Shown here one piece after another: positions 1-64,000 of a stretch of 64,000 nucleotides of DNA. A program made the position numbers and the translations under genes. The stretch is taken from assembly GCA_022448085.1 (NCBI GenBank), contig JAKUTH010000003.1, forward strand, positions 62,001 through 126,000, read 5' to 3'. Position 1 is the stretch's first letter; the number at the start of each line of letters is the position of its first letter. The DNA is from Pseudomonadales bacterium (GTDB lineage: Bacteria; Pseudomonadota; Gammaproteobacteria; Pseudomonadales; Azotimanducaceae). Under the pieces are notes generated by a model. The model was not told where the DNA came from, did not search any database, and saw only the letters and a list, made by a program, of their open reading frames with translations.

Positions 1-1565
1 TGTCCCTGCGATAAATTCTGCCCCCGCTCAGATAGGGGAGTCTCGTACCCGAGCGGTAGTTCGCGAATAAAACGATCTGCGTTGACCGTGCGCGCCGCTT
101 GTACGGCTCGAGCCATTTCAATGCGTTGATCGCCAAGTGCAATGTTGTCGTAGACGGTTCCGGAGAAAATGTGGAAATCTTGCAGAACGACACCTATACG
201 TTGACGCAGGTCGTGGCTGTGGATTTGATTGAGATCGATTCCGTCGAGAAAAATGCTATGGTCGTCGATGTCGTAAAAGCGTCCAAGCAGACGCACGATG
301 GTACTTTTTCCTGAGCCGGTCGGGCCGACAATGGCTAATTTTTCACCGGCTCGAATGGTGAATGAGAGATTCTGTAATATCGGGATGCCGCGATCGTATT
401 CAAAGTCTAGATTCCGAAATTCCACTGTGCCGCTGAGGCGTTTAGGTAGGGTCGCAGGGTTTAGGGGTTCGTGAACCTTTTCGTCCCAGTCCAAGGCTTG
501 AAATATACGTTCTCCGCTCGCCATGGCCCTGAATAAAACGTTGAACTGTTGGCCTAAAACAACGATGGGATGGAAAAGCATGTCGATAAAGCGGGTGAAT
601 AAAATCATTCCACCGAGGGAGATTTGGTTTCTAATGACGTCGCCACCTGCAAACCAAAGGATCGAGCCGATCGCTAACGACACCATAGAATCGTTGAGCG
701 CGCCATAGAGCGTTTCTAGTTTGACCGAACGCGATTCGAAATTGAGGTTTTCAGAGTTGATCCGATCGTAGCGCCGGTGGTTGTACTTCTCTCGGTGCGA
801 CAACTGCACGACCTGAAGACCCGCCAGATTCTCTTGAAGATTCTGGTTCATCGTCGACACGGACTGCCGAATTAGCCGGAATAAGCTGCCGGTTTGTTGA
901 CGAAACCAATAAGTCGCAAGTGCGATGATAGGGATGGCGAGCATGAGGATACCCGTCATCTTGATGTCGATTGCGAGCATGATAATCAAGGCAACTAAAA
1001 AAGGGACGAACTCGCCGATGAGTGTCCCGAGCCCCCTGAGCAGCTCATAGAGGGCTTCAATGTCATTCGTCACCCTGGTCATGATGCGTCCTACGGCCAC
1101 CCGATCAAAAAAAGATGATGGTCGAGTTTCCAAGTGCTCGAAGAGGTCTTGTCGGAGGTCTCGTAACCCATTGATGACCGAGTTGACGAGGGTCATGCGG
1201 TGTAGATGACCGGCAACCGCCCACATTAGCTGCAAACCGCCGTACAACAGGCAAGCAGCGGCGATCATTGACAGGCCGCTTTGCTGAGCAAGCCACTCCG
1301 TAGTCTCGATTGTTCCGAGGTCGAGGGTTTGAACATCAACCTCCTGCAGGATGATGTGGTCGATAATGACGATCGACATGACGACCGGGAGAAGTACTGC
1401 GAGCGTCGAAGAGATTAAGACGAGGACGACGCTAAACGCGAATGTCCGACGGTAGGGTTGAAGCCACTTCATTAAACGTCTCAGCAGCGTCAGATTCATC
1501 GCAGTTCCCGACAACTCGGCGTCGAACATCGAGTAATCGCGAATATCTACCTGTGTGTCAGCCAC
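1..1565 (-). CDS. ABC exporter half-transporter (MdlB/MsbA-like), cut by window edge
   Basis: The reading frame runs off the left edge, so about 521 N-terminal residues are visible. They form a type I exporter membrane domain (about residues 25-340) followed by a nucleotide-binding domain. The Walker A motif GPTGSGKST lies near residue 413, and the ABC signature appears as LSQG in the last visible codons; Walker B and the H-loop lie outside the window. Start is placed at GTG 1565, 18 bp after the stop of the neighbouring exporter gene; ATG codons at 1529 and 1499 are alternatives. The adjacent gene encodes a second half-transporter, so the two probably form a heterodimeric inner-membrane exporter. 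The substrate cannot be told from sequence. Confidence 0.88.
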   Translation of the reverse strand, partial: MADTQVDIRDYSMFDAELSGTAMNLTLLRRLMKWLQPYRRTFAFSVVLVLISSTLAVLLPVVMSIVIIDHIILQEVDVQTLDLGTIETTEWLAQQSGLSMIAAACLLYGGLQLMWAVAGHLHRMTLVNSVINGLRDLRQDLFEHLETRPSSFFDRVAVGRIMTRVTNDIEALYELLRGLGTLIGEFVPFLVALIIMLAIDIKMTGILMLAIPIIALATYWFRQQTGSLFRLIRQSVSTMNQNLQENLAGLQVVQLSHREKYNHRRYDRINSENLNFESRSVKLETLYGALNDSMVSLAIGSILWFAGGDVIRNQISLGGMILFTRFIDMLFHPIVVLGQQFNVLFRAMASGERIFQALDWDEKVHEPLNPATLPKRLSGTVEFRNLDFEYDRGIPILQNLSFTIRAGEKLAIVGPTGSGKSTIVRLLGRFYDIDDHSIFLDGIDLNQIHSHDLRQRIGVVLQDFHIFSGTVYDNIALGDQRIEMARAVQAARTVNADRFIRELPLGYETPLSERGQNLSQG

Positions 1566-1583
1566 TTGTTGTTCTCACTCGAT

Positions 1584-3341
1584 TCAATGCTTACTGATCG
1601 TTGCGAAGTCGGATTCGCTGGCGCCTTCCCGCTGAATGCGCTCAAGTTCAGCGTAAATGCCGCCTCTTCTGATTAGTTCGTTATGCGTGCCAATTTCGAC
1701 GATACGTCCGTCGTCGAGAATGACGATCCGGTCAGAATGTCGCGCAGTGGAAACGCGGTGGGAGACGAGCAATGTCGTTCGACCACGGCGTAGACGATTT
1801 AGTTCGCCGAGGATATGTTCCTCCGTTTCGGTATCAACCGATGAGAAACAATCGTCAAGAATGAGTAGCGGTGCGTGCCGAATCAGTCCACGCGCGAGCG
1901 TCGCCCTCTGTTTCTCCCCTCCCGACAACGTCACCCCTCTTTCCCCGACCAGGGTCTGCATTTTCTCCGGCATGGCATCTACCGTTTCGGAAAAGTCGGC
2001 GGATTCCGCGGCTTGCCAGATTTGATCGATAGCTCGGCCGGGATCGTCGTACGTGAGGTTGTCGCGTAACGGCTCGCCGAACAAGAACGGGTCTTGCGGA
2101 ACCAAAGCGATTTGCGCACGTAATTGTGCAAGCGGAAATTCACAGACATCGACGTCATCGACGAAAACGCACCCTGTTGGTGTATCGAGCATCCGAACAA
2201 TCTGTTTTAGAAGCGTTGTCTTGCCAGACCCGACCCGTCCCATGATAGAAATCGATTCTCCTCTCTCGATGGTTAAATTGAGCTGATCCAAAACCGGAAC
2301 TGAATTTGGTCCGTAAGCGAAGGTGAGATTTCGAAACTCTATTTTTCCGCGGATGATTTCAGAAACTTCGGGGTTAGGGTCATCAAGAATTTCCGGATCC
2401 CGTTCGAAAACGTCGAACAACCGATCGCTCGCAACGGCTGCCCTTTGGAACAGAATGACCAAGGAGCCCGCGACGCGAAAGGGCTGTACCGCCATCGAGA
2501 CCAACATCAAAAAGGCAGTGAGATCGCCGATGCTGATGTCGCCGGTGAGTACGAGATGCGTCCCGAAACCGAGTATGGCGATGGTCGAAATGGCCGTCAG
2601 CGATGGCAGTATCGCATCCATCATCGAGTTGATTCGTGCTTGGCGATAGAAAGCATCAGCGTAAGCTTGGTTTGTTCGCCGGAAGCCTGAGATTTCGTTT
2701 TGTTCTTGCACCATGGCCTGTATGGTTCTGATTCCCGCGAAGTTCTCCTGGACTTGGGTACCAAGTTCGGAGAGTTGTTCTTGCACCTCCCGGGACGCGA
2801 TCCCCATCTCGCGTTTCGCGCGTTGGGCATAAAAGAAAATGAGCGGCATAGGCGGCACGATGCAAAGTGTCAGCAGAGGCGAGAGATACAGCATGAAGGA
2901 GAATGCCACCAACGACGCGAATACCATGATCACGAGCAGGATAGTGCCGCTCGAGATTAGCCGCTGTACCAACGCGATATCGGCAACCGCGCGCGTCATC
3001 ATGTCGCCTATCGTGTATTGGCTAAAAAAACGGGAGCCCAAAGACTGTAGATGAGCGTATAACGCGCGGCGCAAATCGAACGCGACAAGAAGCCCCGCTC
3101 GTCGGACCGCTATTCGCGCCCACGAAACGACGATGAATCGTGCGATCACCACAGCGACGATGCTGAGCACGGGCATGAATAAGTCGGGATTACCGTTGGC
3201 AATTCGATCGACCCCGACTTTTAGCGACAGTGGGATAGTTGCCTCGAGCAGCCTACTTACGAGAAATAGGCAAATACCGCCCGTAATGCGTCCGCGGTAT
3301 CTGCCGACGAAACGACCAAGTTTCCTCAGCGACTTGATCAT
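1584..3341 (-). CDS. ABC exporter half-transporter (MdlA-like), full length
   Basis: This 585-residue protein has a six-helix exporter membrane domain (about residues 15-320) and a C-terminal ATPase domain. Walker A GRVGSGKTT is near residue 368, the signature LSGGE near 471, Walker B ILDDCFSSVD near 492 and the H-loop VSHR after it. The residue after the Walker B aspartate is Asp where a catalytic Glu is normal. In the family this marks the degenerate site of heterodimeric exporters (MdlA, TM287, BmrC types). It is immediately followed by the other half-transporter with an 18 bp gap, so the two are co-transcribed and likely pair as one pump. Substrate unknown; a lipid or drug exporter is a guess from family only. 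Confidence 0.9.
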   Translation of the reverse strand: MIKSLRKLGRFVGRYRGRITGGICLFLVSRLLEATIPLSLKVGVDRIANGNPDLFMPVLSIVAVVIARFIVVSWARIAVRRAGLLVAFDLRRALYAHLQSLGSRFFSQYTIGDMMTRAVADIALVQRLISSGTILLVIMVFASLVAFSFMLYLSPLLTLCIVPPMPLIFFYAQRAKREMGIASREVQEQLSELGTQVQENFAGIRTIQAMVQEQNEISGFRRTNQAYADAFYRQARINSMMDAILPSLTAISTIAILGFGTHLVLTGDISIGDLTAFLMLVSMAVQPFRVAGSLVILFQRAAVASDRLFDVFERDPEILDDPNPEVSEIIRGKIEFRNLTFAYGPNSVPVLDQLNLTIERGESISIMGRVGSGKTTLLKQIVRMLDTPTGCVFVDDVDVCEFPLAQLRAQIALVPQDPFLFGEPLRDNLTYDDPGRAIDQIWQAAESADFSETVDAMPEKMQTLVGERGVTLSGGEKQRATLARGLIRHAPLLILDDCFSSVDTETEEHILGELNRLRRGRTTLLVSHRVSTARHSDRIVILDDGRIVEIGTHNELIRRGGIYAELERIQREGASESDFATISKH

Positions 3342-3378
3342 GTTTGTGTAAGAACTGCGGTTATTGGTGTGACTGCGT

Positions 3379-4755
3379 TCAGAATGTGGCGCTGTGCGGT
3401 ACGCGAGGGTAGGGGATTACGTCACGTATATTTTCCATGCCCGTTATATAAAGAACGAGACGTTCGAGGCCGAGACCAAAACCGGCGTGGGGAACGGACC
3501 CGTATCGTCGTAGGTCCCGATACCACCACAGTTCCTCTTTCATGGCCGCGTCCATGCGTTCATCGAGCTTGTCGAGTCTTTCCTCTCGTTGACTACCACC
3601 GATGATTTCTCCGACGCCTGGAACCAAAACGTCCATGGCCGCGACAGTTTTGTCGTCGTCGTTGGAGCGCATGTAGAAGGCTTTGATTTGTTTGGGGTAA
3701 TTCATCACGACGACGGGCCCACCCACGTGCTTTTCTGTGAGAAATCGCTCGTGTTCAGACTGCAAATCAAGACCCCAACGCACCGGATGTTCAAAGGCCT
3801 CATCCGACTGCTCAAGAATCTTGATTGCGTCGCCATATTCCATACGTTCGAAGACGCTTGATATAACTTTTTCAAGGCGCTCAATGGCATTCCCATCGAT
3901 TCTTTCGGCAAAAAAACGCATGTCCTCGGGGACACGTTCGAGGACCTGGAGAAAGATTGTTTTTAGGAAGTCTTCAGCAAGGTCTGCGTTGGCATGAAGA
4001 TCGGCAAATGCGATCTCGGGCTCGATCATCCAGAATTCAGCCAGATGGCGCGAAGTATTGGAATTTTCTGCTCTAAAAGTCGGACCGAACGTGTAGACCT
4101 TGCTCAGTGACAGACAGTAGGGCTCCACATTCAGTTGCCCAGAAACTGTCAGAAATGTTTCTTGACCGAAGAAGTCCTGGTCATAGTTTCCTGCATTCCC
4201 GTTCGCGAGATCCAAGGTGCTGACACGGAAAAGTTCGCCTGCGCCCTCGCAGTCAGTCGCGGTAATAATAGGGGTATTTATCCAGACGAACCCATTCGTG
4301 GCGAAATAGTCGTGCGCAGCTTGAGCGACGGCATTTCGTACCCTTGCGATCGCCCCGAAAGTGTTGGTTCTTGGCCTTAAATGAGCCATCGATCGCAGAT
4401 ATTCGAAGCTGTGCCGTTTTTTCGCGATTGGATACGACTCGGGATCCTCGATGGCCCCGATGATTTCGACACGCTCGGCGCGAAGTTCACGGTCCTGCTC
4501 TTGACCCTGCGATTGCACAACTTCCCCGGTGACGCACAATGCGGTCCCTGTTGCGATTTCAGTAACCACTTCATAATTAAGCAGCGATTGATCGGCGACC
4601 ACTTGTAAGGAGCTGAAACAGGATCCATCGTGAATGGTAAGGAATGAAAAGCCGCTTTTCGATGTCCGTCGCGAGCGAACCCAACCATTTATTTGAACGC
4701 GTTTATCTAGTCCGATGTCGTCGTTGAGTACGGCTTTAATGGAGTGGCGGTACAT
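3379..4755 (-). CDS. asnS: Asparaginyl-tRNA synthetase
   Basis: This is a class II aminoacyl-tRNA synthetase charging tRNA-Asn in the cytoplasm. The N-terminal OB fold includes INGWVRSRR. Motif 2 reads [16 protein letters not shown] and motif 3 [12 protein letters not shown]; the C-terminus [13 protein letters not shown] is diagnostic of AsnRS. ATG 4755 gives 458 residues and exactly the spacing to GWVR seen in E. coli AsnRS. An upstream in-frame ATG at 4788 would add 11 residues and is less likely. The gene lies 37 bp upstream of the ABC exporter pair on the same strand. The 147 bp upstream of it, up to the FemAB-like gene, hold no gene. Confidence 0.96.
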
Positions 4756-4902
4756 GTGAAATCCGGACCTAGGGACCACTCTTATCATAAAGGAACAGAA
4801 GCGGTTCTGACGCGAAGATCGACGTATAAAACGCAGCCAGCGTGTAACTTCCGTGTAAGTGGTTTACGAAGAAGGTTGATGAGCCTGCAGGATGCTGGCG
4901 AT

Positions 4903-6135
4903 TTATGACGGAGATTTCCCCGCAGGGGTTTCGTCAGGTACTTGATCGAGCTTGAGGCGATCTTGAAACCGTTCCAGGTCGAGGTTAGTCCTAAAGGGCG
5001 TCTGCGATTCAATCCATTCCATGTCTTGTTCGACATATCTCCGTTCATCTCGGAGGAACTGTGCGATGGCATCGCGAAATCCAGCATCGCGGACCCAGTG
5101 AGCTGAGTAGGTGGGCTGCGCCAGATACCCGCGAGCGATTTTATGGGAGCCTTGAGCTCCTGCTTCTACTGACTCGAGTTGATTTGCTATTGCGAACTCG
5201 ATGGCTTGGTAGTAACAGGTTTCGAAGTGGAGGAATCGGTGGTCTTCTCGGCAACCCCAGTTCCGGCCAAATAACGTTTTGTCGCCGATAAAGTTAATAG
5301 CCCCGGCAATATAGCGACCATTTCTTTTGCACAATATAAGTAACGTACGTTCAGGCATGAGCTCTGAAATCAAGCTAAAGAAAGAACGCGAGAGATAAGC
5401 GGCCCCCCACTTGCGATTGCTGGTATCGATATAGAAGTCGTAAAACGCATCCCAGTGACTTTCTTTAAGATCGCTTCCGGTAATCCATTCGATGGTAATG
5501 TCGTTAGCGACGGCGTCGCGCCGTTCGCGACGAATGTTCTTGCGTTTCTTCGAGGACAGATGTTCCAGGAACGTTTCGAACGTATCGTAACCGTCGTTGC
5601 GCCAATGAAACTGCGTATCCATCCGTTGCAGCATCCCGAACTTGCCGGCCCGGTCCCATTGCGCCTTGGGTAGGAAGGTCATGTGTAGCGAGCTGACTTT
5701 GATCTGTTGTGCGACTTGGACGAGGGCATGCAGGAGTTGTTCTTCGATCTGGTCTCGCTCTGGCAAGTCGCTCACGAGTAGTCGGCGTCCAGTGGCGGGA
5801 GTAAACGGAATGCTGACTTGCATTTTAGGGTAGTACTCTCCACCTGCTCGGTAGAACGCATCGGCCCACCCAGAATCAAAAACGTATTCTCCTCTTGAGT
5901 GCGATTTGAGGTAGATGGGTGCAACAGCGACCGCGGATGCCGATTCTTTGAGGCAAAGATGAAACGGCTGCCATCCCGTTTCAGCCACAGCACTACCGCT
6001 CTCTTCTAACGCCCGAAGGAAACGGTGATCTAGAAATGGGTTGTATTCCTCGCTGGCTGGGTTTGCGCAACGGTTCCATTCGGCGGGGGAAATCGCGCTG
6101 ATGCTCTGGAGGATGTTGGCCGTGCGTTCGGTCAA
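4903..6135 (-). CDS. FemAB-like (DUF482) GNAT-fold acyltransferase
   Basis: This 410-residue soluble protein belongs to the FemAB_like/DUF482 group, often annotated as a peptidoglycan-related N-acyltransferase. Family marks include the basic block KKRKNIRRERR near residue 195, NRKWGAAYLSRSFF, and the C-terminal stretch with ARGYLAQPTYSAHW near residue 330. The true substrate of this family is not established, and nothing nearby defines it. It precedes asnS on the same strand by 147 bp, and its start faces the MATE pump gene across a 148 bp divergent spacer that should hold both promoters. Confidence 0.82.
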   Translation of the reverse strand: MTERTANILQSISAISPAEWNRCANPASEEYNPFLDHRFLRALEESGSAVAETGWQPFHLCLKESASAVAVAPIYLKSHSRGEYVFDSGWADAFYRAGGEYYPKMQVSIPFTPATGRRLLVSDLPERDQIEEQLLHALVQVAQQIKVSSLHMTFLPKAQWDRAGKFGMLQRMDTQFHWRNDGYDTFETFLEHLSSKKRKNIRRERRDAVANDITIEWITGSDLKESHWDAFYDFYIDTSNRKWGAAYLSRSFFSLISELMPERTLLILCKRNGRYIAGAINFIGDKTLFGRNWGCREDHRFLHFETCYYQAIEFAIANQLESVEAGAQGSHKIARGYLAQPTYSAHWVRDAGFRDAIAQFLRDERRYVEQDMEWIESQTPFRTNLDLERFQDRLKLDQVPDETPAGKSPS

Positions 6136-6283
6136 AACTAGGTTCCAAAATTGCGGTAGATAATATACCCCGAGCTTCTTTCACGGTGCGGTTTTTTAGC
6201 TTGATTCATCGGGGTGGTATGATGATTGGCGAGCAAACCACTGGCATTTCGCGGTCCGTGGTCGTCGTGCAGGGAACCCAGTA

Positions 6284-7642
6284 GTGGCCGTCTTTGATCT
6301 CACCTCGGGCTCGGTCACCCGACACCTAAGCCGCCTGACCGCACCGATGTTCCTCGGTATCTCGTCGATGATCGGAGCGTCGATGATCGATACGGTCTAT
6401 ATCGGTTGGATAGGGACCTCAGAACTAGCCTCGGTTAGCTTTACGTTTCCGCTAGTAATGGCCGTGTCGAGCGTCTCCATGGGACTCGGGGTAGGTGCGA
6501 CTTCAATTATGTCGCGCGTCCTCGGTGGTGGTGACCGAGAACGATGTATTCGCATCGGCGCCCACACATTGATTTTGGTGTTGCTTTTAATTGTTGTGAT
6601 CTCAGCTTTGGGATATGTCTACGCGCCCGTTCTCTTTCAATGGCAAGGGGCGGGCGAAGCGATCCTGCCAATCACGGTCTCTTATGTGCGCATATGGTTT
6701 GTGGGGCTACCGTTATTTGCGATACCCATGGTCGGAGGGATGATGGTGCGAGCGCTCGGAGATGCTCGAACGCCTGGCATTATCATGACTTCTGGCGCAG
6801 TCCTTCAGGTGTTGATTGCGCCGGCATTGATATTTGGTATTGCCGATATGGATGGTCTCGGGGTGAACGGTTCGGCATGGGCATTCATCCTATCGCGTGC
6901 GGCACCCTCGATGTACGCGCTCGTTATTTTCCGTCGATTCGGACTCTTTGGACCTCCGGGATCTCTCAAGCAGATGCTTCGTTCTTGGGCCGAGGTTTTG
7001 CGCATCGGCGTTCCGTCGATGGCCTCAAGCTTGATCGGCCCTGTGTCGATGAGCGTTCTAATGGCGCTTTTAGCTGTTCATGGTCACGCCATTGTTGCGG
7101 CGTTTGGGGTTGCGACCCGAATTGAGTCGTTGGCAACCATGATACTTATGGCTCTTTCATCCAGCATCGGTCCATTCGTAGGCCAGAACTATGGTGCTGG
7201 AAAAAATGAGCGTATTCGGACGGCACTTTCAATTACGTATCGGTTTTCAATGGCATGGGGATTGTTCGCTTTCGCCGTCCTGGCTGCGTTCGGAAACTCG
7301 ATTGTGGGCGCCGTGGTTGACGATGCGGACGTCATCGGAGCTGCCTATGATTACATGTTGATCGTGCCGATCACTTTCGGCTTTTTCGGCGTCACGATGA
7401 TGGCGACCACTTACTTTGTGGCGTTAGGCCGACCGATGCCGTCTCTCGTGATTTCAATACTTCGTATGGTCGTCGTGCAGATACCGCTCGCGCTAGTTCT
7501 CGATTTTTTCTTGGCGTATCGAGGCGTTTTTGTCGCAATCGCAGTGAGCAACGTCCTGGTGGGCCTAATAGGATATGCGTGGGCCCGGCGCGAATTGAAT
7601 CGAGATGTTCGTGCAAGGTACCCGTTGAGCATCAGCGCCTGA
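6284..7642 (+). CDS. MATE family multidrug/Na+ efflux protein (NorM/DinF-like)
   Basis: This 452-residue, strongly hydrophobic inner-membrane protein has the length and twelve-helix pattern of the MATE family. Typical N-terminal text (SRLTAPMFLGISSMIGASMIDTVYIG, read in parts) and the repeated GVGATSIMSRVLGGGD and GQNYGAGKNERI loops, one per half, identify it. MATE proteins export drugs or toxic compounds using Na+ or H+ gradients. The start is GTG 6284, with AGGGAA about 8 bases upstream. It ends 1 bp from the convergent flavodoxin gene. Confidence 0.9.
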   Translation: MAVFDLTSGSVTRHLSRLTAPMFLGISSMIGASMIDTVYIGWIGTSELASVSFTFPLVMAVSSVSMGLGVGATSIMSRVLGGGDRERCIRIGAHTLILVLLLIVVISALGYVYAPVLFQWQGAGEAILPITVSYVRIWFVGLPLFAIPMVGGMMVRALGDARTPGIIMTSGAVLQVLIAPALIFGIADMDGLGVNGSAWAFILSRAAPSMYALVIFRRFGLFGPPGSLKQMLRSWAEVLRIGVPSMASSLIGPVSMSVLMALLAVHGHAIVAAFGVATRIESLATMILMALSSSIGPFVGQNYGAGKNERIRTALSITYRFSMAWGLFAFAVLAAFGNSIVGAVVDDADVIGAAYDYMLIVPITFGFFGVTMMATTYFVALGRPMPSLVISILRMVVVQIPLALVLDFFLAYRGVFVAIAVSNVLVGLIGYAWARRELNRDVRARYPLSISA

Positions 7643-7643
7643 C

Positions 7644-8111
7644 TTAATAAATATCTGCGTCGATACCTGCGCCAAGCGCCATACCCAACTCTTTGCATCT
7701 ATCGAGATCATCGGGTGTCGGGTCTCCAACGACGATCACTGGCTCTTGGACTTCTTGAAATGGGTAGCCGTTGGCGATTCTCCGGATGGCTCGCAAAGCA
7801 CCGCTCCCATCATTTCCCGCGCTGATGAATGTTGCGTACGGAAGTGGCTGGATTTTTCCTTCGACCTCGTAGAAAGTTCGATCGAGGAAGTCCTTCATTG
7901 CGCCGGACATGTAACCGAAGTTCTCGGGCGTGCCGAGCAGTAATCCGTGGGACTCAATAATATCTTTGGGGCCAGCTTCATGCGCAGTTTTCATGGTTAC
8001 GGAAACTGTCTCGAACAGGGCGTCGTTTGCACCTTCGTAGACGGCGTCGGCGAGACGTTCAGTCTTCCCGGTCTTGGAGTGATATACGATGAGTAGGTTT
8101 TTTGCCGCCAT
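7644..8111 (-). CDS. Flavodoxin-like NAD(P)H-dependent FMN reductase
   Basis: This 155-residue protein has a flavodoxin fold. The phosphate-binding loop YHSKTGKTERLA is at residues 10-21, and GTPENFGYMSGAMKDFLDR near residue 60 is the second FMN loop typical of WrbA/NAD(P)H:quinone reductase relatives. It would bind FMN and carry one- or two-electron chemistry in the cytoplasm. It lies 60 bp downstream of a luciferase-like oxidoreductase on the same strand, so it could supply reduced flavin to that enzyme; this link is inferred from position only. The physiological acceptor is unknown. Confidence 0.82.
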   Translation of the reverse strand: MAAKNLLIVYHSKTGKTERLADAVYEGANDALFETVSVTMKTAHEAGPKDIIESHGLLLGTPENFGYMSGAMKDFLDRTFYEVEGKIQPLPYATFISAGNDGSGALRAIRRIANGYPFQEVQEPVIVVGDPTPDDLDRCKELGMALGAGIDADIY

Positions 8112-8171
8112 GGCTCAAAGTTGGTGCAATTCGGTCCTCGGGTCTTTGGAAGTAAGTCGACTTTGTTTCGT

Positions 8172-9035
8172 TTAACCGCGAATTGCTTTTACGACCTCCA
8201 CGCAACGATCGAGGATAGGCAGAACCTTATCCGCCGTCTCCGAGGGCAGATTAAAGATGAGATGGTCGAAACCCTGTTCGATCCTGCCGCGCGCCTGATC
8301 CGCATCCATTGGGCTACCGAACAGTGCTAAATCGAGGTCCTCGACTTTTCTGCCGTGGGCTTCGAATGCGTCGCGCAGACGGTCCATGTTCCCAGATCCT
8401 AACCCCCCAATGGGCATCCAGCCATCGGCGTAATCGGCGATACGATCGAAGACCCACTTTGAGTTCGCCCCGATCCAAATCGGCGGACCGTTTTTCTGTA
8501 TAGGTTTGGGGTACGACCAAATCGGGTCGAAATCGACGTGCTCGCCGTGAAATTCAGCGTCCTCCTTCGTCCAAATTTCTCGCATGGCGAGTACCTTTTC
8601 TCGGACAATAGCCCAGCGACTCGAAAAATTGGCGCCGTGATTTTCCATCTCTTCGCGATTCCAACCGGCTCCAATACCGATAACGCTTCGACCGTTCGAA
8701 ATCATATCGAGTGAGGCGATTTCCTTTGCCGTGGTAATCGGATCACGTTCGATGATTAGGCATATCCCGGTTCCTAAAAGAATACGCTCAGTTACGGCAG
8801 CAGCAGCTCCTAGGGCGACGAATGGGTCGTGGCTGTGCCAGTACTGTTTTGGCAAGTCACCCCCTCCGGGGAAGGGTGATTTTCGACTTGCAGGGATATG
8901 TGTGTGTTCCGGGAAAAACAAACTGTCGAGGCCCCGCGCCTCGACCGCATTCGCGAGCTCCACGGGTTGAATTGAATAATCGGTTGGGAACATGGAGACG
9001 CCGAATTGAGTCTCTTCGATCGCGCGAAAGGCCAT
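8172..9035 (-). CDS. Luciferase-like (LLM class) flavin/F420-dependent oxidoreductase
   Basis: This 287-residue TIM-barrel protein of the bacterial luciferase superfamily resembles the TIGR03619 (Rv2161c-type) branch. Visible family marks are FGVSMFPTDYS at residues 11-21, FFPEHTHIP near 40, LLGTGICLIIERDPI near 95 and GRSVIGIGAGWNREEMENHG near 120. Annotated relatives are called F420-dependent, but the cofactor can also be FMN, and no F420 biosynthesis gene occurs in this window. It probably oxidises or reduces a small carbonyl compound. It is divergent from the CMD-like gene across 135 bp and is followed by a flavodoxin-like reductase. Confidence 0.85.
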   Translation of the reverse strand: MAFRAIEETQFGVSMFPTDYSIQPVELANAVEARGLDSLFFPEHTHIPASRKSPFPGGGDLPKQYWHSHDPFVALGAAAAVTERILLGTGICLIIERDPITTAKEIASLDMISNGRSVIGIGAGWNREEMENHGANFSSRWAIVREKVLAMREIWTKEDAEFHGEHVDFDPIWSYPKPIQKNGPPIWIGANSKWVFDRIADYADGWMPIGGLGSGNMDRLRDAFEAHGRKVEDLDLALFGSPMDADQARGRIEQGFDHLIFNLPSETADKVLPILDRCVEVVKAIRG

Positions 9036-9170
9036 GGCGATACCCTGTGCTAAAAATGTATTGTCGGGATAGTACGTTGTGACAGATGCCTACGAAACCC
9101 GGTAAAAACGAACCCGACGTAGGACGTGCACAATGGACAACAAAATTAATTCTTTGTGAGAGAGGTAAAC

Positions 9171-9719
9171 ATGCGCTTGTCGAAACCACGGATCGCGCCG
9201 CTGTCCGAATCTGATTGGGATCAAGCACAGAGGGATCTCATGCAGCCCTTTGTAGCTGGTGGTCGAGTCTTCAATGTATTCGGAACGCTAATTCATCATC
9301 CAGACCTGCTGCGTCGTTGGCTCGTTTTTGCGAATCATGTCCTAGGTAAATCGACGATCAAAGTAAGGGAGCGAGAAGTATTGATCTTGCGGACCGCAAA
9401 GCTCGTCAGCTCGGAATACGAGTGGGGACAACACGTTGTAATCGCTCGAGAAGCCGGCTTAGAGGATCGCGAAATCCGGGCTATAGGAAGCAACGGTGAT
9501 GGTCTGGGCGATCTCGAAAAACTACTGTGCGACGCTGCGGACGAGCTGATAAGCGATAAAATGTTGTCAGCCGACATATGGGGAAGGCTCAACGAGCTCT
9601 TCGATACGCGACAGGTCATGGACATCGTTTTTACGGTGGGGCAATACACGATGCTTGCAATGGCTTTGAATACGTTTGGCGTACAGCTGGATGAAGGTTT
9701 GCCTCGATTTGAACCTTGA
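9171..9719 (+). CDS. Carboxymuconolactone decarboxylase / AhpD-like protein
   Basis: The 182-residue, all-helical protein matches the CMD family: REREVLILRTAKLVSSEYEW followed by the conserved QH (EWGQH near residue 85). The CxxC cysteines of the peroxidase AhpD are absent, so thiol peroxidase activity is unlikely. Relatives of this EYEWxxH type are common beside luciferase-like and CoA-ligase genes in catabolic regions, but their reaction is largely unknown. Start ATG 9171 is chosen because AGAGAGG sits 5 bases upstream; a GTG at 9156 lies within that ribosome site and is unlikely. Confidence 0.82.
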   Translation: MRLSKPRIAPLSESDWDQAQRDLMQPFVAGGRVFNVFGTLIHHPDLLRRWLVFANHVLGKSTIKVREREVLILRTAKLVSSEYEWGQHVVIAREAGLEDREIRAIGSNGDGLGDLEKLLCDAADELISDKMLSADIWGRLNELFDTRQVMDIVFTVGQYTMLAMALNTFGVQLDEGLPRFEP

Positions 9720-9920
9720 TGGAGTGATACGAATCGCGGCCGAACATTGGTCATACTCTGGAAGTCGCTTGTGATTGGATTAACGTATTGGGGGCGTGAT
9801 GCGGTGGTTTGTTGACGGCGGAGCGGACGCGCCCACACGGCCGAAAGCCGCTTATTACCTTCAATTCTATTGGCGGAAAGTCCTGTGAAGGGCGCTGTTT
9901 GCGTGGCTATGGCCGAGGTG

Positions 9921-9926
9921 AGGAGG
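9921..9926 (+). promoter_or_regulatory. Strong Shine-Dalgarno AGGAGG that fixes the start of the CitE-like lyase
   Basis: A perfect AGGAGG lies 8 bases before GTG 9935. The frame is open for 126 bases further upstream, but translation from GTG 9935 yields the usual family N-terminus (RPRRSALFMPG), so the upstream 42 codons are not part of the protein. Confidence 0.8.
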
Positions 9927-9934
9927 CTTTTTCG

Positions 9935-10783
9935 GTGAGACCACGGCGTTCGGCATTGTTCATGCCAGGGATTAATCGTCGAGCCATGGAAAAGGCACGC
10001 TCCTTGGCATGTGACGTCATTATTTTCGATCTAGAAGATGCAGTGGCCGCTGACTCAAAAATTAATGCGCGAGGACTAGTCCAAGAAGCCTTAGCGCAAG
10101 GCGGTTACGGAAATCGGGAACTTGTGGTTCGTTGCAACGGGTCCGAAACGTCGTGGTGGCACGATGACATCGAAGCATTGGTCACGACAGGTGCCGACGG
10201 CCTTCTTTTTCCGAAGGTAGAGCGAGCGGAGCAGGTCGTCGAGATACGCGAGCATCTCGACGCTTCCGATGGTCCGAGAAAGGATATCTGGGTCATGATC
10301 GAAACGCCTCGCGGAGTTACCAACGTGGAGAAGATTGCGGAATCACCTGTGGATGTATTGGTCATGGGTACGAGCGATTTAGTCGCCGACCTAAGGGCTC
10401 GACACAACGACAATCGTGACAGTGTGCTTTACGCGCTTTCGAGATGCGTGAATGCCGCACGGTCTGAGCACCGCGACGTTCTAGACGGTGTACACCTCGA
10501 CCTTAAGAATAATAGAAAATTCGAACGGATTTGCGAGCAGGGCCGCAACTTAGGGTTCGATGGAAAGTGCCTGATCCACCCGTCCCAGATTGACACCGCA
10601 AACCGCATATTCGGAATAGAAGAGTCAGCGCTGCTTCGCGCGAAACAGATCACAAGAATATGGACCGATGCGTTATCCGCTGGGAAGGGCGTTGCCGTTA
10701 TGAATGGCCAGCTGATTGAGAAACTTCATTACGAAGAAGCCCAACGCCTTATCGCTTTTTCGGAGTTAATCGACGACGTGTAA
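9935..10783 (+). CDS. HpcH/HpaI-family CoA ester lyase (CitE/citramalyl-CoA lyase-like)
   Basis: This 282-residue TIM-barrel enzyme cleaves beta-hydroxyacyl-CoA thioesters by a metal-dependent retro-aldol or Claisen reaction. Family marks are RRSALFMPG at residues 4-12, IIFDLEDAV near 31 (metal-binding Glu/Asp), VMIETPRGV near 115, MGTSDLVADL near 141 and the C-terminal DGKCLIHPSQI near 215. Close family members act on malyl-, methylmalyl-, citramalyl- or citryl-CoA; sequence alone does not tell which. Neighbouring CaiB CoA-transferases and a hot-dog hydratase would supply and process such substrates. It ends 39 bp from the convergent second luciferase-like gene. Confidence 0.9.
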   Translation: MRPRRSALFMPGINRRAMEKARSLACDVIIFDLEDAVAADSKINARGLVQEALAQGGYGNRELVVRCNGSETSWWHDDIEALVTTGADGLLFPKVERAEQVVEIREHLDASDGPRKDIWVMIETPRGVTNVEKIAESPVDVLVMGTSDLVADLRARHNDNRDSVLYALSRCVNAARSEHRDVLDGVHLDLKNNRKFERICEQGRNLGFDGKCLIHPSQIDTANRIFGIEESALLRAKQITRIWTDALSAGKGVAVMNGQLIEKLHYEEAQRLIAFSELIDDV

Positions 10784-10822
10784 CTTCGCAAGTGTTAGCC
10801 GGCTTCGATCAAAATCCATGCG

Positions 10823-11770
10823 CTAGTCTGTGGCTTTTCTGACCGTGGGGATGACGTCTTCAAGATAAACCTCGAGAGCTGCGTCATCCCATGGAGCGCG
10901 CAGGGCGATGTTGAGTTCGTCGACTCCGCTTTCGAAGTATTCGATAATTTGTTCGGATGCGGCCTCGGGAGTACACAATAGCGCCCCTTCGCTTATGTTA
11001 GCTGCAGCATTCCCCCAGGAATCGTGCAATGCTCTTTGTTGTAACTCGACGCTCGATTGATCGATGCCCATGGCAAACGCGACGTTGACTCCGCGCTTAA
11101 TTTCTGAGGAATTTCTGCCGTGTGTCGAGCACCACTCTTCAAGCACTTCATTCAGGCGCTTAAACTCCTCCGGGCCGACATAGGCCGCATTCCACCCATC
11201 GGCGTATCGGGCAACAAGTTCAAGGGTGCGTTTTTCCCCTCTGCCCCCAATCCATAACGGAAGTTTCGATTGTTGGGGACGTGGCAAACAACTCACTTCA
11301 TCGACTTGATAATGTTTTCCCGAGTAACTCGTTCTCTCTTGCGTCAGCATTTGACGGATGATCTCAACCCCCTCTTCAAGCATATCCAAGCGGGTCCCGA
11401 TGTCGGGGAATGGATATCCGTGAGCCACTGCTTCCCATATGTGCCAACCCGCTCCGAGACCCAGCTCAAAACGACCATTACTTATGTGATCGAGTGTTGT
11501 CGCTGCCTTGGCTAACAAAGCCGGATTTCGATAACCGATGCAAAACACGAGGCAGCCAATGCGGGCGTGTTGGGTATCGGCGGCCAGAGTGGCCAGGGTC
11601 GATAGTGCTTCAAAGTGTGACCCGTTACCGCCCTGATAAGGTGCCTCATAGAGGTGGTCCCAAACAGAAATCCAATCGACACCTGCGTCATCAAGTCTGC
11701 GCCACAGAGCGCGGAGTTCGTCCATAGATAGATTTTGTTGTCCGATGTGGACGCCTAACGACAACGACAT
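10823..11770 (-). CDS. Luciferase-like (LLM class, TIGR03560-like) oxidoreductase
   Basis: This 315-residue protein of the luciferase superfamily differs from the one at 8172-9035. It shows SLGVHIGQQNLSMDELRALW at the N-terminus, SVWDHLYEAP near residue 35, HISNGRFELGLGAGWHIWEA near 100 and LPLWIGGRGEKRTLELVARYADGWN near 175 (quoted in parts), which matches the Rv1855c-like TIGR03560 branch. It probably uses F420 or FMN. It lies 126 bp downstream of the glyoxalase I gene on the same strand. Substrate unknown; FMN-dependent type II Baeyer-Villiger activity is one possibility given the type I enzyme at 18876-20693. Confidence 0.85.
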   Translation of the reverse strand: MSLSLGVHIGQQNLSMDELRALWRRLDDAGVDWISVWDHLYEAPYQGGNGSHFEALSTLATLAADTQHARIGCLVFCIGYRNPALLAKAATTLDHISNGRFELGLGAGWHIWEAVAHGYPFPDIGTRLDMLEEGVEIIRQMLTQERTSYSGKHYQVDEVSCLPRPQQSKLPLWIGGRGEKRTLELVARYADGWNAAYVGPEEFKRLNEVLEEWCSTHGRNSSEIKRGVNVAFAMGIDQSSVELQQRALHDSWGNAAANISEGALLCTPEAASEQIIEYFESGVDELNIALRAPWDDAALEVYLEDVIPTVRKATD

Positions 11771-11896
11771 AAGGTACGACCGCGGTACATGAATTGGACG
11801 GACAGAATAACAGAGCTAACTCGTTTCTAATGGTCTGAGTGTGAGAGGCTATTCCACGTTATTTGATTGCCACATCTCTCAGCTCCGAGACTGTCT

Positions 11897-12316
11897 TTAC
11901 CATTCGCCCGTATTCGGCATTGACTTCCATGGCTCCTCTTGCGCGAGCGGTTGACCATGCTGCAAAATTTCAACCGAGACATTGTCGGGCGAACGGACGA
12001 ACGCCATGTAACCGTCCCTGGGAGGGCGGTTGATAGTGATTCCACCGTCCATCAACCGTTGGCACGTTGCATAGATGTTTTCGACACTGTAGGCGAGATG
12101 CCCAAAATTTCGACCGCCGTTCATAGGCTCCGGATCCCAGTTATGGGTTAATTCGACCTGTGCATCTGAATCGCCGGGCGCAGCGAGAAATACAAGCGTA
12201 AACCGGCCGGCCTCGTTGTCGATACGACGTAGTTCCTCCAGTCCGAGTTTGTTGCAATAAAAATCTAGTGAAGCGTCTATATCTGTAACGCGTACCATCG
12301 TATGCAGGTATTTCAT
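11897..12316 (-). CDS. gloA: Lactoylglutathione lyase (glyoxalase I), VOC family
   Basis: This 139-residue VOC-fold protein converts the methylglyoxal-glutathione hemithioacetal to S-lactoylglutathione. It keeps the E. coli-type metal ligands in order: His5 (YLHTMVRV), Glu in VELTHNW near residue 56, His in FGHLAYSV near 74, and Glu in VSVEILQ near 117. [16 protein letters not shown] is the standard first module. Length equals that of bacterial GloA. A more general VOC lyase or isomerase acting in the neighbouring catabolic pathway cannot be excluded, but the four ligands and TMVRV start favour glyoxalase I. Confidence 0.85.
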
Positions 12317-12697
12317 CGGGTGTCCTGAGTTTTTGCGATTCGGGTCATTATAAAAAAAGCGTCAAAGATTGATTGGGGCAATCAAGAGGCATCGACAGTA
12401 CTCCCGGTTAGATCAGAGTGGTAATGTTTTACGTTGATGTCGCGGAACTCCTATATCCAGCTCTGTTAACGGTTTTAGAACTTAATCCACCAGAATGGAC
12501 GGTAAGTGAAAAGACTATGGTTTGTTTCAATCCTCCTCGCGATTGATCGGTTGGATAAAACATTAGAACGAAAGTGACATGTTGAGTACGGACTTGTTTC
12601 GCTCTGCGGGTGAAGCTCTCGGAGCTTATGGATTGGGGGACATCTTCCGTTTCCAACACGACCCACGTGTCGAAGTGAATTGGGTTCATTGGGGATC
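12317..12697. other. 381 bp intergenic region between gloA and the tandem CoA-transferase
   Basis: No convincing protein or RNA gene was found here on either strand. It must carry the divergent promoters of gloA and the CoA-transferase gene. The only clear structure is the 7+7 bp inverted repeat listed separately. Confidence 0.6.
12369..12385. repeat. Perfect 7 bp inverted repeat (TTGATTG-GGG-CAATCAA), possible operator
   Basis: Two perfect 7-base arms are separated by GGG. The site lies 53 bp upstream of the gloA start, a position suitable for a regulator-binding site. No T-run follows on either strand, so it does not look like an intrinsic terminator. Function is inferred from position only. 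Confidence 0.35.
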
Positions 12698-14695
12698 GTG
12701 AAACCGCTTACGGGAATAAGGGTTCTTTCGATGGAACAAGCGGCTGCACTTCCGTTTGCGACTCGGCATCTGGCGGATTTGGGTGCGGAAGTGATTCGCA
12801 TTCAGTCCCATGCGCGAGGCGCCCCGCTTCTTCAAGACATTCACTATTTTCGAAACAAAAAAAGTGTTGGTTTAGATCTTTCGAAAGCGGGAGGTCCTGA
12901 CGTTTTCCGCGCTATTGCGGCAAACGTGGACGTCGTCGCACACAACTTTACCCCGAGGGTCATGCGTCAGTTCGAAATTGACTTTGACCAGATCAGACAG
13001 GTAAACGATAACGTTATCTATTGTTCAGTAACCGGGTTTGGGACGACGGGTCCGTGGAAAGATAGACCGTTATTCGGGCCAGGCGCGGAAGCCATGTCTG
13101 GGCAGAACAGCATGATCGGAGAGCCGGGTTCCAATACGCCTGGAAGACCTGGAACGATCACGTATGCGGATCATGTCTGTGGTTTATATCTCTTGGTAGC
13201 CTTGCTCGGGGCATTGGATGAACGGCGTGAACGACCGGGACCTCGCCACGTCGAGGTTTCGTTGTACGAGACGGGCGTCAGCCATATTGGGACGGTGGTA
13301 GCTGAGCGCTCAAAGCGCGCGAATCGGCCCGCCCCAAGCGCGAGCGTCAACATTGAGACTGCCGATGTCGCGGATGTTGTCCGAGACCACGACCGTTGGA
13401 GTAGGGGATGCTTTGTGGTTGCAGGGACGCAGGTGACATCGGGTCCGGTATGGGGTGGGGGCGTTGACTCGGTCTGGACGGCCACCACCATCGGGGAGCA
13501 TAACGAAGAAATCTTGAAAGTAATTGCCGGGTATGAATCGTCTGCTATCGAAAACCTTGCCCACGACGGGGTCGTCGGTCAAAAGCAACTGCGTTTCGGG
13601 ATAAAACCAGACCCCGATCCACGGCTTGCCATCGAGCGGGGGCTGCTTAGTCGAGTTGATCAACGAGAGCGGAACTGGGGTCATTTTGAGTCGATCGAAG
13701 TGAAGCCGCCCTGGTCCCGCCGCAAGAAATTGCGACGATCTCCGGGGCGTCGGGTATTGGAAGTAGCGGGTTCTGTTGCCGTGGCCGCGGCCGCGAAACA
13801 ATTCGTGGATTTGGGCTGGGATGTTACGCGCGTCGGTAACCGAAGCACCGAGTACCGCTGGGGTGATTCTAACGGCGGCGGGGATGCCTTCTTGGACCAT
13901 GGTAAAAGGATCGTCGATGACTCGTTCGAAGGCCTCGTTCGTTCGTCTGACATCGTGATCGGCGATGCATCAATAGCCAATGTCGAGGGGCCTTCAGTTG
14001 TCGCCGTGATTAGCGGTTTTGGGATGGACGGACCGCGGAATTGGGATGAAGATTCGCTCCAGGCAAAGAGCGGATTTATGAGCGTTACGGGCGAATACGA
14101 TCAGCCCCCCCAGCGTCTACCGCCTTGGGCGGCGGAAATGACTGGTGGTGTTGCTGCTGCGTCTCTGATCATTGCGGCTTATATGGAGAGTCGGAGCGAG
14201 CGATACGGTTACCTCATTGATTTCGTGATTTCGGACGTGCTGACTGGCTTCGTTCAAAGCCAAGTTGGGCGATACGCCGCTACCGGTGAGGTCGCTAGAC
14301 GTGAAGGAAGGGTCAAGCATGCACTCAGAATGGTGCCAACCCGCGAAGGTCACCTCTACTGTGCACCCGGTGCGGTCATGAACGTGCCCATGGAAGGTGT
14401 GGCGAAGTTGACGGGAGAGCCCCGTCTTGCCGAAGTTCACTTCCAAACCGCTGAAGGGCGTATGCAAAATTGGTCGGAATATTCAGAGCTTATGGTGAAT
14501 GCTTTTAGTTCGCGTAGTGCCAAAGAGTGGTTTGCGGAAGCGGAAAAACATCATCTTACCTTCGCGTTGGTGCAATCGGTGGACGACTTGTACGAATGCC
14601 CGCAATTGCGCGCGCGCGGGGCCCTCGTTGAATCTCGCGGGTATCGTTTTCCAATCAGCGGATTTCGAATTCACCGGGCGGATGCCAATGCCTAA
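12698..14695 (+). CDS. Double-length CaiB/BaiF (type III) CoA-transferase
   Basis: This protein of about 665 residues contains two CaiB-type halves in one chain. The first half has KPLTGIRVLSMEQ at the N-terminus and GFGTTGPWKDRP near residue 115. It keeps the catalytic aspartate at about residue 158 (TYADHVCGLYLL), which forms the acyl-anhydride intermediate in this family. The second half repeats the pattern (LEVAGSVAVAAAAKQF, GFGMDGPRNW), but the matching position is Glu480 (WAAEMTGGV). Start GTG 12698 gives the normal family N-terminus; TTG 12680 is possible. The stop overlaps the hot-dog hydratase start by 8 bases, so the two are translationally coupled and probably act in sequence on one acyl-CoA. 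Substrate unknown. Confidence 0.85.
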   Translation: MKPLTGIRVLSMEQAAALPFATRHLADLGAEVIRIQSHARGAPLLQDIHYFRNKKSVGLDLSKAGGPDVFRAIAANVDVVAHNFTPRVMRQFEIDFDQIRQVNDNVIYCSVTGFGTTGPWKDRPLFGPGAEAMSGQNSMIGEPGSNTPGRPGTITYADHVCGLYLLVALLGALDERRERPGPRHVEVSLYETGVSHIGTVVAERSKRANRPAPSASVNIETADVADVVRDHDRWSRGCFVVAGTQVTSGPVWGGGVDSVWTATTIGEHNEEILKVIAGYESSAIENLAHDGVVGQKQLRFGIKPDPDPRLAIERGLLSRVDQRERNWGHFESIEVKPPWSRRKKLRRSPGRRVLEVAGSVAVAAAAKQFVDLGWDVTRVGNRSTEYRWGDSNGGGDAFLDHGKRIVDDSFEGLVRSSDIVIGDASIANVEGPSVVAVISGFGMDGPRNWDEDSLQAKSGFMSVTGEYDQPPQRLPPWAAEMTGGVAAASLIIAAYMESRSERYGYLIDFVISDVLTGFVQSQVGRYAATGEVARREGRVKHALRMVPTREGHLYCAPGAVMNVPMEGVAKLTGEPRLAEVHFQTAEGRMQNWSEYSELMVNAFSSRSAKEWFAEAEKHHLTFALVQSVDDLYECPQLRARGALVESRGYRFPISGFRIHRADANA

Positions 14696-15494
14696 CCGCC
14701 GCCATCTCCACGCTTTTATGAAAAACCCGGATGCGGAGAAATCTAACGCGATTCATTCAACATCGGGAGCTAGGGATTATGGATTTCAAGGCGCGCTGGT
14801 AGGTGGAGCGACTGCGTACGGTTGGGCTGCGTCGTTCTTTGTCGAGACACTGGGAAACCAATGGCTAGATTTCGGTTGGGCCCAGGTTCGATTTCGCCAG
14901 CCCGTTTATCCAAACGATGATCTGGTGGTTATCCTTGGTGACGATGGATCTTTCGATGTTCGTCGAGATATCGACGAGGTGTCCTGTTTTTTCGGTCGAG
15001 TCGGAAGAGGCGAAGCCCCATGGTTAGGAGATGTAGGGATCCCTAATCGACGGCCGCCTGAGCCGATGCCGAATTGCATCCCGGACCTCACCCTTAGGGA
15101 TGCGCCGGTGGGTCAGGAATTACGGACCCGTGAAGTACATTTGTCGGTCGCCGATGCGGAAGCTTATGCGCGGGATAAACAACAGGAGAGCTTGGATTGT
15201 TTTTTCGGGTCGGACGCTTCCATTCACCCGGCGTGGATAGCGGAGCAACCCATCCATTGGCTGCATCATTCGTACAACTACGGACCTTCAATTCATACGG
15301 AGAGTCGCATACAACATCTGTGCCGCGGGCAAGTCGGTCAAACCTATTGTGTCGCGGGGATTTGCCGCGACGCGTACGAGCGGAAAGGACACCACTACAT
15401 CGTTAATGACACGGAAATCCGGGACGCTGCCGACAGAGCGGTTGCCCGCGTTCAGCATACGGCAATATTTCGAGTGCGAAAGCCACAGGCGTAA
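14688..15494 (+). CDS. Hot-dog fold (MaoC-like) acyl-CoA hydratase/dehydratase
   Basis: The 268-residue protein looks like a double hot-dog of the acyl dehydratase type. The N-terminal half has ARDYGFQGALVGGATAYGW (residues 26-44), the equivalent of the MaoC hydratase loop, and FGWAQVRFRQPVYPNDDLVV, the typical following strand pair. A catalytic Asp/His pair cannot be assigned with confidence. ATG 14688 overlaps the CoA-transferase stop; ATG 14682 would add two residues. Reading frame continues open upstream to 14499 but that stretch is inside the CoA-transferase gene. In this operon it would hydrate an unsaturated acyl-CoA made by the transferase. Confidence 0.72.
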   Translation: MPNRRHLHAFMKNPDAEKSNAIHSTSGARDYGFQGALVGGATAYGWAASFFVETLGNQWLDFGWAQVRFRQPVYPNDDLVVILGDDGSFDVRRDIDEVSCFFGRVGRGEAPWLGDVGIPNRRPPEPMPNCIPDLTLRDAPVGQELRTREVHLSVADAEAYARDKQQESLDCFFGSDASIHPAWIAEQPIHWLHHSYNYGPSIHTESRIQHLCRGQVGQTYCVAGICRDAYERKGHHYIVNDTEIRDAADRAVARVQHTAIFRVRKPQA

Positions 15495-15523
15495 CGAAGC
15501 ATTTTGCTCAACCGAATGGCTGT

Positions 15524-16738
15524 CTAAATAGCCCCCTCGGCATGTAACTTCTCGATTTCGTCATCCGGGTAGCCTAGGTCGTGGAGGATCTCTTTGGTGT
15601 GTTCTCCGATGTCGGGAGCTTTTCTAATGCCTCGCACGGGTAATCCATCAATGTTTAATGGGTGATTGATCACCCATTGTGTACCGACGTCTTCTTCGGG
15701 CGGTTTAATAATGTTGTTCATTTTCAGCTGCGGATCTTCGGCCAGATCTGCGAGGGTCCCCACCATTGATACTGGGACGGATGCTCGGTTGAAAACTGAG
15801 ATCCAGTGGTCGGCGTTATGGCTTCGTAGCAGCGGACGCAACTCCTGGGCTAGTGCTCCGCCAGACTCAATGCGGGCTCGTCTCGAATTGAACCGTGGAT
15901 CCTCTATGAGATACGTCGCCTCGAGGACGCGGAAAAAGGCCTCGATCTCTTCATCGGACCTGACCATCGTGAACTGTAAAAAGCGATTATCCGAAGTTTC
16001 ATAGAGCTCGCGGGTAAAGTGTCGTGCGGCTACGCTTGGGTAGTTTGAGAAGTCACCCTTGGCGAATACGGCTGATGCAATGCATGACGCAGACCACACC
16101 CCGTTGGCAATTAATGAGGTATGAACCATGCTTCCCTTGCCAGTTCGTTCGCGTCTTAAAAGCGCTGTCACTATTGCAGCGTAAAGTGCTACGGCTGTTG
16201 GATGATCGCCCATCCCCGGAAGCGACTGCGCCGGAGGTGAACCTGGCGATCGCACTAGATCCATCAAGCCGCTGCGAGCCCAATACGCGACAAGATCAAA
16301 TCCCTCGCGATCCCGTTCGGGCCCGTTTTCTCCGTAGGCGGTGAGCGAGGCATAAATTACCGTCGGGTTGATGGTTTTAATGTCGTCGTAGGTAAGGCCC
16401 AGGTCGCGCCGCATATGCAACGGGTGATTAGTGACGTAGACATCGCAGTCTTGGGCTAGCTGGCGAAGAATCGTCTTTCCCATCTCGGTCTTTAGATTTA
16501 GTGTGATCGACCGCTTGTTACGAGCGTCTTGAACCCAGGTGTAATTAATTTCGGCATCGGGTGTTCCTGGTGCTATCGCGAGTCCACGATATGCGTCCCC
16601 CGAACCCGGAATTTCGACTTTGATCACGTCAGCGCCAAAGTCGGCCAGAATGGTTGCCGAAACAGGCCCCGCTATCCACGAACCGACATCCAATACCTTA
16701 AGACCTGAAAAAAGGAGATCTTCCTCGTGCATCTTCAA
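15524..16738 (-). CDS. CaiB/BaiF family CoA-transferase
   Basis: This 404-residue type III CoA-transferase moves CoA between carboxylic acids. It has FSGLKVLDVGSWIAGP at the N-terminus and NKRSITLNLKTEMGK near residue 75. The catalytic aspartate Asp178 is in PGMGDHPTAVALYAA, and TGKGSMVHTSLIANG follows, all in the formyl-CoA transferase order. It converges on the hot-dog hydratase gene with 29 bp between stops and is divergent from the SDR gene. It is complete and shows no sign of decay. Acid substrate unknown. Confidence 0.9.
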   Translation of the reverse strand: MKMHEEDLLFSGLKVLDVGSWIAGPVSATILADFGADVIKVEIPGSGDAYRGLAIAPGTPDAEINYTWVQDARNKRSITLNLKTEMGKTILRQLAQDCDVYVTNHPLHMRRDLGLTYDDIKTINPTVIYASLTAYGENGPERDREGFDLVAYWARSGLMDLVRSPGSPPAQSLPGMGDHPTAVALYAAIVTALLRRERTGKGSMVHTSLIANGVWSASCIASAVFAKGDFSNYPSVAARHFTRELYETSDNRFLQFTMVRSDEEIEAFFRVLEATYLIEDPRFNSRRARIESGGALAQELRPLLRSHNADHWISVFNRASVPVSMVGTLADLAEDPQLKMNNIIKPPEEDVGTQWVINHPLNIDGLPVRGIRKAPDIGEHTKEILHDLGYPDDEIEKLHAEGAI

Positions 16739-16885
16739 TCACCCACCATCGGACTTCGTCGCCGTCATATTATTCGATAGTTGGCATCCTGATTCAGAAG
16801 ATTTCGTCACACGTACTACTTGGCGGGCATCGGCAAACCACGCGATATCGGCTAAGTTAGATCTTTCGCTCAGTAGGAAAAAATT

Positions 16886-17662
16886 ATGGAATTGCACGGA
16901 CGCGTGGTAGTGGTTACAGGAGGCGCGAGTGGGATTGGTGCGGCATGTGCCCGCGCTTTTTGCACGGAAGGGGCGAAAGTCGCGGTTGCTGACGTAAACG
17001 TGGAAGGCGCGCGCGCAGTTGCCGATGACATTGGCGCTATCGCAGTCTCTTGCGATGTGGGGAAGGAAGAAGACGTGGGTGCTCTCGTTAAAACGTGTGA
17101 AACAGAGCTCGGGGAGATTGACTTATTCTTTAGCAATGCAGCGGTGGCAACCGGGGGTGATCCGATTTCCACACCCGTGGACACATGGCAGCAACAATGG
17201 CAAATCAACGTCATGGGTCACGTATACGCTGTTCGTGCCGTGCTGCCTTCGATGTTGGCGCGGGGCGATGGCTATCTCGTTCACACGGCATCGATGGCGG
17301 GCATCCTTACGTCTCAAGGAAACCTTACCTATGCCACAACTAAACATGCGGTAGTCGGTCTGGCCGAGTGGTTGTCGATCACGTACCACGATCGTGGTAT
17401 TAGAACGTCTTTGTTAGCACCACTCGGAGTGAATACACCCATGCTTGGGGGTGGAGATTCCCCGTTTGCACGCGCTGCAGCGGGTCCTGTGAAGGAGCCG
17501 GAAGAAGTTGCCGACATGGTAGTTCAATCGATTCGCGATGAGCGATTTCTTATTTTGACGGATGAAATCGCCCAAACGTGGATGGAACGCAAAACCAATG
17601 ATCTGGAACGTTGGCTGCATGGGATGCGCCGACTACAACGAAAAATAGACGACGTAGGCTGA
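16886..17662 (+). CDS. Short-chain dehydrogenase/reductase (classical SDR)
   Basis: This 258-residue NAD(P)-dependent oxidoreductase has the cofactor loop TGGASGIG at residues 11-18. The catalytic triad is Ser136, Tyr149 and Lys153 (YATTK), and NAA is at residues 88-90. Asp at the end of the second strand (VAVADV) suggests preference for NAD(H). AGGA lies 8 bases before ATG 16886. In this neighbourhood it would oxidise a secondary alcohol or hydroxyacyl-CoA. Substrate unknown. Confidence 0.88.
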   Translation: MELHGRVVVVTGGASGIGAACARAFCTEGAKVAVADVNVEGARAVADDIGAIAVSCDVGKEEDVGALVKTCETELGEIDLFFSNAAVATGGDPISTPVDTWQQQWQINVMGHVYAVRAVLPSMLARGDGYLVHTASMAGILTSQGNLTYATTKHAVVGLAEWLSITYHDRGIRTSLLAPLGVNTPMLGGGDSPFARAAAGPVKEPEEVADMVVQSIRDERFLILTDEIAQTWMERKTNDLERWLHGMRRLQRKIDDVG

Positions 17663-17708
17663 ATCAAGGGCTGCAGAACGAAGACCCAAGGCCGACGAAT
17701 TCCTGGTT

Positions 17709-18401
17709 CTATGGCACGAAGCGTAGTCCGACGGTAACTCCTTGCGTATCCCAAGAACTGCCTTCAACGCCGACGACGAGAGAGGCCTTACGGAGATTCC
17801 ACAAGAATTTAAAACCGTAAATAGCCTCGGTTGAACCGGTGAACTTGACGTAATCGTCGACATCGGCGTTGTCTTGGGATGTGGCAAGTTGCATAAGCGT
17901 GTCTTGGTCGATCGAGCGTGACATTTTCGCGTGTCGCTGGATTCCCGCGGCGACGACGCACTGCCAGCTGTATGGGTTGCCGAAACGCCAACCGATTCTT
18001 GCAGCGACATCGCTGCCGCTACGGCTTCTATCGTTCGACTCGAAATCCCAATTACGAGGGCCAGCTTCAACGAAAATGTCGACCCCGTCCAAGGGCAGCA
18101 CTTTGAGAACTTTGAGATATGAGGATTTACTCGCCAAACGATCGGCGGCGATATGGAAACCAACGCCAAATTGATAATCGGATAGCTTGAGGTCTTGGTG
18201 TTTACCGTCTATATCGATTGCGTCTGCCTCTCCGTAGATATAGAGAGACGCAGGTAGGGCTACCGATGCACGGCCTCGCAAACCGTCTTTATCGCCGTGG
18301 AGGTAGTGACCTTCGACATAAGTGTAATCATAGGCAACAGGGTCTCCCATCATGTCCACGGTCCAAGCCAGGCAGATCAGGCAAGAAATTCTAGTAATCA
18401 T
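17709..18401 (-). CDS. Probable small outer-membrane beta-barrel protein
   Basis: The 230-residue product begins with a short hydrophobic segment (MITRISCLICLAWTV) that could be a signal peptide. It then shows alternating polar/hydrophobic strands rich in Tyr, Gly and Asp (YDYTYVEGHYLHGD, YQFGVGFHI, AARIGWRFG, VTVGLRFVP), the pattern of 8-strand barrels. The last strand ends with Phe-Val-Pro, close to the usual terminal aromatic. ATG 18401 is preferred over the more upstream in-frame start at 18500 because only it exposes the signal-like segment at the N-terminus. No specific function is recognisable. It converges on the SDR gene with 46 bp between. Confidence 0.6.
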   Translation of the reverse strand: MITRISCLICLAWTVDMMGDPVAYDYTYVEGHYLHGDKDGLRGRASVALPASLYIYGEADAIDIDGKHQDLKLSDYQFGVGFHIAADRLASKSSYLKVLKVLPLDGVDIFVEAGPRNWDFESNDRSRSGSDVAARIGWRFGNPYSWQCVVAAGIQRHAKMSRSIDQDTLMQLATSQDNADVDDYVKFTGSTEAIYGFKFLWNLRKASLVVGVEGSSWDTQGVTVGLRFVP

Positions 18402-18875
18402 GATTGAACCAACAGTTGTGAACACATAGGGTCGTTCGAACCTAATCCAATCCGCCGAAGAGAATTTTTTTCCGCGAAAATGAAACAACCAAAGAGACAA
18501 TTCATGATCGCGTACCTAGGGTTTCACTGGTGACGGTGGATGTGAGAGGAAGCCCAGGCTAGGCCTGGTCGAATACGGAATTATTTGAACGCCGGCAGGA
18601 TTATAACCTATTGATGTATATAAGAAAAATAGCAGGGTGTACGGGCAAAGCGAAAACGATGATGTTGTCTTGTAACTAAGACGGTTGGCCGAACGCGTGA
18701 AAGAGTCGTCATGCTCCTCAACACAGGGTAGTAAACAGCGGTTGGTTGTGCCGTCCGATCTCCGACGAGGAATCGGCCCGAAGCAGGCTGTGGAAATGAG
18801 GTTGAATAAAGACAGCTCGCGAGAGATATTTATCTGAAGCACATCGTAGGTCTAATGGTGGGGAGCTAAACGACA
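18402..18875. other. 474 bp intergenic region upstream of the BVMO gene
   Basis: No gene is supported here. It contains the 6+6 bp inverted repeat listed separately and presumably the promoters of the divergent barrel protein and BVMO genes. A 108-codon minus-strand frame at 18516-18842 has no recognisable features and is not called. Confidence 0.55.
18554..18568. repeat. Inverted repeat CCAGGC-TAG-GCCTGG
   Basis: Two perfect 6-base GC-rich arms flank TAG. It lies about 300 bp upstream of the BVMO start and about 150 bp upstream of the barrel protein start. It could be an operator or a small hairpin; no T-tract follows. Confidence 0.3.
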
Positions 18876-20693
18876 ATGAGCACGGTACTACCGCGTAAGT
18901 ATTCCAATCTGGGATTTGATCCCGACGCTCTTCGTGAGAAATATCGGGAGGAGCGCGACAAACGTCTGCGACCGGACGCGAATGAACAGTACGTCGAGGT
19001 TACGGGCACGTTTGCACATGTTGTTGACGATCCCTACGTCGAAACAGATTTCTCGCGAGAACCGTTTGATGACGAGGTGGACGTCATCATCATTGGCGGT
19101 GGGTTTGGCGGGTTGCTCGCTGCAGCACGATTTAGAGAAGCCGGTATCGAGGATATACGGATCGTTGAAGCCGGTGGCGATTTCGGCGGGACTTGGTACT
19201 GGAACCGCTATCCGGGTGCCCAATGTGACATCGAGTCATATTGTTATCTACCCCTACTAGAAGAGCTCGACTACATGCCGAAGGAGAAATACTCATACGC
19301 GCCTGAAATTTTTGAGCACTCGCAACGTATTGCCAAAGCCTACAACTTGTACGACACCGCTTGTTTTCAAACGAAAGTGACGGAACTGCGATGGAATGAA
19401 GATACCGCGCGGTGGACTGTGTCGACTGATCGAGATGACGCTATGAAGGCGCGATTTGTCGTAATGGCAACGGGCCCATTAAATCGACCCAAGCTACCTG
19501 CAATCCCAGGGATTGAGGACTTTGAGGGTCACACGTTTCATACCAGCCGTTGGGATTACGATTACACCGGAGGTGATCACAACGGGAACTTGACGAAGTT
19601 GGACGACAAAGTTGTCGCCATGATTGGTACCGGGGCTACCACCATCCAAGCGGCTCCTTACGTCGGAGCCCATGCCAAACACCTTTATGTGTTTCAAAGA
19701 ACACCGTCGTCCGTTGACGTACGTGGCAATAAGCCGACGGATCCCGAGTGGGCAGAGTCGTTAAAGCCCGGTTGGCAGCGAGCGCGTCGAGAGAATTTCA
19801 ATGACATGGTAATCGGCCGGCCCGTTGAAGAAGACTTGGTTAGCGACGGATGGACCGATATCTTTCGTACCCTTGCGAGCATGATGCCTCAACGCGATGA
19901 CGAGCAAATCTCGATGGAAGAAGCGGCAGCGCTCGCCGAACTAGCTGATTTCAAGAAAATGAATGGCATTCGTGCGCGCGTCAATAAATACGTTGAGGAT
20001 CCTGAAACTGCTGAAGCGTTGAAACCTTGGTATCGCCAGTTCTGCAAACGCCCGACATTCAACGACGAATACCTACCCACCTTCGAACGAGAGAATGTCA
20101 CTCTTGTCGATACCAGTGAGTCCCAAGGCGTGGACCGGATCGTCGACGACGCCGTAATCGCGAATGGGACTTCCTATGACGTCGATTGCATTATTTTTGC
20201 TACAGGTTTTGAGGTGGGTACGTCATATACCCGACGCTCCGGCTACGAGATTCATGGTCAGAATGGAGTGACTCTTTCGGATTATTGGGCCGATGGATTA
20301 CGAACGTTGCACGGTTTCTCGAGTCACGGGTTCCCCAATTGCTTCCAGGTGGGATTTTCCCAAAACGCTTTCTCGGTCAACCTTACAGCCGTTCTTGATG
20401 ATCAAGCACAACACGTCGCGTACATCGTCAACGAAGTCATGTCTCGCGACGCCCGATATGTTCATCCCACCTCGGAAGCCGAGGCAGAGTGGGTTGGAAC
20501 GATTCGGCGATTGGCGCTCAGCAATACGGCGTTTTTTGAGGCGTGTACGCCTGGGTATTACAACAATGAAGGCGATGTTGCGGCAGGTCGCGGGATAGGA
20601 GCGGAGTCTTATGCGCCCGGACTCAACGCCTTCAATCAGCTATTAGCGAAATGGCGTGGAGACGGTCAATTGAAAGGACTTGAGTTCGGATAA
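18876..20693 (+). CDS. Baeyer-Villiger monooxygenase (type I, FAD-dependent)
   Basis: This 605-residue flavoprotein inserts oxygen next to a ketone using NADPH and O2, giving an ester or lactone. It has an FAD-binding GGGFGG loop at residues 73-78, GGTWYWNRYPGAQCDIES near 107 and the NADPH-binding loop GTGATT near 251. The BVMO fingerprint appears as FEGHTFHTSRWDY near residues 215-227 (FxGxxxHxxxWD form). The N-terminal extension of about 65 residues is typical of the longer cyclopentadecanone/steroid-type enzymes. GGGGAG stands about 10 bases before ATG 18876. Ketone substrate unknown; the surrounding CoA-processing genes fit degradation of the resulting acid. Confidence 0.92.
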   Translation: MSTVLPRKYSNLGFDPDALREKYREERDKRLRPDANEQYVEVTGTFAHVVDDPYVETDFSREPFDDEVDVIIIGGGFGGLLAAARFREAGIEDIRIVEAGGDFGGTWYWNRYPGAQCDIESYCYLPLLEELDYMPKEKYSYAPEIFEHSQRIAKAYNLYDTACFQTKVTELRWNEDTARWTVSTDRDDAMKARFVVMATGPLNRPKLPAIPGIEDFEGHTFHTSRWDYDYTGGDHNGNLTKLDDKVVAMIGTGATTIQAAPYVGAHAKHLYVFQRTPSSVDVRGNKPTDPEWAESLKPGWQRARRENFNDMVIGRPVEEDLVSDGWTDIFRTLASMMPQRDDEQISMEEAAALAELADFKKMNGIRARVNKYVEDPETAEALKPWYRQFCKRPTFNDEYLPTFERENVTLVDTSESQGVDRIVDDAVIANGTSYDVDCIIFATGFEVGTSYTRRSGYEIHGQNGVTLSDYWADGLRTLHGFSSHGFPNCFQVGFSQNAFSVNLTAVLDDQAQHVAYIVNEVMSRDARYVHPTSEAEAEWVGTIRRLALSNTAFFEACTPGYYNNEGDVAAGRGIGAESYAPGLNAFNQLLAKWRGDGQLKGLEFG

Positions 20694-20733
20694 TTCGTTA
20701 AGTTAAAAGGACCCATTTATTTCTCGGGAAATT

Positions 20734-20810
20734 TGGTCGGAGTGAAAGGATTCGAACCTTCGACCCCCGCCTCCCGAAGGCGGTGCTCTACCAGGCTGAG
20801 CTACACTCCG
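20734..20810 (-). tRNA. tRNA-Pro, anticodon CGG
   Basis: The minus strand folds into a complete cloverleaf of 77 bases including an encoded CCA end. The acceptor stem is CGGAGTG / CACTCCG with discriminator A. The anticodon stem CCGCC / GGCGG encloses the loop TTCGGGA, giving anticodon CGG (codon CCG). The T arm contains GTTCGAATC. Its 3' end points toward the BVMO gene and the accessory block. Confidence 0.96.
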
Positions 20811-20878
20811 ATTGATACCTGTTAATAAGGAGACTGCGGGTCGACTAGATCATTCTGCCTTAGAAAACCCAGTTATTT

Positions 20879-21895
20879 CTAGCGCATCCGCGATGTCGCG
20901 AACGTGGTTAGGTTTTCTAGCGCCTCACGGTATACGCTGCGAGGCAGAGACGCTAGACAATCTAGCGCTAGGCCGGCCTCCTCTTCAGCCCGAGATTTCG
21001 TGTAATCCAACGCACCGGATCTACGCACGGCTTTAATTACGGCGCTAAGGTGTCTGTCAGAACGCGAACTTATTGCGTTGCGCACTAACGTTGCTTCTTG
21101 GCGTGAACCTTCTTTGATGGTGGCTATGAGCGGTAGGGTCACTTTTCCTTCCGCGAGGTCGTCGCCAACATTTTTCCCCATAAGCTGGCTATCGCCAGCG
21201 TAATCCAGCCAGTCGTCTACAAGTTGGTACGCAAGCCCGAAATGAAGTCCAAAATTGCGATAACGGCTAATGGTGTCTGGATCGTCGTTGGAAAGAACGA
21301 TAGCTGTATGCGCCGCCGCTTGGAACAAAAGCGCGCTTTTACAACGGATGATTTCAAGATAGTGGTTTTCTGTGAGCTCCGCGTTGCCTATATTTTCTAG
21401 TTGAAGTACCTCCCCTTCGGCGATGACGTTGGTTGCATCGCTGATGATTGCCATGAGATCCATACTGTCTAGATCGACCATCAACTGAAATGCTCTCGAA
21501 TAGAGAAAATCGCCCACGAGAACACTAGGCGCATTTCCCCACAACGCGTTAGCCGTCGTCCTTCCGCGACGACGACCAGACCGATCAACCACATCATCGT
21601 GAAGTAGCGTGGCCGTATGGAGAAATTCTACTAGGGTCGCTAATCGAACGTGTGCATCTCCTTGATATCCACTGGCTCGCGCGACCAATAAGACGATCAG
21701 TGGCCGTAAGCGTTTTCCTCCAGAATCTACGATATATCGCCCTATCTCGCTTACCAAAGCGACATCACTGGTCAACTGTCGAGGAATGAGCGCATCTACT
21801 TTTGCGAAATCGTTTCGGACAACACTGAAGACATCGTCTAGGACAGAACCTCTCGTGATCCGCGTGACAAGTTGCGCTGCCGGGGTTATCCCCAT
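20879..21895 (-). CDS. ispB: Octaprenyl (polyprenyl) diphosphate synthase
   Basis: This 338-residue trans-prenyltransferase makes the long isoprenoid side chain of ubiquinone. The first aspartate-rich motif is LLHDDVVD near residue 97 and the second is QLVDDWLDYAG near 223. GGKRLRPLI near 60 binds the allylic or homoallylic diphosphate. It is divergent from rplU across 201 bp, the standard gammaproteobacterial arrangement. ATG 21895 is the natural start. Confidence 0.95.
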   Translation of the reverse strand: MGITPAAQLVTRITRGSVLDDVFSVVRNDFAKVDALIPRQLTSDVALVSEIGRYIVDSGGKRLRPLIVLLVARASGYQGDAHVRLATLVEFLHTATLLHDDVVDRSGRRRGRTTANALWGNAPSVLVGDFLYSRAFQLMVDLDSMDLMAIISDATNVIAEGEVLQLENIGNAELTENHYLEIIRCKSALLFQAAAHTAIVLSNDDPDTISRYRNFGLHFGLAYQLVDDWLDYAGDSQLMGKNVGDDLAEGKVTLPLIATIKEGSRQEATLVRNAISSRSDRHLSAVIKAVRRSGALDYTKSRAEEEAGLALDCLASLPRSVYREALENLTTFATSRMR

Positions 21896-21949
21896 ATATC
21901 TAGTGCTCCAAGTCGCTCAGTTAGCGTTGCCCGCTCACGGCTGAGCGCG

Positions 21950-21978
21950 TTGTAATCGATATGGCTAGTCCGTAGAAT
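21950..21978 (+). promoter_or_regulatory. Candidate sigma-70 promoter of rplU-rpmA
   Basis: TTGTAA at 21950-21955 and TAGAAT at 21973-21978 are separated by 17 bp, a good match to the -35/-10 consensus. Transcription would start near 21985, leaving an untranslated leader of about 110 bases before the rplU ATG at 22097. Confidence 0.5.
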
Positions 21979-22096
21979 TACGCGCCTTTTTATGGGGCCG
22001 GAATTCTCGTCCTTGACGGAATTCATTGTAGTACAGCTTGCCTCTTTCCGGTGAAATTGGCGTTAAACGAGGGTCACGTTTCTAAGGATAGAATAG

Positions 22097-22408
22097 ATGT
22101 TTGCGGTCTTTGAGAGTGGTGGAAAACAGCACCGCGTTAGCGAAGGCGACGTGGTTCGATTAGAAACGCTTGGTGGCGAGCCCGGCGACGATATCGTTTT
22201 TGACCGGGTAATGCTTGTAGCGGACGGGGACGATGTAGAAGTCGGTGCGCCGTTCGTTAAAGACGGTAAGGTTAAGGGGGAAGTACTTAACCAAGGGCGC
22301 GGCCGAAAAATTCGAATCGTTAAGTTTAAACGTCGAAAGAACTATCTCCGACGGGCCGGACATCGGCAGGGTTATACTGAAGTTCGGATAACGGCGATTT
22401 CACACTAG
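22097..22408 (+). CDS. rplU: 50S ribosomal protein L21
   Basis: The 103-residue protein begins [18 protein letters not shown] and ends with [21 protein letters not shown], the diagnostic L21 termini. It is a large-subunit protein binding 23S rRNA. It is followed by rpmA after 13 bp, as in almost all Proteobacteria. Confidence 0.98.
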
Positions 22409-22421
22409 CCGGGAATTAACC

Positions 22422-22679
22422 ATGGCGCACAAGAAAGCAGGTGGAAGTACCAGAAATGGCCGAGACTCTGAATCTAAGAGACTGGGTGTCAAAAAGTACG
22501 GCGGCGAATCCGTGCTGGCTGGCAACATTATTGTTCGTCAGCGTGGTACTCGGATACACCCTGGCGCTAACGTTGGCTGCGGTCGAGACCATACGCTCTT
22601 TGCCAAAGTCGACGGCCAGGTTAGTTATGCGACGCACGGTCGTCTAAAAAGAACGTACGTTAGCGTTACAACCGCCTAG
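22422..22679 (+). CDS. rpmA: 50S ribosomal protein L27
   Basis: The 85-residue product starts [20 protein letters not shown], the conserved L27 N-terminus that reaches the peptidyl-transferase centre, and contains [20 protein letters not shown]. It is co-transcribed with rplU; obgE follows after 64 bp. Confidence 0.98.
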
Positions 22680-22743
22680 TCTTTACTGTAATAGCCGACG
22701 GGCCCGGTTAGACGCTTCGCTACGTTGCCACCCATGTGTCACC

Positions 22744-23904
22744 ATGAAATTTGTTGATGAGGTAACCATCCGTGTTCAAGCGGGAAAAGGCGGCAACGGG
22801 TGCCTATCATTCTTCCGTGGACGCAATATCGCCCGGGGTGGGCCAGATGGTGGGGATGGGGGAAATGGGGGCTCCGTCTTCCTAGTTGGCCATAAGTCCC
22901 TCAATACCTTGGTGGACCTTCGTTTTCAGCCACTTATTCGAGCCGAACATGGTAGCGCTGGCGGGGGCGCGAACCGTACCGGGGGGAATGGAGCGGACAC
23001 GAACGTCGCTGTCCCCATCGGAACGACTGTCATTGATGATGAAACTCTCGAGGTAGTAGGGGATATCACGGATCCCGAAGATATTTTTTGCGTAGCCCGC
23101 GGTGGTCAATTTGGCCGTGGTAACGCATTTTTTAAGTCGAGCACCAACCGGTCCCCCCGACGAACGACGAATGGCGATCCAGGCGATACACGGGTGCTCC
23201 GCCTCCAATTAAAGGTTATTGCGGACGTCGGATTACTAGGGTTGCCGAACGCGGGAAAATCGACGCTGATTAGCCGGATTTCCGCGTCCCGACCAAAAAT
23301 AGCGGATTATCCTTTCACGACGTTGATCCCTAATCTCGGGGTAGTGCGTGTCGCGGAGGATGCTAATTTTGTGGTCGCCGACATACCAGGGCTCGTTCCG
23401 GGAGCTTCGCAGGGAGCGGGCCTCGGGATGCGCTTTCTTCGTCATCTAGTGCGGACCCGACTGTTACTCCATCTGGTGGATATCATGCCTGTAGATGGGA
23501 GTGATCCGATCGCCAACGCGAGGGCGGTCGAGCAGGAGTTGTCTGAATTTAGTCCGCTGTTTATGGAAATTCCAATATGGACCGTGGTGACGAAAACGGA
23601 TTTGGTTGCCGAAAACGCGGAGAAGCAACTTGTGGGGCTGGTAGCCGAGGCTTTCCCTGATCGGCCGTGCTACGCGATTTCGGCGGTGACCGGTGACGGT
23701 ATTGATTTGCTCGTCAAAAAGTTGATGCAACACGTGGCTAATTGGCGAGAAAGTCTCGCGTCAGACCCGGTATTGGAAGAGAGTGACCGTGGTTTTGAAG
23801 GCCGTCTAGCCACAGATGTCTTGAATCAATCCCTGCGCAGTTCCGTCGTCGAACGGCAGCCCCAAGAACATAATCCGGACACTGAGGTCTTATATCGTGA
23901 GTAG
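22744..23904 (+). CDS. obgE: Obg/CgtA GTPase
   Basis: This 386-residue GTPase takes part in 50S assembly and stress control. The N-terminal glycine-rich Obg fold spans residues 1-158 (KGGNGCLSFFRG, GGPDGGDGGNGG). The G domain follows with P-loop GLPNAGKST near 166, switch DIPGL near 212 and TKTDL near 283. A short acidic C-terminal tail ends the protein. Its stop overlaps the proB start by 8 bases, so the pair is translationally coupled. Confidence 0.97.
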   Translation: MKFVDEVTIRVQAGKGGNGCLSFFRGRNIARGGPDGGDGGNGGSVFLVGHKSLNTLVDLRFQPLIRAEHGSAGGGANRTGGNGADTNVAVPIGTTVIDDETLEVVGDITDPEDIFCVARGGQFGRGNAFFKSSTNRSPRRTTNGDPGDTRVLRLQLKVIADVGLLGLPNAGKSTLISRISASRPKIADYPFTTLIPNLGVVRVAEDANFVVADIPGLVPGASQGAGLGMRFLRHLVRTRLLLHLVDIMPVDGSDPIANARAVEQELSEFSPLFMEIPIWTVVTKTDLVAENAEKQLVGLVAEAFPDRPCYAISAVTGDGIDLLVKKLMQHVANWRESLASDPVLEESDRGFEGRLATDVLNQSLRSSVVERQPQEHNPDTEVLYRE

Positions 23905-25027
23905 CGCGCGCGAGCGCTTAAAAGGGTCCCAGGTTTGGGTTGTCAAAATCGGAAGTGCTTTGCTTACGCGGGGCGGGGTCGGCATTGACGCCAGAGGCAT
24001 TGATGGTTGGTGTAAGCAAATCAGTGTCCTCCTCAACGATGGCAAAAGGGTGGCGCTGGTGACCAGTGGAGCTGTCGCAGAAGGATTCCGTCGTCTGGGT
24101 TTCACTGAACGGCCAGACAGTATTCACGAGCTGCAGGCGGCTGCTGCCGTTGGGCAGATGGGAATTGTTCAGGCATATGAAGAGAGCTTTCGCCATCACA
24201 GTCGTCGTACGGCATTAGTCTTACTAACGCATGACGATCTATCCGACCGGCAGCGATACCTCAATGCGCGTGGGACCCTGCGAACATTACTTAACTACGG
24301 AGTCGTGCCAGTTATCAATGAGAATGATTCGGTCGCGACAGACGAAATTCAGCTGGGTGACAACGATACGCTCGCAGCGCGTGTGGCGAGCCTCGTTTCC
24401 GCGGACGTCCTCGTTTTGCTTACTGACCAGAAAGGCCTGCACGAGGACGACCCTCGCGTCCGACCCGATGCGCCGATGGTTAGTGAACGTTCTGCCTTCG
24501 ACTCAAAGCTTGATGACATGGTCGGATCCGGATCCGGAGCCCTAGGTCGTGGCGGCATGGTCACGAAGCTCGAGGCTGCGCGCTACGCGGCACGTGCTGG
24601 ATGCCACACGGTCATCGCAAATGGTCGCGAACAGGACATTCTTTCCGCGATAGCCGACGGTCGAAATGTCGGCACCATACTCACGGCCGACGTGGCACCG
24701 CTCGACGCCCGTAAACAATGGATAGCGGCCCAAGTCCAGAGTGCTGGTGGAATTACGTTGGATGCGGGCGCTGTTAAAGCGGTGCTGGAACGGGGAGTGA
24801 GCGTTCTCGCCGTGGGTGTCACAGACGTACACGGTAATTTCGGTCGCGGTGATGTAGTACGCGTTACTGGACCTGATGGAGTTGAGGTGGGGAAAGGATT
24901 GGTGAATTACGGTGCGGTAGAGACCGGTTTAATCAAAGGCCACGGTTCGGCAGCTATAGAAGAGCTGCTTGGTTACGTGGATGAGGAGGAACTTATTCAC
25001 TGCGACAACTTAGCGCTGTCGCAATAG
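23897..25027 (+). CDS. proB: Glutamate 5-kinase
   Basis: The 376-residue enzyme phosphorylates glutamate in the first step of proline synthesis. The kinase domain (residues 1-260) shows VVKIGSALLT, VTSGAVAEG, INENDSVATDE and GSGSGALGRGGMVTKLEAA. A C-terminal PUA domain follows from about residue 280. The reading frame opens with GTG at 23897 inside the obgE end. Feedback by proline is expected from family knowledge. Confidence 0.97.
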   Translation: MSSARERLKGSQVWVVKIGSALLTRGGVGIDARGIDGWCKQISVLLNDGKRVALVTSGAVAEGFRRLGFTERPDSIHELQAAAAVGQMGIVQAYEESFRHHSRRTALVLLTHDDLSDRQRYLNARGTLRTLLNYGVVPVINENDSVATDEIQLGDNDTLAARVASLVSADVLVLLTDQKGLHEDDPRVRPDAPMVSERSAFDSKLDDMVGSGSGALGRGGMVTKLEAARYAARAGCHTVIANGREQDILSAIADGRNVGTILTADVAPLDARKQWIAAQVQSAGGITLDAGAVKAVLERGVSVLAVGVTDVHGNFGRGDVVRVTGPDGVEVGKGLVNYGAVETGLIKGHGSAAIEELLGYVDEEELIHCDNLALSQ

Positions 25028-25035
25028 TGGGGACC

Positions 25036-25299
25036 TTAGGACAAAGCTTTCACGCTCGCGTTGAGCCGTGATTTATATCGGGCGGCCTGGACTTTGTGAA
25101 GGATCCCTTTATTCACCATGCGATCAATAATAGGTATTGCCGCTATTAATGCGGCATTAGCTGAGTCCCGATCACCCGCCGATACCGCGCTTTCGACCTT
25201 CTTGATAGATGTCCGGTACATGGACCGCATGCTTGCGTTGTGCTGTCTATGTTTTTCGGCCTGACGCGCACGTTTTTTTGCTTGAGGGCTATTCGCCAA
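25036..25299 (-). CDS. rpsT: 30S ribosomal protein S20 (TTG start)
   Basis: Translation from TTG 25299 gives an 87-residue protein, MANSPQAKKRARQAEKHRQHN at its N-terminus (quoted in part) and KGILHKVQAARYKSRLNASV at its end. This is the exact length of E. coli S20, which also starts with UUG. AAGGA lies about 7 bases upstream. An upstream in-frame ATG would add 31 residues not seen in the family. The weak start codon is known in E. coli to be important for autogenous control of S20 synthesis; the same may hold here. The gene converges on proB and is divergent from murJ. Confidence 0.95.
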   Translation of the reverse strand: MANSPQAKKRARQAEKHRQHNASMRSMYRTSIKKVESAVSAGDRDSANAALIAAIPIIDRMVNKGILHKVQAARYKSRLNASVKALS

Positions 25300-25369
25300 G
25301 ACGGATTCCTTGTTGGGGTGCATTGGGTGTTGTACGAAAGGTCGCGTAATATGCCGACGGGGTCCTGGC

Positions 25370-26929
25370 ATGTCAACTGAGATAGAGAGCACGGAGCAAA
25401 ATCTGACGGCCCAGGGGTCGGTAGTCGCGTCGATGACTGGCGTGTCTAGGCTCAGCGGATTTCTACGGGATGTGGTGCTCTCGGCGGTACTTGGTGCGAC
25501 TGCATGGGCTGATATTTTTTTCGTCGCTCTAAGGATCCCTAATTTCTTTCGTCGGTTGTTTGCCGAAGGTGCTTTCGCTCAAGCCTTTGTCCCAGTGTTA
25601 TCCGAATACCGAAACGCAGGCGACGACAACGCTCTGCGGAACTTCGTGCGCATCGTCTGCGGTGACTTCGGATTTGTACTCGTCGTTATCTGCGCTGCGG
25701 GCATCGCTGGAGCGTCGGGTTTAGTCTGGCTTTTCGCGCCCGGCTTTCTTGATGACCCGGAAAAGTTCGACCTCACCGTGGACATGGTCCGAGTGACGTT
25801 TCCATATTTGGCCTTCATATCGTTGACCGCCTTTGCCGGGTCGATACTGAATAGTTTTCATCGGTACGCGTTGCCAGCAATCACTCCGGTACTGCTGAAT
25901 GTCTCACTGATCGCGGCTGCGCTGATCGGGATGCGGTTCTTTGAAACGCCAGTCATGGCGCTAGCGTGGGGGGTTTTTGCTGCTGGCATACTGCAATTGA
26001 TTGTCCAGTTACCTTCGTTACAGCGACTGCATCTTTTGGGGATCCCTAGGCTCGACCGGCGTGATCGTGGTGTACGGAAGGTGGGTGTTTTACTGGTACC
26101 CGCGGTCTTTGCCGCCTCGGTCGGACAGATCAATATTCTTGTCGGTTCGATTCTTGCATCGACATTAGCGACTGGAAGTATTTCTTGGCTTTATTACTCG
26201 GATCGTCTAATGGAATTACCGATTGGTTTGTTAGCGATAGCGTTAGGGACCGTCCTGTTACCCAACTTGTCGCGTCTCCATAACCAGAGTGACGTTAGCG
26301 GGTTTAGTACTACCCTCGATTGGGGCGTGCGTATGGGTATTCTCATCGGAATGCCGGCTGCAGTTGCCCTGTACGTTCTGGCAGCGCCCTTGGTGGCTAC
26401 CGTTTTTTATCGTGGGGCCATGACCGCCGAAGATGTGCTCAAGACATCAGCAGCGTTGCAGGCCTTCACTGTCGGACTATTGCCGCTGATTTTGGCCAAG
26501 ATTACGGCACCAGGATATTTTGCGAGGCAAAACACGACCACCCCATTCAAGTACGCGTGTGTGTCCGTTGCTGTCAATATTGTTGCCAGTCTCAGTTTGT
26601 ACTCATGGTTGGGCCACGTGGGCATCGCGTTGGCAACAAGCCTTGCCGCCATGGTTCATTGCGCGCTTCTTTTTCGCGGATTGTTTGTAGAATCGGTGTA
26701 CCGCCCAGGCCGGCAAGTATTACGCGTGTTGCTATCGGCGGCAGCTGCGTCAGCGGCCTTGGCAGGTGGGCTCATTTGGTTGGATCCGGGCGTGGACTTT
26801 TGGCTCGTATCTGGCGAAGTTGCACGAATCGGCGAACTATCACTGCTGGTGGGATCGGCGAGTGCGGGGTACTTTTTGATATTAGCTCTTGTCGGCATTA
26901 GGCCCAACGACCTTGTGCATCGCGTGTAG
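25370..26929 (+). CDS. murJ: Lipid II flippase MurJ
   Basis: The 519-residue polytopic protein of the MVF family translocates lipid II across the inner membrane. Diagnostic stretches are SRLSGFLRDVVLSAVLGAT near residue 27 and FFRRLFAEGAFAQAFVPVLSEY near 60, with ISWLYYSDRLMELPIGL near 265. Fourteen membrane segments are expected for this length. ATG 25370 is preferred to an upstream frame start at 25310, whose extra 20 residues are not family-like and would overlap the rpsT leader. ribF follows 11 bp later. Confidence 0.95.
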   Translation: MSTEIESTEQNLTAQGSVVASMTGVSRLSGFLRDVVLSAVLGATAWADIFFVALRIPNFFRRLFAEGAFAQAFVPVLSEYRNAGDDNALRNFVRIVCGDFGFVLVVICAAGIAGASGLVWLFAPGFLDDPEKFDLTVDMVRVTFPYLAFISLTAFAGSILNSFHRYALPAITPVLLNVSLIAAALIGMRFFETPVMALAWGVFAAGILQLIVQLPSLQRLHLLGIPRLDRRDRGVRKVGVLLVPAVFAASVGQINILVGSILASTLATGSISWLYYSDRLMELPIGLLAIALGTVLLPNLSRLHNQSDVSGFSTTLDWGVRMGILIGMPAAVALYVLAAPLVATVFYRGAMTAEDVLKTSAALQAFTVGLLPLILAKITAPGYFARQNTTTPFKYACVSVAVNIVASLSLYSWLGHVGIALATSLAAMVHCALLFRGLFVESVYRPGRQVLRVLLSAAAASAALAGGLIWLDPGVDFWLVSGEVARIGELSLLVGSASAGYFLILALVGIRPNDLVHRV

Positions 26930-26940
26930 AATCACGGTCG

Positions 26941-27867
26941 ATGGAAATCATCCGCGGCCTACACAACATCACAGCCCGACACAAAGGTTGTGTTCTAACG
27001 ATAGGAACATTCGACGGTCTCCACCACGGCCATCAGATGTTGTTATCTCATCTTAAGGCGAAGAGCGAGGAGCTCAACTATCCAAACCTTCTCGTAACCT
27101 TCGAACCCCAACCGCGAGAGTATTTTCAAGGTGCCGTTGTGCCGGCACGACTCACTCGGTTTAGAGAAAAGGTCACAATCCTCCGGGGACTAACGCTCGA
27201 CCGTCTACTGTGTATTCCGTTTAACGAACGCACACGAATTATTCCTGCAAAAGATGTTATCGAGGGACTATTGGTTAACAGGTTAGATGTGCAGTACCTC
27301 GTGGTGGGCGACGATTTTCAGTTTGGCGAAGGCGCCAGAGGCAATTACGAGATGTTAAAAGAAGCGGGAGATCGTTTCGGCTTCGGCGTCAGTCACATGG
27401 GGACATTGAAGTTTGAGCACGGAAGGATTTCCAGTTCCCGTGTCCGCGACGCACTGTCTTTGGGCGACTTTGATTTGGCGGAAAAACTGCTCGGCCGGCC
27501 GTATTTCATAATGGGTCGTGTGGTGTACGGGCGACAACTTGGACGCCGGCTTGGTGTGCCGACGGCCAATATACGTCTGCAGCGATACCGAGCTGCCTTG
27601 GAGGGGGTTTTCGCCGTTACTGTGACGGGCCTTGATCAGCAGTACGAAGGCATCGCGAATATTGGCGTGAGGCCTACCGTGGATGGGAAAGAGCCCCTCT
27701 TGGAAGTCCACATTTTCGATTTTGACGAAGAAATATACGGCAAGCTATTGACCGTGACTTTTCTCAGTAAAGTTCGGGACGAGCGAAAGTTCGATGGTCT
27801 TGATTCTCTGAAAAACCAGATCGAGCAGGACATTTCTGAGACACGCGAGTGGTTTGCCAAACGGTGA
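26941..27867 (+). CDS. ribF: Bifunctional riboflavin kinase / FAD synthetase
   Basis: This 308-residue enzyme converts riboflavin to FMN and FAD. The FAD synthetase half has IGTFDGLHHGHQ (residues 21-32, nucleotidyl transfer HxGH) and VGDDFQFGEGARG near 121. The kinase half has LGRPYFIMGRVVYGRQLGRRLGVPTAN near 183 (quoted in parts). It follows murJ by 11 bp. In many relatives ileS comes next, but here lspA follows directly after 22 bp. Confidence 0.96.
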   Translation: MEIIRGLHNITARHKGCVLTIGTFDGLHHGHQMLLSHLKAKSEELNYPNLLVTFEPQPREYFQGAVVPARLTRFREKVTILRGLTLDRLLCIPFNERTRIIPAKDVIEGLLVNRLDVQYLVVGDDFQFGEGARGNYEMLKEAGDRFGFGVSHMGTLKFEHGRISSSRVRDALSLGDFDLAEKLLGRPYFIMGRVVYGRQLGRRLGVPTANIRLQRYRAALEGVFAVTVTGLDQQYEGIANIGVRPTVDGKEPLLEVHIFDFDEEIYGKLLTVTFLSKVRDERKFDGLDSLKNQIEQDISETREWFAKR

Positions 27868-27889
27868 CTAGAACGCGATCCCGATATGG

Positions 27890-28363
27890 TTGTTTGAGGG
27901 TTCCCGACTGAAGATTTTTTTCCTGGCAACTGTTCTACTAGTTGTTGCTGATCAGATAACCAAACAGCTGGCGTTATTGTACTTGGCCGCCGGACCGCTC
28001 ACGTTGCTGCCATTTTTGTCGCTTCACCTGGCTTGTAATACGGGCGCGGCGTTTAGCATGCTGCAGGGATACAGTTGGTTGTTCTCGATTGTGGCGCTCT
28101 TCTTTTCTGGCTATTTTTGTTATCGCATTTGGCACCTAACGCGTGGCGCTTTTTTAGAAGGGTGGTCGTATACGCTTATCCTTTCGGGCGCCGTCGGTAA
28201 TCTGCTAGATCGATTGACTCATGGATGCGTCATCGATTTTGTGCATTTCCATTATTTGAGTTTCGGTTTCCCGGTATTCAATCTCGCGGATACATGCATT
28301 ACGTTCGGTGCGGCTGGATGGATAGTGCTTATGTACCGGGACTACTCGAGGGAGCGCACGTAG
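27890..28363 (+). CDS. lspA: Lipoprotein signal peptidase II
   Basis: The 157-residue inner-membrane aspartyl protease cleaves prolipoprotein signal peptides. It shows ADQITKQ, the box NTGAAFSML near residue 46, GAVGNLLDR near 103 and the two catalytic aspartates in VIDFVHF and FNLADTCI. Four membrane segments are evident. TTG 27890 is the best available start but has only a weak ribosome site, so the exact N-terminus is uncertain. The stop TAG overlaps the GTG of fkpB by one base. Confidence 0.93.
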   Translation: MFEGSRLKIFFLATVLLVVADQITKQLALLYLAAGPLTLLPFLSLHLACNTGAAFSMLQGYSWLFSIVALFFSGYFCYRIWHLTRGAFLEGWSYTLILSGAVGNLLDRLTHGCVIDFVHFHYLSFGFPVFNLADTCITFGAAGWIVLMYRDYSRERT

Positions 28364-28821
28364 TGAATGATCTGATCGTGCATTCTTCCGGCCTCGTTGT
28401 TGGCCCGGGAACTCGCACGTGTATGCACTTCTCAATTCTCTTAGTCGACGGTTCCGAGGTAGATTCGACCCGCGGGGCCGAGCCGGCCGTTTTCACTTTT
28501 GGCGATGGAAGTCTTCTGCCAGGGTTTGAAAATGCGATCAAGGGCCTTCGTGAAGGCGAAAGCGGACAGTTCGAAATAGCGCCGAAGAATGGGTTTGGTG
28601 AATGCAACGAGGCAAATATCCAAGAGTTACCGATCGCTTCATTCGTCCCGGTCGGCGAACTAGAACCGGGGTTAGTGGTGTCTTTTGGATCCCCTGACGG
28701 TGAGTTGCCAGGGATCATCAAAGCCGTTGGCGAGAACAAAGCGATTGTCGATTTTAACCATCCGCTCGCCGGTAGGGTGCTGATCTTCGACGTCACGATC
28801 CTGAACGTTTGGCCGGTATAA
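28363..28821 (+). CDS. fkpB: FKBP-type peptidyl-prolyl isomerase, SlpA/FkpB type
   Basis: This 152-residue protein has the FKBP core (TFGDGSLLPGFENAIKGL near residue 46) and the inserted IF chaperone-like domain of the SlpA group (FGECNEANIQELP onward). It assists folding of cytoplasmic proteins. GTG 28363 overlaps the lspA stop and is preceded by GAGGGAG, making this the likely start although the frame is open further upstream. The usual next gene ispH is not here; bamD on the other strand follows. Confidence 0.93.
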   Translation: MNDLIVHSSGLVVGPGTRTCMHFSILLVDGSEVDSTRGAEPAVFTFGDGSLLPGFENAIKGLREGESGQFEIAPKNGFGECNEANIQELPIASFVPVGELEPGLVVSFGSPDGELPGIIKAVGENKAIVDFNHPLAGRVLIFDVTILNVWPV

Positions 28822-28865
28822 GCCACATCGAGCTGCTAGTACAGGCGCGGCCCGGGTCCTTGTCG

Positions 28866-29858
28866 CTATCCGAAGATACGACGAAACCAAGGCTTTTTGG
28901 GTGTCGGGTCGCTAATCGATTCTTGGGTATCTGTCCGCGGAGACTCCGGTACGCCCGTGTCGGGCTGCGAGATCTGTAGAGGAGGGGGTACGTCCGGGCG
29001 ATCGACAAGACCGAAAGTCATGATGTTAATCCAGCTGCGGTCGCGGTTAGCAATCGCTTCTTCCAGAATTAGATTCCCATTCTGGTCGAAAGCCCGGTAA
29101 TCCGGGTAGTTCATCGCCAATACCCGCAACGAATCATTCGCAGCTTCCGTCAAACCGAGCTTGTAATTTGACTCTATCAGGATCGCCAGCGCTTCAGGTA
29201 CGAAAGGCGTCTTCGAGTAGTTTTCGACAACGACGCGAGCGCGATTTGCAGCAGCCACGTGTGCATCTCGCGAGAGATAGTAACTGGCAATATCCACTTC
29301 GGCTTGCGCGAGAAGATTGCGCAAGTAAACCATTCGTTGATGGGCATCCTTGGCATATTCACTGTCGGGGAATCGATTTAGAAACTCACCAAAGTGCGCA
29401 AAGGCTACTTGGGCACCAGACATGTCGCGTCGAGACTCTTCGCCACCAAAAAACCGGTCAAGCACGCTGCGGTTTCCCGTAAATGCGGCGAGTCCGCGCA
29501 TGTAGTAGGCGTAGTCGATGTTTGGGTGCTGGGGGTGCAGTCGGATGAAGCGATCGGCGGATGCTTCGACAGAGTCGAGATCCACGCTCATGTAGTGGGC
29601 GTAAATGAGTTCCAACTGCCCCTGTTCTGCGTACCGACCGAAAGGGAAACGCGCTTCGAGTTGTTGAAGTCGACTGATGCCAAGAGAATAGTTCCCGGTC
29701 TTAAGGCTGGTATTCGCCCGTCGATACAGGATCTGTTCACTGGTTTCATCCTCGACTATTGCCTGCTCATCAGTGTCTGGTCCCACAAATGGCATCCAGG
29801 CGCAGCTGCAAAGCGTGGAAAAGACGGCGAGCAAAATTAGACGCATAAGGAATCTCAA
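28866..29858 (-). CDS. bamD: Outer membrane assembly lipoprotein BamD
   Basis: The 330-residue lipoprotein is an essential part of the BAM complex. The signal peptide ends with lipobox Leu16-Cys17-Ser18-Cys19, so Cys19 is lipidated. TPR motifs follow, with the family-typical LEARFPFGRYAEQGQLELIY near residue 68, ADRFIRLHPQHPNIDYAYY near 102 and FPDSEYAKDAHQRMVYLRN near 166. It is about 80 residues longer than E. coli BamD; the extra part is a C-terminal proline-rich tail after about residue 280. ATG 29846 is an alternative start. It faces an AmpG-like permease gene rather than rluD directly. Confidence 0.95.
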   Translation of the reverse strand: MRFLMRLILLAVFSTLCSCAWMPFVGPDTDEQAIVEDETSEQILYRRANTSLKTGNYSLGISRLQQLEARFPFGRYAEQGQLELIYAHYMSVDLDSVEASADRFIRLHPQHPNIDYAYYMRGLAAFTGNRSVLDRFFGGEESRRDMSGAQVAFAHFGEFLNRFPDSEYAKDAHQRMVYLRNLLAQAEVDIASYYLSRDAHVAAANRARVVVENYSKTPFVPEALAILIESNYKLGLTEAANDSLRVLAMNYPDYRAFDQNGNLILEEAIANRDRSWINIMTFGLVDRPDVPPPLQISQPDTGVPESPRTDTQESISDPTPKKPWFRRIFG

Positions 29859-29897
29859 GGCCGAAACCGTATTTTACGGTCCGAGCGGCTAATTTGC

Positions 29898-29940
29898 ATT
29901 GCGTACGGTTTCGAATTCGCCAAACGCAATACAGACCTCG
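29898..29940. repeat. Spaced inverted repeat ATTGCGT ... ACGCAAT in the bamD spacer
   Basis: Two perfect 7-base arms (29898-29904 and 29934-29940) are separated by 29 bases in the divergent bamD/permease spacer. It may be a regulator site or chance. Confidence 0.25.
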
Positions 29941-30002
29941 CGTACCGGGATCAAAATCCGTAGGGTTGCAAATTGCGCACACCGAATGGACCTCAAAACG
30001 AT

Positions 30003-31361
30003 ATGGTTAATTTTCTCGCGACGCCGCGTTTGAGGCCGTTAGCGCTCACCGACCGGCGATGGCTTCGTTTCACCGCGTTCACTTCGTATTACTTTGCTCA
30101 AGGTGTTCCCATCGGACTGTTCTCTATAGCCATTCCCGCGGCACTCGCAGAACAAGGTCGTACGGTGGCCGAGGTTCTTTGGCTAGCCGGGTGGGTAAAC
30201 CTCCCGTGGGCACTCAAACTGATTGTGGGACCGTTCATGGACCGCTTCCGATACCTGCCGATGGGAAATCGGCGTCCATGGGTGATGCTGGCTCAGACGG
30301 GACTCGTCATATCGTTTGTCGGCATGGCTCTTCTTGAACCAACGTTAGGCGGTTCTTTAGTGCCCATCGCGGTCTGTGGGATCGTCATCAATTCATTTGC
30401 GGCGAGTCAAGATGTGGCCGTTGATGGGATGGCGATCGACGTCTTACCAAGTAACGAGCGCGGTCGCGCGAACGCGCTCATGGGGTTTGGACAGGCGGCA
30501 GGTTTCGCGTGTTATGGGGCATTGTGCACGCGTCTTATCCACTCGATCGGGATCGAGGGGGCGGCATTGTTTTGCGCGGCGTCGGTTGGATTAATACTTA
30601 TTGTTGTTGCGGTGGTGCGAGAACGTCCAGGTGAGAAGATGATGCCTTGGGGATCTGGCCAAGCGTCCGCCAAACATGGCCTTGCCGATCGACATATCGC
30701 GCAAATCGGATCCGACATTTTCCGCGTTCTGCTGTTACCGATGAGTTTATTATTGATGCTGGTTGAGTTTCTGAATAGGTTTCGCGACGGCATAGCCCTT
30801 GGGGTATTTCCTGTTTTTGGCGTGCAAGAAATAGGCCTCAGTGATATCCAGTATGCAGATTTCAGCTTTTGGGTGACGTTGGGCGCGGCCATTTTTGGCG
30901 CATTGTTAGGGCCGTCTATCGATCGCTTTGGGGCCAGGCGATTCCTGCTCATTGCGCTTTTCGGCGCTGCTATTTGTCACGTGGTTGTTGGGTTGCTCGA
31001 GACGCTGTGGACCAGTATGCCCTTCATGGTGACGCTAGCGGTCGTCAACGCAGCCTTTGGCCAGCTGGTGTTTGTGACCACCATCGCTATTTTTATGACT
31101 ATATGTTGGTCGAAGGTATCCGCAACTCAATTTGCGATCTACATGGCGATGGCGAATCTGAGCCGCTCCATCGGCTCGTGGGTATTTGCTGGTGTCGACG
31201 AATCCCTAGATTTAGGCTACAGAGAATCGTTCTTTGTGATGGCAGGTTTGCTCATTGTTGCAGCGTTGTTGCTGACGCGATTTAACGCGTCCTCACACGC
31301 TGATCGGGTTGAACAATTCGATAGTGATCGGGGAAGTGGCAAATCCATAGGCCCTGACTAA
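30003..31361 (+). CDS. AmpG-like MFS permease
   Basis: The 452-residue membrane protein has about twelve helices and the AmpG/acetyl-CoA-transporter-type signature: SYYFAQGVPIGLF near residue 25, WALKLIVGPFMDRF near 73, NRRPWVMLAQ near 92 and SFAASQDVAVDGMAIDVLP near 134. AmpG members import muropeptides, but relatives carry other solutes, so the cargo is unsure. ATG 30003 is preferred to TTG 29973. The gene is inserted between bamD and rluD, which are normally direct divergent neighbours. Confidence 0.8.
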   Translation: MVNFLATPRLRPLALTDRRWLRFTAFTSYYFAQGVPIGLFSIAIPAALAEQGRTVAEVLWLAGWVNLPWALKLIVGPFMDRFRYLPMGNRRPWVMLAQTGLVISFVGMALLEPTLGGSLVPIAVCGIVINSFAASQDVAVDGMAIDVLPSNERGRANALMGFGQAAGFACYGALCTRLIHSIGIEGAALFCAASVGLILIVVAVVRERPGEKMMPWGSGQASAKHGLADRHIAQIGSDIFRVLLLPMSLLLMLVEFLNRFRDGIALGVFPVFGVQEIGLSDIQYADFSFWVTLGAAIFGALLGPSIDRFGARRFLLIALFGAAICHVVVGLLETLWTSMPFMVTLAVVNAAFGQLVFVTTIAIFMTICWSKVSATQFAIYMAMANLSRSIGSWVFAGVDESLDLGYRESFFVMAGLLIVAALLLTRFNASSHADRVEQFDSDRGSGKSIGPD

Positions 31362-31405
31362 CATGTTGTCGATTCGACGAGTTCGCGAAGATATTCGATC
31401 GGCTT

Positions 31406-32362
31406 ATGCTCGGTAAGTCGATCGAGCGGACCGAAACTTTGGCGAAGACGCATATAGGCCAAAGGATCGACAAGGCGTTAGCAGAGATTTGGCTTGAGTT
31501 TTCCCGTGCCCAAATCACGAATTGGATGCGGATTGGCGCAATCCAAATTAATGGCAAAGTCGTTAAACCCAACGCGAAAGTTTGCGGAGGAGAACGGGTA
31601 CGCTTGAATGCCGCCATACCGGCTTCAGAGGACTGGCTAGTCGCTGAGGCGGTAGATTTTTCGGTCGTGTACGAAGATCAGGATCTTTTGATCGTAGACA
31701 AACCGCGGGGCCTCGTAGTTCATCCTGGCGCCGGAAATTTGACAGGCACGCTAGTCAACGGGCTGATAAATCGACGTGCTGAGTTGGCTCAGTTGCCGCG
31801 CGCGGGGATCGTCCATCGACTCGACAAAGACACCACCGGATTGATGGTCGTCGCCGCCAATAACAAGGCGCTGAAAATACTTACCCAATCCATAGCTAAA
31901 CACGACGTTGACCGACGTTATGTGGCTATCTGCGAAGGGATCCTCCGAAAGCGTAGACGTCTTGATATGGCGATAGGCCGGGATTTTCGGGACCGGACCC
32001 GTCAACGTGTACGAGACGATGGACGAGATGCTGTCACGCGCGTGAAGCCCATCGAGACATTCCGCGGTCATACGGCGATCGAGGCGTTTTTGGAGACTGG
32101 TAGAACGCATCAAGTGCGTGTACACCTGGCCGCGATCGGTCACCCGTTGGTGGGAGATCGTCGCTACGGAGCACGCGGGCGATTGCCCAAGCAACCGACC
32201 GAAAAGCTGGTCGACGCTGTACGCAGCTTCGATCGACAGGCATTGCATGCGGCTGGATTAGCTTTCAGTCATCCATCAAGTGATAAAAGGGTGGAATTTG
32301 AAAGCGAACTGCCGTCGGATATGCAGTTGCTCGTTGAAACCTTGCGCCAGGATCAATCTTGA
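31406..32362 (+). CDS. rluD: 23S rRNA pseudouridine synthase, RluD family
   Basis: The 318-residue enzyme has an N-terminal S4 RNA-binding domain (about residues 18-80, including RIDKALAEIW) and the RluA-type catalytic domain. The catalytic Asp is near residue 139 in HRLDKDTTGLMV. RTHQVRVHLAAIGHPLVGD near 232 is the second conserved block. It modifies helix 69 of 23S rRNA if orthologous to RluD. pgeF follows with a 4-base overlap, the conserved pair in this class. Confidence 0.94.
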   Translation: MLGKSIERTETLAKTHIGQRIDKALAEIWLEFSRAQITNWMRIGAIQINGKVVKPNAKVCGGERVRLNAAIPASEDWLVAEAVDFSVVYEDQDLLIVDKPRGLVVHPGAGNLTGTLVNGLINRRAELAQLPRAGIVHRLDKDTTGLMVVAANNKALKILTQSIAKHDVDRRYVAICEGILRKRRRLDMAIGRDFRDRTRQRVRDDGRDAVTRVKPIETFRGHTAIEAFLETGRTHQVRVHLAAIGHPLVGDRRYGARGRLPKQPTEKLVDAVRSFDRQALHAAGLAFSHPSSDKRVEFESELPSDMQLLVETLRQDQS

Positions 32363-33108
32363 TTGATTGGATAGACGCAACCCGCGAGCTCGCCGATGGC
32401 GTTCGAGCGGGCTATACCACGCGATTGGGAGGTGCCAGTGAGGGCGCGTATTTGTCAGCCAACATGGCTACGCATGTTGGTGATGTTGATGCTGATGTCA
32501 GAGAAAATCGACGACGACTGCATCAGATAACGGGGCTCGGCGACATCCGCTGGCTGAAGCAGGTCCATGGCTCGAGTGTTGTAAAGATAGAACCGCACGT
32601 CGATCCGGTTGATGATCAATGCTCGGCGCTGGTTGCGGATGCTCAATGGACCGATTCAACCGGAATCGGTCTAGCGATTCTTAGCGCTGACTGCTTCCCC
32701 GTGGTTATTGCGGATGCTAGCGGCGGTGTTGTTGGAATCGCGCATTGTGGTTGGCGTGGAGCTGTATGTGGGGTCCTCGAATCGCTTGTTGCCGCCATGC
32801 GTTTGCGATCGACATCGCTCAATGCGTGGCTTGGCCCGGGTATTTGCAAGCAATGTTATGAGGTCGGACCTGACGTTGTAGAGCGACTTAATGCCCGGAT
32901 ATCGAAAAACGTACTCGACGCCGGGCCGCGCCGGAAACACTGGCTTCTGGATCTTCCTGGCTATCTGGAAATATTGCTCCAAGAATTAGGAATCGAACGT
33001 ATTTTTAGATCGCCAAGCTGCACTTATCAGGACGAAGATTTGTATTCCTATCGCAGGGACAAGGTCACAGGGCGCGTGGCGACGATAGTCTGGCGCGAAA
33101 CACCTTGA
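32359..33108 (+). CDS. pgeF: PgeF/YfiH multicopper-type polyphenol oxidase / peptidoglycan editing factor
   Basis: The 249-residue protein has the YfiH signature: TTRLGGASEGAYLSANMATHVGD near residue 20 (quoted in part), QVHGSSVV near 69, SADCFPVVIAD near 110 with the metal-ligand Cys, and VGIAHCGWRGA near 125 with His and Cys ligands. In E. coli PgeF helps remove wrong amino acids from UDP-MurNAc precursors. The start is TTG 32359, overlapping the rluD stop as TTGA. Confidence 0.93.
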   Translation: MIDWIDATRELADGVRAGYTTRLGGASEGAYLSANMATHVGDVDADVRENRRRLHQITGLGDIRWLKQVHGSSVVKIEPHVDPVDDQCSALVADAQWTDSTGIGLAILSADCFPVVIADASGGVVGIAHCGWRGAVCGVLESLVAAMRLRSTSLNAWLGPGICKQCYEVGPDVVERLNARISKNVLDAGPRRKHWLLDLPGYLEILLQELGIERIFRSPSCTYQDEDLYSYRRDKVTGRVATIVWRETP

Positions 33109-33161
33109 ACTTCGGACCCTCCTAATCAGGTATTTTCCTCGTGTGTTCCCGCCACGACTCT

Positions 33162-33190
33162 TTGACAGATACAACGTATTTCAGAAGAAT
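33162..33190 (+). promoter_or_regulatory. Candidate sigma-70 promoter of the ilv operon
   Basis: A perfect TTGACA at 33162-33167 is followed after 17 bp by AAGAAT at 33185-33190. Transcription would start near 33197, about 32 bases before the ilv start codon. This leaves no room for a leader peptide and attenuator like that of enteric ilv operons. Confidence 0.5.
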
Positions 33191-33228
33191 ACGCGCCCTT
33201 TGCTCTAATTTGACGGGGTTGTGCACCG

Positions 33229-34980
33229 ATGACGGAACGATTGTCCGGCGGTGACATGCTTATTCGGGCGCTGCGCGACGAAGGCGTCGAGTACATCTTT
33301 GGTTACCCGGGTGGGGCAGCCCTGCACATTTACGATGCAATCTTCAGACAGCAAGAAATCGAACACATTCTTGTACGTCACGAACAAGCTGCGACTCATA
33401 TGGCCGATGGGTACGCACGAGCGACAGGTCGTCCTGGTGTTGTCCTAGTCACGTCTGGACCAGGCGCTACGAACGCGATCACGGGGATCGCCACGGCCTA
33501 CATGGATTCGACCCCCATTGTGGTAATTTCGGGCCAAGTTCCTAACGATTTGATTGGAACAGACGCGTTCCAGGAAACCGACATGGTGGGTATTTCGCGG
33601 CCTGTCGTGAAACACAGTTTCTTGGTCAGAGCGGCCAGCGAGATTCCGAATGTTGTCAAAAAGGCTTTCTATATCGCGGCGAGCGGTAGGCCTGGACCGG
33701 TCGTGATCGATGTCCCCAAAGATACGACCGATCCGAACGATCTTCACGAATACAACTACCCAGCGGAGGTTTCCTTACGGTCGTACAAGCCTTCTTCGGG
33801 CGGTCACGTGGGTCAAATCAGGAAGGGCGTCCGAGCCTTGAGCGAAGCTCGTCGACCGGTCATTTATGCGGGCGGCGGTGTCGTCCAAGGCGACGCGAGT
33901 GCGGAGCTGGTGGCTGTGGCAAGAAAGTTGGGCTATCCAGTGACAAATACGTTGATGGGGCTTGGAGCATTCCCTGGCGACGACCCGCAATTTCTAGGCA
34001 TGCTCGGTATGCACGGTACATATGAAGCCAATTGTGCAATGCACCACGCGGACCTAATTTTTGCGGTAGGGGCCCGATTCGACGATCGTGTAACGAACAA
34101 TGCAGCAAAGTTCTGCCCCGAGGCTCGAATCATCCATGTTGATGTGGATCCGGCGTCGATCGCGAAGATCATAAAGGTTGACATCCCTATTGTTGGCCAT
34201 TGCAAAGTCGTTTTGGCGGAAATGTTGGCGGTGCTGGAAACGGAGATTACTGGCACGCTCGATAATGCAGACGATGTGACAGCGTGGTGGCAACGAATCG
34301 ATCGATGGCGGGCGGAACACGGTCTTGATCACGACCAAAGCGAACGTCGGGGAGCTGGTGGTTCGCTCCTGCCACAACAGGTCGTGCAGGCCGTCTATCG
34401 CGCAACGGGTGGTGATGCATACGTGACCAGCGATGTCGGACAACACCAAATGTTCGCGGCCCAATATTATCGGTTTTCGAAACCAAGGCGCTGGATTAAT
34501 TCTGGCGGGCTAGGAACTATGGGGTTTGGATTCCCGGCAGCGATGGGCGTGCAGTTCGCTTTTCCAGACAAGACGGTTGTGTGTATCACGGGGGAAGGGA
34601 GCTTTATGATGAACATGCAGGAGTTATCGACCTGCATGCAATACTCGCTACCCATCAAGATTATTAATCTCAACAATCAAGCCCTTGGCATGGTCAAACA
34701 ATGGCAAGACATGCAGTACGCCGGTCGTCATTCTCACAGTACGTATCGGGACGCTCTTCCCGACTTTAGTCAAATGGTGGGGTCGTTTGGTCACGTCGGC
34801 ATCAAGGTGACCACACTGGAAGAGCTGAATTCCGTCATCCCTGACATTTTTGGAGACCGATACCGAAACGACTTGGTGTTTCTTGATGCACACATCGACC
34901 CCGATGAACACGTTTACCCGATGCACATTAAGGGAGGCTCTCTTAAGGATATGGTTTTGGGAAACGAGGAACCAACGTAA
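33229..34980 (+). CDS. ilvI: Acetolactate synthase, large (catalytic) subunit
   Basis: The 583-residue ThDP enzyme condenses pyruvate to acetolactate, the first common step to valine, leucine and isoleucine. Glu52 in RHEQAATHMADGYAR is the cofactor-activating glutamate. The ThDP motif reads TGEGSFMMNMQEL near residue 453, with Glu in place of the textbook GDG aspartate, a form that is common in gammaproteobacterial IlvI. The region GMLGMHGTYEANCAM near 255 is the FAD/quinone-like domain mark. The stop and the small-subunit ATG overlap by one base. Confidence 0.97.
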   Translation: MTERLSGGDMLIRALRDEGVEYIFGYPGGAALHIYDAIFRQQEIEHILVRHEQAATHMADGYARATGRPGVVLVTSGPGATNAITGIATAYMDSTPIVVISGQVPNDLIGTDAFQETDMVGISRPVVKHSFLVRAASEIPNVVKKAFYIAASGRPGPVVIDVPKDTTDPNDLHEYNYPAEVSLRSYKPSSGGHVGQIRKGVRALSEARRPVIYAGGGVVQGDASAELVAVARKLGYPVTNTLMGLGAFPGDDPQFLGMLGMHGTYEANCAMHHADLIFAVGARFDDRVTNNAAKFCPEARIIHVDVDPASIAKIIKVDIPIVGHCKVVLAEMLAVLETEITGTLDNADDVTAWWQRIDRWRAEHGLDHDQSERRGAGGSLLPQQVVQAVYRATGGDAYVTSDVGQHQMFAAQYYRFSKPRRWINSGGLGTMGFGFPAAMGVQFAFPDKTVVCITGEGSFMMNMQELSTCMQYSLPIKIINLNNQALGMVKQWQDMQYAGRHSHSTYRDALPDFSQMVGSFGHVGIKVTTLEELNSVIPDIFGDRYRNDLVFLDAHIDPDEHVYPMHIKGGSLKDMVLGNEEPT

Positions 34981-35471
34981 TGCGACGCATAATTGCTGTT
35001 CTACTTGAGAATGAAGCGGGTGCGCTTTCTCGGGTTGTCGGGCTTTTCGCGCAGCGTAACTACAACATTGAGACGTTAACCGTCGCACCGACGGAGGATC
35101 CTACGCTTTCCCGTCTCACGCTGACGACGGAGGGTGACGAAGGCAAGATCGAACAGATCATAAAACACTTAAATAGGTTGATTGAAGTGGTTAGGGTGTT
35201 TGACCTGACTGAGGGTGATCACTTAGAGCGGGAAATCATAATGATAAAAGTCCGTGCCGATGGCGCTGCTCGGGCAGAAGTGAAACGTACGACCGATATG
35301 TTTGGTGGACAGATCGTCGATGTAGATCAGAATACCTATACCATTCAACTGGTCGGACCTTCGGGAAAACTCACGGCGTTTATTGACGCGTTGGATGGGA
35401 ATCAAGTCGTTGAAGTTGTTCGTTCAGGGGTTTCAGGTATCGGTCGAGGTGACAGAATTTTAAGCCTCTGA
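34980..35471 (+). CDS. ilvH: Acetolactate synthase, small (regulatory) subunit
   Basis: The 163-residue subunit has an N-terminal ACT domain (LLENEAGALSRVVGLFAQRNYNIETL, quoted as the family mark in parts, near residues 8-33) that binds valine for feedback control, and a second ACT-like half (VRADGAARAEVKRT). It is translationally coupled to the large subunit, and ilvC follows after 41 bp. Confidence 0.97.
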   Translation: MRRIIAVLLENEAGALSRVVGLFAQRNYNIETLTVAPTEDPTLSRLTLTTEGDEGKIEQIIKHLNRLIEVVRVFDLTEGDHLEREIIMIKVRADGAARAEVKRTTDMFGGQIVDVDQNTYTIQLVGPSGKLTAFIDALDGNQVVEVVRSGVSGIGRGDRILSL

Positions 35472-35494
35472 TCGCGACGCTAAAGGCAGGCTAG

Positions 35495-36532
<1,038 letters not shown>

Positions 36533-36538
36533 TTAACG

Positions 36539-37297
36539 ATGTCGGATGAAGGTCCTAAACTTGAAGCGGTAGATGATGCTAGCGGTGGCGAGGATCGCCG
36601 TCGCCGCGGGATCCTACTGCTACCCAATTTGATTACAACGGGTGCCCTTTTTTCGGGCTTTTACGCGATAGTTGCTGGAATGAATGGCCGCTTTATCGCG
36701 GCAGCACTCGCGATATACGTAGCGGCCGTGCTAGACACTCTGGATGGGCGCGTTGCTCGGTGGACCCGTACGGAAAGTCCTTTTGGCGCGCAGTACGATA
36801 GTCTTTCGGACATGGTTGCGTTCGGCGTTGCACCGGCGTTGGTGGTGTTCGAGTGGGGCCTTGCGGCACTCGGCCAATTCGGTTGGGTTGTAACGTTTAT
36901 TTATATGGCTTCTGCGGCGTTACGCCTGGCCCGATTTAATACGTCGGGTGACTTAAACTCGTTTACAGGATTGCCTAGCCCAGCCGCCGCCGGCCTCGTC
37001 GCCAGTGCAGCTTGGGTCGGCTCCGGTGGTGATGCACTCGAACCGTCGATACTGGCGATTGCATTTATGACCCTAATCACTCTCCTCGCCGGACTGTTGA
37101 TGGTCTCTAATTTCACATACTTTTCGCCCAAACGGTTTGGATTGAAAGGACGCGTACCCTTTATTACGTTCGTTGTTGTGGTTATGGGATTTGCTGTCGT
37201 GCTCGTTGACCCGCCTCTGGTATTGTTACTTATCGGGACCGCTTACGCTCTCTCGGGACCATGCGTGGCACTCTTTCGGTGGGTACGCAATAACTAG
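36539..37297 (+). CDS. pssA: CDP-diacylglycerol-serine O-phosphatidyltransferase (type II)
   Basis: The 252-residue inner-membrane enzyme makes phosphatidylserine, the precursor of phosphatidylethanolamine. The CDP-alcohol phosphatidyltransferase motif DG-x2-AR-x8-G-x3-D-x3-D is complete (DGRVARWTR ... GAQYDSLSD, residues 63-85). It has about eight membrane segments. This type II enzyme differs from the phospholipase D-like E. coli PssA. Gene order ilvC-pssA-msrP-msrQ is the one known from Pseudomonas. Confidence 0.94.
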   Translation: MSDEGPKLEAVDDASGGEDRRRRGILLLPNLITTGALFSGFYAIVAGMNGRFIAAALAIYVAAVLDTLDGRVARWTRTESPFGAQYDSLSDMVAFGVAPALVVFEWGLAALGQFGWVVTFIYMASAALRLARFNTSGDLNSFTGLPSPAAAGLVASAAWVGSGGDALEPSILAIAFMTLITLLAGLLMVSNFTYFSPKRFGLKGRVPFITFVVVVMGFAVVLVDPPLVLLLIGTAYALSGPCVALFRWVRNN

Positions 37298-37315
37298 TTG
37301 CAACGGGAAACCTTT

Positions 37316-38275
37316 TTGAGCTTCGTCATAAAAACTCCTACCGACGTAAGGCCATCGGAAATCACGCCAGAGAGGGTTTATCAAACGCGCCGCCGATTTA
37401 TGCATGTCATAGGCGCGGCGGGTCTGGCCTCGTCGGTTCCAGCGGCCGCACTTCACGCGGGATGGATGGATTCAAAGGGTTTTGCGCCTGCGCCACCGTC
37501 TGAGGACACAGTTACGCCTCGGGGCTATGCAACGAGTTTTAACAATTTCTATGAGTTTGGGACCGACAAAAATGATCCGGCTGAGTTGGGCAGTCGTCTC
37601 ACCACGGAACCTTGGAGCCTTGAGGTGGCCGGACTTGTGGGCAAGCCGGGGACATACGATATTGAAGATTTATTGGCGGGTGTTGACCTTGAAGAACGAA
37701 TCTATCGGCTTCGTTGTGTAGAAGCGTGGTCGATGGTCATCCCATGGGTTGGCTTCCCACTTAAAACGTTACTTGAACGGTTTAATCCGTTGGGGTCGGC
37801 GAAGTACGTAGCGTTTACGACGCTCTATCGCCCCGAAGAAATGCCGGGGCAGCGATCTTATTTTAGCTCGATCAAGTACCCCTACGTCGAGGGTTTACGA
37901 CTTGATGAGGCATACCATCCGTTGGCAATTATGGCTGTCGGCATGTACGGACAGGTATTACCTAACCAAAACGGCGCTCCGCTGAGACTGGTGGTGCCAT
38001 GGAAGTATGGATTTAAGAGCATCAAATCGATCGTTCGCATTGAATTAACCGAGACGAGACCCCGTACGACGTGGAATCTCACAGCGTCGAACGAATACGG
38101 TTTCTATGCGAACGTCAATCCGACCGTCCATCACCCAAGGTGGAGCCAAGGCAGTGAACGCCGTCTTCCCAGTTCGTTGTTCAACGGCAATCGAAAAATC
38201 TCAACCCGCATGTACAACGGTTACGATGAAGTGGCTGGTCTGTATGCGGGCATGAATTTGCGCCTGAATTATTGA
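37316..38275 (+). CDS. msrP: Periplasmic methionine sulfoxide reductase, molybdopterin subunit
   Basis: This molybdoenzyme repairs oxidised methionine in periplasmic proteins. A twin-arginine signal (TRRRFMHVIGAAG) directs folded export. NNFYEFGTDKNDP, YRLRCVEAWSMVIPW (Mo-ligand Cys) and VPWKYGFKSIKSIV match E. coli MsrP closely. Start choice is uncertain: TTG 37316 (319 residues) has GGGAA 7 bases upstream and best matches the E. coli N-terminal length, while TTG 37298, directly after the pssA stop, would add six residues. It overlaps msrQ by 4 bases. Confidence 0.93.
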   Translation: MSFVIKTPTDVRPSEITPERVYQTRRRFMHVIGAAGLASSVPAAALHAGWMDSKGFAPAPPSEDTVTPRGYATSFNNFYEFGTDKNDPAELGSRLTTEPWSLEVAGLVGKPGTYDIEDLLAGVDLEERIYRLRCVEAWSMVIPWVGFPLKTLLERFNPLGSAKYVAFTTLYRPEEMPGQRSYFSSIKYPYVEGLRLDEAYHPLAIMAVGMYGQVLPNQNGAPLRLVVPWKYGFKSIKSIVRIELTETRPRTTWNLTASNEYGFYANVNPTVHHPRWSQGSERRLPSSLFNGNRKISTRMYNGYDEVAGLYAGMNLRLNY

Positions 38276-38877
38276 AATCGATTGTATTTGTGGCTTGCGC
38301 CATTCCATTAATGTTGGTGGGTTGGGATGTAGCAGTTGAAATTCGATCGCCTGGGAGCGTCTTCGGCGCCGATCCAGCCGAGGCGATCGTCGTCCTCTTG
38401 GGGACGTGGACGATCCGGTTACTGCTAATTACGTTGTCGATCTCAACCGTCGCTCGGATCTTCAAGCGCCCGAAGATAGTGACGCTTCGTCGAACGGTCG
38501 GTTTGTGGACGTTTGTGTATGCTTGTATCCACTTTTCGGCGTACTTCACGCTGCTTGCTGAGTTTAGTATTTCTGCTTGGCTAGAGGATTTTTCAGAGAG
38601 GACGTATATCACGGCGGGCATGGCGGCTCTTATGTTGTTGATCCCGCTTGCTGTTACGTCGACGCGAAATTGGCAACGTCGTCTGGGACTCCGTTGGAGG
38701 AAGTTACATACTCTGATCTATCCAGCAGCGATGGCAGCGTTGTTGCATGTCCTGTGGGCTGCTAAGGCCAGCTTTCTGGATGTTTTTATATACGGCCTTG
38801 CTCTTGCGATACTGTTTGGAGAAAGGATTGCGGTTAGAATCCGCCGACGCGCGGGTAGGGGCGCCATCAGCCGCTAA
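38272..38877 (+). CDS. msrQ: Heme-binding membrane subunit of methionine sulfoxide reductase
   Basis: The 201-residue, six-helix membrane protein passes electrons from the quinone pool to MsrP. Likely heme-ligand histidines are in YACIHFSAYF near residue 82 and in LHTLIYPAAMAALLHVLW near 143. The start TTG 38272 overlaps the msrP stop as TTGA, so the two are translationally coupled. Confidence 0.9.
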   Translation: MKSIVFVACAIPLMLVGWDVAVEIRSPGSVFGADPAEAIVVLLGTWTIRLLLITLSISTVARIFKRPKIVTLRRTVGLWTFVYACIHFSAYFTLLAEFSISAWLEDFSERTYITAGMAALMLLIPLAVTSTRNWQRRLGLRWRKLHTLIYPAAMAALLHVLWAAKASFLDVFIYGLALAILFGERIAVRIRRRAGRGAISR

Positions 38878-38882
38878 ATGTT

Positions 38883-39131
38883 ATGAACTCAAATAGTTAT
38901 TGGCGCGATAACCTTCGCCTCATCGGGATCTGTCTGATCGTATGGTTTACGTGTTCCTACGGTTTTGGCGTGCTCTTGGTTGACGAATTAAATCGGATTC
39001 AATTCGCAGGATTCAAGCTTGGCTTCTGGTTCGCTCAGCAAGGGAGCATCTACGTATTTCTGGTATTGATTTTCTTTTACGCGCACCGCATGGCAGCGAT
39101 TGACAAAAAACACGATGTGGACGAGGACTGA
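38883..39131 (+). CDS. DUF4212 small subunit of a sodium:solute symporter
   Basis: The 82-residue protein has two membrane helices and the family text YWRDNLRLIGICLIVWF and GFKLGFWFAQQGSIYVFLVL. DUF4212 proteins are almost always encoded directly before a VC_2705-type sodium:solute symporter, and here the stop and the next ATG overlap by one base. It is thought to be a small accessory subunit. Confidence 0.9.
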   Translation: MNSNSYWRDNLRLIGICLIVWFTCSYGFGVLLVDELNRIQFAGFKLGFWFAQQGSIYVFLVLIFFYAHRMAAIDKKHDVDED

Positions 39132-40876
39132 TGGACCTTCAGACACTGACCTACCTTGTCGTTGGAGCAACGTTTGCGCTCTACATTGCGATTGCATTTA
39201 AGTCCAAAGCTCGAAGCACGGGCGACTTCTATGTTGCGGGAAAGAACGTACACCCCATTGCAAATGGCATGGCGACAGCGGCGGATTGGATGTCCGCGGC
39301 ATCGTTTCTGTCAATGGCGGGATTGATTGCATTTCTCGGATACGACGGATCGGTGTACTTGATGGGTTGGACGGGCGGATACGTGCTCTTAGCTCTCCTG
39401 TTAGCCCCCTATCTACGTAAGTTCGGTAAGTATACGGTCCCCGAGTTCATTGGGGATCGGTACTATTCACAAGCGGCTCGAGTCGTGGCTGTGATCTGTT
39501 TGATTGTCATTTCGTTTACCTACGTTGCGGGACAAATGCGTGGTGTGGGTATTGTCTTTTCCCGATTTCTAAGTATCCCTATCGAATTGGGACTTATCGT
39601 TGGCATGGCGATTGTGTTCTTTTATGCAGTGCTTGGCGGCATGAAGGGCATTACCTACACCCAGGTCGCACAATACTGTGTACTCATATTTGCCTACACA
39701 CTGCCGGCGGTATTCATCTCGTTCCAAGTCACGGGCAATCCGATTCCTCAGCTTGCATTTGGTAGTGAAGTCGCGCCCGGTATAAGTTTGTTAGAAAAGT
39801 TAGATCAGATTGTCACGGATCTTGGCTTCGCTGAGTATACGTCCGGAACAAAAAGCACGATCGACGTGTTCTTTATTACGTTGGCGCTCATGGTTGGGAC
39901 TGCTGGACTGCCGCACGTGTTAGTTCGATTCTTCACGGTACCGAAGGTGCGAGACGCTCGTGCGTCAGCGGCGTGGGCGCTTCTTTTTATTGCGGTTCTT
40001 TATACCACCGCACCCTCCGTAGGCGCGCTTGCACGCCTGAACCTGACAACGACGATACAGCAATCCCCAGTGGGTACTGAAAACGCAAACATGGTGTATG
40101 CCGAACGTCCGGAGTGGTTTCGAACGTGGGAGGATACGGGGTTGTTGCGGGTTAACGATCTCAACGGTGACGGTAAAGTCCAGTATTACAACGATACGAA
40201 TCCTGATTTTGCACCTCGCGCGAAAGCGATGGGCTGGAAAGGTAATGAGTTGACCATTGATCGGGACATCATTGTTCTAGCCAATCCAGAGATTGCAGGG
40301 TTACCGGATTGGGTGATCGCGGTCGTGGCCGCAGGAGGAATCGCCGCCGCACTATCGACAGCGGCGGGGTTGTTATTGGTCATTTCCGCTGCGGTATCCC
40401 ACGACCTCGCAAAGAGTGTGTTTGCACGGAACCTTTCGGATCGTGCCGAATTGCGTGTGGGGCGTATTAGTGCGGGTGTTGCAATTCTTTTGGCGGGGTA
40501 TTTGGGTTACAACCCGCCGGGATTTGTGGCCCAGGTAGTGGCGCTTGCCTTCGGTCTAGCAGCGGCTTCGCTGTTTCCGGCAATTCTTCTCGGGATATTC
40601 AGTATGCGGGTGAATCGAGAAGGAGCGATCGCAGGGATGCTGACTGGGCTCTTGTTTACGATGGGATACATTGTTTATTTCAAGGGTATATTCATGGAGC
40701 CCTTGGCCGAGAATATCACTGCTAATTGGCTGTTTGGGATTTCTCCGGAAGGGATAGGCGCCGTGGGAATGATTCTCAATTTTGCGGTTTCGCTAATCGT
40801 TAGTGCCGTGACAAAAAAACCACCCGAGGGCGTTCGTGTAATGGTCCAAAGCATCAGGGTGCCGCGATCAAACTAG
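39131..40876 (+). CDS. Sodium:solute symporter, VC_2705 (acetate permease-like) subfamily
   Basis: The 581-residue transporter belongs to the SSS family, near ActP. It has GDFYVAGKNVHPIANGMATAADWMSAASFL (in parts, near residues 32-62), GTAGLPHVLVRFFTV near 257 and about thirteen helices. A long external loop contains DLNGDGKVQYYND (near residues 344-356), an EF-hand-like DxNxDG pattern found in this subfamily. Small organic acids such as acetate or propionate are likely substrates by family. It is coupled to the DUF4212 gene. Confidence 0.9.
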   Translation: MDLQTLTYLVVGATFALYIAIAFKSKARSTGDFYVAGKNVHPIANGMATAADWMSAASFLSMAGLIAFLGYDGSVYLMGWTGGYVLLALLLAPYLRKFGKYTVPEFIGDRYYSQAARVVAVICLIVISFTYVAGQMRGVGIVFSRFLSIPIELGLIVGMAIVFFYAVLGGMKGITYTQVAQYCVLIFAYTLPAVFISFQVTGNPIPQLAFGSEVAPGISLLEKLDQIVTDLGFAEYTSGTKSTIDVFFITLALMVGTAGLPHVLVRFFTVPKVRDARASAAWALLFIAVLYTTAPSVGALARLNLTTTIQQSPVGTENANMVYAERPEWFRTWEDTGLLRVNDLNGDGKVQYYNDTNPDFAPRAKAMGWKGNELTIDRDIIVLANPEIAGLPDWVIAVVAAGGIAAALSTAAGLLLVISAAVSHDLAKSVFARNLSDRAELRVGRISAGVAILLAGYLGYNPPGFVAQVVALAFGLAAASLFPAILLGIFSMRVNREGAIAGMLTGLLFTMGYIVYFKGIFMEPLAENITANWLFGISPEGIGAVGMILNFAVSLIVSAVTKKPPEGVRVMVQSIRVPRSN

Positions 40877-40917
40877 CCGCAGAAAAGTGTACGGTTTGCC
40901 ATCCCGGCAGCCCTAGC

Positions 40918-41205
40918 ATGGATTCTCGTAAAAGCATCGACTTGTTAGAAAGTCTACCGAATTGGGAGATTGGCACCGAGTCAGAAGTGCCTACTTTGCG
41001 TCGTCTATACCGGTTTGACGATTTCGCCCAAGCTCTTGCATTCACGAATCAAGTTGCAGCGCTTGCCGAGGCTGAAGACCACCATCCGCGCATTGTTATG
41101 GAGTGGGGGTCTGTTCAAATCAGCTGGTGGACACATGTTGTTAGAGGTTTGCACTACAACGACTTCATCATGGCCGCACGTTGCGAGGATGAATTTAGAA
41201 GATGA
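40918..41205 (+). CDS. phhB: Pterin-4a-carbinolamine dehydratase
   Basis: The 95-residue protein has the complete family motif EDHHPRIVMEW ... WWTH ... HYND, with the catalytic His-His near residues 57-58. It regenerates tetrahydropterin after aromatic amino acid hydroxylation, or has a role in molybdopterin metabolism in bacteria without a hydroxylase. No phenylalanine hydroxylase is in the window, while a molybdenum enzyme (msrP) is just upstream and moaB lies 7.5 kb away. Confidence 0.9.
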   Translation: MDSRKSIDLLESLPNWEIGTESEVPTLRRLYRFDDFAQALAFTNQVAALAEAEDHHPRIVMEWGSVQISWWTHVVRGLHYNDFIMAARCEDEFRR

Positions 41206-41262
41206 ATACTTTCCCGTAACCTGTTAATTTCGATCGCTTGGGGTAGGAAAGGGACACTTATT

Positions 41263-41460
41263 TTGGCTCGAAATAGTAAAGCGCCGACGGCGGCTTCGAT
41301 TAATAAATCGCGCGAGGCAATTCAGCGTGACATCGATGCGTTTCTCGCGTCTGGCAAGAAAATCGAACAGATTCCGGCCGGCAAAAGCGGTCAAGACAAC
41401 TTCAAGGGTAGTAAGCACATCGTCATCTCGAGGCGCCCAAAGCAGGCACCACAACGTTAA
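41263..41460 (+). CDS. Small conserved hypothetical protein, 65 residues
   Basis: TTG 41263 with GGAAAGGG about 10 bases upstream opens a basic 65-residue protein. The centre reads RDIDAFLASGKKIEQIPAGKSG, a helix followed by a pattern (FL-x-G-x-x-I-x-x-I-P-x-G-x-S) that I have seen in short gammaproteobacterial proteins of unknown function. The tail is rich in Arg and Lys, so nucleic-acid or RNA polymerase binding is possible but unproven. It stands alone between phhB and the HolD-like gene. Confidence 0.55.
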   Translation: MARNSKAPTAASINKSREAIQRDIDAFLASGKKIEQIPAGKSGQDNFKGSKHIVISRRPKQAPQR

Positions 41461-41589
41461 TTCTTTAGGGGGTGTAAGCACTCCCGCGAAAAGTGAACCG
41501 CGCTCGTTTATGCGGTTTGTGCTACGGACGTTCGGGCCGCTGCTTCGGTCGTGCGTTACAATTGCCGCTCTCATATCGGATCGCGTCTG

Positions 41590-42144
41590 ATGGTTGCGGT
41601 GCCTTTGGAATACCTCCGTGGTTTGGGTATTGATGTTTGGGTACCCAAGCAAACGGTTGGGAATACTGTAGAAAGTCGCGCCGTGCCGGTCGGGGGAGAA
41701 CCCAAAATTCAGGCGTTGGGAAACGAGGCGACGCCGTTATCGAGCGGTTCCAAGGAGGGGCCCCGTTTCACCATTCGTGGGTTTCGACTTGAACGAGTGT
41801 TGGGTCTGGTGGCGGAGGATGCGTTTTCCGACATGTCGTTGATACTTGATATTGCCAGGGCGATAAACGGTTTTAAATCTGTTGAGGCAGACGAATTTGT
41901 CTTCGTTTGGCCACAGGTCGAAGGATCTGAAACTTCCTGGGATGACGCCATTAATGCGTTTAACGCGTTCTGTAGGTTGCAGATTGGACCCGAGGATGTT
42001 GTTTTGGCGGTGGGCCGAGGCTTGGTGCGACTAATGGCTCGGGAAAATTTGTCGAAGGAACAGGTCATTGCGCTAGATGGGGCGCCGCGTGACGGAACGG
42101 CGAAGTACGAGCTATGGCAGCAGATCCGAGTCTTGGTGCGATAA
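41590..42144 (+). CDS. holD: Putative DNA polymerase III psi subunit (HolD-like)
   Basis: I do not see strong overall similarity, but three points support HolD. The N-terminus YLRGLGIDVWVPK matches the psi LGI-x-x-W chi-binding start. The C-terminus [13 protein letters not shown] matches the E. coli RAALWQQI end. It sits directly before rimI and then prfC, as in E. coli (holD-rimI-yjjG-prfC). Psi bridges chi and the clamp loader. At 184 residues it is longer than E. coli HolD (137), with an extra low-complexity stretch around residues 20-50. ATG 41590 is chosen; GTG 41551 is possible. Confidence 0.55.
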   Translation: MVAVPLEYLRGLGIDVWVPKQTVGNTVESRAVPVGGEPKIQALGNEATPLSSGSKEGPRFTIRGFRLERVLGLVAEDAFSDMSLILDIARAINGFKSVEADEFVFVWPQVEGSETSWDDAINAFNAFCRLQIGPEDVVLAVGRGLVRLMARENLSKEQVIALDGAPRDGTAKYELWQQIRVLVR

Positions 42145-42602
42145 GGTTTCGCACAATGGGCGGTCTTGATCTCGATAACGTCGTGAAGATCGAGACTGAA
42201 TCCTATGAATTTCCGTGGTTGCGAAGAACGTTTGAGGACTGCTTGACGGCTTCCTACGAATGTTGGATTGGAGAGCTTCTGGGTCGTGAAGAGCCGGATG
42301 ATATCGTTGGACATGGAATTCTGAATGTAAGGGCTGATGAGGCCCATTTGTTGAATATATGCGTGAAGAAGCAATCTCAGGGATGTGGTTTTGGACGAGA
42401 TATCGTTGGTTATTTGATTGAGCGTGCAAAAGCTAAAGGAGCCAAAACAATGTTCTTAGAAGTTCGCCCATCGAACGGTATCGCGCGGGAGCTATACGAT
42501 TCGGTTGGGTTTCGCCAGATCGGAATTCGAAAGGGTTATTACCCGGCGCTCAAGGGACGAGAGGACGGACTTGTGCTCGCATTGTCGCTTGATGGCGATT
42601 AA
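42114..42602 (+). CDS. rimI: Ribosomal protein S18 alanine N-acetyltransferase (GNAT)
   Basis: The 162-residue GNAT acetylates the N-terminus of S18. [13 protein letters not shown] near residue 32 and the acetyl-CoA loop [15 protein letters not shown] near 84 are typical, followed by [19 protein letters not shown] and [17 protein letters not shown] 42114 overlaps the HolD-like gene by 31 bases; ATG 42156 is a shorter alternative but would remove the first strand. Confidence 0.9.
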
Positions 42603-42676
42603 AACTTGAACGTCATGTTGAGAGCATCCGGCAAGCCACGTCGATCCTTTTGGCAGAGCGTTTTTTCCAAATTGCG

Positions 42677-44266
42677 ATGAACAGTCAAGACGGTCATTAC
42701 CGGCGTAGAACGTTCGCCATCATCTCGCACCCGGATGCGGGCAAAACCACGGTAACTGAGAAGCTATTGTTACTAGGTGACGCCATTCAGATGGCCGGCA
42801 CCATCAAATCACGCAAGTCGGATCGGCATGCCCGTTCAGACTGGATGGCGATGGAACAGGAACGCGGCATTTCAGTGACGACGTCTGTGATGCAGTTCAA
42901 TTACGGCGACAGAATCGTCAATCTTCTAGATACACCTGGACACTCGGACTTTTCGGAAGATACGTATCGCACGCTTACCGCGGTTGATTCGGCACTGATG
43001 GTGATCGATGGAGCCAAAGGGGTTGAGCCACGAACCATCAAACTATTAGAGGTTTGTCGTTTACGCGACACACCGATACTCACCTTTATCAATAAGCTTG
43101 ATCGCGCGATCCGCGATCCGATCGAGCTGATGGACGAGATTGAGGATATTCTACAGATTGAGTGCGCACCAATTACCTGGCCAGTGGGAATGGGCCGCGA
43201 TTTTCGTGGGTGTTACCACCTCCTCGAAGATCGTTTTGACTGCTATGAATCGGGGCATGGGGATCGGATCCACGAATATGCCACCATACCTGGGTTGAAC
43301 TCGACAGCGGCAAAGGACTGGCTCGGTGACGAGTACGAACCGTTCGCGGAACAAATAGAGTTGGTCAGGGGTGCTAGTCACGAATTCGATTTGCAGGATT
43401 TTTTGGATGGACGATGCTCGCCGGTATTCTTTGGTACGGCGCTGGGCAACTACGGCGTTCGACACATGTTGGATATGTTCATCGATATTGGCCCAACGCC
43501 TGGTCCCCGCCAGGCTGGCACGCGTATGGTCGAACCGTCGGAGGACAAGTTCACGGGATTTGTATTCAAGATTCAGGCCAACATGGATCCTCGGCATCGA
43601 GATCGAATTGCATTTATGCGGATTTGCTCCGGTCGCTATCAGCACGGCATGCGCATGAACCATGTGCGATTAGGACGCGAAACAAAGATCACCGACGCCG
43701 TCACATTTATGGCGGGCGATCGTGTAAAAGTTGCCGAAGCATATGCCGGAGACATTATTGGTCTCCACAACCACGGGTCGATTCAGATTGGCGACTCATT
43801 CAGCGAAGGCGAACCGATCGTTTTTCAGGGGATCCCCAATTTTGCTCCAGAGCTGTTTCGTCGAGTTAGGGTGCGGGATCCATTAAAGTCGAAGCAGCTG
43901 GAAAAGGGGATTCGCGAGCTTTCTGAAGAAGGGGCGACGCAAGCCTTTATGCCTCTATCGGGAAATGACATCGTTGTTGGCGCTGTAGGATCGTTGCAGT
44001 TCGATTTGGTGGCGTACCGGTTGCGAGAAGAATACCGCGCGGACTGCCTATACGATCAGAGTTCCGTATATACAGCACGGTGGGTCATTTGTGAGGATGA
44101 GAACAAACTCACTGAATTTCGCGCGAAGAACTTAGGCCAACTAGCCCTCGATGGTGGCGGATTCCTTACGTTTCTCGCCACGTCTAGGGCTAACCTCGAG
44201 TTAGTACAAGAACGATGGCCCGGCGTCCACTTTTTGTCGACTCGCGAGCATGGAGCGAAAGCGTAG
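42677..44266 (+). CDS. prfC: Peptide chain release factor 3
   Basis: The 529-residue GTPase recycles RF1/RF2 after termination. The P-loop is [10 protein letters not shown] near residue 15, the switch [16 protein letters not shown] near 86 and FINKLDR near 141. [21 protein letters not shown] is diagnostic of RF3 over other elongation-factor relatives. ATG 42677 gives the same length as E. coli RF3; TTG 42650 would add nine residues. Confidence 0.96.
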
Positions 44267-44280
44267 ATCTCGGACGCCTA

Positions 44281-44310
44281 TTGTTGGCGGCGAGCGTAGG
44301 CTCGTATGAT
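44281..44310 (+). promoter_or_regulatory. Possible promoter of the SirB1-like gene
   Basis: TTGTTG at 44281-44286 and TATGAT at 44305-44310 are 18 bp apart. The -10 box is good and the -35 weak. It would start transcription about 24 bases before the TTG start of the next gene. Confidence 0.3.
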
Positions 44311-44340
44311 CTTTATTAGAACGACAGGATTGTTGTTGGA

Positions 44341-45114
44341 TTGATTAACCTACCATTCGCGCGCGAGCTAGCTTCGTTTATTGACCGTCCGCAAGATGCT
44401 GTCGAGGGTGCTTTGATAGTTGCCTGTATCATCGACAAGGACGCTGACGTAAATTGGGCACGCCACGAATTGGATCGGCTTGCGGTAGAGATTGGACCGG
44501 GCAATGCTGGCAACATTTGCGACGAACTGCGACGGTTGGGCTTTCAAGGGGCAAGTCGAAACTATTACTCGGTTGGCAACAGCCGTTTAGACACTGTGTT
44601 GCATTCGAAGCGCGGGATTCCCGTCTCTCTTGCGATGGTTATCGCAGGTGTCGCTCATCGGCAAGGGCTGCCAACGGAAGGGATTAATTTCCCAAGACGT
44701 TTTTTACTCACGGTCGCTGGTGATTTGGTGGATCCATTTGAACTGAAGGTCACCTCGATCGAAGCTTCGAGGGAATGGTTGACCGACAACAATCTAGATC
44801 CCGAGCAGGCGTTCGCGGTTGCTAGCCCGATCGATATCGTGCTTCGAATGCTCAACAATGTACGGTCGATTTTGCAGTCGTCCGGCGATTACGTAAGGGC
44901 GCTTGAACTCTCGGATTATCAGCTGATGCTGGTTCCCGAACACTATGGACTCTACATTGAGCGGGCAGACGTATGGATGCATTTTGGTGATCGAGATATG
45001 GTGTTACGTGAGCTGAACAGCGCATTAGACAACGCTCCCTCGAGTGCCATCGCCGAGCGTATCGGCGACCGTATCAAAGATATTCGGAATGTACCGTCGA
45101 GTGATCTGAATTAA
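44341..45114 (+). CDS. SirB1-like transglutaminase-core/TPR protein
   Basis: The 257-residue protein matches the SirB1 family: YYSVGNSRLDTVLHSKRGIPVSLAMVIAGVAHRQGL near residues 77-112 (read in parts), then NFPRRFLL, and a C-terminal TPR-like segment (ALELSDYQLMLVPEHYGLYIERADVW). The transglutaminase-like core in this family lacks a proven enzymatic role. The start is TTG 44341 without a strong ribosome site, so the N-terminus is uncertain. It converges on fabY with 9 bp between. Confidence 0.82.
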   Translation: MINLPFARELASFIDRPQDAVEGALIVACIIDKDADVNWARHELDRLAVEIGPGNAGNICDELRRLGFQGASRNYYSVGNSRLDTVLHSKRGIPVSLAMVIAGVAHRQGLPTEGINFPRRFLLTVAGDLVDPFELKVTSIEASREWLTDNNLDPEQAFAVASPIDIVLRMLNNVRSILQSSGDYVRALELSDYQLMLVPEHYGLYIERADVWMHFGDRDMVLRELNSALDNAPSSAIAERIGDRIKDIRNVPSSDLN

Positions 45115-45123
45115 TTGATACGT

Positions 45124-46977
45124 CTAATCGGTCATGTCCGCAAAGGGATTGGGCATGTTTAGTTCGATCGGTTGCTCAAATCCAGGAATTTGGATTGTCG
45201 CATCGTCGAAGTCTAGATCCTCACCTTCGAGAACTCCTTCTCCAAATTGGTAGATAGGCGTGGCTTCTCCGTAACTCGCTCGTTGATCGTAGTCGCGAGC
45301 CTTTTCTCGGACCGATTCGTTGCGACGCGCGTGGGCCAGCAGTTCATCACGACCGTGCCGTTTTTCCAACATTTTCAAAGTTAAATTGGGAGACAACGCC
45401 AGTCCGGTCGCGTTGTTACCACCAAACCCTTTCGAATTAATGAACGCCACCTCAAGTGATTCGGGGGGACGCTCGATGTGACCAGACCCGATCGTTAAAT
45501 GACTTGCGTGTACATCATCGGCGATGTGGTCAATGGTCGCGATTCCAGGGATGAATCCATATTTCCACGTTCCCAGTGCGCTGGTTAGTTGATCGCCTGA
45601 CGCCGGTGCAAGCGTATGACCGAGGTATGCCTTGACCGCAGCGACGGGCCAATTTGTTATGCCGAATGTTTTCGCTAATTCGTTCATGATTTCGGACTCG
45701 GTCACTCGATTCTGCGGAGTACCCGTTCCATGGGCGTGGATGTACGAACGTTCTCGCAAACCGCCATCACCAATCAGAGATCGCGCAGTTGCCATCGCTT
45801 TGGCCATGGTTATGTAATTACCTATTCCTGGACTGGGGATGGATTTCTTGAATCCATCGGCGTTGACAAAGACGTCGGGTACCGAGCCATAAATTTCAGC
45901 GCCAAGTTCGAGCGCGAGTTCGTCATCCATCAGGACAACATAGACGGCGGCCTCGGCGAGTGTGAAGCCGGCGTTAACTGAAAAGGGCCGGCATGCTCTC
46001 CGGTTGTCGACTTCGTTAGTTCCGTCGAGTGTCATGAGGGCTTCGTCTTCCGTAAGCGCCCCCATGATTCGATAACCCTCAATAATCTCTGGAGTAATGG
46101 GTGCTTCGGCCCCCCCAACCAACGCCACGCGTCGGTGACCACTACGGATATCGTCGATCCCTTGTTTGAGGTTGTAGAGGAACGTCGCACAGGCACCGAT
46201 GACGGCACCAGTAGAGCCCACGCTGCCCAGAATGTACGCATTGATAAAATCCGTAGGCATTTCGCAGAGTCCGAGCGCTGCTTGCTTGGAGGTCGGGCGT
46301 TTTCCCATCATGGGCGCTTGAAGCATGCCGCCAATACCGTTTTGGTCTAGTTGCCCCATCGCGCTGCCCGAATACACGGCGAAAGCATCGGGAGGTACAA
46401 GGCGACGCAACGTCGTCCAATCGATACCTATCGAATGAACTGCATCGGACGCGCCATAAACCGTCAGCTGGAGCCCCCGCGGATGATTTCTCGACGGGTA
46501 AAGCGCTCCGGGATCGAATCCAGTCGGCACCTGACCCGCAGAGGTGACCCGTGATACTCGACGATCCGGCAGTAGCACTTCGGTTGGATTATCAATCGAG
46601 ACCTCGACCGCGTCGTCCGACAGTTCTTTGACGCTCCAGTTTTCCGGAACGCGGTTAGGTAGCTGACGTACCGGTATTACGAACGTGAGCTCGTTCCCCG
46701 ACGGCCCGGTCAGCGTAGCCGAACGGTGAAAAAGAATCTCTTCGGGATCGAAGAGGCCGATGCGGCGTACCAACGTGTTGTTCCGAATGTATTTGCGAAC
46801 GGCGTGGTCGCTAGCATCGCCTTCCACTTTCATGATCCCGGCGAGACTACGATAGGTTTCGGCTGCGTCTTGTTCGCCGAGTGCGTCGATCACGGTGCGT
46901 CGGTATGCGTGATGAAAAGACACGCGTCCCGCTGGGTTGATACCACCAAATCCTGCGATAACCGGTAATGGCGTCAA
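45124..46977 (-). CDS. fabY: Beta-ketoacyl-ACP synthase FabY-like
   Basis: The 617-residue thiolase-fold condensing enzyme has the Cys-His-His triad: Cys263 in TGAVIGACATF, His in IHAHGTGTPQNR near 420 and His in VKAYLGHTLAPASG near 455. The long N-terminal part (LPVIAGFGGINPAGRVSFHHAYR) matches FabY, which in Pseudomonas aeruginosa primes fatty acid synthesis from acetyl-CoA and malonyl-ACP instead of FabH. It lies downstream of thiolase and moaB on the same strand and close to the fused carboxylase. Confidence 0.9.
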   Translation of the reverse strand: MTPLPVIAGFGGINPAGRVSFHHAYRRTVIDALGEQDAAETYRSLAGIMKVEGDASDHAVRKYIRNNTLVRRIGLFDPEEILFHRSATLTGPSGNELTFVIPVRQLPNRVPENWSVKELSDDAVEVSIDNPTEVLLPDRRVSRVTSAGQVPTGFDPGALYPSRNHPRGLQLTVYGASDAVHSIGIDWTTLRRLVPPDAFAVYSGSAMGQLDQNGIGGMLQAPMMGKRPTSKQAALGLCEMPTDFINAYILGSVGSTGAVIGACATFLYNLKQGIDDIRSGHRRVALVGGAEAPITPEIIEGYRIMGALTEDEALMTLDGTNEVDNRRACRPFSVNAGFTLAEAAVYVVLMDDELALELGAEIYGSVPDVFVNADGFKKSIPSPGIGNYITMAKAMATARSLIGDGGLRERSYIHAHGTGTPQNRVTESEIMNELAKTFGITNWPVAAVKAYLGHTLAPASGDQLTSALGTWKYGFIPGIATIDHIADDVHASHLTIGSGHIERPPESLEVAFINSKGFGGNNATGLALSPNLTLKMLEKRHGRDELLAHARRNESVREKARDYDQRASYGEATPIYQFGEGVLEGEDLDFDDATIQIPGFEQPIELNMPNPFADMTD

Positions 46978-47052
46978 TTGGTTAGTTGATCTACCCGAGG
47001 GTGGTTACAACATGCCCATTGTATGTTCTCTGAGGACTGGATGCATGGTCTT

Positions 47053-48201
47053 TCAGGTCGTTTCAATCGCGACGGCGGTTGCTTCGCCGCCGCCGATGCA
47101 TAGGGCAGCAACCCCTCGTTGACGTCCCGTTGTCCGAAGCGCATGGGCCAGAGTGACAATCAAACGGCTACCCGTTGAGCCGATCGGATGACCCTGGGCG
47201 CACGCGCCGCCGTAGATGTTTACTTTGAACGGGTCGAGGTCGAGTTCGCGAATTGCCAACATCGTCACCATGGCAAATGCTTCGTTTATTTCAAACAGAT
47301 CCACGTCGTCTTTGCTCCAACCAACCTTGTCCAAGAGCGTTTTGATGGCTCCTACCGGGGCAATAGTAAATTTGGACGGATGCATCGAATAAGTCGCATG
47401 ACCTCTGATGCGTGCCAATGGGCGGCCACTCAAGGACGTCGTTACTGATTCGCTGGCGACAACGAGCGCCGATGCGCCGTCCGAAATAGAACTGGCGTTA
47501 GCAGCGGTGATGGTTCCGTCTTTCTTAAATGCAGGCCGGAGCGTGGGTATGCGGTCAATATTTGAACGCCGCGGTTGCTCGTCTTCGTGGCCGGCGTCCA
47601 TTGGCGTAATTTCTGTCGCTAAAATGCCGGAGTCCATTGCGGCCAGTGCTTTCTTTAACGAGCCGATTGCGAATTCGTCCATCGCATCTCGGGACAGCTG
47701 ATATTCATCGGCGGTGTCCTGAGCAAAGCTGCCCATGGAGCCACCGCTCTCGGCATCTTCGAGGCCATCTGTAAACATCGAATCTACAATCTCGCCGTGA
47801 CCCATCCGAAAGCCTCCTCGAGCTTTCGCCAAGAGGTACGGGGCATTGGTCATGCTTTCCATTCCGCCAGCTACGACACACTCGGCGGCACCCGCCACAA
47901 TAAGGTCGTGTGCCAACATCGTAGCCTTCATCCCGGAACCACAAACCTTATTGATCGTGGTCGCTCCGCTGGAGTCCGGAATTGCAGCCATGCGCATTGC
48001 TTGACGCGCGGGGGCTTGTTTGGCGCCGGCGCTGACCACACAACCCATCAGAATTTCGTCGATGTTTACAGGGGCGATTCCAGAATCTTCAACCGCGGCC
48101 GAGATAGCATGGCTCCCGAGTTCCACGACGCTATGACCTGCCAGAGATCCTTGAAAACTACCGATAGGCGTGCGCTTAGCACTAAGAATAAAAATCTCCA
48201 T
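47053..48201 (-). CDS. Acetyl-CoA C-acyltransferase (thiolase)
   Basis: The 382-residue thiolase has nucleophile Cys87 in NKVCGSGMKA, NEAFAMVTML with the active-site His/Asn region near 312, GGACAQGHPIGSTGSRL near 335 and a terminal CIGGGEATAVAIE carrying the second Cys. The length and motifs fit biosynthetic acetoacetyl-CoA thiolases (AtoB/PhaA); a beta-oxidation role is also possible. AAGGA lies 7 bases before ATG 48201. It follows moaB by 13 bp and precedes fabY by 75 bp. Confidence 0.92.
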   Translation of the reverse strand: MEIFILSAKRTPIGSFQGSLAGHSVVELGSHAISAAVEDSGIAPVNIDEILMGCVVSAGAKQAPARQAMRMAAIPDSSGATTINKVCGSGMKATMLAHDLIVAGAAECVVAGGMESMTNAPYLLAKARGGFRMGHGEIVDSMFTDGLEDAESGGSMGSFAQDTADEYQLSRDAMDEFAIGSLKKALAAMDSGILATEITPMDAGHEDEQPRRSNIDRIPTLRPAFKKDGTITAANASSISDGASALVVASESVTTSLSGRPLARIRGHATYSMHPSKFTIAPVGAIKTLLDKVGWSKDDVDLFEINEAFAMVTMLAIRELDLDPFKVNIYGGACAQGHPIGSTGSRLIVTLAHALRTTGRQRGVAALCIGGGEATAVAIETT

Positions 48202-48214
48202 CGGACTTCCTTAG

Positions 48215-48718
48215 TTAGCGTTCGTTAAAACGTGAAATCAATTCTGCGAAGTTGCAGGGTATAAAGGTCGAATCGAGTTGATCTTGCAATATGTGGTCCC
48301 AGGCCGTTGCGCAAGCGGAGGTTGATCCCGGCACGGCAAAAATCAGCGTAGCGTTGGCGAGTCCAGCAACGGCACGGGACTGGATTGTGGAGCTTCCAAT
48401 TTCCTCGTATGAAATTTGTCGGAACAATTCCCCAAATCCCTCAATGGTCTTATCAAACAAGGGGAGAAGTGCTTCGGGAGTACTGTCTCTGCCGGTAAAT
48501 CCGGTTCCGCCCGTCGTTAACACGACGTCGGTGGTATCGTCAGCAATCCAGTTCGATACGGTTGCCCGAATCTGGTACACGTTGTCTGGGATTAGGTCGC
48601 GACTAGCGAGTAGATGACCGTTGCCAGTAAGCCGCTCCACCAGGAGGTCTCCGGACGTATCGTTATCAGGTGTCCGGGAGTCGGAGATGGTCAAAACGGC
48701 GATGGCGAGAGGAGACAT
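48215..48718 (-). CDS. moaB: Molybdenum cofactor biosynthesis protein MoaB
   Basis: The 167-residue MogA/MoaB-fold protein has LTISDSRTPDNDTSG at residues 8-22, the molybdopterin-binding VVLTTGGTGFTGRDSTPEAL near 63, FRQISYEEIGSSTIQSRAVAG near 96 and FAVPGSTSACATAW near 128. It adenylylates molybdopterin or is a MoaB-type relative. ATG 48718 gives the usual N-terminus; GTG 48739 is possible. Its only molybdoenzyme partner seen here is MsrP. Co-transcription with thiolase is likely. Confidence 0.9.
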   Translation of the reverse strand: MSPLAIAVLTISDSRTPDNDTSGDLLVERLTGNGHLLASRDLIPDNVYQIRATVSNWIADDTTDVVLTTGGTGFTGRDSTPEALLPLFDKTIEGFGELFRQISYEEIGSSTIQSRAVAGLANATLIFAVPGSTSACATAWDHILQDQLDSTFIPCNFAELISRFNER

Positions 48719-48828
48719 ATTGCTTAAAGAAAGGAGCACAAGTTTGCGGATTTGTTGGCAAATACATTACAGTAGCCGTCTTGATTCTGCATCACCTCAT
48801 AAGCATCAAGCGTGCAGCCAGGGACTGA

Positions 48829-51800
48829 ATGGACAGTAACGTCGTCGAGGGTGATCGCCTATTTCTGATCGCTGAGAATCTGGCGCAAGACTTCTCCCGC
48901 CTTCCCACAATAGAAGCCGAAGCGTACGGTGGTATGCGCGGGTTGGTGTCCCGATCTTCGATCGCCCGGCAGCTCAGCGCACTCGACGCCATGGACATCG
49001 ATACGTACATCGAGACGGTTGTCGAGCCGGCCGAGACGCAGGCACGACCGCCGGCACCTTCGGTCATTCGGGCGCTGGGCTCGATCATCGAAGAAGAGAG
49101 CGATGGTCCCTTTTATTGCGCGACCGTCGCTATGGATTTCGACGGGGAGGAGCGTTTAATCGGTTTTATAGCGCAAGACCGCTCGATCCAGAACGGTACG
49201 TGGATGCCGCAGCACCATCTCGCAGCCGTTGCATTTGTTGAGAAATGCTCTAAGCGTGCGATGCCGATTGTTAGTCTCATGGACACGCCAGGTGCGGCGT
49301 CGGACGCGGAAGCTAATCGCGGTAACCAGGCACATAGTATTTCCCGTTTGATTACCGAAATGTCCAATGTGGATGTGCCCAATGTTGGAATTATTTTTGG
49401 GCTTGGTTACTCGGGTGGTGCCATTCCGCTCGCAGCTAGCAACATCATCCTTTCGGTACGCGACGGAGTGTTCAGCACCATCCAACCAAAGAGCCTAGCC
49501 ACCATCGCGCGACGGCTGAATTTATCGTGGCAGGAGTGCGCTAAACACGTCGGCGTTTCCCCGTATGAACTCATGCAGCAGGGCAATATCGATGGAATCA
49601 TCGATTACGCGCCGGGGGACGATGGACACCGCCTCGAAAATCTACGGCTGGCAATCGTCAGTGGGATTTTGGCCGTTGAACAATCGACTAAAACTTTCGT
49701 GGCGGAAAACCCTTACATTCTTGATCACTATCGACGAAGTCTACTGCGCTATCTCGAGCCGTCGGAGCGTCTCCAGAAGGTTCAGGCAAGCGCCTCGCTG
49801 AAACTCTCGAAGAATCCGACCGAATATCTAAATGTGTTTGGAGTTACGTTCCGCTATTTGCGCTATTTGAGAGTGCGACAGCGCATCAAGGCAACCACTC
49901 GGCAACAATATGGGCGTTTGGCACAGAGCGAGCTTCCAGAAGGAGAACTTGGTGCCCGCTCAGACCGTGAAAGGCGCCGGATTTTCTTACGATGGGTGCA
50001 AGATCCCGACAAGCTCATTTACGACGACACCCTGAACCGGGCTTGGAAAGGGTACACCGAGAAAAAACGTGCCGTTCATGAAGAGCGCAGCAGGGTTCAG
50101 CAGTTTTTCCTCGGTGAGCCAAGGAAGAATTACGAGGATGCTCGGAATCATTTGTTGGCGTCGGTTGGAATGTATCTCTACAACCGATGGAAATCTGAGG
50201 CATCGGGGAATTTACGAACGCTGAAGCAGTACATTGAAGATTACGAAGACACTCGACATTTGATCCGAGTTGGCGAGATTTTAGATCCAGTCGCATTAGT
50301 CGGCGCCATACGGCGCGATCGCGAAGTAGGATCAACGTTAAGAGAGCGTTTTACCCACGAAGGGAAAAAACTCCTAGCAATGCAAAGTCTTAGTGCTCGA
50401 ACGGACTCGCAATTGCGGAGCCAATTGTCGACGGAACTCAATCTAGCCATGACGGAGGGACCCATTGACCGGGTCGACGAAGCTTCGCCCCGAAACGATA
50501 ACGACCCCGGTCGACGTGAAACTTCCAACATCGTTGCGAATCGGCGTGTCGTTCAAGAGCGCTTCAATGACCATCTCGCCCCGTCCAGGGTAGAAGGAGC
50601 TCCATTCGCGGATAGCGACCGCACAGTCCTGGACGTTCTTCTAGAAAGTGAGCTTCGAGACGACTTCGTGACCGAAATCGAGAATATGCTCCTTTTTGAC
50701 TCGGTCTACGATCAAGTTCTGGAGAGCCTGGACTCGATCGCTGAGGAAGCTGAACGCAGTAAGGCGTTAGCTCAAGACTCGGTGCGGACACTCATCGAAC
50801 GTACCCTTGAGCGTGCTGAGAGCGAGCTGCGAAGTTCTGGAGTTAACGAAGAAGTAACGACGGATGCTTTACTCCAACAACAGCAATTTTTTGACTGGTA
50901 TCTCAGAATTTTGCATACGCCAAAGTCGAGCGACTTTTTCCGTGCGGTTGAAGAGTGGAAGAAGACGGCCTTCCCACACGTATCGGACACACTCGTTGTC
51001 GTGGTCACTTTTTTCTTTGAACGGTTGTTGGTTTCGCACGTTCAAGCGGAACGAGAAGGCCGACGTTACGACGGACGGATTTCGCCACGTAATATCGGTC
51101 GAAAAAAAGACTTCTGGAATCGGTTGAACATTGCTTATCGTGATCTCCTGATTCAAAACGCGTTGCTGCAGTTTAAAGCCAGACGCGGGACGGGATATAA
51201 CGCCTTTGTCGAGCAGTTCTTCGACGAATTTGAGGAACATCACCGCGATTTGTTGAGTACCGATCCGTGCCAATTTCCAGGATTAAGGATTTCTATTGAA
51301 TCTGCGTTAGAGCAAGATTCTCCTCCGTGTGGCGTGATTGCAGGGGTCGGGACGTTTAGAAACGAAAACGGCGGCCTCCGCGTCGGGACGGTGATCTCCA
51401 ATCCAGACTTCCAGGCCGGCGCATTCGATATGGCAAGTGCGGAAAAGTTCTGCAAATTGTTGGTGACCTGTGCGGAACAAAACCTACCGGTCGTGTGTTT
51501 CATTTCTTCAGGTGGAATGCAGACCAAAGAGGGCGCTGGGTCATTATTTTCGATGGCTGCAATTAATGATCGGATAACGCGGTTTGTACGTGATTTCGAT
51601 CTTCCCGTGATTATATTTGGTCACGGAGACTGTACTGGTGGTGCCCAGGCTAGTTTCGTCACGCACCCGCTTGTGCAGACCTATTACTTTTCCGGCACGA
51701 GTATGCCGTTTGCCGGACAGATTGTCGTACAAAGCAACCTGCCTTCCGATTCCATCCTGTCCAATTACCTGGTCGATGTGCCAGGCGCTATGCAAGGTCT

Positions 51801-53721
51801 CGTTCGGCATCCGTTCTATGAAGATCTAGATGACGAGCTTCGGAGGATCGATCCGGACATACCCGTGCCTCGCGAGAGTGTTGTGGAAGTGGTGAACCGG
51901 GTGATGTCCGGAATCTTGAGTCAGGAACGGCCGATGGTTACGCCCGCCCGAATGCCAGTTGATGCGGGCGACCTTTACCGCCCGGTTAAGCGTGTACTCG
52001 TCCACGCACGGGGATGCACGGCGGCAAAGCTCATAAGGGTGGCCCAAAGGGAATCCATCGAAGTCGTTCTCGTGCAATCGGACCCTGATATGGAGTCGGC
52101 GGCCGTTGACCTGCTTGGAAAAGCTGATTCCGTGATCTGCATTGGTGGTAATACGCCTGACGAAAGTTACCTCAATGCAAAGTCCGTGATTGCCGTGGCC
52201 GAGCATGAGCACGTCGATGCCTTGCATCCAGGGATCGGATTTCTCTCGGAGAGTAGCCAATTTGCCGCACTGGTCCGATCGAGGGGGATCAACTTTATTG
52301 GTCCGCCGGTATCTAGCATGGAGACCATGGGCAATAAATCCAACGCAATTAATACCGCATTACGGCTAAACGTACCCGTAGTACCCGGGAGTCATGGCAT
52401 CGTCACGGATGCCGAAAAAGCCGCCGATCTGGCCGAGCACATCGGCTACCCGTTACTGATAAAAGCGGTTCACGGGGGCGGAGGTATGGGCATACAAGTC
52501 GTCGAAGACGAAAATGCGTTTCACGAGCTATTCCAACGTGTCTCGGTAGAAGCGCGCGCGGCATTCGGAAATGGGGATGTATACCTTGAGAAATTCATTA
52601 CCTCACTGCGCCATATTGAGGCGCAATTGTTGCGGGACCGATACGGCAACACACGTGTTCTCGGCATACGTGATTGCAGCGTCCAGCGCGACAAACAGAA
52701 GGTGATTGAAGAGTCAGGATCAACTCTATTACCCGACGCGCTTCTTGAGTCGGTGGTAGAGCACACGGAAGCGATCGCAGGCGAAGTAGATTATGTAGGT
52801 GCGGGAACCGTCGAGTTTATCTATGACCTCGACGCAGATGAAGTTTACTTTATGGAAATGAACACGCGTTTGCAGGTCGAACATCCCGTCACCGAGTACG
52901 TGTCGGGTGTAGACATTGTTGCTGAGCAATTTCGTATCGCGGGTGGCGGGGATATTGCCAAACTCAAAGTTGGTGAGGAGGGTTATGCGATTGAAGCGCG
53001 AGTGAATGCAGAAAGAATCGTACGCCTTCAAGACGGGACACTTGCGTTCCGTCCGAGCGCGGGGACGATTGATGTCTGCCGTATGCCGGAAGAGAAAGAC
53101 GTTGACGTAATTACGATGGCGGGAGAAGGTAAATTCGTCTCTCCATACTATGACAGTATGCTCGCGCAAATCGTTGTTCACGCGAAGGATCGGGACACTG
53201 CGGCGAGCAAATTAGAGGCCTACCTTGGTCGGGTCGAAGTAGCGGGAATATGTACAAACATTCCGCTTGTTCGAGCAATTCTAAAGGATCCGCAGTTTTT
53301 GAAAGGCGAATACGATACAAACTATTTGCCAGCCTTACTTGACCGCGTTGATGCCGATGCGCTTATTGCCGAAATTGATGCTGCTTCGGGAGACGCCGGA
53401 ATCGCTATTGGTGCGGAATCGATTCGGATCGACGGAAGTGATGAATTGAAAGTGCTATCGCCTACTACGGGAATTTTCTATTCGACGCCGTCTCCGGCTG
53501 AGCCCGAGTATGTTGTGGAAGGTGATCGAATCGGTCTGACGGACACGCTCTGTCAACTAGAAGCCTTCAAGATTTTCACGCCGATGTGTATCGCTGACTT
53601 CAACACGGGCGATGCCCACTTGTACGAACCGGGTTGCGAGTACGAGCTCGTTCGTACGAACGTGGCATCGGGTCAACAAGTGAATGTTGGCGATTTGCTC
53701 TTTGTGATCCGACCCACTTAA
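48829..53721 (+). CDS. Single-chain fused acyl-CoA carboxylase (CT-alpha / CT-beta / BC / BCCP)
   Basis: This 1630-residue protein carries all parts of a biotin-dependent acyl-CoA carboxylase. Residues about 80-330 are a crotonase-fold CT half (LGYSGGAIPLAAS near 191). About 330-790 is a long, charged helical region. About 790-1045 is the second CT half (ISSGGMQTKEGAGS near 892, GHGDCTGGAQAS near 931). Biotin carboxylase starts near 1054, with ATP-grasp loop HGGGGMGI near 1214 and EMNTRLQVEHPVTE near 1343. The biotinyl domain follows, with modified Lys near 1580 in LEAFKIFTP (EAFK instead of EAMK). Substrate (acetyl-, propionyl- or other acyl-CoA) is not decided. It is divergent from moaB-thiolase-fabY. 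Confidence 0.88.
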   Translation: MDSNVVEGDRLFLIAENLAQDFSRLPTIEAEAYGGMRGLVSRSSIARQLSALDAMDIDTYIETVVEPAETQARPPAPSVIRALGSIIEEESDGPFYCATVAMDFDGEERLIGFIAQDRSIQNGTWMPQHHLAAVAFVEKCSKRAMPIVSLMDTPGAASDAEANRGNQAHSISRLITEMSNVDVPNVGIIFGLGYSGGAIPLAASNIILSVRDGVFSTIQPKSLATIARRLNLSWQECAKHVGVSPYELMQQGNIDGIIDYAPGDDGHRLENLRLAIVSGILAVEQSTKTFVAENPYILDHYRRSLLRYLEPSERLQKVQASASLKLSKNPTEYLNVFGVTFRYLRYLRVRQRIKATTRQQYGRLAQSELPEGELGARSDRERRRIFLRWVQDPDKLIYDDTLNRAWKGYTEKKRAVHEERSRVQQFFLGEPRKNYEDARNHLLASVGMYLYNRWKSEASGNLRTLKQYIEDYEDTRHLIRVGEILDPVALVGAIRRDREVGSTLRERFTHEGKKLLAMQSLSARTDSQLRSQLSTELNLAMTEGPIDRVDEASPRNDNDPGRRETSNIVANRRVVQERFNDHLAPSRVEGAPFADSDRTVLDVLLESELRDDFVTEIENMLLFDSVYDQVLESLDSIAEEAERSKALAQDSVRTLIERTLERAESELRSSGVNEEVTTDALLQQQQFFDWYLRILHTPKSSDFFRAVEEWKKTAFPHVSDTLVVVVTFFFERLLVSHVQAEREGRRYDGRISPRNIGRKKDFWNRLNIAYRDLLIQNALLQFKARRGTGYNAFVEQFFDEFEEHHRDLLSTDPCQFPGLRISIESALEQDSPPCGVIAGVGTFRNENGGLRVGTVISNPDFQAGAFDMASAEKFCKLLVTCAEQNLPVVCFISSGGMQTKEGAGSLFSMAAINDRITRFVRDFDLPVIIFGHGDCTGGAQASFVTHPLVQTYYFSGTSMPFAGQIVVQSNLPSDSILSNYLVDVPGAMQGLVRHPFYEDLDDELRRIDPDIPVPRESVVEVVNRVMSGILSQERPMVTPARMPVDAGDLYRPVKRVLVHARGCTAAKLIRVAQRESIEVVLVQSDPDMESAAVDLLGKADSVICIGGNTPDESYLNAKSVIAVAEHEHVDALHPGIGFLSESSQFAALVRSRGINFIGPPVSSMETMGNKSNAINTALRLNVPVVPGSHGIVTDAEKAADLAEHIGYPLLIKAVHGGGGMGIQVVEDENAFHELFQRVSVEARAAFGNGDVYLEKFITSLRHIEAQLLRDRYGNTRVLGIRDCSVQRDKQKVIEESGSTLLPDALLESVVEHTEAIAGEVDYVGAGTVEFIYDLDADEVYFMEMNTRLQVEHPVTEYVSGVDIVAEQFRIAGGGDIAKLKVGEEGYAIEARVNAERIVRLQDGTLAFRPSAGTIDVCRMPEEKDVDVITMAGEGKFVSPYYDSMLAQIVVHAKDRDTAASKLEAYLGRVEVAGICTNIPLVRAILKDPQFLKGEYDTNYLPALLDRVDADALIAEIDAASGDAGIAIGAESIRIDGSDELKVLSPTTGIFYSTPSPAEPEYVVEGDRIGLTDTLCQLEAFKIFTPMCIADFNTGDAHLYEPGCEYELVRTNVASGQQVNVGDLLFVIRPT

Positions 53722-53755
53722 ACGCCCGATCGTTTCTTTCACGGGAGAACGACGC

Positions 53756-54544
53756 TTACGTAAATAAGTCCCAAGCGCCTTTCACAATCGCCAAGGTACC
53801 CACGATGAGAATGATCCTGCCCGTGACGGTTCGAAAAGCGGCTTCGTTAACTCGGTCTAAAAAGCGTGTTCCTATCCAGGTACCCGCCACCGCGAGCGAA
53901 ACGGAGCCGATGATGAAGCCAGGAGTTAGTAGTGGATCGAGCGCGTCCACCGCGATGCTTGCCATGCCACCGTAATAAACAAGTTTGATGAGGTGGCCTA
54001 GCGTTTGTGTAAACGCTTTGGTGGCGACAACTTGATATCGGTTGAGAGAACTTTTTAGATAAAAAACATCCAGCAAAGGTCCGGATGCGCCGGCGAGCAA
54101 CTGTGCCAGGGTCACCGAAACTCCGCATGCGAAAGCATGTGGTGGTTTTGCGATGTCTAAGCCGCTGAGGCGCGGTACTAATCGTGCGATCCAAGGAAAG
54201 GTCCCAACCAATAGGAGGACTAACGCGGGATGTGGAATGATCGTGGTGAAAACAAATCCTGCGAAGACGATCGTTGTGCCCAGGAGGTATGGGGGAATTA
54301 CGGTCCAAACCATGTTGCTGCGCAAAAACCAAAATCGAGAGCCGTTCGCAATACTTTGGACCGTGCCATGCAAAATCATTGCACTTGTGACCGGTAGTAC
54401 CGTCACGAGGACAGCCATAAGAATCATGCCGCCAGCCATTCCGACAACGCCGGACAGGATCGAAGTCAACAATACACAGAGCAAAACCAGAATCGCCACG
54501 GAACTACTCAGATCAGCATGCCTTGGACGACTTTGATCCTTCAC
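53756..54544 (-). CDS. TSUP family permease (TauE/SafE-like)
   Basis: The 262-residue membrane protein has about eight helices and the paired TSUP repeats: SILSGVVGMAGGMILM near residue 27 and FACGVSVTLAQLLAGASGPLLDVF near 135. TSUP members export sulfite, sulfonates or organic anions. GTG 54544 gives a normal length; the frame stays open upstream to 54769, but that part overlaps the divergent regulator gene and is not membrane-like. It probably is controlled by the LysR regulator next to it. Confidence 0.82.
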   Translation of the reverse strand: MKDQSRPRHADLSSSVAILVLLCVLLTSILSGVVGMAGGMILMAVLVTVLPVTSAMILHGTVQSIANGSRFWFLRSNMVWTVIPPYLLGTTIVFAGFVFTTIIPHPALVLLLVGTFPWIARLVPRLSGLDIAKPPHAFACGVSVTLAQLLAGASGPLLDVFYLKSSLNRYQVVATKAFTQTLGHLIKLVYYGGMASIAVDALDPLLTPGFIIGSVSLAVAGTWIGTRFLDRVNEAAFRTVTGRIILIVGTLAIVKGAWDLFT

Positions 54545-54603
54545 CTGAGCATGAGAAAAGCGAATAATTGGAATATAAGAAAGTAGTTTGGGGAATAAAT
54601 ATC

Positions 54604-55458
54604 GTGATCGAAAACTTAGAGACACTGGTTCAACTGTCTGCAACTGGAACCATGATGGAGACGGCGACTCGAATGAAGGTATCGCAAAGCGCGGTGAGTA
54701 AGCGCATTGCCTCGCTCGAGAGCTACTACGACCGTAAGCTGATTGAAAGACACGGCCGTCGTGTCGCATTAACCCACCATGGTCGTCAGTTAGTTGACAA
54801 GGTCACTCCGCTGCTACAGGAAGTTCGCGGTGTGTTCTTGGAAGATAACGCGCTTCGTAAGGGACGAATTATTGTTGGTGTTTCGGAAGCTATTTTATCG
54901 AGCTGGGGGCCGCGGTTGTTTGCAGTCGTCCAGGCCGATTTACCGGAGGTTGAATTTGAATTTCATGCCCAACGATCGCCAGCTGTTTTGGATCGAATCC
55001 GAGCTGGAGAATATATGGTTGGGGTGTGCACGGGCGTGGCTGATGCCGAGGCCGACCTACAGTCCGAAGTCATTCATCTTGAACCGATGGTCGTCATTCC
55101 GTCGCGTCTGGTACGAAGCGGGTACAAAATTTTTGAGCCATTGGACGTGATTACAATCGAATCACGGTCTGGCGCCTGGGCTTCTATCGAGGACGATATG
55201 CGGCGCTTGAAACTTCGCAGGAACACGTCGATGGAATCGTTCTTTGCGGTTGGGCAGATGGCTATACAAGGCTTTGGGCACGGATTGGTTCCGCGCGGTG
55301 TCGCGGTCACGCTCGGGATAGCCGAGGAACTATTGATTGATCTGGGGAAAGAAGGGATGAACCGACCGGTCCGATTCGTTGCGCGCAAGTCAATGTTTGC
55401 GCGACCATTGATCCAGAATTTTCACAAAGCGCTCGTGACGCATGCTGCGTCCATATAG
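54604..55458 (+). CDS. LysR-type transcriptional regulator
   Basis: The 284-residue protein has an N-terminal winged helix-turn-helix (ENLETLVQLSATGTMMETATRMKVSQSAVSKRIASLE read in parts, residues 3-38) and a C-terminal periplasmic-binding-like effector domain (RKGRIIVGVSEAILSSWG onward). GTG 54604 gives the standard distance to the HTH. It is divergent from the TSUP permease with only 59 bp between starts, the classic arrangement for a LysR regulator and its target. Effector unknown, perhaps the exported anion. Confidence 0.9.
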   Translation: MIENLETLVQLSATGTMMETATRMKVSQSAVSKRIASLESYYDRKLIERHGRRVALTHHGRQLVDKVTPLLQEVRGVFLEDNALRKGRIIVGVSEAILSSWGPRLFAVVQADLPEVEFEFHAQRSPAVLDRIRAGEYMVGVCTGVADAEADLQSEVIHLEPMVVIPSRLVRSGYKIFEPLDVITIESRSGAWASIEDDMRRLKLRRNTSMESFFAVGQMAIQGFGHGLVPRGVAVTLGIAEELLIDLGKEGMNRPVRFVARKSMFARPLIQNFHKALVTHAASI

Positions 55459-55501
55459 ATGGTCGTAAAGATTGACTAATACCCGTGTCGGACGAGAATC
55501 C

Positions 55502-55519
55502 GTATCGCTATAACGATAC
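55502..55519. terminator. Hairpin GTATCG-CTATAA-CGATAC between convergent LysR and hemH genes
   Basis: Two perfect 6-base arms with a 6-base loop overlap the hemH stop codon (55508-55510), and TTCTT follows on the plus strand. It may be a weak terminator for the LysR transcript; the T-run is short, so this is uncertain. Confidence 0.3.
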
Positions 55520-56563
55520 TTCTTGGAATCTATCGATCGGGCCACTCGCCCACTGTGATAAAACGTGTAACCACTCGGGTGCGTCATTCAGCGCGGGGAT
55601 CAGAATAAGCTCTTTGCCGCCCGCCTTCCGGAAAGTCACGGAAAGCTGTTCGCCGATTTCTTCGAGCGTTTCCAAATTGTCCACGGCGAAACCTGGGCAA
55701 ACTACGGCTAAATGCCGTACTCCTTGACGTGCCAGCATGATGGCTTGTTGGGTAGACGATGGTTCAAGCCACTTGCCGGGGCGTAATCGGGATTGGAAGC
55801 TCTGACTGTGATCGACGCCTATCAAAGTGCCGATAGCACGTGTGGTCGAAAAACACTGATGTCGATAACAGGTGGCATGTGCTATCGAGTCTGTGACGCA
55901 GCACGACCCGGTTCTTAGACAGTGATTCTTGGTCGGATCTGCATTGGTGATGTGGCGGTTTGGCAGTCCGTGATAGCTGAACAAAAGATGTTCTGCGGTT
56001 TCAGGTAGATGTTTCTTTACGTGAGTACCGAGTACGCGTAGGAAATCTGGGTCGTCGTAGTACGGTGGTAATATCAATAAGCGTTTTCCGCTCAGCGAAC
56101 TTGCCACTTTTTCGATCGTTGTCGTTCGTGTCGAGTCCGCGTGTTGTGGATAGAGCGCCATGAGGACAACCTCGTCGACGTTGCCTAGAGTGTTGATTGC
56201 TGCGTCTACTAGCGGTTTCCCGTAGCGCATTGCCATGGCGACAGGAAGTCCGCTTTCTCGACGAATTCCATCGGCGACCGAACTCGTCAGGGATACAAGA
56301 GGGGACCCGTCATCGTTCCAAATGCGTTGGTACGCTCTAGCGGTTCGTCGTGGCCTACGAACAATAATTGCCGATACGATTAGACGACGCAGAACCCAAG
56401 GCATCGCGAGCACATGCGGGTCCATTAGGAACTCGTTGAGATATCGTCGAACAGCTGCCGTGTGAGGTGTATCCGGTGACCCCAGATTAACGACGAGAAT
56501 TCCTCTGCGTCCTTGGTCGCTATTCCGGTATAAGTTAGTATCCGCGCTCTTTTCCAGTGTCAT
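55508..56563 (-). CDS. hemH: Ferrochelatase
   Basis: The 351-residue enzyme inserts iron into protoporphyrin IX. It has VVNLGSPDTP near residue 25, ALYPQHADSTRTTT near 142, the catalytic FSYHGLPNRH near 204 and PGFAVDNLETLEEI near 304. A cysteine-rich stretch (NHCLRTGSCC ... ATCYRHQC, near residues 222-250) lies in the region where some bacterial ferrochelatases hold an Fe-S cluster. ATG 56563 leaves just 6 bases to the divergent hisH ATG at 56570; an in-frame start at 56617 would overlap hisH and is unlikely. Confidence 0.93.
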   Translation of the reverse strand: MTLEKSADTNLYRNSDQGRRGILVVNLGSPDTPHTAAVRRYLNEFLMDPHVLAMPWVLRRLIVSAIIVRRPRRTARAYQRIWNDDGSPLVSLTSSVADGIRRESGLPVAMAMRYGKPLVDAAINTLGNVDEVVLMALYPQHADSTRTTTIEKVASSLSGKRLLILPPYYDDPDFLRVLGTHVKKHLPETAEHLLFSYHGLPNRHITNADPTKNHCLRTGSCCVTDSIAHATCYRHQCFSTTRAIGTLIGVDHSQSFQSRLRPGKWLEPSSTQQAIMLARQGVRHLAVVCPGFAVDNLETLEEIGEQLSVTFRKAGGKELILIPALNDAPEWLHVLSQWASGPIDRFQEVSL

Positions 56564-56569
56564 TTCTTT

Positions 56570-57193
56570 ATGGCCGTTATCGTTGATTACGACGCGGGTA
56601 ACTTGCGCAGCGTCCAACGCGCCTGCACCGAAGTTGGCTTAGCGGCAACCATTAGCGACGATCCCGAAGCAATTCGGCATGCCGACCGCATCATCTTTCC
56701 AGGCGTTGGGGCTGCGGGTAGTGCGATGCAGAGCATACGCAAATCCGGCGTTGACGTCGCGTTGGAGCACGCGTTTCGATCAGGGGTACCTATACTTGGA
56801 ATTTGTCTTGGACTGCAGATATCACTTGAGTTTTCGGAGGAGAATGATCAGACGACGCTCGGCTTTTTACCGGGAAAAGTTTGTCGATTTCAGCTGCGCA
56901 ATCGTGACCTGAAAATTCCTCACATGGGTTGGAATGAGATTGAGGTGCAGCGCAGGCATCCTCTTTTGGAGGGTATTAACGACGGCGACGAGTTCTATTT
57001 TGTGCATTCGTTTTTCCCGGAGCCCGAAAATCCAACCACCATTTTTGCTTCGGCACAGTATGAGCGCGAGTTCTGTTGCGCTGCAGGACTGGATAATTTT
57101 TTCGGAACTCAATTTCACCCAGAAAAGAGCGGTCGCGTGGGGCTAGGACTTTTGGATCGATTCAGAAATTGGGACGGCCGGATTGCTGAGTAA
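56570..57193 (+). CDS. hisH: Imidazole glycerol phosphate synthase, glutaminase subunit
   Basis: The 207-residue class I glutamine amidotransferase supplies ammonia to HisF in histidine synthesis. It has [15 protein letters not shown] at the N-terminus, Cys79 in [19 protein letters not shown] near 123 and the His-x-Glu pair in [12 protein letters not shown] near 182. No ribosome site is visible before ATG 56570, and hemH starts 6 bases away on the other strand, so its promoter must lie within hemH. It overlaps hisF by 11 bases. Confidence 0.94.
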
Positions 57194-57962
57194 GCGGGTC
57201 ATCGCCTGTCTCGACGTACGTGACGGCAAGTTGGCGAAGAGTATTCGTTTCGTGGATACCAAGGATATTGGCGACCCGATCGTAAAAGCACGTGAGTATT
57301 ATTTGGATGGTCTTGACGAGCTTGTGTTTTATGACATTACGGCGTCCAGTGAGGCGCGCAACATAATGTTGAACGTCGTTGAGTCCGTGGCCGAGCAGAT
57401 ATTCATTCCATTCTCCGTGGGGGGCGGGATTCGATCCGTTCGCGATGCAACCGATTTGAGGATGGCTGGTGCGGAAAAGATTAACGTCAATTCTGCAGCT
57501 GTTCTTCGTCCAGAACTAATCAGTGAGTGTGCGGCGGCGATCGGAAGCCAAAATGTTGTGTTATCGATGGACGTTCGACGCGTGGGTAAAACTGCTGAGG
57601 TACCAAGTGGTTATGAGATCGTCATTAATGGTGGAAGGCGTTCGATGGGGATGGACGCATTGGCTTGGGCGAAACAAGGAGAAACGCTAGGGGCGGGTGA
57701 GCTTGTGGTTAATTCCATCGATGCGGACGGGACGCGTGATGGATACGAGATCGCGCTGACACGTTCCGTTGCTGAAAGGGTCAGAATTCCCGTTATTGCA
57801 TCTGGCGGGGCAGGAACACCAGGCCATCTCCGCGACGTTCTGACCACCGGCAAAGCCGACGCCGCGCTGATCGCCTCGATGGTGCACTACGGTGAATACA
57901 CGGTGAGTGAAGTGAAAACTAGCCTTCACGAATTAGGAGTAAAAGTTAGGATGTCCTGGTAA
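57183..57962 (+). CDS. hisF: Imidazole glycerol phosphate synthase, cyclase subunit
   Basis: The 259-residue TIM barrel makes the imidazole ring. The catalytic aspartates are in ACLDVRDGK (Asp11) and LSMDVRR near residue 123; [10 protein letters not shown] near 80 and [11 protein letters not shown] near 204 bind phosphate. TTG 57183 gives the canonical start. The stretches [14 protein letters not shown] and [13 protein letters not shown] with a C-terminal VRMSW differ from usual gammaproteobacterial HisF and recall a subtype I associate with deltaproteobacteria and some other phyla. hisA, hisB and hisI are not adjacent; a quinone oxidoreductase follows with one-base overlap. Confidence 0.93.
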
Positions 57963-58930
57963 TGAAAGCAATACAGGTAGAAGGCCAAGAATTGAGGTGG
58001 AATGACGTGGTCGAACCGCCGTTGGGCGTTGGTGAGGTGCGTATAATAAATAGAGCGACTGCGCTGAACCGGGCCGATCTTGCTCAGCGGGTAGGCGATT
58101 ACGCTCCGCCCCCTGGCGCAAGTTTAATTCTGGGACTCGAATGCGCAGGCGTAGTAGAAGCGATAGGCGAAGGCGTCGGGCGGGTTCGCGAGGGTGATCA
58201 CGTATGCGCCTTGTTAGCTGGCGGCGGCTACGCTGAAAAGGTGGTGGTCCCTGCCGGACAAGTGCTCCCGATTCCAGAGGGGCTTTCTTTCCACGAAGCG
58301 GCGGCGCTCCCCGAGGTCTTTGCCACGGCGTATCTGAATTTATTCATGGAGGCGTATCTTGAACCCGGTGAGTTCGTTCTCCTGCATGCTGGAGCCAGCG
58401 GCGTGGGTACGGCCGCGATTCAGCTCTGTGCCGCGTTTGACAACCCTTGTTTCGTCACAGCTGGAAACACCGAGAAGGTTGAACGATGTGTTGAATTGGG
58501 CGCTGCAGCTGGTTGCGACAGGCACGCGGTTCATTTTGTCGAAGAGGTACCGCGATGGACATCACAGCACGGTATGGACGTCATCTTGGATCCCGTTGGC
58601 GGAGCTTACTTCGAATCGAACATCGCTTCACTTGCGGTTGACGGCCGGCTCGTTCTTATCGGATTACTGGACGGATCAACCGCGCCTGTTGCATTGGGAG
58701 CAATGATGTCGCGACGTCTTCGCGTCATCGGATCCACGCTACGTGGCCGATCAATCGCAGCAAAATCGCGGGTCATGGATGCCCTCCGCGAACGCGTATG
58801 GCCACTCATTGAGGCTGGCAAGATACGGGCTGTTGTCGAGACGGTCATGCCAGTAACTGACGCCAATCAGGCACACCAACTGTTATCCGAAAATGGAACT
58901 TTTGGAAAGGTCGTGCTCGATATACCTTAG
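57962..58930 (+). CDS. Zinc-independent NAD(P)H:quinone oxidoreductase (PIG3/QOR family)
   Basis: The 322-residue MDR-superfamily enzyme shows NRADLAQRVGDYAPPPGASLILGLECAG near residues 35-62 (read in parts), the NADPH loop HAGASGVGTAAIQL near 141 and AALPEVFATAYLNLF near 113. Zinc-binding cysteines of alcohol dehydrogenases are absent. It matches the PIG3-like quinone reductase group and would reduce quinones or reactive carbonyls. It is coupled to hisF but has no evident role in histidine synthesis. It converges on valS with 4 bp between. Confidence 0.9.
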   Translation: MKAIQVEGQELRWNDVVEPPLGVGEVRIINRATALNRADLAQRVGDYAPPPGASLILGLECAGVVEAIGEGVGRVREGDHVCALLAGGGYAEKVVVPAGQVLPIPEGLSFHEAAALPEVFATAYLNLFMEAYLEPGEFVLLHAGASGVGTAAIQLCAAFDNPCFVTAGNTEKVERCVELGAAAGCDRHAVHFVEEVPRWTSQHGMDVILDPVGGAYFESNIASLAVDGRLVLIGLLDGSTAPVALGAMMSRRLRVIGSTLRGRSIAAKSRVMDALRERVWPLIEAGKIRAVVETVMPVTDANQAHQLLSENGTFGKVVLDIP

Positions 58931-58934
58931 GAAT

Positions 58935-61742
58935 TCACTTCGTCGCGTTGTCGTCGATAATGTCTTCCAAGGCAACTCGCTGCTGAAGCAATGTGTCCAC
59001 CTGGTTGGAAAGCTCATCGAGTCGGATTTGTTCTTTGGCAACGACGCTGGCCGGCGCTTTTTCGACAAAATTCGGGTTGTCCAGTTTTGCGGCAATTTTC
59101 TCGAGCGTCGTCTGCAATTTACGGATTTCTACAGAAAGTCTCTGAAGTTCGGTTTTCGCTTCGCCTAGATCCGTAAAAGGAACGATAACCTTCAGGCGAT
59201 GTACCAGTTGAACGGAGCATGCGGGTACCGAATCGTCGTCGTTTAGCCACACGATCTCGCCTCTCAACTTGGCCAGTCTTCGCATCAATTTCTCCGTCGC
59301 TTTACTCAATTGTCTGTCATGGGACGTACCTCCCTGCAACATGAGTACAACGTCTTGGGAAGGTTTGATGCCTCGTTCACCGCGAATATTGCGTACTGCG
59401 GTGACCACTTCTTTAAGCCACTCGATAGCCGTATCAGCTTCCTCATCTAAACCGGCGTCTTCTTTTTGCGGAAACGGTTGCAACATAAGGGTTTTAGCGG
59501 TGAGCCCAGCTAAAGGTGCGATTTCTCGCCATAACGTTTCGGTGATATACGGCATGATCGGGTGCGCGACGCGTAGCAATATTTCGAGCACGGTGACCAG
59601 CGTTGTACTGGCCGCGCTAACCTCAGTTTGATCTGCGTTTGCATCGAAAAAGACGGATTTGGTCAATTCGACGTACCAATCGCAGTATTCGTGCCAAATA
59701 AACTCGTAGACGGCGTTTGCAAAAAGGTCAAAGCGGTACGAACCGACAGCTTCACGAGCGTCGACGATCAGTTGGCGCATTCGAGAGACGATCCAACGAT
59801 CAGCAAGACTTTGCTCAGAACCACGTAACTCGGTGATCGAATCCACGTTCATCAATACGAATCGCGAGACATTCCAGAGCTTATTGCAAAAATAGTGATA
59901 GCCCTCGACTCGGCTTAAGTCGAAATTTATGTTGCGTCCTGGCGATGCATACGCGCAGAACGTGAAGCGAAGAGCATCGGATCCGTAATTCCGGATTCCG
60001 TTCGGATACTCTTTTTGTGTCGCTATAGTTATCGCCTCAGCCATTCGCGGTTGAGTTAGATTTTGCGTTCGTTTAGCGACCAAATCGTCAAGGGAAATAC
60101 CGTCGATGATGTCGAGAGGGTCGATGCCATTACCCTTCGTTTTTGACATTTTCTCGCCCTTAGCATCTCTAATAAGTCCGTGTACGTAGACTTGTTTAAA
60201 GGGAACTTCGCCGGTGAAGTGGAGCGTCATCATGATCATCCGAGCCACCCAGAAAAAAATGATGTCGTGGCCGGTTACGAGTACGTTAGTTGGGTGATAT
60301 AGGTTGAGTTCCGGGGTCTTGTCGGGCCAACCGAGCGTGGCAAATGTCCATAACGCGCTAGAAAACCAAGTTTCCAGCACGTCGGGATCTTGGGTAAGTC
60401 GGACTTCCGTGTCGAGATTGGCATCGGCGCGGACAGCTTCTTCGTTTTGGCCGACGTAGACGTTGCCGTTCCCGTCATACCAGGCGGGTATTTGGTGTCC
60501 CCACCATTGTTGTCGACTAATGCACCAGTCTCGTACATCGCGCATCCATGCGAAGTAGAGATTTTCGTACTGTTTTGGAATAAACGCGATGCTGCCGTCC
60601 TTGACGGCATCGATAGCTGGTTGGGCTAGGGGTTCGATTTTGACAAACCATTGATCGGTAAGACGAGGCTCAACGATTTCGCCGGACCGTTCGCTCCGCG
60701 GGATCTTGATGGTGTGATCTTCGACGTTTTCAAGTAAACCAAGTTCGTCCAAATCCGCGACGATTCTCCTCCTCGCGTCGAACCGATCGAGATCGCGATA
60801 AAGTGCAGGTGCGTTCGCGTTGATTGTCGCGACGGCGGACAGAATGTTGATCTCTTCGAGACCGTGCCGATGTCCGATTTCGTTATCGTTGAAGTCGTGG
60901 GCGGGGGTGATTTTTACGCACCCGGTACCGAATTCGGGGTCAACGTATGTGTCGCTGATAATAGGTAACTTGCGTCCCACCAAAGGCAACACGGCATGCT
61001 TTCCGATCAAAGTGCGATAGCGGTCGTCGTCAGGATGGACGGCGATCGCTGTGTCTCCCAACATCGTCTCGGGGCGGGTGGTTGCAACGACAACGTATGC
61101 GTTGCCATCAGGTGTTATGAGCCCATCTTCCAGCGGATAGCGAAAATGCCATAAGCTGCCAGGTTCATCCTCGTTGGTAACCTCTAAATCGGAAAGCGCG
61201 GTGCCGAGCACTGGATCCCAGTTGACCAATCGCTTGCCCCGGTAGATAAGGCCCTGATCGTAGAGCTGAACGAAAACCGCCTTGACCGCACGTGAGAACC
61301 CCTCGTCCATCGTGAATCGTTCACGCGACCAGTCGACCGAAGATCCCATTCGTCGCATCTGCTCGGAAATCGTTCCGCCAGACTCTTCTCGCCACTTCCA
61401 AACTCGTTCGATGAAAGCTTCTCGCCCGATGTCTTCGAGAGTGAGACCTTCAGTTGCCAACTGTTCGGTGACGATCATCTGCGTAGCAATCCCCGCATGG
61501 TCGGTGCCCGTTTGCCACAGCGTCTGTTTCCCTGACATCCGTTGATAACGGATCAACGCATCCATCAATGTGTGTTGAAACGCGTGTCCGATATGCAGAG
61601 TCCCAGTGACATTGGGTGGTGGTATCGCGATGGAATAGGGTTCAGGTGCTGTTGTAGGAGCAAAGTAGCCGCTTTCCTCCCATTCCGCGTACAACGCGCG
61701 TTCGATCGCACCCGGATTGAAGCTGTCGTCGAGCTGGCTCAA
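58935..61742 (-). CDS. valS: Valyl-tRNA synthetase
   Basis: The 935-residue class I synthetase charges tRNA-Val. The HIGH motif is PPNVTGTLHIGHA near residue 46 and KMSKS appears as EKMSKTKGN near 530. The editing domain lies between (residues about 195-345), and a C-terminal coiled coil (about residues 870-930) ends the protein, as usual for ValRS. It is the last gene of pepA-holC-valS, the standard order, 73 bp after holC. Confidence 0.97.
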   Translation of the reverse strand: MSQLDDSFNPGAIERALYAEWEESGYFAPTTAPEPYSIAIPPPNVTGTLHIGHAFQHTLMDALIRYQRMSGKQTLWQTGTDHAGIATQMIVTEQLATEGLTLEDIGREAFIERVWKWREESGGTISEQMRRMGSSVDWSRERFTMDEGFSRAVKAVFVQLYDQGLIYRGKRLVNWDPVLGTALSDLEVTNEDEPGSLWHFRYPLEDGLITPDGNAYVVVATTRPETMLGDTAIAVHPDDDRYRTLIGKHAVLPLVGRKLPIISDTYVDPEFGTGCVKITPAHDFNDNEIGHRHGLEEINILSAVATINANAPALYRDLDRFDARRRIVADLDELGLLENVEDHTIKIPRSERSGEIVEPRLTDQWFVKIEPLAQPAIDAVKDGSIAFIPKQYENLYFAWMRDVRDWCISRQQWWGHQIPAWYDGNGNVYVGQNEEAVRADANLDTEVRLTQDPDVLETWFSSALWTFATLGWPDKTPELNLYHPTNVLVTGHDIIFFWVARMIMMTLHFTGEVPFKQVYVHGLIRDAKGEKMSKTKGNGIDPLDIIDGISLDDLVAKRTQNLTQPRMAEAITIATQKEYPNGIRNYGSDALRFTFCAYASPGRNINFDLSRVEGYHYFCNKLWNVSRFVLMNVDSITELRGSEQSLADRWIVSRMRQLIVDAREAVGSYRFDLFANAVYEFIWHEYCDWYVELTKSVFFDANADQTEVSAASTTLVTVLEILLRVAHPIMPYITETLWREIAPLAGLTAKTLMLQPFPQKEDAGLDEEADTAIEWLKEVVTAVRNIRGERGIKPSQDVVLMLQGGTSHDRQLSKATEKLMRRLAKLRGEIVWLNDDDSVPACSVQLVHRLKVIVPFTDLGEAKTELQRLSVEIRKLQTTLEKIAAKLDNPNFVEKAPASVVAKEQIRLDELSNQVDTLLQQRVALEDIIDDNATK

Positions 61743-61815
61743 CTCGTAGACCCACTAGTCTGGGTACCATTTTTTTTCGGCACGGCGATTGGTCCCCGGC
61801 AATCCATTGGGTCAG

Positions 61816-62256
61816 TCACTGTTCTTCCCAATTGTCGAGGTCGTGATGAAATAGAGGATACCCTTTGTCTCGGTAGTTACGGTATCGATCGCGTCCGATT
61901 GAACGCTCGGGCTCCAAGATGATTTCAGCGACGCGCTCAAACCGACCAAAGAAAGCGGGAATTTCACCACTTAGGTTAATAAGCACATGATCGTCGGCTG
62001 GGGTCGGCTCGTGGTGGCTAATGAGAACCACTACGTCGGCGTTTTCCGTTCGTTCCGTCGTGACCGCGTGTGGGAGAAAATTACCCGGTGGATAGGACCA
62101 CATAAGACCGTCTAGCTCTTCTGATTCGGTCGCATTAGCGGTTTGAACGTTGACACTTTTGCCTGTGCATGCTGCGCGATGGGCTAACCGACAGGCGAAC
62201 CGAAGTTTGGCTACGTGGTCAACGTCAGGGAGAAGATAGAAGTCGATGCGCGTCAT
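61816..62256 (-). CDS. holC: DNA polymerase III chi subunit
   Basis: The 146-residue protein has the HolC pattern: RIDFYLLPDVDHVAKLRFACRLAHRA near the N-terminus (read in parts), LDGLMWSYPPGNFLPH near 48 and VLINLSGEIPAFFGRFERVAEII near 92. Chi links the clamp loader to SSB and binds psi. The start overlaps the pepA stop by 4 bases. A candidate psi gene is at 41590-42144. Confidence 0.92.
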   Translation of the reverse strand: MTRIDFYLLPDVDHVAKLRFACRLAHRAACTGKSVNVQTANATESEELDGLMWSYPPGNFLPHAVTTERTENADVVVLISHHEPTPADDHVLINLSGEIPAFFGRFERVAEIILEPERSIGRDRYRNYRDKGYPLFHHDLDNWEEQ

Positions 62257-63698
62257 GGAAGTTGATTAATAAGGTACTGAAATAAAAGGGGTACGGGTCG
62301 CCCTGTCGACCCTTTGCGGGTCCCACTGCGGTAGGCCGTGCCGGCAATGTCGAGGTGAGCCCACTTAACCGACTCGGCAAATCGGGACAAAAAGCATGCC
62401 GCCGTGATCGATCCGGCTTCACGTCCGCCGATGTTCGACATGTCGGCAAATGGACTCGATAACTGTTGCTGATATTCGTCCCATAACGGCATCGGCCAGA
62501 CCCGATCCTGGATGTATTGGCCGGCTACTTCCAGCGAATGGGTTAATGCATCGTCGTTGGAATAAAGTGCAGACGCATGACTACCCAAGGCTACGACGCA
62601 CGCGCCCGTCAAGGTTGCCACATCAATGATTACGGCCGGCTTCAGGGTTTTCACGTACGAGATAGCGTCACAGAGAACGAGTCGACCTTCGGCGTCAGTA
62701 TTAAGGATCTCTACCGTTTTCCCTGAATATGTGGTGACAATGTCACCCGGCCGAGACGCTTTTCCTGAAGGCATGTTTTCAGCAGCTGCGACAATGCACA
62801 TTATGTTAAGTGGGAGTTGTGCATCGATGGCGGCCCGCATTGCTCCGAGAACCGATGCCGCACCTGCCATATCGAATTTCATTTCATCCATCCCGGCGCC
62901 CGATTTGAGACTGATGCCACCGGAATCGAACGTAATGCCTTTACCAATGAATGCGATGGGTGCGTCACCCCTACGGCCGCCGTTGTAACGGACAATGATC
63001 ATTTTCCCCGGATTTTCGCTGCCGCGGGTGACGGACATAAATGCACCCATTCCCATGGTTTGCATTTGTTTTTCGTCAAGGACGCGAACGCTGGTTTTAG
63101 GCAACCGCCCGAATTTTCGACCCTCTCGTGCGAGGTAAACGGGATTGCAGATATTGGGAGGTTGATTGCCAAGATTTTTCGCGAGCTCTAGGCCAGCGTC
63201 GAGCGCCTGCGCGTGTCGAATAGCGCGGAGGGTATTAGCCCGCGCTCGGCGATCGACGTGAATCGAGACACGACGAGGATGGGAAACCTTCTCTGGTTTC
63301 GATTTATGTTCGTCGAAGCGATAAAGAGCGCTCGACAGCGCGGAAAGTGCGTTACGCGTTTTCCAATAGACGTCGTGGTTCGCGACATCAATGTCGTTGA
63401 GATGCCATACGGCATCCGGAACTGGAATCTGAGCCAGTGCCTTTGTCGCAGCTTCAACGTTCTTTCGGAAGTCGCGTTCAGATTGTGTTCTCTCGTCGGC
63501 TCCGACGACCAGTACGTGCTCGATCTTATCGGGTAGGGCTAGTACGACCGTCTTGCCGTGCGCGCTATTCTCAGTTGCCCGCTCTATATAATCGCGATGC
63601 TTTGTTGATCGAAAGATCGTCCGCGCTCGCGCAGGGGTTACGACGAGGCAGCCTGTTTTGAATTCGCCCGCGTTCCCCACTTTCGTGGAATACTTCAT
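62253..63698 (-). CDS. pepA: Leucyl aminopeptidase (cytosol aminopeptidase, M17)
   Basis: The 481-residue M17 metallopeptidase has the signature NTDAEGRLVL near residue 333, Zn/Mn ligands in GKGITFDSGGISLKS near 251 and DMAGAASVLG near 276. Catalytic Lys is in the first of these blocks and catalytic Arg in the signature. It removes N-terminal residues and in E. coli also acts in DNA site-specific recombination. It is divergent from lptF across 153 bp. Confidence 0.95.
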   Translation of the reverse strand: MKYSTKVGNAGEFKTGCLVVTPARARTIFRSTKHRDYIERATENSAHGKTVVLALPDKIEHVLVVGADERTQSERDFRKNVEAATKALAQIPVPDAVWHLNDIDVANHDVYWKTRNALSALSSALYRFDEHKSKPEKVSHPRRVSIHVDRRARANTLRAIRHAQALDAGLELAKNLGNQPPNICNPVYLAREGRKFGRLPKTSVRVLDEKQMQTMGMGAFMSVTRGSENPGKMIIVRYNGGRRGDAPIAFIGKGITFDSGGISLKSGAGMDEMKFDMAGAASVLGAMRAAIDAQLPLNIMCIVAAAENMPSGKASRPGDIVTTYSGKTVEILNTDAEGRLVLCDAISYVKTLKPAVIIDVATLTGACVVALGSHASALYSNDDALTHSLEVAGQYIQDRVWPMPLWDEYQQQLSSPFADMSNIGGREAGSITAACFLSRFAESVKWAHLDIAGTAYRSGTRKGSTGRPVPLLFQYLINQLP

Positions 63699-63851
63699 AA
63701 TCGTCTCCCGCCCTCAAAATACAAAATTCTACCGGATTGACTGGATCCCAGGGAACGTCTACGCAAGGAGCCGCTGAATGATCGATGTTCCACGCCGACA
63801 CAAAGCCGGGTTAAGCCCGAACCTCGTAACGTCCAAAGGATCAATTTAGCG

Positions 63852-64000
63852 ATGGGTGTTTTATCTCGATACGTCACCCGAGAATTAGTTGCGGTTTTTC
63901 TTTTGGTTTTTGTGCTTCTCGTTTGTGTAGGTTTAGGCGGCCGGTTTGTAAGTTTGTTGCAGGAAGCTGCGGGTGGGCGATATTCGACTGAAGCGCTTTG
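63852..64000 (+). CDS. lptF: LPS export permease LptF, N-terminal fragment
   Basis: Only the first 49 codons are inside the window. The sequence MGVLSRYVTRELVAVF with the following hydrophobic helix and a short GGRYSTEAL stretch is typical of the LptF/LptG N-terminus. Position divergent from pepA-holC-valS is the standard location of lptF. With LptG and LptB it forms the ABC transporter that extracts LPS from the inner membrane. AAAGGA lies about 12 bases upstream. Confidence 0.88.
   Translation, partial: MGVLSRYVTRELVAVFLLVFVLLVCVGLGGRFVSLLQEAAGGRYSTEAL

Follow-up and report, generated by a model that had tools for sequence, protein, structure and literature searches.

A single open frame with four carboxylase parts

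The window analysed here is a 64,000-nucleotide stretch of contig JAKUTH010000003.1 from a marine bacterium of the Pseudomonadales (family Azotimanducaceae). At 48829-53721 its forward strand carries a single ATG-started open reading frame of 1630 amino acids with no internal stop. The features of the locus are listed below.

48829..53721, + strand: predicted AccADCB/AccS-type single-chain acetyl-CoA carboxylase (ORF; PDB sequence match)
49195..49617, + strand: carboxyltransferase alpha (CT-alpha, AccA-like) core, residues 123-263 (Pfam PF03255, ACCA, E 1.3e-24; E. coli AccA alignment)
49729..50244, + strand: linker, first part, residues 301-472, common to 9kkm_A (PDB sequence search)
50245..50616, + strand: extra segment of the long linker, residues 473-596; the short form has 12-25 residues here (alignment)
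50617..51228, + strand: linker, second part, residues 597-800, common to 9kkm_A (PDB sequence search)
51226..51804, + strand: CT-beta (AccD-like) core, residues 800-992 (NCBIfam accD, TIGR00515; alignment)
51985..53328, + strand: biotin carboxylase (BC) domain, residues 1053-1500 (Pfam; E. coli AccC positions)
53404..53580, + strand: biotin carboxyl carrier protein (BCCP) domain match, residues 1526-1584 (NCBIfam TIGR00531)
53569..53571, + strand: presumed biotinylated lysine K1581 within LEAFKIF (motif alignment)
53756-54769, - strand: TauE-family gene, downstream
54568..55458, + strand: LysR-type regulator gene, not AccR-like, a recurrent neighbour in the family; downstream, same strand as the fused gene

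The original prediction had read one open frame in the order CT-alpha, helical linker, CT-beta, BC, BCCP, and the frame and the positions of the Pfam and NCBIfam matches showed that this A-D-C-B order was correct. The BC domain was divided by Pfam into Biotin_carb_N (1053-1164), CPSase_L_D2 (1170-1376) and Biotin_carb_C (1389-1500). Carboxyl_trans matched in two stretches, the best at 108-200, and the TIGR00515 and TIGR00531 matches were both below the NCBIfam cut-offs.

Active-site residues and biotin motif

All 15 E. coli AccC positions that were checked, which we take to be catalytic, ATP or bicarbonate sites, were unchanged in every one of the 63 family rows of the alignment, the window protein included. 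Aligned with E. coli, its CT-alpha retained SGGA, and its CT-beta retained SGG and also GG followed by ASF. The four parts thus resembled AccA, AccD, AccC and AccB of E. coli, which are four separate chains; the Cys-rich N-terminal region of E. coli AccD had no counterpart in the window protein, and the model scores were 71 of 319 bits for accA and 45 of 317 bits for accD. E. coli E296 aligns with Glu in all 63 rows, and 9kkm_A differs in carrying Ala there, perhaps an engineered change. The dN/dS of the fused gene was 0.10 against relative G005 and 0.07 against G006.

The biotin site had been noted as EAFK rather than EAMK, and the alignment agreed (LEAFKIF, lysine at residue 1581). The motif could be read in 70 proteins (62 plus 8 more; one further row with an incomplete sequence was excluded), and 14 of them have EAFK; 13 of these 14 came from the window's family, the other being record OY282447. 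Replacement of EAMK by EAFK could affect biotinylation.

Two forms of the linker

No Pfam family exceeded its cut-off within residues 301-800, which agreed with the earlier view that the linker has no family name. Read as helical, it lay between the CT halves as described; its length was ~500 residues (about 301-800), not ~450. As a PDB query, residues 301-800 gave 9kkm_A as the sole match (E 4.6e-86, threshold E 0.1); 9kkm is a solved relative of all of it except residues 473-596.

At the site of residues 473-596, 54 of 71 aligned proteins had 106-141 residues and 17 had 12-25. The short form was found in the protein of genome G1067, which is closest to 9kkm, and in 9kkm itself by its alignment; the window protein had 124 residues where the G1067 protein had 13. 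This extra segment changed fastest, with 86% identity to G005 against 95-99% in the other six regions, and its identity to four long-form proteins from other families was 15-23%. An AlphaFold2 model of residues 1-1050 from six sequences had a mean pLDDT of 36, too low to serve for the linker fold. We know of no activity reported for any long-linker member. The long-linker form, EAFK and an orphan AccB (below) are the less studied features of this enzyme.

Relationship to AccS and AccADCB

9kkm_A was the best PDB sequence match to the whole protein, covering window residues 8-472 and 597-1629 at 1674 bits. It is a 1517-aa chain (identical sequence in 9w4a) titled "Acetyl-CoA carboxylase multifunctional enzyme AccADCB". 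The window protein shared with it the single-chain order, both conserved linker parts and near full-length homology, with 473-596 as the extra stretch; EAFK stands in the window protein and EAMK in 9kkm_A. No paper on 9kkm/9w4a was found by a limited literature search, where the name AccADCB was met in one paper, as a gene-list entry.

A 1517-aa protein of G1067 matched 9kkm_A over 1-1516 with 3043 bits. From this match, together with the pOXA436-type divergent LysR and the chromosomal setting of OXA-48, we infer that the source of 9kkm is Shewanella or a close relative. S. oneidensis AccS (SO_0840) likewise has 1517 aa and has replaced AccABCD in that organism (excerpts of PMC4793157). Excerpts of PMC11602165 describe activation of accS by the LysR regulator AccR and detection of AccS as a biotinylated band; growth of an S. 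oneidensis accR mutant short of AccS was restored by E. coli accA, accD and accBC together.

By sequence homology, then, the window protein is a member of the AccS/AccADCB family, studied in S. oneidensis. The linker is family-specific, 9kkm_A being its only PDB match, and the gene takes the place of genomic AccA and AccD, as accS does. A divergent AccR gene, a trait of Shewanella, was absent and moaB lay upstream instead; we take AccR as a marker of Shewanella, not of the enzyme family. Separate AccA and AccD chains, which the heteromeric AccABCD enzyme has, were not found in the genome. The order of eukaryotic acetyl-CoA carboxylase (ACC) is BC-BCCP-central-CT, and the window protein did not show it. 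That enzyme is also a single chain, and the accessible text of PMC11602165 states that the order of AccS differs from the eukaryotic one.

The protein is thus real and well conserved, and belongs to a known, solved and studied family. The novelty implied by the original prediction did not hold, as 9kkm/9w4a and S. oneidensis AccS share the order and both conserved linker halves; the common, characterised family of identical order that it had said would end the claim exists in these proteins (excerpts of PMC4793157 and PMC11602165). What remains of interest is how widespread the family is, together with its long-linker form and the orphan AccB. Acetyl-CoA carboxylase, which begins fatty-acid synthesis, is usually made of four proteins in bacteria. 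The family represents a bacterial route to a single-chain acetyl-CoA carboxylase in an order unlike the eukaryotic one.

Other single-chain carboxylases differ from it. Saccharopolyspora SACE_4237 is likewise a single-chain ACC, a different fused enzyme from an actinobacterium (excerpts of PMC6491548). Three fused carboxylases of the window's own genome (1136-1161 aa) also hold BC, biotinyl and CT regions in one chain; their order is BC, BCCP, CT, with one Carboxyl_trans domain matching nearly the full model.

Distribution and phylogeny

Within the window's genus and family, 37 genomes were searched, the window's own among them, and 33 gave an AccADCB-specific match, as 29 single open frames of 1617-1685 aa and four partial frames; the other four (G001, G008, G026 and G034) gave BC-type matches only. 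The original prediction had allowed that an artefact might have joined genes. That separate acc genes were fused by assembly found nothing in its favour and has a vanishingly small likelihood: the same single frame in 29 of these 37 genomes, in dozens of genomes overall and in a deposited PDB chain rules it out.

Across the order, 390 genomes were searched with the linker and 47 matched, the window's own among them; these belong to 28 of the 143 genera sampled. The linker matched 6 of 369 genomes in a draw from the class and 6 of 398 in a draw from the phylum (own included in each), the other five being in the same class in both draws. A contig scan gave 23 loci, of which five (L015-L019) were AccADCB; the other 18 were BC-domain matches in frames no longer than 609 aa, with CT regions as well in L020, L022 and L035. 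In a plasmid search no place covered 80% of the query. Plasmid pOXA436 of Enterobacter asburiae (L057, NZ_KY863418.1 135084-153783) carried a broken acc gene of the AccADCB family; a LysR gene accompanied it, and an OXA-48-type carbapenemase gene lay nearby. This setting is much like that of Shewanella chromosomes, where blaOXA-48-like genes lie by lysR and an acc gene for a multifunctional enzyme (excerpts of PMC3480492). The pOXA436 LysR shares 79% identity with the regulator that is divergent from the fused gene in G1067.

In a BC tree of 28 sequences (midpoint root), the 12 from fused proteins grouped in a separate clade (support 1.0) that excluded eight AccC proteins, and on this ground the idea that the BC domain arose by recent local fusion of an AccC was rejected. 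In a whole-protein tree, rooted by choice on G042/G084, Shewanella-type proteins branched within those of the window's order, a placement suggestive of transfer. AccB labels (B+/B-) on that tree are defaults, not counts, for genomes outside the AccB search (f234, f189, f206, f231, f53 and record OY282447).

In G423 (L263:654-3149) the fused gene followed an aldehyde dehydrogenase gene, a methylamine dehydrogenase light-chain gene and a 147-aa frame that had no Pfam match.

Probable replacement of the four-subunit enzyme

No stand-alone AccA or AccD was found in the window's own genome, where AccB was present; the best accA and accD matches were the fused gene itself, and the next (E 2.2e-6 and 1.7e-4) lay within other carboxylase genes. 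This search for separate subunits had been proposed with the original prediction, and its outcome favoured the malonyl-CoA role suggested there. The genome is 94.6% complete: accA or accD could possibly have been missed, and loss of both from the assembly is less likely.

All 47 fused-gene genomes of the order were checked, and 44 lacked both AccA and AccD at E 1e-40 (six of them, G093, G097, G125, G152, G177 and G181, are <90% complete). By the same cut-off both were present in all 20 genomes checked of the 343 without a linker match. AccA and AccD were both kept besides the fused gene in three of the 47 (G042, G084 and G295), which shows that the fused enzyme can coexist with the canonical one. 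In G042 and G084 AccB was over the cut-off, in G042 with accC beside accB, and a divergent fused homologue with biotin motif EVMK was preceded, on its own strand, by genes for a FabA-like protein, a ketoacyl synthase and an enoyl reductase (L104:1695-9610 and L105:4517-12209), a setting that points to fatty-acid synthesis.

It is therefore highly likely that the product of the window gene is an AccS/AccADCB-family acetyl-CoA carboxylase in one chain, which replaces the four-subunit AccABCD in this lineage, and the window protein is very probably the acetyl-CoA carboxylase of its organism. In such an enzyme the BC domain would carboxylate the biotin of the C-terminal BCCP domain, drawing on ATP and bicarbonate, and the helical linker would hold both CT halves within one chain; in the lineage, the fused enzyme would have taken over from AccABCD. 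An enzyme that carboxylates another acyl-CoA (e.g. propionyl-CoA) in a catabolic or specialised pathway, acetyl-CoA being handled by something else, would be compatible with the five other biotin carboxylase genes of the genome (C55, C72, C58, C2 and C115) and with SACE_4237, which acts on both acetyl- and propionyl-CoA (excerpts of PMC6491548). We consider this very improbable, as no AccA/AccD pair was found elsewhere in the genome, 64 of the 67 genomes checked have either the fused gene or AccA/AccD and not both, and the Shewanella homologue provides ACC function (excerpts of PMC11602165). With 28 of 143 genera carrying the fused gene, almost invariably as a substitute for AccA and AccD, the order offers a well-sampled case of enzyme replacement, and the leftover accB is a testable puzzle.

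An orphan accB gene

L100:4410-4817 (G000:C46): orphan AccB, 135 aa, with ESMKM motif and E. coli-like N-terminus, between aroQ and prmA, no accC

In E. coli accB and accC adjoin, with prmA and dusB further along. AccB was over the cut-off in 33 of 46 genomes of the window's family searched (12/18 and 21/28), and 13 had none. Six of the 33 had accC beside accB (G007, G020, G014, G008, G026 and G034). It was not found there in the other 27 (flanks of 0.7 to 5 kb), which include G001 (81% complete, no AccADCB-specific match); in 24 of them prmA was the next among the genes searched for, at most 331 bases from accB. G285, of another family, kept accB and accC and had no AccA/AccD match. Such differing retention of accB, accC, AccA and AccD indicated that the old enzyme has been lost to different degrees in different genomes.

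Against five close relatives, the dN/dS of the orphan accB was 0.09-0.26, within the range of its neighbours aroQ, prmA, dusB and purH (0-0.28); G003 was too distant for this (dS saturated). The gene is thus under purifying selection in the closest relatives, and its being a decaying relic was not supported. A carrier role for a carboxylase lacking BCCP was also rejected, each of the other biotin carboxylases having a biotinyl domain or neighbour: biotinyl domains were present in the fused proteins of C58, C2 and C115, and C55 gave a weak BCCP match (E 1.5e-9). The C72 cluster (L101:1447-5629) comprises BC, a 73-aa biotinyl protein, an enoyl-CoA hydratase and CT, so the idea that it lacks BCCP was dropped, the biotinyl gene lying between those for BC and hydratase; its CT had a match of at least 59% identity in 45 of 49 genomes searched. 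No partner for the orphan AccB was found among these five.

S. oneidensis has an additional AccB homologue beside AccS, SO_0511 (152 aa), left unexplained in the accessible text of PMC4793157. In excerpts of PMC10470608, SO0840 and LiuD were the only two biotinylated proteins of the control, and two biotinylated bands likewise appear in those of PMC11602165. In these blots, so far as the excerpts go, the additional AccB was not seen biotinylated; a small biotinylated protein may have been missed by them.

The single-chain enzyme might work with a free orphan AccB, accA, accD and often accC having been lost while accB was kept by aroQ/prmA and is still selected; this is tentative, and we regard it as unlikely. 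The role of such an AccB could, with similarly modest expectation, be that of a second mobile biotin carrier or of a regulator, acting on the fused enzyme or by way of biotin ligase, or could combine the two. These readings are held low because only AccS and LiuD are reported as biotinylated in S. oneidensis. A need for AccB as an extra carrier because the enzyme's own BCCP, with EAFK, is weak seems quite improbable. Purifying selection on accB, mostly with no accC beside it, and the minority status of EAFK would agree with such a need; yet EAFK and AccB showed no association (AccB in 10 of 13 EAFK and 16 of 23 EAMK family genomes), the 13 family genomes with no AccB over the cut-off also argue against it, and S. 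oneidensis has an AccB while its blots showed AccS and LiuD (excerpts of PMC11602165 and PMC10470608). In a limited literature search we did not meet accB without accC, its breadth or its selection in print.

Neighbouring genes and regulators

Upstream of the fused gene, on the opposite strand, were moaB, a thiolase gene and a gene for a 617-aa ketoacyl synthase (called FabY in the original prediction). Among 30 loci of the family, moaB was upstream in 21 and LysR downstream in 20, and neither was present in 34 loci of other families (flanks of ~3 kb, some cut by contig ends). The window locus differs from that of S. oneidensis accS: its LysR is another one and lies on the opposite flank, and upstream there is moaB instead of a divergent LysR. 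The window LysR was 23% identical to that of pOXA436. In many of the organisms treated in PMC11602165 another LysR-type gene, oriented the same way, lies near accS (excerpts). The listed TauE-family (53756-54769) and LysR (54568-55458) frames overlap by ~200 bases, and one start codon may be misplaced.
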